DNA of 40,245 nt from Desulfuromonas sp. (GTDB taxonomy: Bacteria; Desulfobacterota; Desulfuromonadia; Desulfuromonadales; Geopsychrobacteraceae): assembly GCA_002869665.1 (NCBI GenBank), contig PKUG01000028.1:1-40245 (forward strand). Reading direction: 5' to 3'. A model generated the notes under the pieces. That model saw only the letters and a list, made by a program, of their open reading frames with translations. It had not been told where the DNA came from and made no database searches. Made by a program: the position numbers and the translations under genes. This document shows, one piece after another, positions 1 through 40,245 of the stretch; the stretch's first letter is position 1, and each line of letters begins with the position of its first letter.

Positions 1-400
1 AGAAGAATTCCAGCCCCCGGCGATTGTTGGCGAGGCCGAAGCCGACGAAACCGTCATGGATCATCCGCTCCAGGTAGGGGGCGATGGTTTGCAGGATGTA
101 ATCGGTCGCCAGGTAGGGGGAATAGTAAACCGTCGGAACGGGGCGCTCGGCCAGGCCGCTCGGGCGCGACAGGAGCGGGTCGTTCGGGTAGAACTCGAGG
201 ATGAAGAAGGCATCCCCCTGGAGGAAACGGGCAAATTCTTCGATCAGAGTGGGAACTTTTCCGGCGCTGACAGCGGCGGTCAGGCGGTAGGCGTTGTCGC
301 AATCGTCCAGCAGGGAAAGCTCGAAGCCCTCCGTCTGGCGTATAAAAGCCTTGTTCCGATGGCGGCGGATGCCGGCCGGGAGTACAACCTGGTCTGCCAA
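1..400 (-). CDS. Hypothetical protein, partial (runs off the left edge); TTG start
   Basis: Minus-strand frame LADQVVLPAGIRRHRNKAFIRQTEGFELSLLDDCDNAYRLTAAVSAGK...ERMIHDGFVGFGLANNRRGLEFF is open to the window edge; AGAGAGG upstream of TTG at 400. Missed by the ATG-based track. Confidence 0.65.
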   Translation of the reverse strand, partial: MADQVVLPAGIRRHRNKAFIRQTEGFELSLLDDCDNAYRLTAAVSAGKVPTLIEEFARFLQGDAFFILEFYPNDPLLSRPSGLAERPVPTVYYSPYLATDYILQTIAPYLERMIHDGFVGFGLANNRRGLEFF

Positions 401-531
401 AAAACAACCTCTCTAAAGTGAACTGTGCTGGTCAATGTGTAGATGATTTTTCCTGCCAAGTCAACAAGATGGAATGCCGCCGCAAGGCGAATGAATCATG
501 AGTAAGTTTTAAACTAAGGATGATTAGGCTC

Positions 532-560
532 TTGATAAGAAAGCCTTTAAGTGATATACA
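532..560 (+). promoter_or_regulatory. Sigma70-like promoter for mglBA
   Basis: TTGATA (532-537), 17-nt spacer, TATACA (555-560), upstream of the RBS/ATG at 595. Confidence 0.55.
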
Positions 561-594
561 AACATGTCGTTTAACCATCTTCAAGGAGAGCTCC

Positions 595-1092
595 ATGATT
601 GGTCCCCAATCGTCTCTGGTCATGTACGAGGAAGAGTATCAGCAGATTGTTGTGCTGCTTGAGAAACTCCTGCAGGAATCGAACTCCAAGGTTATTTTTC
701 TGGTCGACAAAAACGGCCAGTTGATCGCTGCATCCGGAGAGACTGCAAACCTCGATACGACCAGTCTGGCATCCCTGACCGCCGGTAATATTGCCGCCAC
801 CGGTGGCCTGGCCAAGCTGATCGGGGAAAAAGAATTCTCCATCCTCTTCCACGAAGGGGAAAAAGACAATATTCACATCTCGATCGTCGGTGGCCGGGTC
901 ATTCTGGTTGTCATCTTTGATGAACGCAGCTCTCTCGGCTTGGTCCGGTTGCGGGTCAAGAAGACCAGCATGGAACTCGCCAGCGTTTTCGAAGAATTGG
1001 CGTTCCGTTCGGAGCAGGAGAGCAAATCGGCCGATTCCGTCAGTCCGTTCGCCGAAATTACCGACGACGATATCGATAACCTGTTCAACTGA
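595..1092 (+). CDS. mglB: MglB-like roadblock/LC7 domain protein
   Basis: AAGGAG RBS and ATG at 595; [49 protein letters not shown]; followed directly by mglA. Confidence 0.85.
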
Positions 1093-1106
1093 TCGGGGCT
1101 TGCAGG

Positions 1107-1694
1107 ATGTCTTTCATCAATTACGCATCACGTGAAATCAACTGCAAGATCGTTTACTACGGTCCTGGTTTGTGTGGTAAGACCACGAATCTGCAGTACA
1201 TCTTTAATAAAACCGCCGAGGAGTCAAAAGGGAAGATGATCTCCCTGGCGACGGAAACCGAGCGGACCCTGTTCTTCGACTTTCTCCCCCTCGCCCTGGG
1301 CGATATCCGCGGCTTCAAAACCCGCTTCCATCTCTATACGGTACCGGGGCAGGTGTTCTACGATGCTTCGCGTAAGCTGATCCTTAAAGGGGTTGATGGC
1401 GTTGTCTTCGTCGCCGATTCCCAGGAGGAGCGTCTCGATGCCAACATCGAGAGTCTGGAGAACCTTAAGGACAATCTGGATGAGCAGGGTTTTGACATTG
1501 AGAAGATCCCCTTTGTCATCCAGTACAACAAACGCGATCTGCCGAATGTTACCCCGTTGGATGAGTTAAGCCGGCTGTTGAACGAGCGTAAAGTCCCTGA
1601 GCTCGAAGCCAGCGCCATGACCGGTGAAGGGGTCTTCGAGACGCTCAAGGCCGTCGCCAAACTGGTCCTGAATGACCTGAAAAAAGGCGGATAA
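1107..1694 (+). CDS. mglA: MglA-like small Ras-type GTPase
   Basis: [33 protein letters not shown] (P-loop GPGLCGKTT), NKRD motif. Confidence 0.93.
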
Positions 1695-1700
1695 AAAAAC

Positions 1701-1729
1701 TTGACAGCGCGGGGTCAATCTCCTATATT
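1701..1729 (+). promoter_or_regulatory. Sigma70 promoter for tRNA-Asn
   Basis: TTGACA (1701-1706), 17-nt spacer, TATATT (1724-1729). Confidence 0.75.
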
Positions 1730-1749
1730 CCGTCCTCGCAACACACTAT

Positions 1750-1825
1750 TCCCTCTTAGCTCAGTTGGTAGAGCATCTGACTGTTAATCAGATTGTCGCT
1801 GGTTCGAGCCCAGCAGAGGGAGCCA
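1750..1825 (+). tRNA. tRNA-Asn (GTT anticodon)
   Basis: Acceptor TCCCTCT/AGAGGGA, anticodon loop CTGTTAATC, GGTTCGAGCC T-loop, encoded CCA. Confidence 0.95.
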
Positions 1826-1834
1826 TTAAAATCC

Positions 1835-1873
1835 GGGGCTTACAGCATACGCTGTAAGCCCCTTTCTGCTTTT
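1835..1873 (+). terminator. Rho-independent terminator after tRNA-Asn
   Basis: GGGGCTTACAGC-ATAC-GCTGTAAGCCCC perfect stem followed by TTTCTGCTTTT. Confidence 0.8.
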
Positions 1874-1896
1874 GTTCAAGCGGAGAACGGGCCACG

Positions 1897-3582
1897 GTGA
1901 ACGAGTTTTTAAATCTCCTCCAGCAGATGTCGATTTTCCTGATCATCGCCTATCTGTTCAGCAAGTCCCCGGCGTTCAAGGCGCTGGCGGGTGAAGTCCT
2001 CCACTTCAAGCACCGGGTTCTCCTTTACTGCATTTTCACCGGATTCGCGATCTTCGGTATCTATATCGGTCTGCCGGCCTACGACGCCTTTGCTGACTCA
2101 AGCCCCATCGGTATCGTTCTTGCCGGACTGGTCGGCGGGCCGCTACTCGGCCTCTGGGTCGGGGCGACGGCCGGCTGCTATTCACTCTATTTAAGCGGCT
2201 GGAGCGAACTTGGTGTGATCTCCCTGGTGCTGGCTGTCCTTCAGGGGGGGATGGGCGGGATCGTTTGCAACTATTATCAGCAGCGTGGCAAATCAGAGCA
2301 GCTGTTCAACCCCCTGGTGGCCATGAGTGTCACCTGTGCCGGGGTGGGCCTGCATCTGGCGCTGGTGTTGCTGCTGGCAGGCGAGGATATCGTCGCCATT
2401 GCTGTGCCGAGTCCACTGGTGTTGCCGACTTTGCTGGCCAACTCACTGGGGGCCGGGCTGTTTATGCTGATGATGCGCGACCAGAAGCGGATGATCGACC
2501 GGGTCGGCGTCTTCTTTTCGGCCCGTGCGTTACGAATTGCCGAGCGCAGTCTCGGGATCTTCGGCCGCGGATTCAATGTCGAAACGGCCAAGGAGCTGGC
2601 ACGGATTATCTATGATGAGACCGGAGTCGGTGCCGTCGGAATCAGTGACCGTGAACGGGTGTTGGCTTTTGTCGGTCAGGGTGCCGATCACCACCTGGAA
2701 GGGCTGGCCATTGCCTCGCCGCAGACCCGTCAGGCGATCGACGAAAACCGGGTTATTTACGCCGATGGCGTCAGGGAAAAGTTCCAGTGCGCCCTGTCGG
2801 ATAACTGCCCGCTCGCTTCGGCGCTGATCGTCCCGCTGCGCGTCGATAACGAGGTGGTCGGCACGATCAAGCTCTACGAGCCGCAGGATCGCCTGTTCAT
2901 GAATCTCAACCGGACCCTCGGTGAGGGGATCGCCCAATTGCTTTCCGAGCAGTTGCTGCGTTACCGCTATGAGAACCAGAAAACCCTGCTGACCAAGGCG
3001 GAGCTCAAGCTGATCCAGGCCCAGGTCAATCCCCACTTCCTCTTCAACGCGCTCAATACCATTATCGCCGTGGTGCGCAGTGACAGCGATCAGGCGCGTA
3101 ATCTGCTGCTGCACCTGTCGAACTATTTCCGTAAAAACCTTAAGCGTTCAAGTGATCTGGCGACCCTTGAGGAAGAACTCGACCACGTCAACTCCTACCT
3201 GGTGATACAGCGCGCCCGTTTCGGTGATAAACTTGTTGTCGATCTGGATATCGATCCTGACCTGCTGCAGGCCAAGGTGCCGACCTTTACCCTGCAGCCG
3301 ATCGTCGAAAACGCCGTCAAGCATGGCATTTCGAATATGATCGGCGGTGGTACGGTCAAGATCAGTGCTCATCGGAACGGAAAGAAAATGGTGGTGACGA
3401 TCGAGGACAATGCCGGTTTCTACTGTGAAAAGCTGAGTTCAGACGGCCTAGGCATGAACATTGTCGATAAGCGGATTAAAAGTTATTACGGCCAACCCTA
3501 TGGAACAGAGATCGAGTGCGTTCCAGATACCATGACCCGCGTGACATTGTCATTTCCATTGGAGAAGGTGGTCCAGCCATGA
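1897..3582 (+). CDS. LytS/BtsS-family sensor histidine kinase (5TM LYT receptor, GAF, His_kinase/HATPase)
   Basis: GTG start; hydrophobic N-terminus, GAF-like middle, QAQVNPHFLFNALNTI (LytS-type H-box), LQPIVENAVKHGI (N-box). Confidence 0.9.
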   Translation: MNEFLNLLQQMSIFLIIAYLFSKSPAFKALAGEVLHFKHRVLLYCIFTGFAIFGIYIGLPAYDAFADSSPIGIVLAGLVGGPLLGLWVGATAGCYSLYLSGWSELGVISLVLAVLQGGMGGIVCNYYQQRGKSEQLFNPLVAMSVTCAGVGLHLALVLLLAGEDIVAIAVPSPLVLPTLLANSLGAGLFMLMMRDQKRMIDRVGVFFSARALRIAERSLGIFGRGFNVETAKELARIIYDETGVGAVGISDRERVLAFVGQGADHHLEGLAIASPQTRQAIDENRVIYADGVREKFQCALSDNCPLASALIVPLRVDNEVVGTIKLYEPQDRLFMNLNRTLGEGIAQLLSEQLLRYRYENQKTLLTKAELKLIQAQVNPHFLFNALNTIIAVVRSDSDQARNLLLHLSNYFRKNLKRSSDLATLEEELDHVNSYLVIQRARFGDKLVVDLDIDPDLLQAKVPTFTLQPIVENAVKHGISNMIGGGTVKISAHRNGKKMVVTIEDNAGFYCEKLSSDGLGMNIVDKRIKSYYGQPYGTEIECVPDTMTRVTLSFPLEKVVQP

Positions 3583-4292
3583 TCCGAACCCTGATTGTCG
3601 ATGACGAACGCCATGCCCGCGAAGAGCTCGAAGTCCTGCTGCTGGAACTGGGTGACATCGAGATTGTCGGGACCTGCGCCAACGCCATGGAGGCGGTCAA
3701 GGCGATCAATCATGAGCGTCCCGAGTTGATCTTCCTTGATATCAAGATGCCGGTGATCGACGGCTTTACCCTGCTCGGGATGATCGAGGAAGAGATCATG
3801 CCCTACGTCGTCTTCGTCACGGCCTTTGATGAGTATGCCCTCAAGGCCTTTGACGAAAAGACCCTCGATTACCTGCTTAAGCCGGTCGACCCGCAGCGCC
3901 TGGCCCAGACAATGAAAAAGGTCCACGGGGCGCTCGACAACAATGAAAAACCAGCCCTGCCACAGGCCCAGATCAATCGCATCCCCTGCACCAGCGTCAA
4001 CCACATCAAGCTGGTCGACCCGCAGGATGTCGAATATGTTCATTCCGATATCAGCGGCGTCCACGTTTTCACCGCCGAGGGGAACTATTTCTCCGAACTG
4101 ACCCTCAAGGTTCTGGAAGGGCGTGCCGGTCTGCTGCGCTGCCACAAGCAGTATCTCATCAACCCCGCCAAGGTCGACGAGATCATCCCCCTTGAAAACG
4201 GCATGGCCGAAATCAAGACCATCGCCGGTGCGCGCCTGCCGGTCAGCCGCCGTTGCCTGCAGCAGGTCAAAGCTGCTTTTGGACTCAAGTAA
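3579..4292 (+). CDS. LytTR-family response regulator (BtsR/YehT-like)
   Basis: ATG overlaps the kinase stop (ATGA); MIRTLIVDDERHAREELEVLL receiver plus C-terminal LytTR (LLRCHKQYLINPAKVDEI). Confidence 0.92.
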   Translation: MIRTLIVDDERHAREELEVLLLELGDIEIVGTCANAMEAVKAINHERPELIFLDIKMPVIDGFTLLGMIEEEIMPYVVFVTAFDEYALKAFDEKTLDYLLKPVDPQRLAQTMKKVHGALDNNEKPALPQAQINRIPCTSVNHIKLVDPQDVEYVHSDISGVHVFTAEGNYFSELTLKVLEGRAGLLRCHKQYLINPAKVDEIIPLENGMAEIKTIAGARLPVSRRCLQQVKAAFGLK

Positions 4293-4339
4293 TCCTACTG
4301 AATAAATTTTCTTCCTATTTTTATCCTTACGAATAGGCT

Positions 4340-4360
4340 GTTTTCGCGTTCTGCGAAAAC
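4340..4360. repeat. Perfect hairpin abutting the BtsR-like operator
   Basis: GTTTTCGC-GTTCT-GCGAAAAC. Confidence 0.7.
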
Positions 4361-4387
4361 CGCTTATTTTCACTTTTCGACCGCTTA
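4359..4387 (+). promoter_or_regulatory. Putative BtsR/YehT-type LytTR operator: direct repeat ACCGCTTA-N13-ACCGCTTA
   Basis: Two identical octamers at 4359-4366 and 4380-4387, 21 bp apart, downstream of the LytTR regulator gene. Confidence 0.75.
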
Positions 4388-4503
4388 CCTTTCCGATTCT
4401 GCCGGTCGTCCCTATGCGCTTTTTTTCTTTTCTGCCCGGTCCTATTCTCTCCTCAACAGCAACACACAATTCGGCAACCTATTTAACAACAAGGAGAAAG
4501 ATC

Positions 4504-4638
4504 ATGGGTGAAGCAGCACTGTCTTACTGGCTCGAAGAGTTCATCAACCCCTCCCCGCAACCGGCCGATGCCGACGTTGAATACACCGCCCTGTGCCTGG
4601 GCGAGACCGACGAAGACTGGCTTTATGGGTCGGACTAA
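4504..4638 (+). CDS. Small 44-aa protein of unknown function (acidic)
   Basis: AAGGAG RBS, ATG at 4504: MGEAALSYWLEEFINPSPQPADADVEYTALCLGETDEDWLYGSD. Confidence 0.7.
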   Translation: MGEAALSYWLEEFINPSPQPADADVEYTALCLGETDEDWLYGSD

Positions 4639-4675
4639 CGTGTCATCACTGCAAAGGATGATCACTGTGACTTGA

Positions 4676-4707
4676 GGCCCGATTACTCCAGTAATTGGGC
4701 CTTTTGT
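4676..4707 (+). terminator. Terminator/attenuator-like hairpin between the small ORF and the decarboxylase-citrate operon
   Basis: GGCCCGATTACTCCAGTAATTGGGCC followed by TTTTGTCTT. Confidence 0.65.
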
Positions 4708-4729
4708 CTTCCAGACGAAGGGAGCGAGC

Positions 4730-5023
4730 ATGTCCGTCAAAATTATCATTGTCCGTCATGTGCCGGAAGATCGGGAGAAGGCCCAGGCATTGAAGCCGTT
4801 GCTGCTTGAGATGCGCACCCTGGCCAATGCCCAGCCCGGATACGTTTCAGGGGAAACCCTGGTCAATTACGACGATCCCAGTGAGTACCTGGTCATCAGC
4901 ACCTGGCAAACGCTCAAGGACTGGAACCACTGGCTGAAGGACGAAAGACGCAGGGACGTGCAGGCCAAGGTCGACGCACTCCTGGGGACCGAGACTCTTT
5001 ATTCGGTCTATTACAACGGTTGA
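4730..5023 (+). CDS. Antibiotic-biosynthesis-monooxygenase (ABM)-like small protein
   Basis: MSVKIIIVRHVPEDREKAQALKPLLLEMRTLANAQPGYVSGETLVNYDDPSEYLVISTWQTLKDWNHWL. Confidence 0.75.
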   Translation: MSVKIIIVRHVPEDREKAQALKPLLLEMRTLANAQPGYVSGETLVNYDDPSEYLVISTWQTLKDWNHWLKDERRRDVQAKVDALLGTETLYSVYYNG

Positions 5024-5053
5024 AAACGCGTTCAAGACGTAGAGGATGACGAG

Positions 5054-6604
<1,551 letters not shown>

Positions 6605-6623
6605 GCGGGAGGCGAAAAGGATC

Positions 6624-6980
6624 ATGACTATGGGTTTTCACAATATTATTGACGGGCACGGGCTCGGAATCATGCTGACCGGGATGCTGATCGTCTTTTT
6701 CGGCCTGTCGTTGTTGAGCGGCTTCATTATCGTTCTGTCCAGGCTGGCCGGCTCGCACCAAGTTGCCGCTGCCCATTTGGCACCGGCGCCCAAGGTCGAA
6801 AAAGCCGAGCCGACAGTTGAAGAGCTGCTGGCCGTCACCTCGTTGGTGATTTACATGGAAAGTGAACGCAGTCTCGGGGAATGGACCCACTCATCCGTTC
6901 CGCGCCAGAGTCGTCGCGGCTCAATCTGGACCTCTGCCGGCAAGATGCGGTCATTGTCCGAGGGAGGATCCCATGCGTAA
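6624..6980 (+). CDS. OadG/MmdD-like small membrane subunit of a decarboxylase pump
   Basis: Single N-terminal TM GIMLTGMLIVFFGLSLLSGFIIVLSRL; C-terminal SIWTSAGKM motif; position between alpha subunit and biotin carrier. Confidence 0.78.
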   Translation: MTMGFHNIIDGHGLGIMLTGMLIVFFGLSLLSGFIIVLSRLAGSHQVAAAHLAPAPKVEKAEPTVEELLAVTSLVIYMESERSLGEWTHSSVPRQSRRGSIWTSAGKMRSLSEGGSHA

Positions 6981-7401
6981 GTATCAGTTGAAACTGAATG
7001 ATAAAGAATTCGATGTGCATCTGAAAGATCTCGGTACCGACGAAGCCCACCTGGAAATCAACGGTAAGGACTACTCCGTCGCGATTTCATCGGTGTCGGA
7101 GATCATTCCCGAGAGTGCCCTCGATCGTCTGTGCCCGTCTGTTCCGGCTGCCGCTTTGAAACCGCAGTCGGCCGTGGTGAGCTCTGATGACGGCACCGTT
7201 CTGGCACCGATTCCCGGATCGATCCTGCAGATTTTCGTCAAGGTCGGTGAGACGGTCAAAACAGGCCAGCCCCTGTTCAAGATGGAAGCGATGAAGATGG
7301 AAAACGACATCAACGCCCGCCTCGATGGCACCGTCACCGAGATCAAGGTTGCGGCAGGCGATTCGGTTAACCAGGGGGAAGTGCTGATGCTGATTGCCTG
7401 A
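6973..7401 (+). CDS. Biotin carboxyl carrier protein (MmdC/OadA biotin domain-like)
   Basis: Biotinylation motif EAMKMEND; VLAPIPGSILQIFVKVGETVKTGQPLFKMEAMKMEND. Confidence 0.9.
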   Translation: MRKYQLKLNDKEFDVHLKDLGTDEAHLEINGKDYSVAISSVSEIIPESALDRLCPSVPAAALKPQSAVVSSDDGTVLAPIPGSILQIFVKVGETVKTGQPLFKMEAMKMENDINARLDGTVTEIKVAAGDSVNQGEVLMLIA

Positions 7402-7445
7402 GCAGTCGGGCACGATAGTCATCAAGAGGGCACGGAGAGCATAAA

Positions 7446-8567
7446 ATGGACATGCTGACCAACTTCATCATGAGTACCGGGTTTGTCGACATCACATGGC
7501 AGAATATTGTGATGATTCTTTTCGGCTGCCTGTTTATCTATCTGGCGATCACCAAGGGGTATGAACCTTTGCTGCTGCTGCCGATCGGCTTCGGCCTGAT
7601 CGTTGGGAATATCCCGATGCCGCCCGGAATGGGGAGCAGCGAAGAGGGCTCGTTTTTCTACACCATCTACCAGGGAGTCAGCCAGGGGATCTATCCGCCG
7701 CTGATCTTCCTCGGGGTCGGAGCGATGACAGACTTCTCCTCCATGCTTAGCAATCCCAAGCTGGTTCTGCTCGGCGCCGCCGCCCAGTTCGGTATTTTTC
7801 TGACCCTGATCGGCGCGCTGTTCCTCGGCTTTACGCCACTCCAGGCGGGCGCCATCGGCATCATCGGCGGTGCTGACGGCCCGACGGCGATCTTCCTGGC
7901 CTCCAAACTGGCCCCGGAGCTGTTGGGATCCATCGCCATTGCCGCCTACTCCTACATGTCGCTGGTCCCGGTTATTCAGCCGCCGATCATGCGTCTGCTG
8001 ACGACCAAGGAAGAGCGGCAGATCCGCATGGTGGTCGCACGTCAGGTCAGCAAGAAGGAAAAGATCATCTTCCCGATCGTCGCCTTTCTGATCTGTACCC
8101 TGATCGCGCCCGGCTCGATGGTTCTGATCGGGTGCCTGTTCTTTGGCAACATTCTGAAAGAGAGCCTGGTCACCGAGCGGCTGGCCAATACCGCCCGTAA
8201 TGCGATGATCGACATCCTGACGATCCTGCTCGGATTTTCCGTTGGCGCCCATACGCTGGCTGAAAATTTCCTCACCTGGCAGTCGATCGGCATCTTCGTC
8301 ATGGGGGCCACGGCCTTTGCCTGTGCGACCGCCGCCGGGGTTCTGTTCGCCAAGCTGATGAACGTAATCTGCAAGACCAAAATCAACCCGCTGGTCGGCG
8401 CCGCCGGGGTGTCCGCTGTGCCGAACTCGGCGCGGGTTGTCAACAAGGTCGGTCTTGAGGCCGACCCGGGGAATTACCTGTTGATGCATGCCATGGCGCC
8501 GAATGTCGCCGGTGTCGTCGGCTCGGCGATCGCCGCCGGTGTTTTGCTTACGGTCTTGTTACCTTAG
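7446..8567 (+). CDS. Na+-translocating decarboxylase beta subunit (OadB/MmdB family)
   Basis: Polytopic; GVGAMTDFSSMLSNPKLVLLGAAAQFGIF; GAIGIIGGADGPTAIFLAS; ends NAARVVNK-like SARVVNKVGLEADPGNYLLMHAMAPNVAGVVGSAIAAG. Confidence 0.93.
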   Translation: MDMLTNFIMSTGFVDITWQNIVMILFGCLFIYLAITKGYEPLLLLPIGFGLIVGNIPMPPGMGSSEEGSFFYTIYQGVSQGIYPPLIFLGVGAMTDFSSMLSNPKLVLLGAAAQFGIFLTLIGALFLGFTPLQAGAIGIIGGADGPTAIFLASKLAPELLGSIAIAAYSYMSLVPVIQPPIMRLLTTKEERQIRMVVARQVSKKEKIIFPIVAFLICTLIAPGSMVLIGCLFFGNILKESLVTERLANTARNAMIDILTILLGFSVGAHTLAENFLTWQSIGIFVMGATAFACATAAGVLFAKLMNVICKTKINPLVGAAGVSAVPNSARVVNKVGLEADPGNYLLMHAMAPNVAGVVGSAIAAGVLLTVLLP

Positions 8568-8584
8568 CGGAGTCGAGGAAGACA

Positions 8585-9595
8585 ATGGTTGTCAGGCTGA
8601 TCAGTGAACGCGACCAGAACAGCGCCCGTCAGCTTGTCGAGGCGCAGGGGTTCCGTTTTGAAGAGAACTTCGATGTTCTGGTCGGGGTGTTCGACGCCGG
8701 CGAGCTGATTGCCACGGCGGCCCGCGAGGGGCATATCTTCAAGATGATCTGTATTCGCGAGGACTTCCAGGGGGGGAGCCTGCTCGGCGAATTGCTGACC
8801 GAACTGATCGCCAGCTGCAGCGCCTGCCGGCGCGACAACTTCTTCGTCTTCACCAAGCCGGAGCGGCGTTCTTCATTCGAGCAGCTCAATTTCCGCGTGC
8901 TCGTCGAGCACCCGCAGCTCTGCCTGCTCGAATACGGCAACGGTCTGCAGAATTACCTGCGTCAGCAGCGTGAGCTGGTGCGGCCGGGCAATAACGGTGC
9001 GATCGTCATGAACGCCAACCCCTTCACCCTCGGGCACCTCTACCTGGTGGAACAGGCCGCAGCGCAGGTCGATCAACTCTACCTTTTCGTCGTCCGCGAG
9101 GACTGCTCAACCTTCCCATTTGCGACGCGCATCGCCCTGGTCCGTGAGGGGGTGGCGCACCTGGCCAACGTCAGTGTTCTCGAGACTTCCGATTACGCCG
9201 TCAGCCGGGTCACCTTCCCGGCTTATTTTCTCAAGGCCGGGGCCGATGTCGAGACGCTGCAGATGGAGGTCGACCTGCTGTTGTTCGCCCGTTGCCTGGC
9301 ACCGGCCTTCAACATCACCACGCGCTTTGTCGGCACCGAGCCCTACTGCCGGGTGACGCGCCACTACAACGAAACCATGATCCGTCTGCTCGCCGAGGAA
9401 GGGATCAAAACCGTGCTGCTGTCGCGCCGCGAGGTCAAGGGGGAACCGATCAGTGCCTCGCTGGTACGGCGGCTGCTGAAGAAGGAAGCTTTCGAAGAGT
9501 TGGACAGTCTCGTCCCCGAGACGACCCTGGCCTGCCTGCGTTCGCACCAGGCGGCCGAGATACATGAGCGCCTGCGCGCGCAGGGGAGGCATTGA
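8585..9595 (+). CDS. citC: [Citrate (pro-3S)-lyase] ligase
   Basis: N-terminal GNAT-like segment plus nucleotidyltransferase NGAIVMNANPFTLGHLYLVEQAA; FVGTEPYCRVTRHYNETM; next to citD. Confidence 0.9.
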   Translation: MVVRLISERDQNSARQLVEAQGFRFEENFDVLVGVFDAGELIATAAREGHIFKMICIREDFQGGSLLGELLTELIASCSACRRDNFFVFTKPERRSSFEQLNFRVLVEHPQLCLLEYGNGLQNYLRQQRELVRPGNNGAIVMNANPFTLGHLYLVEQAAAQVDQLYLFVVREDCSTFPFATRIALVREGVAHLANVSVLETSDYAVSRVTFPAYFLKAGADVETLQMEVDLLLFARCLAPAFNITTRFVGTEPYCRVTRHYNETMIRLLAEEGIKTVLLSRREVKGEPISASLVRRLLKKEAFEELDSLVPETTLACLRSHQAAEIHERLRAQGRH

Positions 9596-9855
9596 TGGAA
9601 ATAAAACGGGCGGTTCAGGCCGGGACCATGCAGTCGAGCGATCTGATGGTGTTCATCGAGCCGGCAGATGAGCTTGAGATCGAAATTGAATCGACGGTGA
9701 AAAAACAGTTTGAACATCTGATTCGAGCCCAGATCGAAGCGGCACTGGAGACGTTCGCCATCTGCAGCGGACGAATTCGGGTCAACGACCGCGGTGCTCT
9801 CGATTACGCCATCGCCGCTCGGCTGGAAACCGGGCTGCGACGAGCGTGCAGCTGA
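9595..9855 (+). CDS. citD: Citrate lyase acyl carrier protein (gamma subunit)
   Basis: MEIKRAVQAGTMQSSDLMVFIEP...RIRVNDRGALDYAIAARLETGLRRA; overlaps citC stop. Confidence 0.9.
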   Translation: MEIKRAVQAGTMQSSDLMVFIEPADELEIEIESTVKKQFEHLIRAQIEAALETFAICSGRIRVNDRGALDYAIAARLETGLRRACS

Positions 9856-9878
9856 TTCGGCTCAAAGAGGAGAAGAAG

Positions 9879-10361
9879 ATGCAAGGTGGTTGGTGCAAAG
9901 AATTAACAGAGGGGCGGCGCTTTATCCTCAAGATCATGCCGGGAGAAGAGGTTGCCAGGCAACTGCTGCTGTTCGTACAGCAGGAGGGGGTGAAGAACGC
10001 CGTCATCGTTTCGGCGATCGGTTCGGTCAAAAACGTCCATTTTCGTGGCATCAAGTCGGGCGCGAAACGGCCGATCACCGAACCGCGCATGCGTCAGCAT
10101 CGCGAAGAAGGCCCTTTCGAACTGCTTGGTCTCGAAGGGAACCTGATCGCCGGTGAGCAGGGGGAGGTCGACTGCCACCTGCACGTCATCCTGGCGAAGA
10201 GTTCCGGCGAGGTGATCGGCGGCCACTTCTACGACGCCGAGGTTTTCGCCAGCTGCGAAATCCTGCTGACCGAACTGCTGATCGAAGGGGTCGAGCGCCA
10301 TGTCTCCAAGAGCGCCGGGACCCCGACCATTTTTATCAACGAGGAGTCTAGCCGTGGCTGA
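9879..10361 (+). CDS. DUF296/PCC-domain protein
   Basis: AGAGGAG RBS; GRRFILKIMPGEEVARQLLLFVQQEGVKNAVIVSAIGSVKNVHF...CHLHVILAKSSGEVIGGHFYDAEVFASCEILL. Confidence 0.8.
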   Translation: MQGGWCKELTEGRRFILKIMPGEEVARQLLLFVQQEGVKNAVIVSAIGSVKNVHFRGIKSGAKRPITEPRMRQHREEGPFELLGLEGNLIAGEQGEVDCHLHVILAKSSGEVIGGHFYDAEVFASCEILLTELLIEGVERHVSKSAGTPTIFINEESSRG

Positions 10362-11274
10362 ATTCAGACTGCGCCGTTCATTGCTCTACGTGCCGGGAAA
10401 TATGCCCTCGATGCTGCAGAATATTCCGATCTTCCACAGCGACTGTATCATGGTCGACCTGGAAGACGCCGTCCCCTACAGCGAGAAGGATGCCGCCCGG
10501 GTGCTGGTCCGCCAGTTCCTCGACAGCTACCGGGACCACAACAAGGAGATCTTCGTCCGCATCAACGGCCTCAACACCGCTTGGTGGGAGGACGACCTGC
10601 GCACCATCCTGCCGGCCCTGCCGGATGGAATCCGGCTGCCCGAGGCCAACGGCCCCGAGCTGGTCGAGAAGCTCGACACCATGCTCACCGAGTATGAGGA
10701 GGAACTCGGTCTTGAGATCGGTCATTTCAAGATTCTCCCCTCGATCGAGACGGCCGAAGGGGTCATCAACTGTATCAGGACGGCGAAAAGCTCATCACGC
10801 CTGATCGGCCTCGCTTTCGGCGCCGAAGACTATACGGCAAGCCTGGAGATCGAGCGCACCAAAGGGGGCGAGGAGCTTTTTGCGGCGCGTACACGGGTGG
10901 TCTGGGCCTGCAAGGCCGCCGGTATCCAGGCGATCGACACCATCTTCCCGGATGCTTCGGACATGGAGGCATTGGAACGGGAAACCCGCCTGATCAAAAC
11001 CCTCGGTTTCTCCGGCAAATCCCTCGTCAACCCGCGTCAGATCGATGTCGTCCACGATGTCTTCAGGCCCAAGCAGGAAGAGGTGGATTACGCGCTGTAG
11101 GTCGTAGATGCAATCCGCCGCGCCCGCGAGATGGGCACCGGTGTCATTTCTCTGCGCGGCAAGATGATCGACGCCCCGATCGTCAAACGTTCGGTAACGA
11201 CCTTGAAGATTGCCCAGGCGCACGGCCTGATCGACATGGAACTGGACGAGGAGGAGATCTATGGTCAGAAATAG
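10354..11274 (+). pseudogene. citE: Citrate lyase beta subunit with in-frame TAG at 11098-11100
   Basis: GTG start AEFRLRRSLLYVPGNMPSMLQ...; after ...EEVDYAL-TAG the same frame continues VVDAIRRAREMGTGVISLRGKMIDAPIVKRSVTTLKIAQAHGLIDMELDEEEIYGQK-stop at 11274. Confidence 0.85.
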
Positions 11275-12799
11275 TCTGGGGCGTCTGCTCCCTGAAGAAT
11301 ACGCGGGACGAAAAGTCATCCCCTACCAGGACCCCTTTGCCCTGCAGCCGCAGGGCGCGCGCGCGACGCGGCCGCTGCGGCGGGTCAACCCGGGAGAGAA
11401 CAAGGTCCTCGGCGGGCTGCGCGCCGCCATCTAAGCCGCCGGTCTCAGGGATGGCATGTGCATCGCCACCCACCACCACCTGCGTAACGGCGACGCCCTG
11501 CTCGGTGCCCTGGTGCGCGAGATCGACGCCCTTGGCCTGCGCGATATCCGCATCGCTTCAAGTTCGGTCCACCCGGTTCACGCTGAACTGATTCCCTATA
11601 TCAAGAAGGGGGTGATCAGCGTCTTCGAATGTGGCGTCAACGGACTGATCGGCGAACTCGCCTCAAAGGGGGAGATCAGCACGCCGATTATCGTCCGCTC
11701 CCACGGCGGCCGGGCGCGCTCGATCATCACCGGCGAGGTCAAGATCGACGCTGCGTTCATTGCTGCGCCCTGCTGCGACCGCTTCGGCAACATGAACGGT
11801 TACTACGGTCCCTCGGCCTGTGGCAGCCTCGGCTACGCCCACACCGACGCCGAATACGCTGCCAAGGTTATTGCCGTGACCGATAACCTGAGCAATGGCG
11901 CCATTTCACCGGTGGCGATCTCCCAGTCCCTCGTCGATTACGTCGTCGAGGTCGAATCGCTCGGTGATCCGCAGAAGATCGTCTCAACGACGACCCGGGT
12001 CACCCGCGATCCGGTCGGGCTGCAGATCGCCAACTACGCCGCCCAGGTGATCGAAGCTTCGGGGCTGCTCTGTGACGGTTTCTCCTTTCAGACCGGTGCC
12101 GGGGGGATCTCCCTGGCCGTCGCCGAGAAAGTCCGTAACCTGATGGCCGAGCGGCAGATCAAGGGGAGCTTCGGTTGTGGCGGGATCACCGGTTATTTCG
12201 TCGACATGCTCGAAGAAGGGCTGTTCGAATCCCTCTATGATGTTCAGTGCTTCGATCTTAAAGCGGTCGATTCCATCGGCCGCAACCTGCATCACCAGGA
12301 ACTGAGCGCCGACGCCTATGCCAACCCCTTCAACGCCGGGGCGATGGTCAACCGGCTCGATGCCGTCATCCTCGGGGCGACGGAGGTCGACGTCAATTTC
12401 AACGCCAACGTCAACACCGAATCGAACGGCTATCTGCTGCACAACACCGGCGGACACTGCGATACCGCCGCCGGCGCCAAATTGTCGATCATCACCGCGC
12501 CGCTGCTGCGCGGGCGCTTGCCGATCATCCGCGACGCGGTGACGACGGTCTCGACCCCCGGCCACACGGTCGACGTCATCGTCACCGAGCGCGGGATCGC
12601 CGTCAACGACCACTGCCGCGAACTGAAAGAGGAGCTGATCCGGCGCAAACTGCCGGTCAAGGAGATCGAAGACCTGCGCCGCGAAGCCTGCCACATGACC
12701 GGCGAACCGCGTCCGGTTGAATTGATGGACGAGGTGATCGCGCTGATCGAATACCGTGACGGGAGTATTATCGATGCCGTACGCCGCGTTAAAGAGTGA
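11261..12799 (+). pseudogene. citF: Citrate lyase alpha subunit with in-frame TAA at 11432-11434
   Basis: MVRNSLGRLLPEEYAGRKVIPYQDPFALQPQ...ENKVLGGLRAAI-TAA-AAGLRDGMCIATHHHLRNGDALLGALV..., same frame to 12799. Downstream matches CitF (HSHGGR-like RSHGGRARSIITGE, GGHCDTAAGAKLS). Confidence 0.87.
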
Positions 12800-13277
12800 G
12801 CTGCTGGCCGCCCGCGATGCACGTCAGGAACGCCTTGACGCGCTCGTTCGCGGAACCGATAACACCCTGATCCAGCTGGCCCTGAATATCCCGGGGAAAC
12901 GGAAGTCCCCGCCGCGCTCCCGGGAGCTGCTCTACTGGGGCGAGGAACAACTGGAAGCGGCTTTTCCCAGCCTGCTGCGGCTGCACAGCGAAGAGGATGC
13001 CCTCGGCCCTTGGGCGCTGTTTTTGACCGCTGTTGAACCGCTTGAAGCCAAGCGCCGTTGTTGTGGCATCGAAGAGCAGGCCTCATTCGCCCGCCTGCTC
13101 GATCTCGATGTTTACAGCGCAACCGGTGAACAGATCGGCCGGCGCCGCCTCGGTCGCGCTCCGCGGCAGTGTTTTGTCTGCCGCGCTGACGCCGGAGAGT
13201 GCATGCGCGCCGGACGTCATGATCGGAAGAGAATCGATGAAGCTCTCAACCAACTGCTGCAATCAATACCGGCTTGA
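12774..13277 (+). CDS. citX: Holo-citrate lyase synthase (apo-ACP phosphoribosyl-dephospho-CoA transferase)
   Basis: MPYAALKSELLAARDARQERLDAL...RRRLGRAPRQCFVCRADAGECMRAGRH. Confidence 0.87.
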   Translation: MPYAALKSELLAARDARQERLDALVRGTDNTLIQLALNIPGKRKSPPRSRELLYWGEEQLEAAFPSLLRLHSEEDALGPWALFLTAVEPLEAKRRCCGIEEQASFARLLDLDVYSATGEQIGRRRLGRAPRQCFVCRADAGECMRAGRHDRKRIDEALNQLLQSIPA

Positions 13278-14127
13278 ATCCCTGGCCACCACCCTGGTGG
13301 ATGGCTTGCGGGCCGAGCTCTATCTGACGCCCAAGCCCGGGCTCGTCGACCTGGCCAACTCCGGGTCGCACAGCGACCTGAACCTTGAGCTGATGAACCG
13401 TTCGATCAGCCTGCTGCGTGGTTATCTCGACGAGCTGTGCGCGGCTCTGGCGGCGGGGCACAGCCTGGCTGAACTGGTTCCTCTCGGCCGCCGGGCCGAA
13501 GCCAGGATGTTTGCGGAAACGGGGACCAATTGTCACCGTGGCGGAATCTTTCTCTGCGGCCTGCTGCTGACGGCCGTCACCCGGATCGATGACCCCTCAA
13601 ATACCAGGGCGTTGCGGCTGGCGGTCGCCGAAGTCGCCGCCGAGTTCTTTCGCGCCCGTGCTGCCGAGGCGAGCCACGGCAATCGCGTGCGCCTGGAGTA
13701 TCCGCGTTCCGGAATCGTCGCCGAGGCCCTGGACGGCCTGCCGGCGCTGTTCGACACCTTCCTGCCGGCAATGGCAGAAACGGGAGTAGCCAAGTCGCTA
13801 CGCCCCTTCCTCGCCATGGCCCGGCTGATGCAGGTTGTCGAGGACTCAACCAGCCTCCATCGCTGTGGTCAGGCTGGGCTGGATACCGTCAAACGCGCCG
13901 GGGCCATGCTCGAATCGGTCATCTGCCACGGCCATTCCCCCTACCGATTTCTCGATCAGCTTGACAGCGAATTCAGGTGCCTGAACCTGACCATGGGTGG
14001 CGTCGCCGACATCCTCGGCCTCGGTTTCGGTTATTACAGCTTCCGCAGCAGTTTCGTCAGCGCAGCCGCGCCTGCCGAAACCAGGAATAGCTGGCTGGCC
14101 ACTTCCTCCCCTGCTCCGGCGTATTGA
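13237..14127 (+). CDS. citG: Triphosphoribosyl-dephospho-CoA synthase
   Basis: ELYLTPKPGLVDLANSGSHSDLNLELMNRS; ETGTNCHRGGIFLCGLLL; ATG inside the citX 3' end. Confidence 0.87.
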   Translation: MKLSTNCCNQYRLESLATTLVDGLRAELYLTPKPGLVDLANSGSHSDLNLELMNRSISLLRGYLDELCAALAAGHSLAELVPLGRRAEARMFAETGTNCHRGGIFLCGLLLTAVTRIDDPSNTRALRLAVAEVAAEFFRARAAEASHGNRVRLEYPRSGIVAEALDGLPALFDTFLPAMAETGVAKSLRPFLAMARLMQVVEDSTSLHRCGQAGLDTVKRAGAMLESVICHGHSPYRFLDQLDSEFRCLNLTMGGVADILGLGFGYYSFRSSFVSAAAPAETRNSWLATSSPAPAY

Positions 14128-14271
14128 TCGATCATCGTTTGCGCTTCGAGTCGATCTCGTCACAACAACAGCGCCGGAAACCGACTGAAAAATGAGCGTG
14201 GATTCTCTCCTCGCGGCAACTGGTTTATAATGAACTGGTCTGCTGGGCACAAATATGATGCGAGGTGAACT

Positions 14272-15036
14272 ATGTGGCTGCTACTGATTGTGATCCTGGT
14301 TCTTTTCGTGGGCATTTTCTATGTCGGTCGTCAGCGCTTTTACCCGTCTGCTGACCGGCACGATGCCGCTGACCTCCTCTACGAAAAAGCGTACTCACTC
14401 CTTTCTCCGACAGAACTTTCATTCTATGAGGTTCTGCGCCAGGCCGTCGGGGATTCCCGCCTTATCTTCGCTAAGGTTCGGCTGGCCGATATCTTCGCTG
14501 TTACCGTCGACCTGGAAACGCGCGAGGGGATCGCGGCCTTCAACCGGATTGCCAAGACGCATGTCGATTTCGTTCTCTGTGACCCCGAGAGCCTGGAGGT
14601 CGTCGCCGCAATCGAACTGGACGATGATGGCCACGGTCTCGACGGAATCCTGAAACAGGATGATTTCATCAGCGAGGTTTTTGCGACCGTGGGGCTTCCA
14701 CTCGTGCGGATAGCAGCGCGCAAGAGTTATGCGCTGGCTGATGTTGCGGAGTTGCTGGCTGATTTTATGCCGTCGGACGACGACGTGGACAGTGCTGCCC
14801 CCGTCGATGAAACTGATGAGACTGACGACGCCGAGGAAAAGTTTCAGTTCGGTGCCGTTGACCTGTCGCTGGTCAGGGACAAAAGCTTTCGGTTTTCAGC
14901 CAAACCTGAAGCGAAGCCACTTTGCCCCCGTTGCGGCAAGCTGATGGTTTCGCAGGTCAAGGACGATGGCTCAGCCGTCTGGTGCTGTTGCGACTTCCCC
15001 GCCTGCCCGACAGAAATTGACCCGCCCCGCGAATAG
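14272..15036 (+). CDS. DUF2726-type membrane-anchored protein with C-terminal Cys4 zinc-ribbon-like segment
   Basis: N-terminal TM; FYEVLRQAVGDSRLIFAKVRLADIFAV...DFVLCDPESLEVVAAIELDD; CPRCGKLMVSQVK...CCCDFPAC. Confidence 0.75.
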   Translation: MWLLLIVILVLFVGIFYVGRQRFYPSADRHDAADLLYEKAYSLLSPTELSFYEVLRQAVGDSRLIFAKVRLADIFAVTVDLETREGIAAFNRIAKTHVDFVLCDPESLEVVAAIELDDDGHGLDGILKQDDFISEVFATVGLPLVRIAARKSYALADVAELLADFMPSDDDVDSAAPVDETDETDDAEEKFQFGAVDLSLVRDKSFRFSAKPEAKPLCPRCGKLMVSQVKDDGSAVWCCCDFPACPTEIDPPRE

Positions 15037-15187
15037 CGGCTGTGACGACGGCCATCCACCTGACCTTTTTCCCCTTCTGCCCTTACCTCATGTTCTTGTC
15101 TGCTAGCCTAACTATCTGACGTAAGGTGACAAATTTAGAATTGGTGCTACGCTGTTAGTATCTGACTCTTTTCGAAAGGAGGCGACT

Positions 15188-15706
15188 ATGAACGGGAAAC
15201 TCGGTGTTTTTTTGGTTCTTGTCTGCTTCACTCTCGCCGGCTGCGCGGCAACGGGCACGCCGATGGTCTGGAAGGACAAAGAGGTCAGTCTCTCACCTGA
15301 CACTCTCTTCATCATTGTGCCGGTCCGGGACAGTTCGGGGAAAACCTATGAGAAGGATATCCCCGGGCTGTTGACGGCAGCGCTCGAAGAAAAATTTCGC
15401 GACAGAAAATTGAAGCTCACGGATGACGCCAGCGCCGCTGACATCGAGGTGGACGGCGAGCTGCTTGTCTACGCGGCCGGTAGCGCCTTCAAACGCTGGC
15501 TCGCACCGGGCGCCGGCAAGACTCAGTGCACCCTGAAAGTGCGTTTGCGTGATCTGAAAAGCGGCAAAGTCGTGAGTGAAATCGTTGCGGCCAAGGAGGT
15601 AGCGGCCGGTGGGCTCTATTCGGCGGGGGCCGACGAGTGGATTCTGAAGGACGCAGCAGATGATGTTGCCGAGCAGATCGCGAAGCTGATTGCGGAGAAA
15701 GGTTAA
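15188..15706 (+). CDS. Lipoprotein (DUF4410-like)
   Basis: Signal with lipobox LAGC; AAGGAGG RBS upstream. Confidence 0.6.
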   Translation: MNGKLGVFLVLVCFTLAGCAATGTPMVWKDKEVSLSPDTLFIIVPVRDSSGKTYEKDIPGLLTAALEEKFRDRKLKLTDDASAADIEVDGELLVYAAGSAFKRWLAPGAGKTQCTLKVRLRDLKSGKVVSEIVAAKEVAAGGLYSAGADEWILKDAADDVAEQIAKLIAEKG

Positions 15707-15710
15707 GGCC

Positions 15711-16235
15711 ATGAGACGCTATCTGCACTGCGGCTGGATCCTGGTTTTCCTGCTTTACGGCTGCGCCAGCGGTCCGGATGTCGCCTCTATGGTGACACGG
15801 GTGCCGGCCGTTACGGGCCAGTCCGTTGCCGGAACCCTGGTGGTCGGCGAGGTCAGCGGCGGTAAGGAAACCAATCCGATGTGGATGTCCACCATCGACG
15901 ATGCCAGTTTTCGCCAGGCGCTTTTTACCTCGTTGGAAAGATCGGGTCTGTTCGAGCAGGCCCTGTTGACAGGGGACGGGGAGTATCGGCTCGATTGCGA
16001 GATCCTGGCCCAGGAGGTGAAGCCGGGGTTCGACATGTCGGCCACCCTGATGGTGCGCTATCAACTGTCCCGAGCTGGTGAGACTGTCTGGGCCGAAAAT
16101 ATCTTCACCCAGTACGAGGCTAAAATGGAGGAGACCTTCTACGGTGTCAAACGCGCCCAACTCGCCAACGAAGGTGCTGTGCGTAAAAATATTGCCCAGC
16201 TGATTCAGCAACTGCAGGTGTTTCTGCGTAAATAG
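15711..16235 (+). CDS. Putative lipoprotein
   Basis: MRRYLHCGWILVFLLYGCASGPDVASM lipobox; directly follows the previous lipoprotein gene. Confidence 0.7.
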   Translation: MRRYLHCGWILVFLLYGCASGPDVASMVTRVPAVTGQSVAGTLVVGEVSGGKETNPMWMSTIDDASFRQALFTSLERSGLFEQALLTGDGEYRLDCEILAQEVKPGFDMSATLMVRYQLSRAGETVWAENIFTQYEAKMEETFYGVKRAQLANEGAVRKNIAQLIQQLQVFLRK

Positions 16236-16562
16236 GGCTCTTGTCCAGATGAATGTGAAAGTAAATTTGTTTGACGTTGTAAGGAGGTCTTATTTATAAC
16301 TGATGAGCACGGCAATGAAGACAAGGTGGAGGGGGATGTGTGTCTTGTTCTGATTGTGATGGCTCTTTTCTGCATGACAATTTCTGTCGTTTAAACAGTT
16401 CTTGCTACAATCACGCCTATTTGTTCCTCCCTCCAGTTCCCGATTTTATCCGAAGGCCCGGTCTTTTTAGCACCGATCATTTGTGCAGTGAACGAGTGCA
16501 CTGCCTGATAAGGCCGCTACGGCACCTGTTTGAATCTGTATTATGAAATCAGAGGAGGGGAT

Positions 16563-18800
16563 GTGACTGATAAGAGTTTCCGTATTGTTACCTGTGGTGA
16601 AATAAGAACCGGCTTCGATCAGTCGTTGGTCAAGTCAAACCTGCAGCAGCGTTACAAGTTCAGCACTGAAATGCTGGCCAAGGTGCTCTCCGGTCAGCGG
16701 GTCGTTTTGAAATCGGGGATCGACAGGGAGCAGGGCAAACGATATCTGGGAGCCCTGGCCGATGCCGGCCTTATGTGTTTACTTGAACCGATGGAGGCCG
16801 CGGTCGGCGTTGCTGCACCGACACCTCAGGCGGTTCGCCCGGCACCCGATGTTCCGCGTCCCCGCCAATGGCCACAGCCATCCGGTCAGAAATCTTCCCG
16901 AAAAAACATTATCGTGATCGTCCTGCTGGCGGGAGTGTTCCTTGCGGTCGTCGCTCTGGTCGCCAGCCAGTTGTGGCGTTTCGTCGAAAACGGATTTGAA
17001 AATTTTGCCATGGAGGAGGGGATCGAATATGTGGAACCTCCGGAGCATCCATTGCCTTTTTCCCGGACACCTCGATATTCCGGTTCGGAAATGCAGAATC
17101 TCTACGACCTGCTGGATAGCCGTCAGTATGCTGAGCTCACAACTCTACTGGAAGGGGTGCAGGAGGAATTCGAGCGGGGTCCGGGGCCGAATCTCGATTT
17201 CAGGGAGATTCAGGCCTTCCAGACTTTTAGTGTTCCGTATTCGGTCCGCAAAGAACTCCATGATGAGTGGGTCGAAAAGTTTCCCGATCATTATGCCCCT
17301 TACCTGGCCAGGGCAGAGTTTTATCGCGGTTTGGGCTGGAAATCCCGGGGCGGGAAATGGGCATCCGAGACAAGTGAAGAGCAATTTTCCGGAATGCATC
17401 ATTATTTCGATCTGGCCCTGATCGATTATACGGCGGCGCTGGAGAGAAACCCCCGACTGCTGGTGGCCTACGATGCGATGATCGATATTTCGCGGGCGCA
17501 TAATTCCTGGCAACAGGACGAGTTGATTCAGCAGGCGCAAGCCCTTTTTCCGGCATCCTATCAGCTTTATAAGGGAATTCTGCTGGCCAAGCTTCCACGC
17601 TGGGGCGGGAGCTATGCTGAAATGACCAGTTATGTGCATCAGGCAACCGCATACAGCGATCAAAACCCCGACCTGGTGATGCTTTATGGTAAGGCTTATG
17701 TGGACAAGGCCTGGTATGCCCGGCGCAAGGGGGATTATCAGAAGGCGATTGAGCTGTATAACAAGGCACTCGCCTATGGAATTAATGGTAGCGTGATCGG
17801 AGAAAGAGGAGAGGTTTACGAAAAGATTGGTGATCTGGACCGCGCCCGCGATGATTTCCGCTACGTGCTGGAACTCAATCCCGACTATTCATACGCTTAT
17901 GTCCCTTTGGCCAATGTCTATTTTAAACAGGGGGATTACGATGCTGCTCTGGAGGCAATCGAAACCTCTCAGTGTGGTATGACAAAATATAGTCGAGACT
18001 TAAACTGCTGGTATGGAACGAAGATTCAATTTTTGCTGACAGAAAAAAAGATGGATGTTGCAAAGGCTTACATCGCCTCGGCGAATCGATACGAAGCGGC
18101 AGCTCAAACAAAAACCTATCCGAAGGGGCAGTCCTATAACAGGATCGCTATGCAACATCAGTTCAAAGCACCGCCCGGGACTAAGCCCTATGGCCTGACC
18201 TGGCATGATGGGTCTCTGTATCTGAGCTCTTTCCGCGGGGCGGCGGGAGTCTATCAACTTGATCCGGAGACGGGATCAGTTCTCAACAGGGCGGCGCCGG
18301 AGATCGTCTATGATCAGCAATATGGGGGGTTGGCATCAAACGGTGACAGCCTTCTCCATATCCAGGCCTATTACGACAGGAACATGCACGAACTGGATGC
18401 GGCAACGCTTGAATCAAAGAAGAAAACATTCCTGTATACCAGCCGTTTTCATTTGAGCGATATCGCCATTCACAATGATCATATTTATGCGGTCGGTTAT
18501 CACCTGGATTCCGATCTCAAGGATTATCGATTATTGAAGTTCTCGCAAGACGGGACGCTCCGTGCGTCATTTCGCATTACCCCGATCCGGGGTAAATCGA
18601 TGAGTCCCGGAATGACCTCGGATGGGAGGAATCTCTGGGTGTCCCTGGGCTCAGCCCTGTTCAAGCTTGACCCTGACAGTGGTGATACTCTCGATGCCTA
18701 TTCTCTTTCCAGTGAGGTGAACGCCCTGGCCTGGGATGGTCGTCGCATCTGGGCGGCAACGACGCGTCGCGACATTCTGACCATTACACCTCCGCTCTAA
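16563..18800 (+). CDS. TM-anchored TPR protein with C-terminal beta-propeller-like region
   Basis: AGGAGGGG before GTG at 16563 (TTG at 16530 possible); TM SRKNIIVIVLLAGVFLAVVALVASQLW; TPR-like GDYQKAIELYNKALAYG...GEVYEKIGDLDRARDDFRYVLELNPDY; repeating LDPETGSVL/LDPDSGDTLDAY blades. Confidence 0.8.
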   Translation: MTDKSFRIVTCGEIRTGFDQSLVKSNLQQRYKFSTEMLAKVLSGQRVVLKSGIDREQGKRYLGALADAGLMCLLEPMEAAVGVAAPTPQAVRPAPDVPRPRQWPQPSGQKSSRKNIIVIVLLAGVFLAVVALVASQLWRFVENGFENFAMEEGIEYVEPPEHPLPFSRTPRYSGSEMQNLYDLLDSRQYAELTTLLEGVQEEFERGPGPNLDFREIQAFQTFSVPYSVRKELHDEWVEKFPDHYAPYLARAEFYRGLGWKSRGGKWASETSEEQFSGMHHYFDLALIDYTAALERNPRLLVAYDAMIDISRAHNSWQQDELIQQAQALFPASYQLYKGILLAKLPRWGGSYAEMTSYVHQATAYSDQNPDLVMLYGKAYVDKAWYARRKGDYQKAIELYNKALAYGINGSVIGERGEVYEKIGDLDRARDDFRYVLELNPDYSYAYVPLANVYFKQGDYDAALEAIETSQCGMTKYSRDLNCWYGTKIQFLLTEKKMDVAKAYIASANRYEAAAQTKTYPKGQSYNRIAMQHQFKAPPGTKPYGLTWHDGSLYLSSFRGAAGVYQLDPETGSVLNRAAPEIVYDQQYGGLASNGDSLLHIQAYYDRNMHELDAATLESKKKTFLYTSRFHLSDIAIHNDHIYAVGYHLDSDLKDYRLLKFSQDGTLRASFRITPIRGKSMSPGMTSDGRNLWVSLGSALFKLDPDSGDTLDAYSLSSEVNALAWDGRRIWAATTRRDILTITPPL

Positions 18801-18915
18801 TACCAACCTGATCCTGGTGCGGTGGCAAGGGAACCCCTTTTTCCCGTTCGTCGCACCCCTCTTTCCAATCCCGTCAAAATATGTGACCATAGCCTTCTTT
18901 GCGAGGAGGTTTGAG

Positions 18916-19749
18916 ATGCTCCAATTTACCATTGATCAGGACAGGTGCATTGCCTGTGGCCTGTGTGCCGGGGACTGCCCGGTGAAGATTATTTCCATGG
19001 CGTCCGGGATTCCCGAAATCGTGGCTGGGCGGGAGCAAAACTGCATCGGTTGCCAGCACTGCCTGGCGATCTGCCCGACGGCGGCGTTGTCGATTCTCGG
19101 CCATGATCCGGATCAGAGCGTTGTGCTTGAAGGGAATTTGCCGACGCCGGCGGCGCTGGAAACCCTGATCCGCGGGCGGCGTTCGGTGCGCCAGTACCGG
19201 GACGAAAACCTGGCGCCCGAGCTGGTGCAGCAGTTGCTCGATGTCAGCTGGCAGGCGCCGACCGGGGTCAACCGCCGCAGTGTCACCTTCCATGTTATCG
19301 ACGACAAAGAGGTCATGGCCGCTTTTCGCACGGAGACCTATGCCGGGCTCGCCGAGCGCAGCGAGACCGGGCGGCTGGTGGCGAACTATGCCGATTTTGC
19401 CAAGTTCGCAGCGCTCTGGCACGAGAAGGGGATCGATGTTCTCTTCCGTGGTGCGCCCCATCTGTTGGTGGCGACGGCTCCGCGCAGCTGTCCGACTCCG
19501 CAGGAAGACTGCCTGATCGCCTGCAGCTTTTTCGATCTTTACGCCCGGAGCCTCGGGGTGGGGACGGTCTGGAACGGTTTCATCAAGTGGGCGATTACCG
19601 ATATTCTGCCGGAGTTGAAAGTCAGCCTCGATATCCCTTCCGATCACCTGGTCGGTTATGTGCTCTGCTTCGGTGCGCCGCTGGTGAGTTACAAGCGCAC
19701 CGTCGATCATGGCCCGGCACGCGTCAGGCGGGTTGAGGGGATCGACTGA
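18916..19749 (+). CDS. Nitroreductase-family protein with N-terminal 2[4Fe-4S] ferredoxin domain
   Basis: CIACGLCAGDCP and CIGCQHCLAICP motifs; RGRRSVRQYRDENLAPELVQQLLDVSWQAPTGVNRRSVTF. Confidence 0.92.
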   Translation: MLQFTIDQDRCIACGLCAGDCPVKIISMASGIPEIVAGREQNCIGCQHCLAICPTAALSILGHDPDQSVVLEGNLPTPAALETLIRGRRSVRQYRDENLAPELVQQLLDVSWQAPTGVNRRSVTFHVIDDKEVMAAFRTETYAGLAERSETGRLVANYADFAKFAALWHEKGIDVLFRGAPHLLVATAPRSCPTPQEDCLIACSFFDLYARSLGVGTVWNGFIKWAITDILPELKVSLDIPSDHLVGYVLCFGAPLVSYKRTVDHGPARVRRVEGID

Positions 19750-20279
19750 TGGATACGGCGAAAATTCTGCGGGCGACCCTCTTCGCTGCTGAAAAGCACA
19801 GCAGCCAGCGGCGCAAGGACGGTGTGTCCCCCTATATCAATCACCCGCTGGAGTTGGCGAACCTGCTGGCCAACGATGCCGGGATTGTTAACACTGATGT
19901 GATCTGTGCGGCTTTGCTGCACGATACCATCGAAGACACCGAGACGACGGCCGCAGAGCTGGAGGCGCTCTTTGGCGCACAGGTGACGGCGATCGTGCTC
20001 GAAGTGACCGATGACAAATCGCTGCCGAAGCTGGTGCGCAAACAGCAGCAGATCGAAGCGGCACCGGATCTCTCCCACGCCGCCAAGCTGGTTAAGCTGG
20101 CGGACAAGATCTGTAATCTCAGGGATCTACTCACCGCCCCGCCGCGTGACTGGAGCGTGGTGCGCAAACTGGAATATTTCGATTGGGCGGCTGCGGTGGT
20201 TGCCGGCCTGCGCGGAACGCATCCCGTGCTGGAAGCTTTATTCGCCGTCGTTTATGCCCACCGGGAGGATCTCGCCTGA
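19749..20279 (+). CDS. HD-domain hydrolase, MESH1/RelA-SpoT hydrolase-like
   Basis: HSSQRRKDGVSPYINHPLELANLLA...CAALLHDTIEDTETT...KLADKICNLRDL. Confidence 0.88.
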   Translation: MDTAKILRATLFAAEKHSSQRRKDGVSPYINHPLELANLLANDAGIVNTDVICAALLHDTIEDTETTAAELEALFGAQVTAIVLEVTDDKSLPKLVRKQQQIEAAPDLSHAAKLVKLADKICNLRDLLTAPPRDWSVVRKLEYFDWAAAVVAGLRGTHPVLEALFAVVYAHREDLA

Positions 20280-20391
20280 GTTTCCACTCATAAGGCCAAC
20301 CGTTGAAGAAAGGGTCGCTCGCGTGTGGAGTGGCCCTTTGTCGTGTAGAGTTTATGCAGGGTGATAACGGTGCCTGATCTCGGGAGGTTTT

Positions 20392-21174
20392 ATGCGGCGA
20401 AGAGCGCTCTTTCTCAGCTGGGGCCTGCTGCTGGCAGGTCTCCTCCTTGGCGGCTGCGGGACCAGGGGGAACACTAACCGCTTCACCCTGCTACTGGATC
20501 GGTCAGCGGCACAGGTTGCCACCCGGGTCAGGGTCGCCTCGGTGGATTATGATGTCCGCTCGGCACGGCTCTTTGTCGTCAACGTCAAGCCTTGGGGACG
20601 CTTCGGGCGGGCCGACCTGATGAATATCAAAAACTCCCTTGCCGCTACCCTCAGTCCCCATCAGCCGCGTTCGGACACGGCGCCACAGCGGATCGACCTT
20701 CACCTGTTCGTGCGCAGCTACCTGGTCGGCGTCAGCAACACGGCTGCCGGGGTGCTGGCCTGCGTGACCTGGGCTGTGGTGAATGAGCGTGGGGAACTGC
20801 TCTTCTCCGAGCAGTTCTTCCTCGCCGATTCCTGCTCTCTTATCTGCACCGTCGGCCAGCTCAAAGATGGCCTGCACAAGGCACTCGTACGCCGGATTGC
20901 TACCCGGGCACTACAGCTTGCCGCGGCCCCGGATCAGGCTCCGCCTGAAACGTTCTTCCTTTTGACCTACACCGATGTCGCGGATGCCGTCGCCGCGCTG
21001 CCGCGGTCCCTGGCCTCATACGGCGATCCGGGGATTCTGGCCCTGCCCGACCCGCATATCGCCATCTTCGGGCTGTTCGCGCCCCGTGGTCGGGAAGAGA
21101 TCGCCTGGGAGCAGGCTGTTCCTGCAGCCGATTTCTCCTGGCGCGACTATCTACGCGAGTTTTACGGCCGTTAA
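20392..21174 (+). CDS. Hypothetical lipoprotein
   Basis: MRRRALFLSWGLLLAGLLLGGCGTRG lipobox; RBS GGGAGG. Confidence 0.75.
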   Translation: MRRRALFLSWGLLLAGLLLGGCGTRGNTNRFTLLLDRSAAQVATRVRVASVDYDVRSARLFVVNVKPWGRFGRADLMNIKNSLAATLSPHQPRSDTAPQRIDLHLFVRSYLVGVSNTAAGVLACVTWAVVNERGELLFSEQFFLADSCSLICTVGQLKDGLHKALVRRIATRALQLAAAPDQAPPETFFLLTYTDVADAVAALPRSLASYGDPGILALPDPHIAIFGLFAPRGREEIAWEQAVPAADFSWRDYLREFYGR

Positions 21175-21237
21175 TGGGGGTGAAACGAAAATTTGTTGTG
21201 GGGTGCGGCGTATCTGTTCTTAGCGCTGTTTCTGAGA

Positions 21238-21597
21238 TCAGAACAGCTTGCTGCCGATCTTCGCCGCGACCGCCGGGGAGACGAAGGTGGCTTCGCCGCT
21301 TTCGGCTTTCGGGTACTGGACGCCGAGGATCAGCACTTCGGAGGTGACCGGACCCATGTCGCGCGGGGGGAAGTTGAGGACGCCGAGGACGAGGCGTCCC
21401 CGCACCTCTTCGATGGGGTGGCAGGTGAAGCGGCCATAACTGATCTTCCTGCCGTATTTGCCGAAATCGACGGTCATTTTGTAGGTTGGTTTCGGCGTCC
21501 CGGTTTCCTGATCGACCTCCACAATCCTGCCGACCCTGATATCGAGCTTGGCAAAGGATTCATCGAAGGTTGTTTCGGGTTTGAGTTCGCTGGCCAT
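21238..21597 (-). CDS. csaA: CsaA-like tRNA-binding-domain protein
   Basis: FDESFAKLDIRVGRIVEVDQETGTPKPTYKMTVDFGKYGRKISYGRFT...GRLVLGVLNFPPRDMGPVTSEVLILG. Confidence 0.88.
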   Translation of the reverse strand: MASELKPETTFDESFAKLDIRVGRIVEVDQETGTPKPTYKMTVDFGKYGRKISYGRFTCHPIEEVRGRLVLGVLNFPPRDMGPVTSEVLILGVQYPKAESGEATFVSPAVAAKIGSKLF

Positions 21598-21876
21598 GTC
21601 ATTTCTCCTTTCGCATCTATGCCCTTCAATCTAGCAGAAAAGCGGCTGTCGTCCGCTGAGAATTCGGGAGAAATCCCGCAAAAAAATCTGGGACTTTTCC
21701 CGATTTTTGAATTTTCCGCCCTTTTTCCCCACTCGGGAAAATACCTGATTATTAATAAATACATGTTGTTGGCTCCTCTTTATAAATATTGGCATGCTTC
21801 CGGATAAGTTACCTGTGAGGTTTTAATTTGATTGCAAGAAGATGGCTTACGACAAGAGACGGAAAGGAGAGCTCTT

Positions 21877-22395
21877 ATGCAGGGAACAGCAAAGAAGCGT
21901 GACCAATTCAAGGATACGGATGAACCGAAAAAGTTTTCGATCATGTGGATTCTCCTGATTCTGGCGGCAGCGGCTATCGGTGCCTGGTTCGCCTGGAATC
22001 GTCCGGTTGCCAGCCATGCCGCCGTGACCCCGGACAGCGATGGCGTCATCCGTTTCGCGGTTGATGATTTTGCCGACGGCAAGGCCCACTATTTCAGCTT
22101 TAAAGATGGCGGGTCCGAAGTCCGCTTCTTCCTGGTGCGCAGTACCGACGGTGTAATCCGCGCGGCCCTCGACAGCTGCGATGTCTGCTATCGCGAGCAG
22201 CGTGGCTATCGTCAGGAAGGGGATGACATGGTTTGCAATAACTGTAACCAGCATTTCCGCACCGATCTGGTCAATGTCGTCAAGGGGGGGTGTAACCCCG
22301 TGCCCCTGGAACGGCAACAGGTCGGCAACCAGATCCTCGTCCGGGCAGCTGATCTGGCCAACGGTTTCGGTTACTTCGCCCTGGCCGTCCGGTAG
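21877..22395 (+). CDS. DUF2318-type membrane-anchored protein
   Basis: N-terminal TM; CDVCYREQRGYRQEGDDMVCNNCNQHFRTDLVNVVKGGCNPVPL. Confidence 0.82.
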   Translation: MQGTAKKRDQFKDTDEPKKFSIMWILLILAAAAIGAWFAWNRPVASHAAVTPDSDGVIRFAVDDFADGKAHYFSFKDGGSEVRFFLVRSTDGVIRAALDSCDVCYREQRGYRQEGDDMVCNNCNQHFRTDLVNVVKGGCNPVPLERQQVGNQILVRAADLANGFGYFALAVR

Positions 22396-22402
22396 GTAAA
22401 TC

Positions 22403-23560
22403 ATGCGCCTTGAAACGATCGTCCTGCAGAATCTGACCCGCAGGCTGGGACGCACCGCGTTTCTGTTGATCGGCCTGATGATCGGTGTGACAACAGTCGT
22501 GACCCTGCTTTCGCTCAGCGATGCCCTGAGCCGCCGGGCACAGCACGAGTTGGAACGCTTTGGCGCCAACATTGTGGTGACGCCAAAAAAAGACCAGCTC
22601 GAACTGAGCTATGGCGGCATTCAACTCGGCCCGTTGCAACTGGCCCACAAAGAGATCGACGAGGCACAGTTGGCGGGAATCCAGCAGATCCCCAACTACC
22701 GCAACCTGGCCACCATCGCACCGAAGGTCCTGGGCGCAGTGGCTCTGGCAGATGAGCAGGTGATGCTGATGGGGGTGGAGCCCAGGGCCGAGTTCAAGCT
22801 CAAGCGCTGGTGGACCCTGCAGGGGCGGCAGCCGGAGAACCCGGCTGAGGTCGTTGCCGGTTCCGCCGTTGCCGAACGTTACAACCTCAGGCTCGGCCAG
22901 GAGGTCGAACTCTCCGGGCGTAACTTCACCCTCGTCGGTCTGCTCAATAAAACCGGCTCCCAGGACGATCACCTGCTGATCGCCCCGCTGCCCACGGCCC
23001 AGAGTCTGCTCCACAAGGAAGGGCAGATCAGCATGGTCGAGCTGGCAGCCCTGTGCCATGACTGCCCGGTCGAAGAGATGGCCGCCCAGTTGCGCAGCGT
23101 GCTGCCGGATGCCGACGTCAACCCGGTGCAGCAGGTGGTCAAGACGCGCATGCACGCCCTCGGCCAGTTTCGTTTGCTGGTCTGGGGGATCGCCCTCACT
23201 GTTATCGCCATCGGTGCGCTGCTGGTCTTCATCACCATGATGGGGGCGATCAGTGAACGCACCCGCGAAATCGGCATCTACCGGGCGATCGGTTACCGCC
23301 GTAGCCATATCCTGCGCCTAGTCCTCGCCGAAGCAGGCATCGTCAGTGCTTTCGCCGGAGTTCTCGGCTATTTGGTCGGTGTCGCTGCGACCTGGGGGAT
23401 TCTCCCCCTGTTGGACGACGGCAGCGCCCACTGGAGCTGGAACCCCGTGCTCGCGTCCGGAGCGATCGGGGCGGCTGTGGTCGTCGGTCTGTTGGCGACC
23501 CTGCAGCCCGCTTTTCGCGCCAGCCGGCTCGAGCCGAGCGCGGCGCTGAAGAGCCTGTAG
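22403..23560 (+). CDS. FtsX/MacB-type ABC transporter permease
   Basis: [65 protein letters not shown]. Confidence 0.9.
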   Translation: MRLETIVLQNLTRRLGRTAFLLIGLMIGVTTVVTLLSLSDALSRRAQHELERFGANIVVTPKKDQLELSYGGIQLGPLQLAHKEIDEAQLAGIQQIPNYRNLATIAPKVLGAVALADEQVMLMGVEPRAEFKLKRWWTLQGRQPENPAEVVAGSAVAERYNLRLGQEVELSGRNFTLVGLLNKTGSQDDHLLIAPLPTAQSLLHKEGQISMVELAALCHDCPVEEMAAQLRSVLPDADVNPVQQVVKTRMHALGQFRLLVWGIALTVIAIGALLVFITMMGAISERTREIGIYRAIGYRRSHILRLVLAEAGIVSAFAGVLGYLVGVAATWGILPLLDDGSAHWSWNPVLASGAIGAAVVVGLLATLQPAFRASRLEPSAALKSL

Positions 23561-23574
23561 CAAGGAGCTGCTTT

Positions 23575-24273
23575 ATGTTGATAAAAATTAAAGATGTTTC
23601 CCAACATTACGTCAACGGCAGTGATTGCGTCGTTGCTCTCGACGGGCTGTCGACGGAGATCCGTTAAGGGAGCTTCCTCGGAATCATGGGCGCCTCCGGG
23701 AGCGGCAAGAGTACCCTGCTCAACACCCTCGGCGGGCTCGCTGCGCCGAGCGAGGGGAAAATCCTGATCGACGGGATCGATATCTACCGGCTGTCGGCGG
23801 AGCGTCAGGCCGATTTCCGTCGCGAGTATATCGGCTTCGTCTTTCAGTCCCACAACCTGATGCCCTACCTGACGGCGCAGGAGAACGTTATGCTGCCGCT
23901 GGTGGTCACTGGGTTGACGGCGAAACAGAAGCGCAGCATGGCCGCGGAGATGCTCGAACGGGTCGGCCTGGGGCACCGCTTGCTCCATCTGCCAAGCCAG
24001 CTGTCGGGTGGCGAACAGGAACGGGTTGCCATCGCCCGCGCCCTGGTCAACCAGCCACCGGTGCTGCTCGCCGACGAGCCGACCGGCAGTCTCGACACGG
24101 CCACCAGCCGCCAGATTATGGAACTGCTGGCCGAATTTCACCGTGAAGGACAGACCATCGTCATGGTCAGCCACAACCCGGACAACCGGATCTGGTTCGA
24201 CCGTATCCTGACCCTTTCCGATGGCGCCATCGTCGCCGATTCAGCGGTCGGTGATCAGGTGGCGAATTTCTGA
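23575..24273 (+). pseudogene. ABC transporter ATP-binding protein with in-frame TAA at 23665-23667
   Basis: ATG at 23575: MLIKIKDVSQHYVNGSDCVVALDGLSTEIR-TAA-GSFLGIMGASGSGKSTLLNTLGGL..., same frame through [15 protein letters not shown] and DEPTGSLD to 24273. Confidence 0.85.
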
Positions 24274-24388
24274 GTTACTGACGGATTAATAACAGAGAAC
24301 TGAGTCGTTGATGCTCGGCAGAATCTCACCCCCTTTTCGTCCACCCTCTGCGGAGGGGGGCGTGGGCTTCTGCCCATCAGCACAGAAG

Positions 24389-24420
24389 AAAGGCCCATTC
24401 GCTTTGAATGGGCCTTTGCT
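24389..24420. terminator. Terminator between convergent genes
   Basis: AAAGGCCCATTC-GCTTT-GAATGGGCCTTT perfect stem. Confidence 0.75.
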
Positions 24421-24445
24421 GTTTTCGGGATGTTCTGCGGCGGGA

Positions 24446-25018
24446 TTATTTGACCAGTTTGGTGAACTTTGAGCCCTCGATGGTCAGGTTGTACATCAGC
24501 CCCTTGTTGCCGAAGATGAAACCGACGATCGGGTCCTTGATGTCGACGCTGTTGATATCCTCACCGGCACCCCATTCGACCAGGGCGACAGAGCCGTCAA
24601 CCCCGGCCTTCCAGCCCGAGCTGTTCCGGAACTCCTTCAGTGCGTCGCTCTTGAGGAAGACGACGACGATCGATTTCGACTGGGCGCCGATCTGGAAGCC
24701 GATGGAGGCTGCGGCGGTGCTGTAGTAGTCGGCCGTTTTACCGTTGATCCGCAGCGCCCCTTCACCGTACTCACCGCCGACCCCGAAGCCGGCCTTGATC
24801 ACCGAGGGGAAGACGAGCACCCCCTTGGCCTTGTTGAGAAACGCTGAGCCCCCTTTGACTTCCTTGGTGAACTGTTCGAGGGTCGCGGTGACCTTGATGT
24901 CGATCTCCTCGGCCGAGGCCGCCCGGGCGCTGGTCGCCGGCAACAGCAGCGTCGTAGTGAAGAGCGCGATGAGCAGGGGGAGCAGGAGACTTTTCAGAGT
25001 GAAGCTTTTCATTTTCAT
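24446..25018 (-). CDS. SYLF/Ysc84-domain lipid-binding exported protein
   Basis: Signal peptide; FLNKAKGVLVFPSVIKAGFGVGGEYGEGALRINGKTADYYSTAAASIGFQIGAQSKSIVVVFL. Confidence 0.9.
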   Translation of the reverse strand: MKMKSFTLKSLLLPLLIALFTTTLLLPATSARAASAEEIDIKVTATLEQFTKEVKGGSAFLNKAKGVLVFPSVIKAGFGVGGEYGEGALRINGKTADYYSTAAASIGFQIGAQSKSIVVVFLKSDALKEFRNSSGWKAGVDGSVALVEWGAGEDINSVDIKDPIVGFIFGNKGLMYNLTIEGSKFTKLVK

Positions 25019-25068
25019 GGTCGATCTCCTTTGCTGGTGATGCCCAGTAACTGTATCAACAATCTCCC

Positions 25069-25137
25069 TCGGTATCGGAATCGCTATCGTCTGTCATTTT
25101 GTAACAGGCTCTCTCTCGATAGCGATGTCGATACCGA
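25069..25137. repeat. Long imperfect inverted repeat
   Basis: TCGGTATCGGAATCGCTATCG (25069-25089) vs CGATAGCGATGTCGATACCGA (25117-25137), 19/21 complementary; followed by TTTTTT on the + strand. Confidence 0.8.
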
Positions 25138-25213
25138 TTTTTTGCCGGGCAGTTACAGGCCTTTTCTTTCTTCTCCAGTATAGCAGATCCTTCGCTGGCA
25201 AACCTCGGCGTGC

Positions 25214-26415
<1,202 letters not shown>

Positions 26416-26416
<1 letters not shown>

Positions 26417-27120
26417 CAGGCGGCCTCCCCGTTCCTTTGGTCACTGGCAATGACGCCATCGACGATGCGCACGACGCGTTTAGCGTACTCGGCCATCTCC
26501 GGTTCGTGAGTGACCATCAGTACGGTGATACCGCGCTCGCGGTTGAGATTGGTGATCAGCTCCATGATCTCGGCGCTGGTGCTGGTGTCGAGGTTGCCGG
26601 TCGGTTCGTCGGCGAGCAGGATCTCCGGATCGCTGACGATGGCGCGGGCGATGGCGACCCGCTGCTGCTGGCCGCCGGAGAGTTCGCCGGGGGTGTGATC
26701 TTCCCACCCCTTGAGGCCGACCTGGGCGAGGGCGGCGCGGGCGCGCTGCTGGCGCACAACAGCCGATTCACCGCGGTAGATGAGCGGCAGCTCGACGTTT
26801 TCCAGCGCCGTGGTCCGGGCCAGCAGATTGAACCCCTGAAAGACAAAACCGAGATAATGGCGGCGCAGCAGAGCGCGCTGGTTGCGGCTGACATCTTCAA
26901 TGTGGACGCCGCGGAATTCGTAACTCCCGCCGGTGGGGGTGTCGAGGCAACCGAGGATGTTCATCATCGTTGACTTGCCCGAACCGCTCGGCCCCATGAT
27001 GGCGACGAAGTCGCCGCTGTCGATGGTCAGATCAACCCCCTTGAGAGCCTGGAAGGTCGCCTGGCCGCGGCCGTAGGCCTTGGTCAGGGCATTCAGTCTG
27101 ATCAGCGGAGCGGTGCTCAT
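26416..27120 (-). CDS. MacB/LolD-family ABC ATP-binding protein
   Basis: [45 protein letters not shown]. Confidence 0.93.
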
Positions 27121-28412
27121 GACGCCCCTCCGCTGAGGGCCTCGGTGATCACCGGCATCCCGGCCTTCAACTGGTCACCGCTGACCTCGGTCACGCTGCC
27201 GTTGCTGGCCCCGGTTTTGACGTCGTAGGGGACGGGTTGGCCGTTCTCCAGTACCCAGATCCGTGGTGTGCCGTTCTGCACCGCCTGTTTTTTGGTCGTC
27301 TGGCGCGGCGGCCGGGGCATCAGCTTGCTGACGATGCTGCCGCTCGACTCCGTGCTTGTGTCGTTTGTGGTCGCCGGGGTGAAGCGCAGTGCGGCGTTGG
27401 GTACCAACAGCACGTTGTCACGCACCAGGGTGGTGATTTCGGCGGTTCCGGTCATCCCCGGTCGCAGGCTTAGGTCGTCGTTGCTGACTGCCAGGGTGGT
27501 CAGGTAGGAGACGACATCGTCGCTGTCCTGAGCGCCGAAGCTGACGCGGGTGATGACTGCCGTATATTCGCGGTCGGGGTAGGCGTCGACGGTGAAGATC
27601 GCCTGTTGGCCGTCCTTGACCTGGCCGACATCCGCCTCGTCGACATCGACCTGCAGTTCCATGTTCGCCAGGTCTTCGGCCAGGGTGAAGAGGACCGGGG
27701 CCTGCAGTGAGGCGGCGACGGTCTGGCCGGGATCGACCTCGCGGGTCAGGACAACACCGTCGATGGGGGAGCGGATGTTGGCTTTCTCCAGGTTGGTCTC
27801 ATCCGACTGCAGTTCGGCGCGCGCCTGAATCACCCCGGCGTTGGCGACGGCGATATCGGCTTCGGCGCGCTTGAGGGCCGCTTCGGCCGTCTCCATGTCG
27901 CTCGCCGAAGGGAGCTTGCCACCCGAGAGTTCGGCGACCTTGCGGTAGCGGTTGAGGGTGGCGCGGGCCTCGTCGGCGGTCGCTTCGGCCTGGATCACCT
28001 GGGCCTGGGCCACGTTCAGAGACGCCTGCGACATGGTCACCGCGTCCTCCAGCTTGGAGCTGTCGAGGCGGGCGAGAATCTGCCCCTGGCTGACCCGGCC
28101 GTTGACGTCGACAAAGACCTCGTCGACGATCCCAGAGAGCTCACTGCCGATCTCCACCTGGTTGGTCGGTTGCAGGTTTCCGGTCGCTGAAATTCTGACG
28201 ATCAGGTTGCCGATGCGGCTCTCCTCGGTATAGTAGCGCGGTGCCGTGTCCTTCTGCTCGGCGGCGAGGAAAGGCCAGATCAGCGCCGCACCGACCAGCA
28301 CAACGATCACGAGAATCAGCCAACGCAAGAAAGAGCGTTTAACCGGTTTTTCAACGATAAGATCCGATACGGACGTAGCCTGGCGGTCCTGTTCCTGATT
28401 GTTATGGCTCAT
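27117..28412 (-). CDS. MacA/HlyD-type periplasmic adaptor
   Basis: N-terminal TM; ISATGNLQPTNQVEIGSELSGIVDEVFVDVNGRVSQGQILARLDSS; coiled coil; RSPIDGVVLTREVDPGQTVAASLQAPVLFTL. Confidence 0.92.
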   Translation of the reverse strand: MSHNNQEQDRQATSVSDLIVEKPVKRSFLRWLILVIVVLVGAALIWPFLAAEQKDTAPRYYTEESRIGNLIVRISATGNLQPTNQVEIGSELSGIVDEVFVDVNGRVSQGQILARLDSSKLEDAVTMSQASLNVAQAQVIQAEATADEARATLNRYRKVAELSGGKLPSASDMETAEAALKRAEADIAVANAGVIQARAELQSDETNLEKANIRSPIDGVVLTREVDPGQTVAASLQAPVLFTLAEDLANMELQVDVDEADVGQVKDGQQAIFTVDAYPDREYTAVITRVSFGAQDSDDVVSYLTTLAVSNDDLSLRPGMTGTAEITTLVRDNVLLVPNAALRFTPATTNDTSTESSGSIVSKLMPRPPRQTTKKQAVQNGTPRIWVLENGQPVPYDVKTGASNGSVTEVSGDQLKAGMPVITEALSGGAS

Positions 28413-29854
28413 GGTGTTTCCTTGGTGTCAGAAATAAGGTTGGTCCGGGGTTCCCAGCCGCCGCCGAGGGCCTTGTAGAGGCTGACCAGCGCCAACAACT
28501 GGTCGACGCGGGCGGAGGCGAGACTGTCCTCGCTGGAAAGGCGACTGCGCTCGTTGTCGAGCACGGTCTGGAAATCGATCAGCCCGGCGGCGTAGCGCTG
28601 CTTGGCCATTTCGTCCGCCTGTTGCACGGCGCTGGTGGCTGCGGCGAGGGCGGTCGTGCGTTCATTGCCGCGGCGCAGGGCGACGAGGGCGTTTTCGACA
28701 TCCTGCAAAGCGGTCAGTACGGCATGTTCGTAAGCGACGAGCGCCTGTTCGCGGACCGCATCCTGCAGTTTGGCCGCGTTGCGTAGCTGGCCACCGTCGA
28801 AGAGCGGGGCCGTCAGCCCGGCCAGCAGCGAGCCGGAGGCCGCGTTGATGTCACCGAGCGCACCGAGGGTCAAAGCATCGAGGCCGATGGAGCCGGAGAG
28901 TTTGAGGCTCGGATAACGGGCCGCTTCAGCGACGCCGAGGCGTGCGGTCTCCGCCGCCAGAGTGCGTTCGGCGGCGCGGATATCGGGGCGCCGCTGCAAG
29001 ACCTCGGCGGGAATCCCCACCGCCAGCCCGGCGGACAGCTCGGGGAGGCGGCCGGTGTCCGTCAGGCGGCCGCTGCTGGTGCCCGGCGCTTTGGCGAGGA
29101 GGATATCGAGGCTGTATTCGGCTTCGGCGAGGCTGCGTTCGAGGCTGGGGATCTGGGCCCGGGTCTGTTCCAGGCTGCTGCGCGCCTGGGCGACTTCGAG
29201 GCCGTCGCTCAGCCCGGCGCTGTTGTTCCATTCGCTGAGCTGCAGGGTCTCCTGCTGGCTGGCGAAGTTGGCGCGGGCGATGGCCAGGCGCAGTTGCAGG
29301 CCACGAATCTCGATGTAGCTGCCGGCGACCTCGGCGGCCAGGGAGACCTGGATGTCGTTCAGATTGGCCGCACTCGCTTCCAGATCGGCCTGGGCTGCCT
29401 CGACACCGCGGCGGATTCCGCCGAACAGGTCGATTTCCCAGCTGGCGTCAAAGCCGGCGCTGTAGGCACTGCTTGTCGCGCCGCCACTGTCGTTGCTGGC
29501 ACGGCTGCGGCTGGCCGAAGCTGAGCCGGTCAAACTCGGCAGCTGGTCGGCCGTGGCGTTGGCGCGGCGCAGGCGGGCTTCAATCAGGCGCAGGCGGGCG
29601 TCGCGCAGATTGAGGTTGGCCTGGAGTGCCTCGTCGATCAGGCTGGTCAGCTGCGGGTCGTTGAAGTTTTGCCACCACTGGCTCAACTCGGCGCTTTGCG
29701 GGCTTGCACCGCTCATCGCCGGAGCGCTGTCTCTGTTGAGCCAGCTGGCCGGCAGGGTGCTCTCCGGGGCCTGGTAGTCGGGGCCGACGGCAGCGCAGGC
29801 GGTCAATCCGAGGCCGGTGATCAGGGTCAAAAATATTTTCAGAGTCCTGGACAT
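28409..29854 (-). CDS. TolC/NodT-family outer membrane efflux lipoprotein
   Basis: ATG at 29854, lipobox LTACAAVGPDYQAPE; paired OEP repeats (GVAEAARYPSLKLSGSIG; QLRNAAKLQDAVREQALVAYEHAVLTALQDVENAL). Confidence 0.92.
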   Translation of the reverse strand: MSRTLKIFLTLITGLGLTACAAVGPDYQAPESTLPASWLNRDSAPAMSGASPQSAELSQWWQNFNDPQLTSLIDEALQANLNLRDARLRLIEARLRRANATADQLPSLTGSASASRSRASNDSGGATSSAYSAGFDASWEIDLFGGIRRGVEAAQADLEASAANLNDIQVSLAAEVAGSYIEIRGLQLRLAIARANFASQQETLQLSEWNNSAGLSDGLEVAQARSSLEQTRAQIPSLERSLAEAEYSLDILLAKAPGTSSGRLTDTGRLPELSAGLAVGIPAEVLQRRPDIRAAERTLAAETARLGVAEAARYPSLKLSGSIGLDALTLGALGDINAASGSLLAGLTAPLFDGGQLRNAAKLQDAVREQALVAYEHAVLTALQDVENALVALRRGNERTTALAAATSAVQQADEMAKQRYAAGLIDFQTVLDNERSRLSSEDSLASARVDQLLALVSLYKALGGGWEPRTNLISDTKETP

Positions 29855-29861
29855 GGGCTTC

Positions 29862-30506
29862 TCACGGGTTCTGCGGGTCGGGAGTGCTTTTGACGGCGGC
29901 GATCCCGGCCAGGGAGAAATTGATGACATGATCGATGAACGCGTCGATGTCGGTAATCAGCGGCGCCTGTTGCGGCGCCGTGCGGCTGAAAATCCGCTGC
30001 ATCAGCAGTGGATGAAAACAGAGGCTGATGAGTGACAGTTCGCATTTGACGACCTGCTGCTCCCGCGCCTGCGGGCCGAGCAGTTCGCGCATCAGCGAAC
30101 GGGTATGATCGCGCAGGGGGATCAGTGCCGACTCCATGATTTCGTTGAGCAAGCCGGTCGGGTTGACGATCTCCATGTGGGCGATGAAGAAATCGCGCGA
30201 GTCCTCGTCGGCGATGCGGCGGATCAGCGCCTCGATGTGGCCGCGCAGGCGTTCCTCGGGCGGCGCATCGGGGCTGACCCCGCCATCATGGGGATGAGTT
30301 TCGATCGACTTGGTAAAGGCGTAGCGCCAGGCTTCCTGGTAGAGGGCCTCCTTGCCGCCGAAGTGGTAGTTGATCGCGGCGATGTTGGCCCCTGCGCGGC
30401 GGCAAATTTCGGCGACAGTCGCATCGCGGAAGCCGCGCTCGACAAAGACCCGGCTTGCGGCGTCGAGTAATTTCTCCCTCGTGGTCGGTTCGGGCTGTTT
30501 GCTCAT
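29862..30506 (-). CDS. TetR-family regulator, CerR-like (DUF1956-type C-terminus)
   Basis: REKLLDAASRVFVERGFRDATVAEICRRAGANIAAINYHFGGKEALYQEAW; divergently placed ahead of the efflux operon on the same strand. Confidence 0.88.
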   Translation of the reverse strand: MSKQPEPTTREKLLDAASRVFVERGFRDATVAEICRRAGANIAAINYHFGGKEALYQEAWRYAFTKSIETHPHDGGVSPDAPPEERLRGHIEALIRRIADEDSRDFFIAHMEIVNPTGLLNEIMESALIPLRDHTRSLMRELLGPQAREQQVVKCELSLISLCFHPLLMQRIFSRTAPQQAPLITDIDAFIDHVINFSLAGIAAVKSTPDPQNP

Positions 30507-30557
30507 GGGCTTTCCTGTTGTTAGGCAAATAGAGGATCTATGCTCTTAAACGATAGT

Positions 30558-30575
30558 TTCAAATATGCATTTGAA
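30558..30575. promoter_or_regulatory. Candidate operator for the TetR/CerR-like regulator
   Basis: TTCAAAT-ATGC-ATTTGAA, 7-bp perfect arms, ~50 bp upstream of the tetR-like start. Confidence 0.5.
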
Positions 30576-30698
30576 TCTGTCAAGATAGCCAAGTGTAAAG
30601 ATTTATTAAGCGCTGGACAGGGGTGGCTGAGCGGCTGTTTTTGAAATCGAATACTGTTAATTTTTCACAGCTTTGCTATTGCTGGGTTATGAAATTTT

Positions 30699-30725
30699 GA
30701 GGGGGCTTTCTGGCCCTCTTTTTTT
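30699..30725 (+). terminator. Orphan terminator upstream of the kinase remnant
   Basis: GAGGGGGCTTTCTGGCCCTC followed by TTTTTTT; no intact + strand gene precedes it. Confidence 0.55.
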
Positions 30726-30767
30726 GTGACGGGTGGGTGTAATGTTCAGAACAAACGTTTTTTCCAG

Positions 30768-31714
30768 CAACGATCCTGATCCCTGGGAAGCGGCGAAAGA
30801 ACTGATCGCTGCTGCTGAAGCCGCAGGCGATCATTACGGAAGCGATTAAGTTTCTTAGGCCGTCGATACCCACAACCATCTCGATCAAGCAGAAAATCGA
30901 TGATTCCTGTGGCATGATCAAGGCCGACCCGACTGAGCTGAACCAGGTGGTCATGAACCTGTGTGCCAATGCCTATCAGGCCATGGAAGAGTGCGGCGGA
31001 ACCCTGACGATCAGCCTGGAGCATGTCGAACTGACGGACGATTTTCTCGTCGATGAACCGACGCTCAATTCCGGGCCGTTCGTGCGGCTGACCGTCAGCG
31101 ACACCGGGCCGGGAATGGATGCGGCGACCCTGGAGCAGATTTTCAACCCCTACTACACGACCAAGACGGTCGGCAAGGGGACCGGGCTGGGGTTGTCCGT
31201 TGTGCATGGCATTGTGAAAAATCATGGCGTGGTGATTCGTGTTGCAAGCGCACCGGGAAAGGGGGCGACGTTCCGGGTTTATATTCCCGAGTTGGAGTAT
31301 ATCTCCCAAGAACAGGCGGTTGCCGACCCAGCGCTTCATCTGGGGCATGAACGCATCCTGTTTGTTGATGATGAATGGCTGCTCGCCGACATGGGGAAGC
31401 AGCTGCTCGAAAGCCTGGGCTACAGGGTCACGGCCGTGACGAGCAGCCTTGAGGCGCTCGATCAATTCAGGTCGCGACCGGATTATTTCGATCTGGTTAT
31501 CACGGATCAGACTATGCCGGTGATGACCGGAACCGACCTGGCAATGGAGATTCTGTCAACACGCCCGGACATACCGATCATTCTCGGTACGGGTTACAGT
31601 CGCTCCATTTCCCGCGAGAAGGCTCTGGCCATGGGGATCAGGGAATTCATGATGAAGCCTATGGAAAGGGCAAGTATCGCCGAAATGATCCGCAGGGTGT
31701 TGGATGGAGGGTAA
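30768..31714 (+). pseudogene. Truncated hybrid histidine kinase (HATPase plus C-terminal receiver; sensor and most of the HisKA domain missing)
   Basis: In-frame reading ...GKRRKN-TGA-SLLLKPQAIITEAIKFLRPSIPTTISIKQKIDDSCGMIKADPTELNQVVMNLCANAYQAMEE...; then HERILFVDDEWLLADMGKQLL receiver. Confidence 0.75.
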
Positions 31715-31922
31715 TGGGGGCTTCTGGAAGAATTAAAGGTACAGCAGTCCGAGAGATGAGGTTGTTATCGTCAATTTCGTAGACTTCCAAAACTTCGTTG
31801 AGCATTGACGTCACATTGACAGCTTCCTCGTCAGGGATATTAGCGACAAGGTTTGAGTCGATTTTGACGACCCGTACCCATGAACCTACGGTTACTCTGT
31901 TTCCGTTTTTATCTGTAATCAT
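31659..31922 (-). CDS. Small hypothetical protein, 3' end overlapping the kinase remnant
   Basis: MITDKNGNRVTVGSWVRVVKIDSNLVANIPDEEAVNVTSMLNEVLEVYEIDDN; likely genuine N-terminus. Confidence 0.6.
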   Translation of the reverse strand: MITDKNGNRVTVGSWVRVVKIDSNLVANIPDEEAVNVTSMLNEVLEVYEIDDNNLISRTAVPLILPEAPITLHPTPCGSFRRYLPFP

Positions 31923-32129
31923 TTAGGCCTGTTTTTCAACCTTTTGTTATGTTTGGGTCGGATCAGACCAACCCTATCTCTCGTTCTTTGATGGATGTTC
32001 GGTCATTGACTTGTCGAGCACCCACGCGCCTTTAAGTTGTAGATCAGCCGCGTTGATGTTGAATACGAATGCCAGGGCAAATATACATATGAGAGTGGTG
32101 TGTTTTGTCAGTAGCATGTTCTCTGCTGA

Positions 32130-32519
32130 TCAGGGCCAGGTTTTCGAGAAATCCAACGCCGGGTCCACCTTTAGTTTCTCTCGCATCTCATGGAACTTCG
32201 CCTTACTTAGAGGGCCTGAAACGCTTTCCGAAGGGTCCGCATATTTGCTGTCTTTATTGATCTCTAAAATGTAGTAATAATCTTTCGTTGCAATGTTTTG
32301 ACGAACGATGATGTGGACTTTGTCCCAGCCGATGCCGACAACCCCGTCATTGACCCTTCCTGCCCCATTTCCGTTCCCAAGGTCGTAATAAAGGCTTCTG
32401 TTGCCAGGGGTGTCGATTGTCGCGACATAGTAATTGTCTGAAACCTTATAGCTCTGATGAAGGTTCGTATGGCACCCGAGTAATAATGTGATTGCTATAA
32501 AGGTGAGTAGTTTATTCAT
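32130..32519 (-). CDS. Hypothetical lipoprotein
   Basis: MNKLLTFIAITLLLGCHTNLHQSYKVSDNYYVATIDTPG; lipobox LLGC. Confidence 0.7.
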   Translation of the reverse strand: MNKLLTFIAITLLLGCHTNLHQSYKVSDNYYVATIDTPGNRSLYYDLGNGNGAGRVNDGVVGIGWDKVHIIVRQNIATKDYYYILEINKDSKYADPSESVSGPLSKAKFHEMREKLKVDPALDFSKTWP

Positions 32520-32940
32520 ATCTCAATGTCAGAAGTTTGGGAGGTTGCATTGCTCGGTTTCCGTCGCCAGAAACCATATGGTGTCCCCTGAACACCAATA
32601 TGGAACATATTAGAATCGTTAAAAAATATATTGAAATAATGATCCAGTAAAATTTAGGATTTTCGGACATTTTAACTCGTTGAGGCATGCCGCTGAAAAT
32701 TGTTTCTTTTTCAATAAGGCCAAGGGCTAGCTTGATTAGTGAAAATGGAATTAACGACAAAATGAAAATTGAAATAGATAAATTAGGCTTAGTGTTTTGA
32801 ATTCTGAATGAAATTACTAACATTGATACTGAAATAAAAAATCCTACCCATTCAGATATTCTGAAATATTTTTCTCTTCTACGATCCATATACTTTAGGA
32901 AATGGTAAGTAATCTGTTCTTGCTCAATTTCAGTCAGCAA
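32512..32940 (-). CDS. Hypothetical membrane protein
   Basis: 142 aa with TM-like segments; overlaps the start of the lipoprotein ORF. Confidence 0.55.
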   Translation of the reverse strand: MLTEIEQEQITYHFLKYMDRRREKYFRISEWVGFFISVSMLVISFRIQNTKPNLSISIFILSLIPFSLIKLALGLIEKETIFSGMPQRVKMSENPKFYWIIISIYFLTILICSILVFRGHHMVSGDGNRAMQPPKLLTLRYE

Positions 32941-33118
32941 TCATAGGCCGTTCGGCCTAATCCGACTTCTCCGAAAAAAGAAAAATCCACCTTCGTTACG
33001 AAAGGTGGATTGATGAATCTGAAACCTGCCCCCCTGCAACGATCCCAGATACCTGCACAAATTGTTTGTCGACAATCTAGCTCATGGCCTGGTGAGTGTC
33101 AAAAGGAAAGGTTTTCGA
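32913..33118. repeat. ~205-bp direct repeat, copy 1
   Basis: CAATCATAGGCCGTTCGGCCTAA...GAAAAATCCACCTTCGTTACGAAAGGTGGATTGATGAATCTGAAACCTGCCCCCCTGCAACGAT...; copy 2 at 36573-36787. Confidence 0.88.
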
Positions 33119-33180
33119 GGTCTTCTTGGTGGTTAAGTTGGTCCAACTCTGCTGAAGTTACCTGAAACTGTAGGTGCGAG

Positions 33181-33399
33181 TCACTTTGATGTTTCTGAGT
33201 GCTGTTGTTCGCGTTCTTCAACAAGTCGCTGTTTGAGTAATTGACAGATCAGTAATGGTTTTCCATCCAGCAATCGATACATCCGATAGCCACAATTGCC
33301 GTAGCCGCTGCAGGCTCGACATCTTAAATCCTTTATGTCAAACCCCTCAAGATCTTCTAGTTTGAGCTCGAAGTCTTTTCCATATTTTTTTGTGGCCAT
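33181..33399 (-). CDS. Small Cys-containing hypothetical protein (72 aa)
   Basis: LRCRACSGYGNCGYRMYRLLDGKPLLICQLLKQRLVEE. Confidence 0.65.
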   Translation of the reverse strand: MATKKYGKDFELKLEDLEGFDIKDLRCRACSGYGNCGYRMYRLLDGKPLLICQLLKQRLVEEREQQHSETSK

Positions 33400-33489
33400 G
33401 GGTTTAGTCCTCCTGAGTGTACGAAGCCGGGTGTTATAAAAATGTTGCGCGGCTTGCTGTTGCGGTCTGCCGCGATCCTGTTCTCGCTC

Positions 33490-34344
33490 TCAGCCGTCGA
33501 TCCCATCGCGCGAGTCCCGCAGCTCGTTTGGCGGCACGATGACCTCGAGTCCGAGTTCCCGCACCGCAGCGAGCGTGCGCGTGGGAACCGTGATGTTCTC
33601 GAAGCAGGCGCAGTACTCCATGGCCTCCATCAGGGTCAAGGCGTGCAGCAGGTCGAGCATTGTGTCCACATCGGGCACAGCGGGCAGGTAAAGGGCGGGG
33701 ATCTCATGTGCTGCCGCCTTCTGAATGTAGGCGGGAAGCACGGTCAGGCCATCGGGATTGTAGAAGACACCGGTGTGATCGATGCGGGTGTCTTTGGTCC
33801 AGCCAACCAGTGAGACCCCCATCTGCTGATCTGGAGAGAGCACGATGCCTCCCCCCTCGATCCCGCACAGTCGTTGCAGTTTCTCAAAGCCTTCGCTGAC
33901 AACGAACTTCTCCAGGGTGGGCATATCGGCGCCATACGACAGGATCGTGGAGTATCCGCGTTCAAAGACCTGCTCAAAGGCATGGTTGTAGTGTTCATCA
34001 AAGCTCGCGCCGCTATCGCTGATGACCGTGAACTCCCTCGGCCATGGTCCGGCGTCCGCAAGAACCTGCTCCATCACAGCGATATTCTCTGCGGGGGTTG
34101 TCGAAATATAGATATCGTAAATGTCCTCTAGGTCGCCGGGCCGTCTCGCGGCGGCTTGTTTCGCTTCGAGGTCGGCAAGCGCGTCGCAGGTGATCTGCAG
34201 CAGGTCAAGAAGCATGCACTTGTAGAGCGAGGCGGCGATCTCCGGGGTGTACCACCCGTCCTTGAGGGTGCTCAGCCGAGTTTTCACGAGGCCGGGCACG
34301 GGTGGCTTACTGAACAGGAGAATGGCGTTGCGGCGTATGGTCAT
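33490..34344 (-). CDS. DUF2064 / glycosyltransferase-A-like family protein
   Basis: AILLFSKPPVPGLVKTRLSTLKDGWYTPEIAASLYKCMLLD; GADMPTLEKFVVSEGFEKL. Confidence 0.82.
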   Translation of the reverse strand: MTIRRNAILLFSKPPVPGLVKTRLSTLKDGWYTPEIAASLYKCMLLDLLQITCDALADLEAKQAAARRPGDLEDIYDIYISTTPAENIAVMEQVLADAGPWPREFTVISDSGASFDEHYNHAFEQVFERGYSTILSYGADMPTLEKFVVSEGFEKLQRLCGIEGGGIVLSPDQQMGVSLVGWTKDTRIDHTGVFYNPDGLTVLPAYIQKAAAHEIPALYLPAVPDVDTMLDLLHALTLMEAMEYCACFENITVPTRTLAAVRELGLEVIVPPNELRDSRDGIDG

Positions 34345-34654
34345 GACTGGCGTTCCACAGCTTTCGGTTAGAGTCGGGTGTTGCCGCGCACTGGGTCCGC
34401 ATGAGCTGGCTCAGGATCAGAGCCGACAGTGTGTGCGCTCCTGGCTGGTAAAAAAAGCAGAAACAATGCCAATAAATCTTGAGCGTAAATATAGAGATGC
34501 GAACAAAGGTTTGTTTTTATCGAACGAAAGTGATTGTTTTTATTGTTTTTTTTTCTTGCGGGAGTTGGGAAGGCTTTTCGATGGCAGTCTCAAAACAAAA
34601 AAACAATGAGACAGCGGTATCAAACTGAGAATTCACTTTCAAAATGACGCACTG

Positions 34655-34730
34655 TATTCAGGGGGTACCATACTAAGCTAAGGCGAGATCAGGGTCCGTA
34701 GTGAATTAAGTATAGTGTCCTCCGAACTCG
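34655..34730. repeat. MITE/REP-like palindromic element, degenerate copy A
   Basis: TATTCAGGGGGTACCATACTAAGCTAAGGCGAGATCAGGGTCCGTAGTGAATTAAGTATAGTGTCCTCCGAACTCG. Confidence 0.75.
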
Positions 34731-34856
34731 TCGGTAGGAAAAGTCGTTTGGCCATTGTAGTGAAGCTATTTACCGTGCGAGTTTACTTTATCAGATCTAC
34801 TAGAAGTAGACCTGCCACAGACAACCAAAAGGAGACGAAAAGAAATATGCTGAATA

Positions 34857-35084
34857 TTAAATTTTGATTCCAGGCCCCATCTTTCCATGTGAAGAACGAT
34901 AGGCCTCTAAATATGTCAAAGGAAGATCTATAATTGAAAGTCTAGGTAATATGTTCTTTTCTAGCTTAATATTATTTTTCTTTATGAATTTTATCATCAT
35001 GAAATATGAGCAAGAAAATGACAAAATTATTAAAAAAAATATAAATAAATTATCATATTGATAGCTTTTTGATTTGATTTTCAT
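34857..35084 (-). CDS. Small hypothetical membrane protein (75 aa)
   Basis: YDNLFIFFLIILSFSCSYFMMIKF TM; overlaps the end of the 167-aa ORF. Confidence 0.45.
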   Translation of the reverse strand: MKIKSKSYQYDNLFIFFLIILSFSCSYFMMIKFIKKNNIKLEKNILPRLSIIDLPLTYLEAYRSSHGKMGPGIKI

Positions 35085-35556
35085 TCCACCTGCACACTTT
35101 AAACGTATTTGCTTTAGGAAATGAATTTCTTAAAAAATCAATTTCACAAGAGTGCGTTGTATAGCCTCCGCCTAATGCTTTTTCATTGAGGTTTGCTGCA
35201 TAGGAGCAAATATAGCCGCTCATATATTTATCAAGGGTGTTCGATAGGGCTGATATTAAATCAGGGATATTGTCTTGGGCTTCATGCTCAGGGAAATGCA
35301 AGTGCCCCATTTCAATCCCTAGTAAAATCTCCTCGTTCTCTGTCGAGATCGTAATGCGTCTTTCTGGGTTGATCCGGTGACGAATTTTAATCTCTATGAA
35401 ATCATCTTTCGATTGTATTGTTAATTGTTTCGGAGAAACAGATTGCCTATCGCAAATAATCTTTACAACTTCAATGCACTTAATGTTCAGTTCATTTTGC
35501 ATAAGATTCAACGGTTCCTGGCAAGCTCGACATAAAAGATCAAAGTGATACGGCAT
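35053..35556 (-). CDS. Orphan hypothetical protein (167 aa)
   Basis: MPYHFDLLCRACQEPLNLMQNELNIKCIEVVKIICDRQ...; immunity-protein-like size and context only. Confidence 0.55.
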   Translation of the reverse strand: MPYHFDLLCRACQEPLNLMQNELNIKCIEVVKIICDRQSVSPKQLTIQSKDDFIEIKIRHRINPERRITISTENEEILLGIEMGHLHFPEHEAQDNIPDLISALSNTLDKYMSGYICSYAANLNEKALGGGYTTHSCEIDFLRNSFPKANTFKVCRWNENQIKKLSI

Positions 35557-35635
35557 GTTTTTGAGTGCTCAATTCCATTTGCATCCCTTTGGATGCTAAA
35601 GCTAGCGCCACTCTATTTTGTTTCTTACAATACTT

Positions 35636-35917
35636 CTATCTATTGAGTAAGTAGGCAATTATCCCAATTGCCGCAACAACGATACCTATTCCTGTAATCG
35701 TGCAAACTGTGTCTGACTTGTCACCAAAATGATCTTTTGGGTACTTTCCAAACGAAATGGTTTTTAAAAATATTCTTCCAGCCCAGTAGCAGAGAAATTC
35801 GAAAACCACTTCAATAAAAAGCCTGAAGAAAAATCTGCCTACGATTCTAAAAACGCCCTCTGTAATTTCTTCAATTGGCATTGATAATAATTTCCCCTGG
35901 TTATCGTCTGAAATCAC
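35636..35917 (-). CDS. Small hypothetical membrane protein (93 aa)
   Basis: MPIEEITEGVFRIVGRFFFRLFIEVVFEFLCYWAGRIFLKTISFGKYPKDHFGDKSDTVCTITGIGIVVAAIGIIAYLLNR. Confidence 0.65.
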   Translation of the reverse strand: MISDDNQGKLLSMPIEEITEGVFRIVGRFFFRLFIEVVFEFLCYWAGRIFLKTISFGKYPKDHFGDKSDTVCTITGIGIVVAAIGIIAYLLNR

Positions 35918-35965
35918 CGGGCGGCGACAAACTTTTTAGTTTGCTTTGTTTGGGGCGGATCGGGG

Positions 35966-36040
35966 TATTCGGGGGACACCATACTTAACTAGGGCAAGAT
36001 CAAGGTCAGCAATGAATTAAGTGTGGTGTCCCCCGAACTC
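35966..36040. repeat. MITE/REP-like palindromic element, copy B
   Basis: TATTCGGGGGACACCATACTTAACT...AATGAATTAAGTGTGGTGTCCCCCGAACTC; terminal inverted repeats; 13-bp tandem GTCCCCCGAACTC at 36028-36053. Confidence 0.82.
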
Positions 36041-36075
36041 GTCCCCCGAACTCTCCGTTAGTGGGTAACTTCGCG

Positions 36076-36098
36076 AGCTAACGGTAAAGTTAGCTGTT
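36076..36098. repeat. Cassette-flanking repeat, left
   Basis: AGCTAACGGTAAAGTTAGCTGTT; resembles 36460-36484; also a perfect 7-bp hairpin AGCTAAC/GTTAGCT. Confidence 0.6.
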
Positions 36099-36444
36099 AT
36101 TCATTGAAGCTGCCTTCGTTATAGAAATATGCTGTTCCGTATGGATTGATCCAAACACCACCGCATGATTTGGCAAGTGCACGGGTTACCTTCTCAAGAA
36201 ACATGTATCCTTCAGCGTCAGCGCCAATTGGTTCAAGGGTGATGTAATATGCTTTTGATGCCTTTGGGAATTTTTCTAGAATTGAACTTCCCGGTTCTTC
36301 ATCTTCCCCTGGTACAACAAGCACTTGCCAATTTTCTTTTTCATATGCACGTTCAGATTTATATTCCTGCCAGCAGGAGGGCTCAGGCAAAACATTAGGA
36401 AGTGAGATTTCTCCGTCACACCATACAGTAAGATCCATGCTCAT
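36097..36444 (-). CDS. Orphan hypothetical protein (115 aa; start could be 36438)
   Basis: MSMDLTVWCDGEISLPNVLPEPSCWQEYKSERAYEKENWQVLVVPGEDEEPGSSILEKFPKASKAYYITLEPIGADAEGYMFLEKVTRALAKSCGGVWINPYG. Confidence 0.7.
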   Translation of the reverse strand: MSMDLTVWCDGEISLPNVLPEPSCWQEYKSERAYEKENWQVLVVPGEDEEPGSSILEKFPKASKAYYITLEPIGADAEGYMFLEKVTRALAKSCGGVWINPYGTAYFYNEGSFNE

Positions 36445-36459
36445 TTTTCATTCCTTGAC

Positions 36460-36484
36460 AGCTAACGACGGTAAATAGGCTGTT
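36460..36484. repeat. Cassette-flanking repeat, right
   Basis: AGCTAACGACGGTAAATAGGCTGTT. Confidence 0.6.
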
Positions 36485-36572
36485 CTTGCGTAAAGCTGCA
36501 AACAACGACAAGGTTTGTCGGCCTATGAAATTTTCAATAGGAAAAGCTAATATTTCTATTTTCTTGGGCTTT

Positions 36573-36787
36573 TTCTGTTCCTGTACAATGCCAGTCGGCA
36601 ATCATAGGCCGTTCGGCCTAAACCAACCCCACCGAAAAAAGAAAAATCCACCTTCGGTACGAAAGGTGGATTGATGAATCTGAAACCTGCCCCCCCCCCT
36701 GCAACGATTCCCAGATACCTGTACAAATTGTTTGTCGATAATCTAGCTCAGGATGCTGGGAGTGTCAAAAGAAAGGATTTTCAAGTT
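36573..36787. repeat. ~205-bp direct repeat, copy 2
   Basis: See copy 1 at 32913-33118; includes C10 tract versus C6 in copy 1. Confidence 0.88.
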
Positions 36788-36930
36788 TTCTGCTGTTTCA
36801 AGGGGGCGATCGGTGATAGGAGTCGGCGGCTCTGGGAATTCTTCAATACCTCTTCCTGCATCTTGTCGAACAACCTGTGATCTTCTATATTCACAGCCTG
36901 AATGTAACCTGAACTGCGGGAGCGGAAATT

Positions 36931-37149
36931 ATGGATATCGACCTCAAACGGCTGGGCACTTTGATCACACAGCAGACCTATAAAATTGAAAAGGCTGTTT
37001 CCGGGACCGGTTACCTGCCCAGGACGGTGATCGGTGTCGGGACCTTTCTGCTCGACAATGAAGGCGATTATGATCTGCTTACGGCGAAGCAGCAGGTCAC
37101 TTTTGAACGGTTTTTGCTGCCATTGCTGGAAGCCGGCGCAGATGACTGA
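36931..37149 (+). CDS. Small hypothetical protein (72 aa)
   Basis: MDIDLKRLGTLITQQTYKIEKAVSGTGYLPRTVIGVGTFLLDNEGDYDLLTAKQQVTFERFLLPLLEAGADD; GGAGCGG upstream; overlaps the next CDS. Confidence 0.7.
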   Translation: MDIDLKRLGTLITQQTYKIEKAVSGTGYLPRTVIGVGTFLLDNEGDYDLLTAKQQVTFERFLLPLLEAGADD

Positions 37150-37567
37150 AGAAGGGCAATATATTGCTCTGGATTTGTTGCTTTGCCGGGAGTGTGGCGG
37201 GCGCTGTTGCCAGGGGAGCCCGGGGGTCTGGGTCGATCCCGAGCGTTTTTTTGCCCTGTTTTTCGCGGGGGAGCAGCTTACGCTGGAGCAATTGCGCGAA
37301 CGTTTGCCCGGCTTGGGGATGGTTCTCTGGGAAAAATCGGGGGTGCCGATTCCGGCACCGCGATCATTGTCAACCGGATGTGCTTTTCTCGGGGAAAACG
37401 GCTGCCGTTTCCCGGTGGCAGAACGCCCCTGCCAATGCCTGGCGCTGATCCCCGACAAGGCAACTCTTGATCTTGAGACGGGTTGCGCATGCCGATTGCC
37501 CGCCGAGTTCAGCCGTGAGACCGGTCAGCAACGCTGGCAGGACTATTGGCGGGAGGTTGATCGCTGA
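37142..37567 (+). CDS. YkgJ-like Cys-cluster protein
   Basis: LLCRECGGRCCQGSPGVWVDPERFFAL...STGCAFLGENGCRFPVAERPCQCLALIP. Confidence 0.75.
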   Translation: MTEEGQYIALDLLLCRECGGRCCQGSPGVWVDPERFFALFFAGEQLTLEQLRERLPGLGMVLWEKSGVPIPAPRSLSTGCAFLGENGCRFPVAERPCQCLALIPDKATLDLETGCACRLPAEFSRETGQQRWQDYWREVDR

Positions 37568-37573
37568 TCCTCC

Positions 37574-37921
37574 TCAGCGCCTCGCCAGGCTGGTGACAAG
37601 ATCGACCTCGCCATGGCGCCCGAGTGTCTGTAGGGCCTCAATGGCAGTCTCCACGTATTCTTTGCTGTCGCCCGTCAGGTAGGCGACAACAAACGCCGCC
37701 AGATCTGCCCGGGCCGCTGCATGCTGTTCCGCCAACGTCCTCTTCTTCCCCGCCTGCAGCCACAGCGCTTCCGAGCGTTTCTGGTGCGCGGATCGCGCTT
37801 CACTCAGCAGTTCCATCTTCATCGCCAAAGACTGATTGCCGGCAGATTTAAAAACCTCCACAAGGTCCTCAGAGAAATCCTGCTGGATAATTTCCGCCAG
37901 CCGTAACAGCTTATTTTTCAC
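37574..37921 (-). CDS. Hypothetical protein, GTG start
   Basis: AGGAGG RBS before GTG at 37921; VKNKLLRLAEIIQQDFSEDLVEVFKSAGNQSLAMKMELLSEARSAHQ. Confidence 0.65.
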   Translation of the reverse strand: MKNKLLRLAEIIQQDFSEDLVEVFKSAGNQSLAMKMELLSEARSAHQKRSEALWLQAGKKRTLAEQHAAARADLAAFVVAYLTGDSKEYVETAIEALQTLGRHGEVDLVTSLARR

Positions 37922-37934
37922 CCGGCCTCCTGAT

Positions 37935-38297
37935 TCATTCTGTTTTTGCGAGCGCCGCCACCTGATTCTGGGCGCAGACGAGCAAGGCACGTTTTTCGCT
38001 GACCGTCAATTTCTTGATGGCTACCTCCCTCCGGCTGGCGCTGCTGCGGTCGTGACCGGGCTCCAGATAAACAATCCGGAGCGGCGCACGGCCACGGAAA
38101 TATTTGGCCCCACGCCCGCTGGCATGCTGGGCAAACCGGCGCTGAACATCGGTGCTGATGCCGGTATAAAGGGAACCGTCCGAGCACAGGAGAATATAAA
38201 CCTGCCAATGCATGCTCTGCCCTTCTGTCAGCACTGACGGTTCTGTATCTGCTTGCATATCCATACCACCGCAACTACACTCCGCCAATCGGCCCAA
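37935..38297 (-). CDS. GIY-YIG nuclease-like protein (UPF0213/YhbQ-type)
   Basis: HWQVYILLCSDGSLYTGISTDVQRRFAQHASGRGAKYFRGRAPLRIVYLEPGHDRSSASRREVAIKKLT. Start uncertain. Confidence 0.85.
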   Translation of the reverse strand: MGRLAECSCGGMDMQADTEPSVLTEGQSMHWQVYILLCSDGSLYTGISTDVQRRFAQHASGRGAKYFRGRAPLRIVYLEPGHDRSSASRREVAIKKLTVSEKRALLVCAQNQVAALAKTE

Positions 38298-38429
38298 CCG
38301 TTTGGTGTAGGGATGCTATCTCTACCATGAGTGACCGACAAGTTAAAGTGCGCGGTCGGCGGGTCAGACAACGAAAAAGCACGACGGGAAGATAACCAGC
38401 CCCCGGCCCGGACGCTAAAGGACAAATAA

Positions 38430-38975
38430 ATGGCCCTCAGTTCCACGATTTTCAAAGCCAATGTGCAGATCTCCGACATGGACCGCAATTACTATGCTGA
38501 GCATCTGCTGACCCTGGCGCGCCACCCCTCGGAAACCGATGAACGGATGATGGTGCGGTTGCTCGCATTTGTACTGCATGCTGACGACCGGCTGAGCTTC
38601 ACCAAGGGGTTATGCGCCGACGAAGAACCGGATCTCTGGCAGATGAGCTTAACAAATGAGATCGCGTTGTGGATCGATGTCGGCCTGCCGGATGAGCGGC
38701 GACTGCGCAAAGCCTGCGGTCGGGCCAGGCAGGTTTATTTATACAGCTACGGCGGTCGCGCAGCTGATCTCTGGTGGCAACGAAACGTGGATAAGCTGAA
38801 ACGCCTCGACAATCTCAGCGTTTTTGAACTGCCCGAGGCGGCCTGCAAGGAACTGACCGGGCTGGTGCAGCGCAGCATGCAGTTGCAGTGTACCATCCAG
38901 GATGGCGAGGTCTGGCTGACGAATGGCGTAGCGACCTGCAGCCTTGTTCCATTACAACGGAAAATGCAGAACTGA
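38430..38975 (+). CDS. YaeQ-family protein
   Basis: MALSSTIFKANVQISDMDRNYYAEHLLTLARHPSETDERMMVRLLAFVLHADDRLSFTKGLCADEEPDLW. Confidence 0.92.
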   Translation: MALSSTIFKANVQISDMDRNYYAEHLLTLARHPSETDERMMVRLLAFVLHADDRLSFTKGLCADEEPDLWQMSLTNEIALWIDVGLPDERRLRKACGRARQVYLYSYGGRAADLWWQRNVDKLKRLDNLSVFELPEAACKELTGLVQRSMQLQCTIQDGEVWLTNGVATCSLVPLQRKMQN

Positions 38976-39066
38976 TGTCCCGGGGGAGAGTGTCTGAATA
39001 TCTTTGGTGGTCAGGCAAATATCCTGAGCCGCTGTCCGCCCCTTTTGCTCGTCATGCATGACAAAG

Positions 39067-39095
39067 AATGGCCCTTCCGGAATGGAAGGGCCATT
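39067..39095. terminator. Terminator hairpin
   Basis: AATGGCCCTTCC-GGAAT-GGAAGGGCCATT. Confidence 0.75.
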
Positions 39096-39132
39096 TGTGT
39101 TTTTGCTGGACGCGCACTCTGATGTGTCGATC

Positions 39133-40038
39133 TTACGTGGTTATCAGCTGTTTTTTGAAAAACTCCAGGGTCCGATCCCAGGCCAGGTCCGCGGCGGCTT
39201 CGTTGTAGCGGCCGGTTGAATCGTTGTGGAAACCGTGATTCACGCCGGGATAGATGAAGGCTTCATAAGGGATGTTGTTGGTTTTAAGCAGGGCTTCGTA
39301 ATCCGGCCAGGTGGCGTTGACGCGGCTGTCCAGTTCGGCAAAGTGCAACAGCAGCGGTCCTTTGACCCGGCTGCGCAGTGCTTCGGCGGGTGGAGTTCCG
39401 TAGAAGGGCACGCCGGCGGCGAGCTCGTCGGGCAGGACGGCGGCAAGCATATTGACGATATAGCCGCCGAAGCAGAAGCCGACCGCGCCGAGTTTGCCGT
39501 TCCCCTGGGGATGATCTTTGATAAATTTTGCGGCGGCGATGAAATCCTCTTCGATCTTGTCGCGCTCCATGCTCTTCTGCAGCGCCCGGCCGTCATCGTC
39601 GTTCCCCGGATAGCCGCCGAGGGGGTGGAGGGCATCGGGAGCGAAAGCGATGAACCCCGCTTTGGCCAGCCGCCGGGCGACATCCTTGATGTAAGGATTG
39701 AGGCCGCGGTTTTCGTGGACGACAAGGATCGTCGGTGCTGGGGCGCTGATCTCCCTGGGGATGACCAGGTAGCCGCGCCCTTCTCCGTACCCCCGGGGGG
39801 AGTCGAAGGAACTGTAACTCGCCTTGATCTCATCATCATTGAAGTTGACCTGTTCGGCCAGGGCATAGTCCGGCAGCAGGGCCGAGGTGAGGGCGCTCAG
39901 GCTGAAGCCGATGGCCGTCAGGGTTGCCAGCCGCTGCATGAACTCACGCCGGTCGATAAACCCATGCGCATATTCGTCGTACCAGTCGAAGGCTTCTTGC
40001 GGGATCTCCCGCTGTGGAGGTGCTGGGTTTTCCGCCAT
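39133..40038 (-). CDS. Dienelactone hydrolase family protein with DRREFM (Tat-like) N-terminus
   Basis: GAVGFCFGGYIVNMLAAVLPDELAAGVPFYG; PGVNHGFHNDSTGRYNEAAADLAWDRTLEFFKKQL. Confidence 0.88.
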   Translation of the reverse strand: MAENPAPPQREIPQEAFDWYDEYAHGFIDRREFMQRLATLTAIGFSLSALTSALLPDYALAEQVNFNDDEIKASYSSFDSPRGYGEGRGYLVIPREISAPAPTILVVHENRGLNPYIKDVARRLAKAGFIAFAPDALHPLGGYPGNDDDGRALQKSMERDKIEEDFIAAAKFIKDHPQGNGKLGAVGFCFGGYIVNMLAAVLPDELAAGVPFYGTPPAEALRSRVKGPLLLHFAELDSRVNATWPDYEALLKTNNIPYEAFIYPGVNHGFHNDSTGRYNEAAADLAWDRTLEFFKKQLITT

Positions 40039-40109
40039 GATTAAGTCTCCTTCAGTTCTGTTGTCGGGGGGGGAAGGTGGAGGGCTGCTGGCAGGCGCCG
40101 GCGGCCTGG

Positions 40110-40245
40110 TTAATTATGCCATCTTTTTTGCTCAGTCATTGTTTCCGGTTTTAACAAGTTGCCGGATAAATTCTCTCGGGTCACCAAGTTGAGCCGGTCG
40201 ATCAGGTCTTGCATGATCTTGAACTTGGGTAGGGAGACCGAGAAG
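40110..40245 (-). CDS. Possible C-terminal fragment of an unknown CDS running off the right edge
   Basis: Open minus frame FSVSLPKFKIMQDLIDRLNLVTRENLSGNLLKPETMTEQKRWHN-stop. Confidence 0.25.
   Translation of the reverse strand, partial: FSVSLPKFKIMQDLIDRLNLVTRENLSGNLLKPETMTEQKRWHN

Follow-up and report, generated by a model that had tools for sequence, protein, structure and literature searches.

The direct repeat ACCGCTTA-N13-ACCGCTTA at 4359-4387 of the window (the whole stretch of 40,245 nucleotides from Desulfuromonas sp. analysed here) is predicted to be a conserved BtsR-type activator site. We think it probable that a re-tuned BtsSR paralogue binds there, on an operator of three half-sites, and activates a gene for a 44-aa small protein, while the mmd-cit operon behind this gene would be reached by read-through at most. 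The features concerned are as follows.

1897-3582, + strand: BtsS-like LytS-type histidine kinase, altered pocket S/S/V/L (Pfam; E. coli BtsS comparison)
3579-4292, + strand: BtsR-type LytTR response regulator (NCBIfam NF008677; E. coli BtsR comparison)
4331-4369, + strand: terminator-like hairpin 3' of btsSR (terminator scan; fold z -5.9)
4359-4366, + strand: half-site 1, ACCGCTTA
4380-4387, + strand: half-site 2, ACCGCTTA
4401-4408, + strand: half-site 3, GCCGGTCG, in the 21-bp register
4443-4448, + strand: predicted -10 box TATTCT, at conserved spacing from the last half-site
4491-4496, + strand: Shine-Dalgarno sequence AAGGAG (direct reading of the sequence)
4504-4638, + strand: 44-aa small-protein gene, the conserved target
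4674-4703, + strand: intrinsic terminator with U tract TTTT, between the 44-aa gene and mmd-cit
4730-14127, + strand: ABM-mmdA-OAD gamma-biotin carrier-OAD beta-citC-citD-PCC-domain gene-citE-citF-citX-citG (Pfam, NCBIfam)

The response regulator scores 314.7 bits on the NCBIfam NF008677 BtsR equivalog model (cut-off 246), is 49% identical to E. coli BtsR over the full length and consists of a receiver and a LytTR domain as expected of BtsR. Moreover, an ACCRCTYA-N13-ACCRCTYA site lies 5' of its target and is kept in orthologous loci. The regulator is a BtsR orthologue. The sequence-only reading had noted the octamer pair with its 13-nt spacer between the LytTR regulator and the 44-aa ORF; this was borne out, the match being exact with 0 mismatches and the location right, and shuffled sequence gave 0.15 matches when up to 3 mismatches were tolerated. 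In the assembly (3.12 Mb, completeness 88.65%), the pair is the sole 0-mismatch match and no 1-mismatch match was found, with the strict pattern or with the degenerate BtsR pattern ACCRCTYA-N13-ACCRCTYA, which led us to reject a wider BtsR regulon in this genome. Autoregulation of btsSR was likewise rejected, because the window has no site before btsS. Two features had been missed in the sequence-only reading. One is the third half-site in register, with counterparts GCCGTTTG, GCCGGTCA and GCCGTTGG in G009, G013 and G025, respectively. The other is the overlap of half-site 1 with the 3' arm of the hairpin behind btsSR, so that the same DNA seems to serve two jobs.

It is evident that the array is conserved among relatives. 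BtsR was found at E < 1e-40 in 31 of the 277 genomes of the class sample, and 37 regions of 250 nt, each counted from a btsR stop, were scanned. The repeat occurs with up to 2 mismatches in 23 of them (9 perfect pairs, 20 or 21 nt apart, 9 with 1 mismatch and 5 with 2), where dinucleotide shuffles give 0.07 regions at 2 mismatches and none better. A motif-free count of distances between near-identical octamers peaked at 21 nt (17 regions vs 1.4 expected), followed by 20 nt (9 vs 1.4). Furthermore, 21 of 27 sites have a -10-like TANNNT 34-36 nt past their final half-site, and shuffled sequences reached 9 at most. Where btsR is separate from the target, the site stays with the target: L065, L066 and L138 have it about 1 kb further downstream, ahead of CstA, and the site of L087 is placed similarly; that of G025 is weak (4 mismatches). 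The shuffle counts together with the conservation 3' of btsR led us to reject a chance repeat. The sequence-only reading, which had called the repeat a BtsR/YehT-type operator of the LytS/LytTR pair and had suggested looking for it near the btsR genes of related genomes, is right on this point and on stronger grounds than it had claimed, namely the equivalog match, the conservation at orthologous loci and the btsT array of E. coli. As a separate observation, locus L048 (G093) carries two operators, seen about 390 nt onward from the btsR stop, one before the small gene and the other a three-half-site array before a CstA gene.

The closest known system, E. coli BtsS/BtsR (YehU/YehT) with btsT, shares the regulator family, the kinase layout, the half-site sequence and the 20/21-bp array with the window. 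Its btsT promoter (L071) reads GCCGCTCA-N12-ACCGCTTA-N13-ACCACTCA, three consecutive half-sites that go beyond the published pair, and the search for TANNNT at 34-36 nt gave no -10 there. In contrast to this system, the window operator stands directly 3' of btsR, the pocket residues of the kinase are replaced and the next gene is the 44-aa ORF followed by mmd-cit, not a CstA-family transporter gene. E. coli YpdA/YpdB (PyrS/PyrR) is also pyruvate-responsive and has the same LytS/LytTR layout, but the window kinase is 45% identical to BtsS vs 28% to YpdA, and the operator fits the BtsR motif.

Most relatives have one of two kinds of gene behind BtsSR, either a CstA-family gene (12 loci, recognised by their likeness to E. 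coli BtsT and by the CstA Pfam family) or TRAP-size genes of 361, 179 and 431 aa (about 11 loci). The TRAP assignment comes from several loci read as protein and from DctP and DctQ Pfam matches for one set. Among known structures, 4pet and 5cm6, which hold pyruvate, are the nearest to the TRAP binding protein; it is also related to 2hzk/2hzl, which is TakP, and to the ketoacid-binding 7ug8. These CstA- or TakP-like-TRAP-linked systems resemble the window in operator array and -10 spacing but stand next to transporter genes and have an unchanged RRCS pocket. An oxidoreductase gene pair, named NfnAB-like from a reading of its domains, follows BtsSR at L042 (9819-12207) and L043, in both with the intermediate pocket RRAA. 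L043 has a BtsR-type site before these genes, and none was found in the first 250 nt at L042. Our literature search returned nothing on BtsS in Geobacter, LytTR in deltaproteobacteria or LytS with a TRAP transporter.

Purifying selection marks the 44-aa ORF as a real gene: three pairs of genomes gave dN/dS values of 0.13/0.82, 0.09/0.73 and 0.11/1.18 (ratio about 0.1-0.16). It follows the site directly in seven genomes (G000, G009, G013, G025, G096, G101 and G093), and in G014 and G006 it lies 1.2 and 2.8 kb past btsR and is preceded, at a distance of about 137-158 nt, by a separate array of three half-sites. It is this gene, and not the citrate genes, that forms the conserved target across genera. 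Its product is 44-46 aa long across relatives, with the consensus MGEAAxxYWxEEF...GETDDDWKYGSD and five invariant residues (E3, G33, W39, G42 and D44 in 13 sequences), and matches no Pfam family. It was found in 13 of the 277 class genomes and in 2 of 396 phylum-wide genomes, both of the latter from the window's family. Four distant homologues (L148, L149, L150 and L151, in G052, G115, G119 and G082) have no BtsR site; a sigma-54-like TTGGCACA-N4-TCGCA was seen by eye upstream of them, and their neighbours gave no functional clue.

With regard to the kinase, its domains (5TM-LYT, GAF and His_kinase by Pfam) are those of BtsS, to which it is nearer than to YpdA. Pyruvate is bound in E. coli BtsS by Arg72, Arg99, Cys110 and Ser113 (PMC10653868). 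These positions read S/S/V/L in the window, where the gap placement at Cys110 is doubtful and both arginines are aligned gap-free, so the description of the system as a pyruvate-sensing pair is not upheld. Among 33 readable relatives, the window counted among them, RRCS is retained in 26, RRAA stands in the two NfnAB-like-linked kinases, and both Arg99 and Cys110 are lost in five (window SSVL, G009 GSQS, G013 GLYS, G025 GLYA, G101 RSSS); the kinases of G093 and G096 are cut by contig ends. All five pocket-lost loci have the small gene directly 3' of the site and no recognised transporter gene adjacent, and the relatives adjoining CstA or TakP-like TRAP transporters retain the pocket. Nevertheless, the small gene is present alongside an intact pocket in G006 and G014, which shows that the link between this target and pocket loss is not strict. 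In a kinase tree built without the membrane columns, the window groups with G009, G013 and G025 in a single clade with good support (100/99), and G096 and G101 stand apart from it, although a single clade is not rejected (p 0.17). On this tree the pocket was lost once or twice, and the correlation between pocket and target thus reflects few independent events.

The divergence is concentrated in the sensor part. Membrane domains are 44-50% identical in pocket-lost pairs including the window or G009, compared with means of 70-77% and a minimum of 57% in canonical pairs matched for kinase identity, and GAF identity is equal or higher than in these matched pairs. Between the window and G009, the kinase domain is 73% and the GAF domain 78% identical; the catalytic histidine is retained, and no btsS or btsR ORF of the clade is disrupted. 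Moreover, G009, G013, G025 and G062 carry a second BtsSR pair with an intact pocket. Since pocket and membrane domain diverged while GAF and kinase domains were conserved, the window kinase, a BtsS paralogue, most likely no longer responds to pyruvate, and its signal most likely enters via the GAF domain or another ligand.

From the operator, promoter geometry, their conservation, small-protein selection and the terminator, all of which can be read in the DNA, we infer the following course. The phosphorylated regulator would bind ACCGCTTA, ACCGCTTA and GCCGGTCG at 21-bp spacing on one DNA face and would activate the promoter with the -10 box TATTCT, driving the 44-aa gene. The partner kinase would be the BtsS paralogue with input through the GAF domain or another ligand, and mmd-cit, behind the terminator, would receive read-through at most.

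The mmd-cit operon resembles those citrate fermentation clusters that contain oxaloacetate decarboxylase and CitAB in its beta and gamma subunits, biotin carrier and citCDEFXG. It differs from them in the carboxyltransferase, which is of MmdA type (PF01039), not OadA; PDB matches place it in the methylmalonyl-CoA-decarboxylase / propionyl-CoA-carboxylase type, and it scores under the cut-off of TIGR01117. No CitAB and no citrate transporter were recognised in the window cluster, and no OadA-type alpha subunit (PYC_OADA, PF02436) was found in the operon. The sole PF02436 protein of the 88.65% complete assembly is part of pyruvate carboxylase. These results speak against the view that oxaloacetate decarboxylation here ends at pyruvate, and the operon could serve citrate fermentation towards propionate. 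As for the lyase genes, citC, citD and citF exceed their equivalog cut-offs, citE is below its own and citX was assigned by Pfam. There are in-frame stops in citE (TAG at 11098) and citF (TAA at 11432), whose frames, apart from the stops, share 80% and 75% identity with those of G009; the stops are either assembly errors or recent decay. Gene order in G009 is identical to the window. Several smaller points may be recorded on the surroundings. Between citD and citE lies the PCC-domain (PF03479) gene (9846-10361), and many of the cit clusters in this class have a counterpart at the equivalent position. The ABM-domain gene (4730-5023) that precedes mmdA is 78% identical to its G009 copy. For the CitG-like protein (13246-14127), the MdcB (malonate decarboxylase) model outscores CitG, both below cut-off. 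Before btsS, at 595-1694, there is an MglB/MglA-like ORF pair and then a tRNA-like stretch, seen by eye.

A hairpin lies 3' of every small-gene copy examined beside btsR. Its U tract is short where mmd-cit is behind (TTTT in the window, TTT in G009) and longer in G013, G025, G096 and G101, and the short tracts leave room for read-through into mmd-cit, which begins with ABM 91 nt after the small gene. Adjacency of mmd-cit was found in one other genome, G009, where BtsSR, site, small gene and mmd-cit follow one another as in the window. Elsewhere in the genome of G013, the ABM-mmd-cit unit has no BtsR site within 18 kb. We fetched the cit-cluster surroundings of 17 of the 47 citC-bearing class genomes in addition to the window and G009; none of these 17 has an adjacent BtsSR, and the 16 beyond G013 show only weak 2-mismatch sites. 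Hence mmd-cit was rejected as the conserved target. The name "operator of the citrate operon" fits poorly with the intervening terminator and with the 44-aa gene as the cross-genus target, and leaves read-through as a possible route to mmd-cit.

The sequence-only reading went further and let a pyruvate-sensing BtsSR pair activate mmd-cit, with citrate breakdown ending at pyruvate. This is quite improbable. BtsSR and its operator are genuine, the gene order recurs in G009, both genomes have a short U tract and the 91 nt before ABM leave little space for another promoter; nonetheless, the pocket is changed to S/S/V/L, the terminator intervenes, G013 has mmd-cit without a BtsR site despite a sister BtsSR pair, the enzyme is MmdA-type rather than OadA-type, and citE and citF contain stops. 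We regard as unlikely, too, that a leaky terminator lets BtsR control mmd-cit in addition to the 44-aa gene, in response not to pyruvate but to another signal such as a metabolite of the citrate pathway. The changed pocket would agree with this, as would the order conserved in two genera, whose two genomes are the very ones with short U tracts, and G013, with a sister pair, also carries citC. However, no citC match was obtained in G025 (99% complete), where there is a sister pair as well, and the loss of arginines from the periplasmic pocket region would be odd for a carboxylate sensor. Decay of the sensor, leaving a relic kinase without input and an operator and small gene retained only for now, could account for the strongly diverged sensor domain and for the stops in citE and citF of this genome, but the intact btsS and btsR ORFs throughout the clade, the similarity to G009 in kinase and GAF domains, the catalytic histidine and the operator preserved in sister genomes make it a poor candidate as well. 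Finally, the octamers might be incidental, the first being part of the btsSR terminator hairpin, in whose strong 3' arm it indeed lies, and the second a chance copy. The excess of btsR-downstream regions with the repeat over shuffles (23 vs 0.07) leaves this hardly any weight, and since the array is also found at other positions and moves along with the target gene, we reject a role as terminator arm only. We thus prefer the re-tuned BtsSR paralogue acting on the 44-aa gene.

More tentatively, since we hold it at somewhat less than an even chance, this may be a BtsSR paralogue of one order that kept the E. coli operator code, lost the periplasmic pyruvate site, takes its signal via GAF or another ligand and controls an undescribed family of 44-46-aa proteins, a non-transporter target. 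To our knowledge, the ligand pocket has been mapped in few histidine kinases, and BtsS is one of these. The paralogue series RRCS, RRAA, RSSS, GSQS, SSVL, GLYS and GLYA under one operator code makes ligand change or loss in a receptor directly testable. The authors of the E. coli work suspected an additional intracellular stimulus (PMC5552118), and the series lets the GAF domain be probed as a hub for it. The conserved small-protein family gains a predicted regulator and promoter, and the analysis also predicts BtsSR control of keto-acid-binding-type TRAP transporters beyond gamma-proteobacteria.
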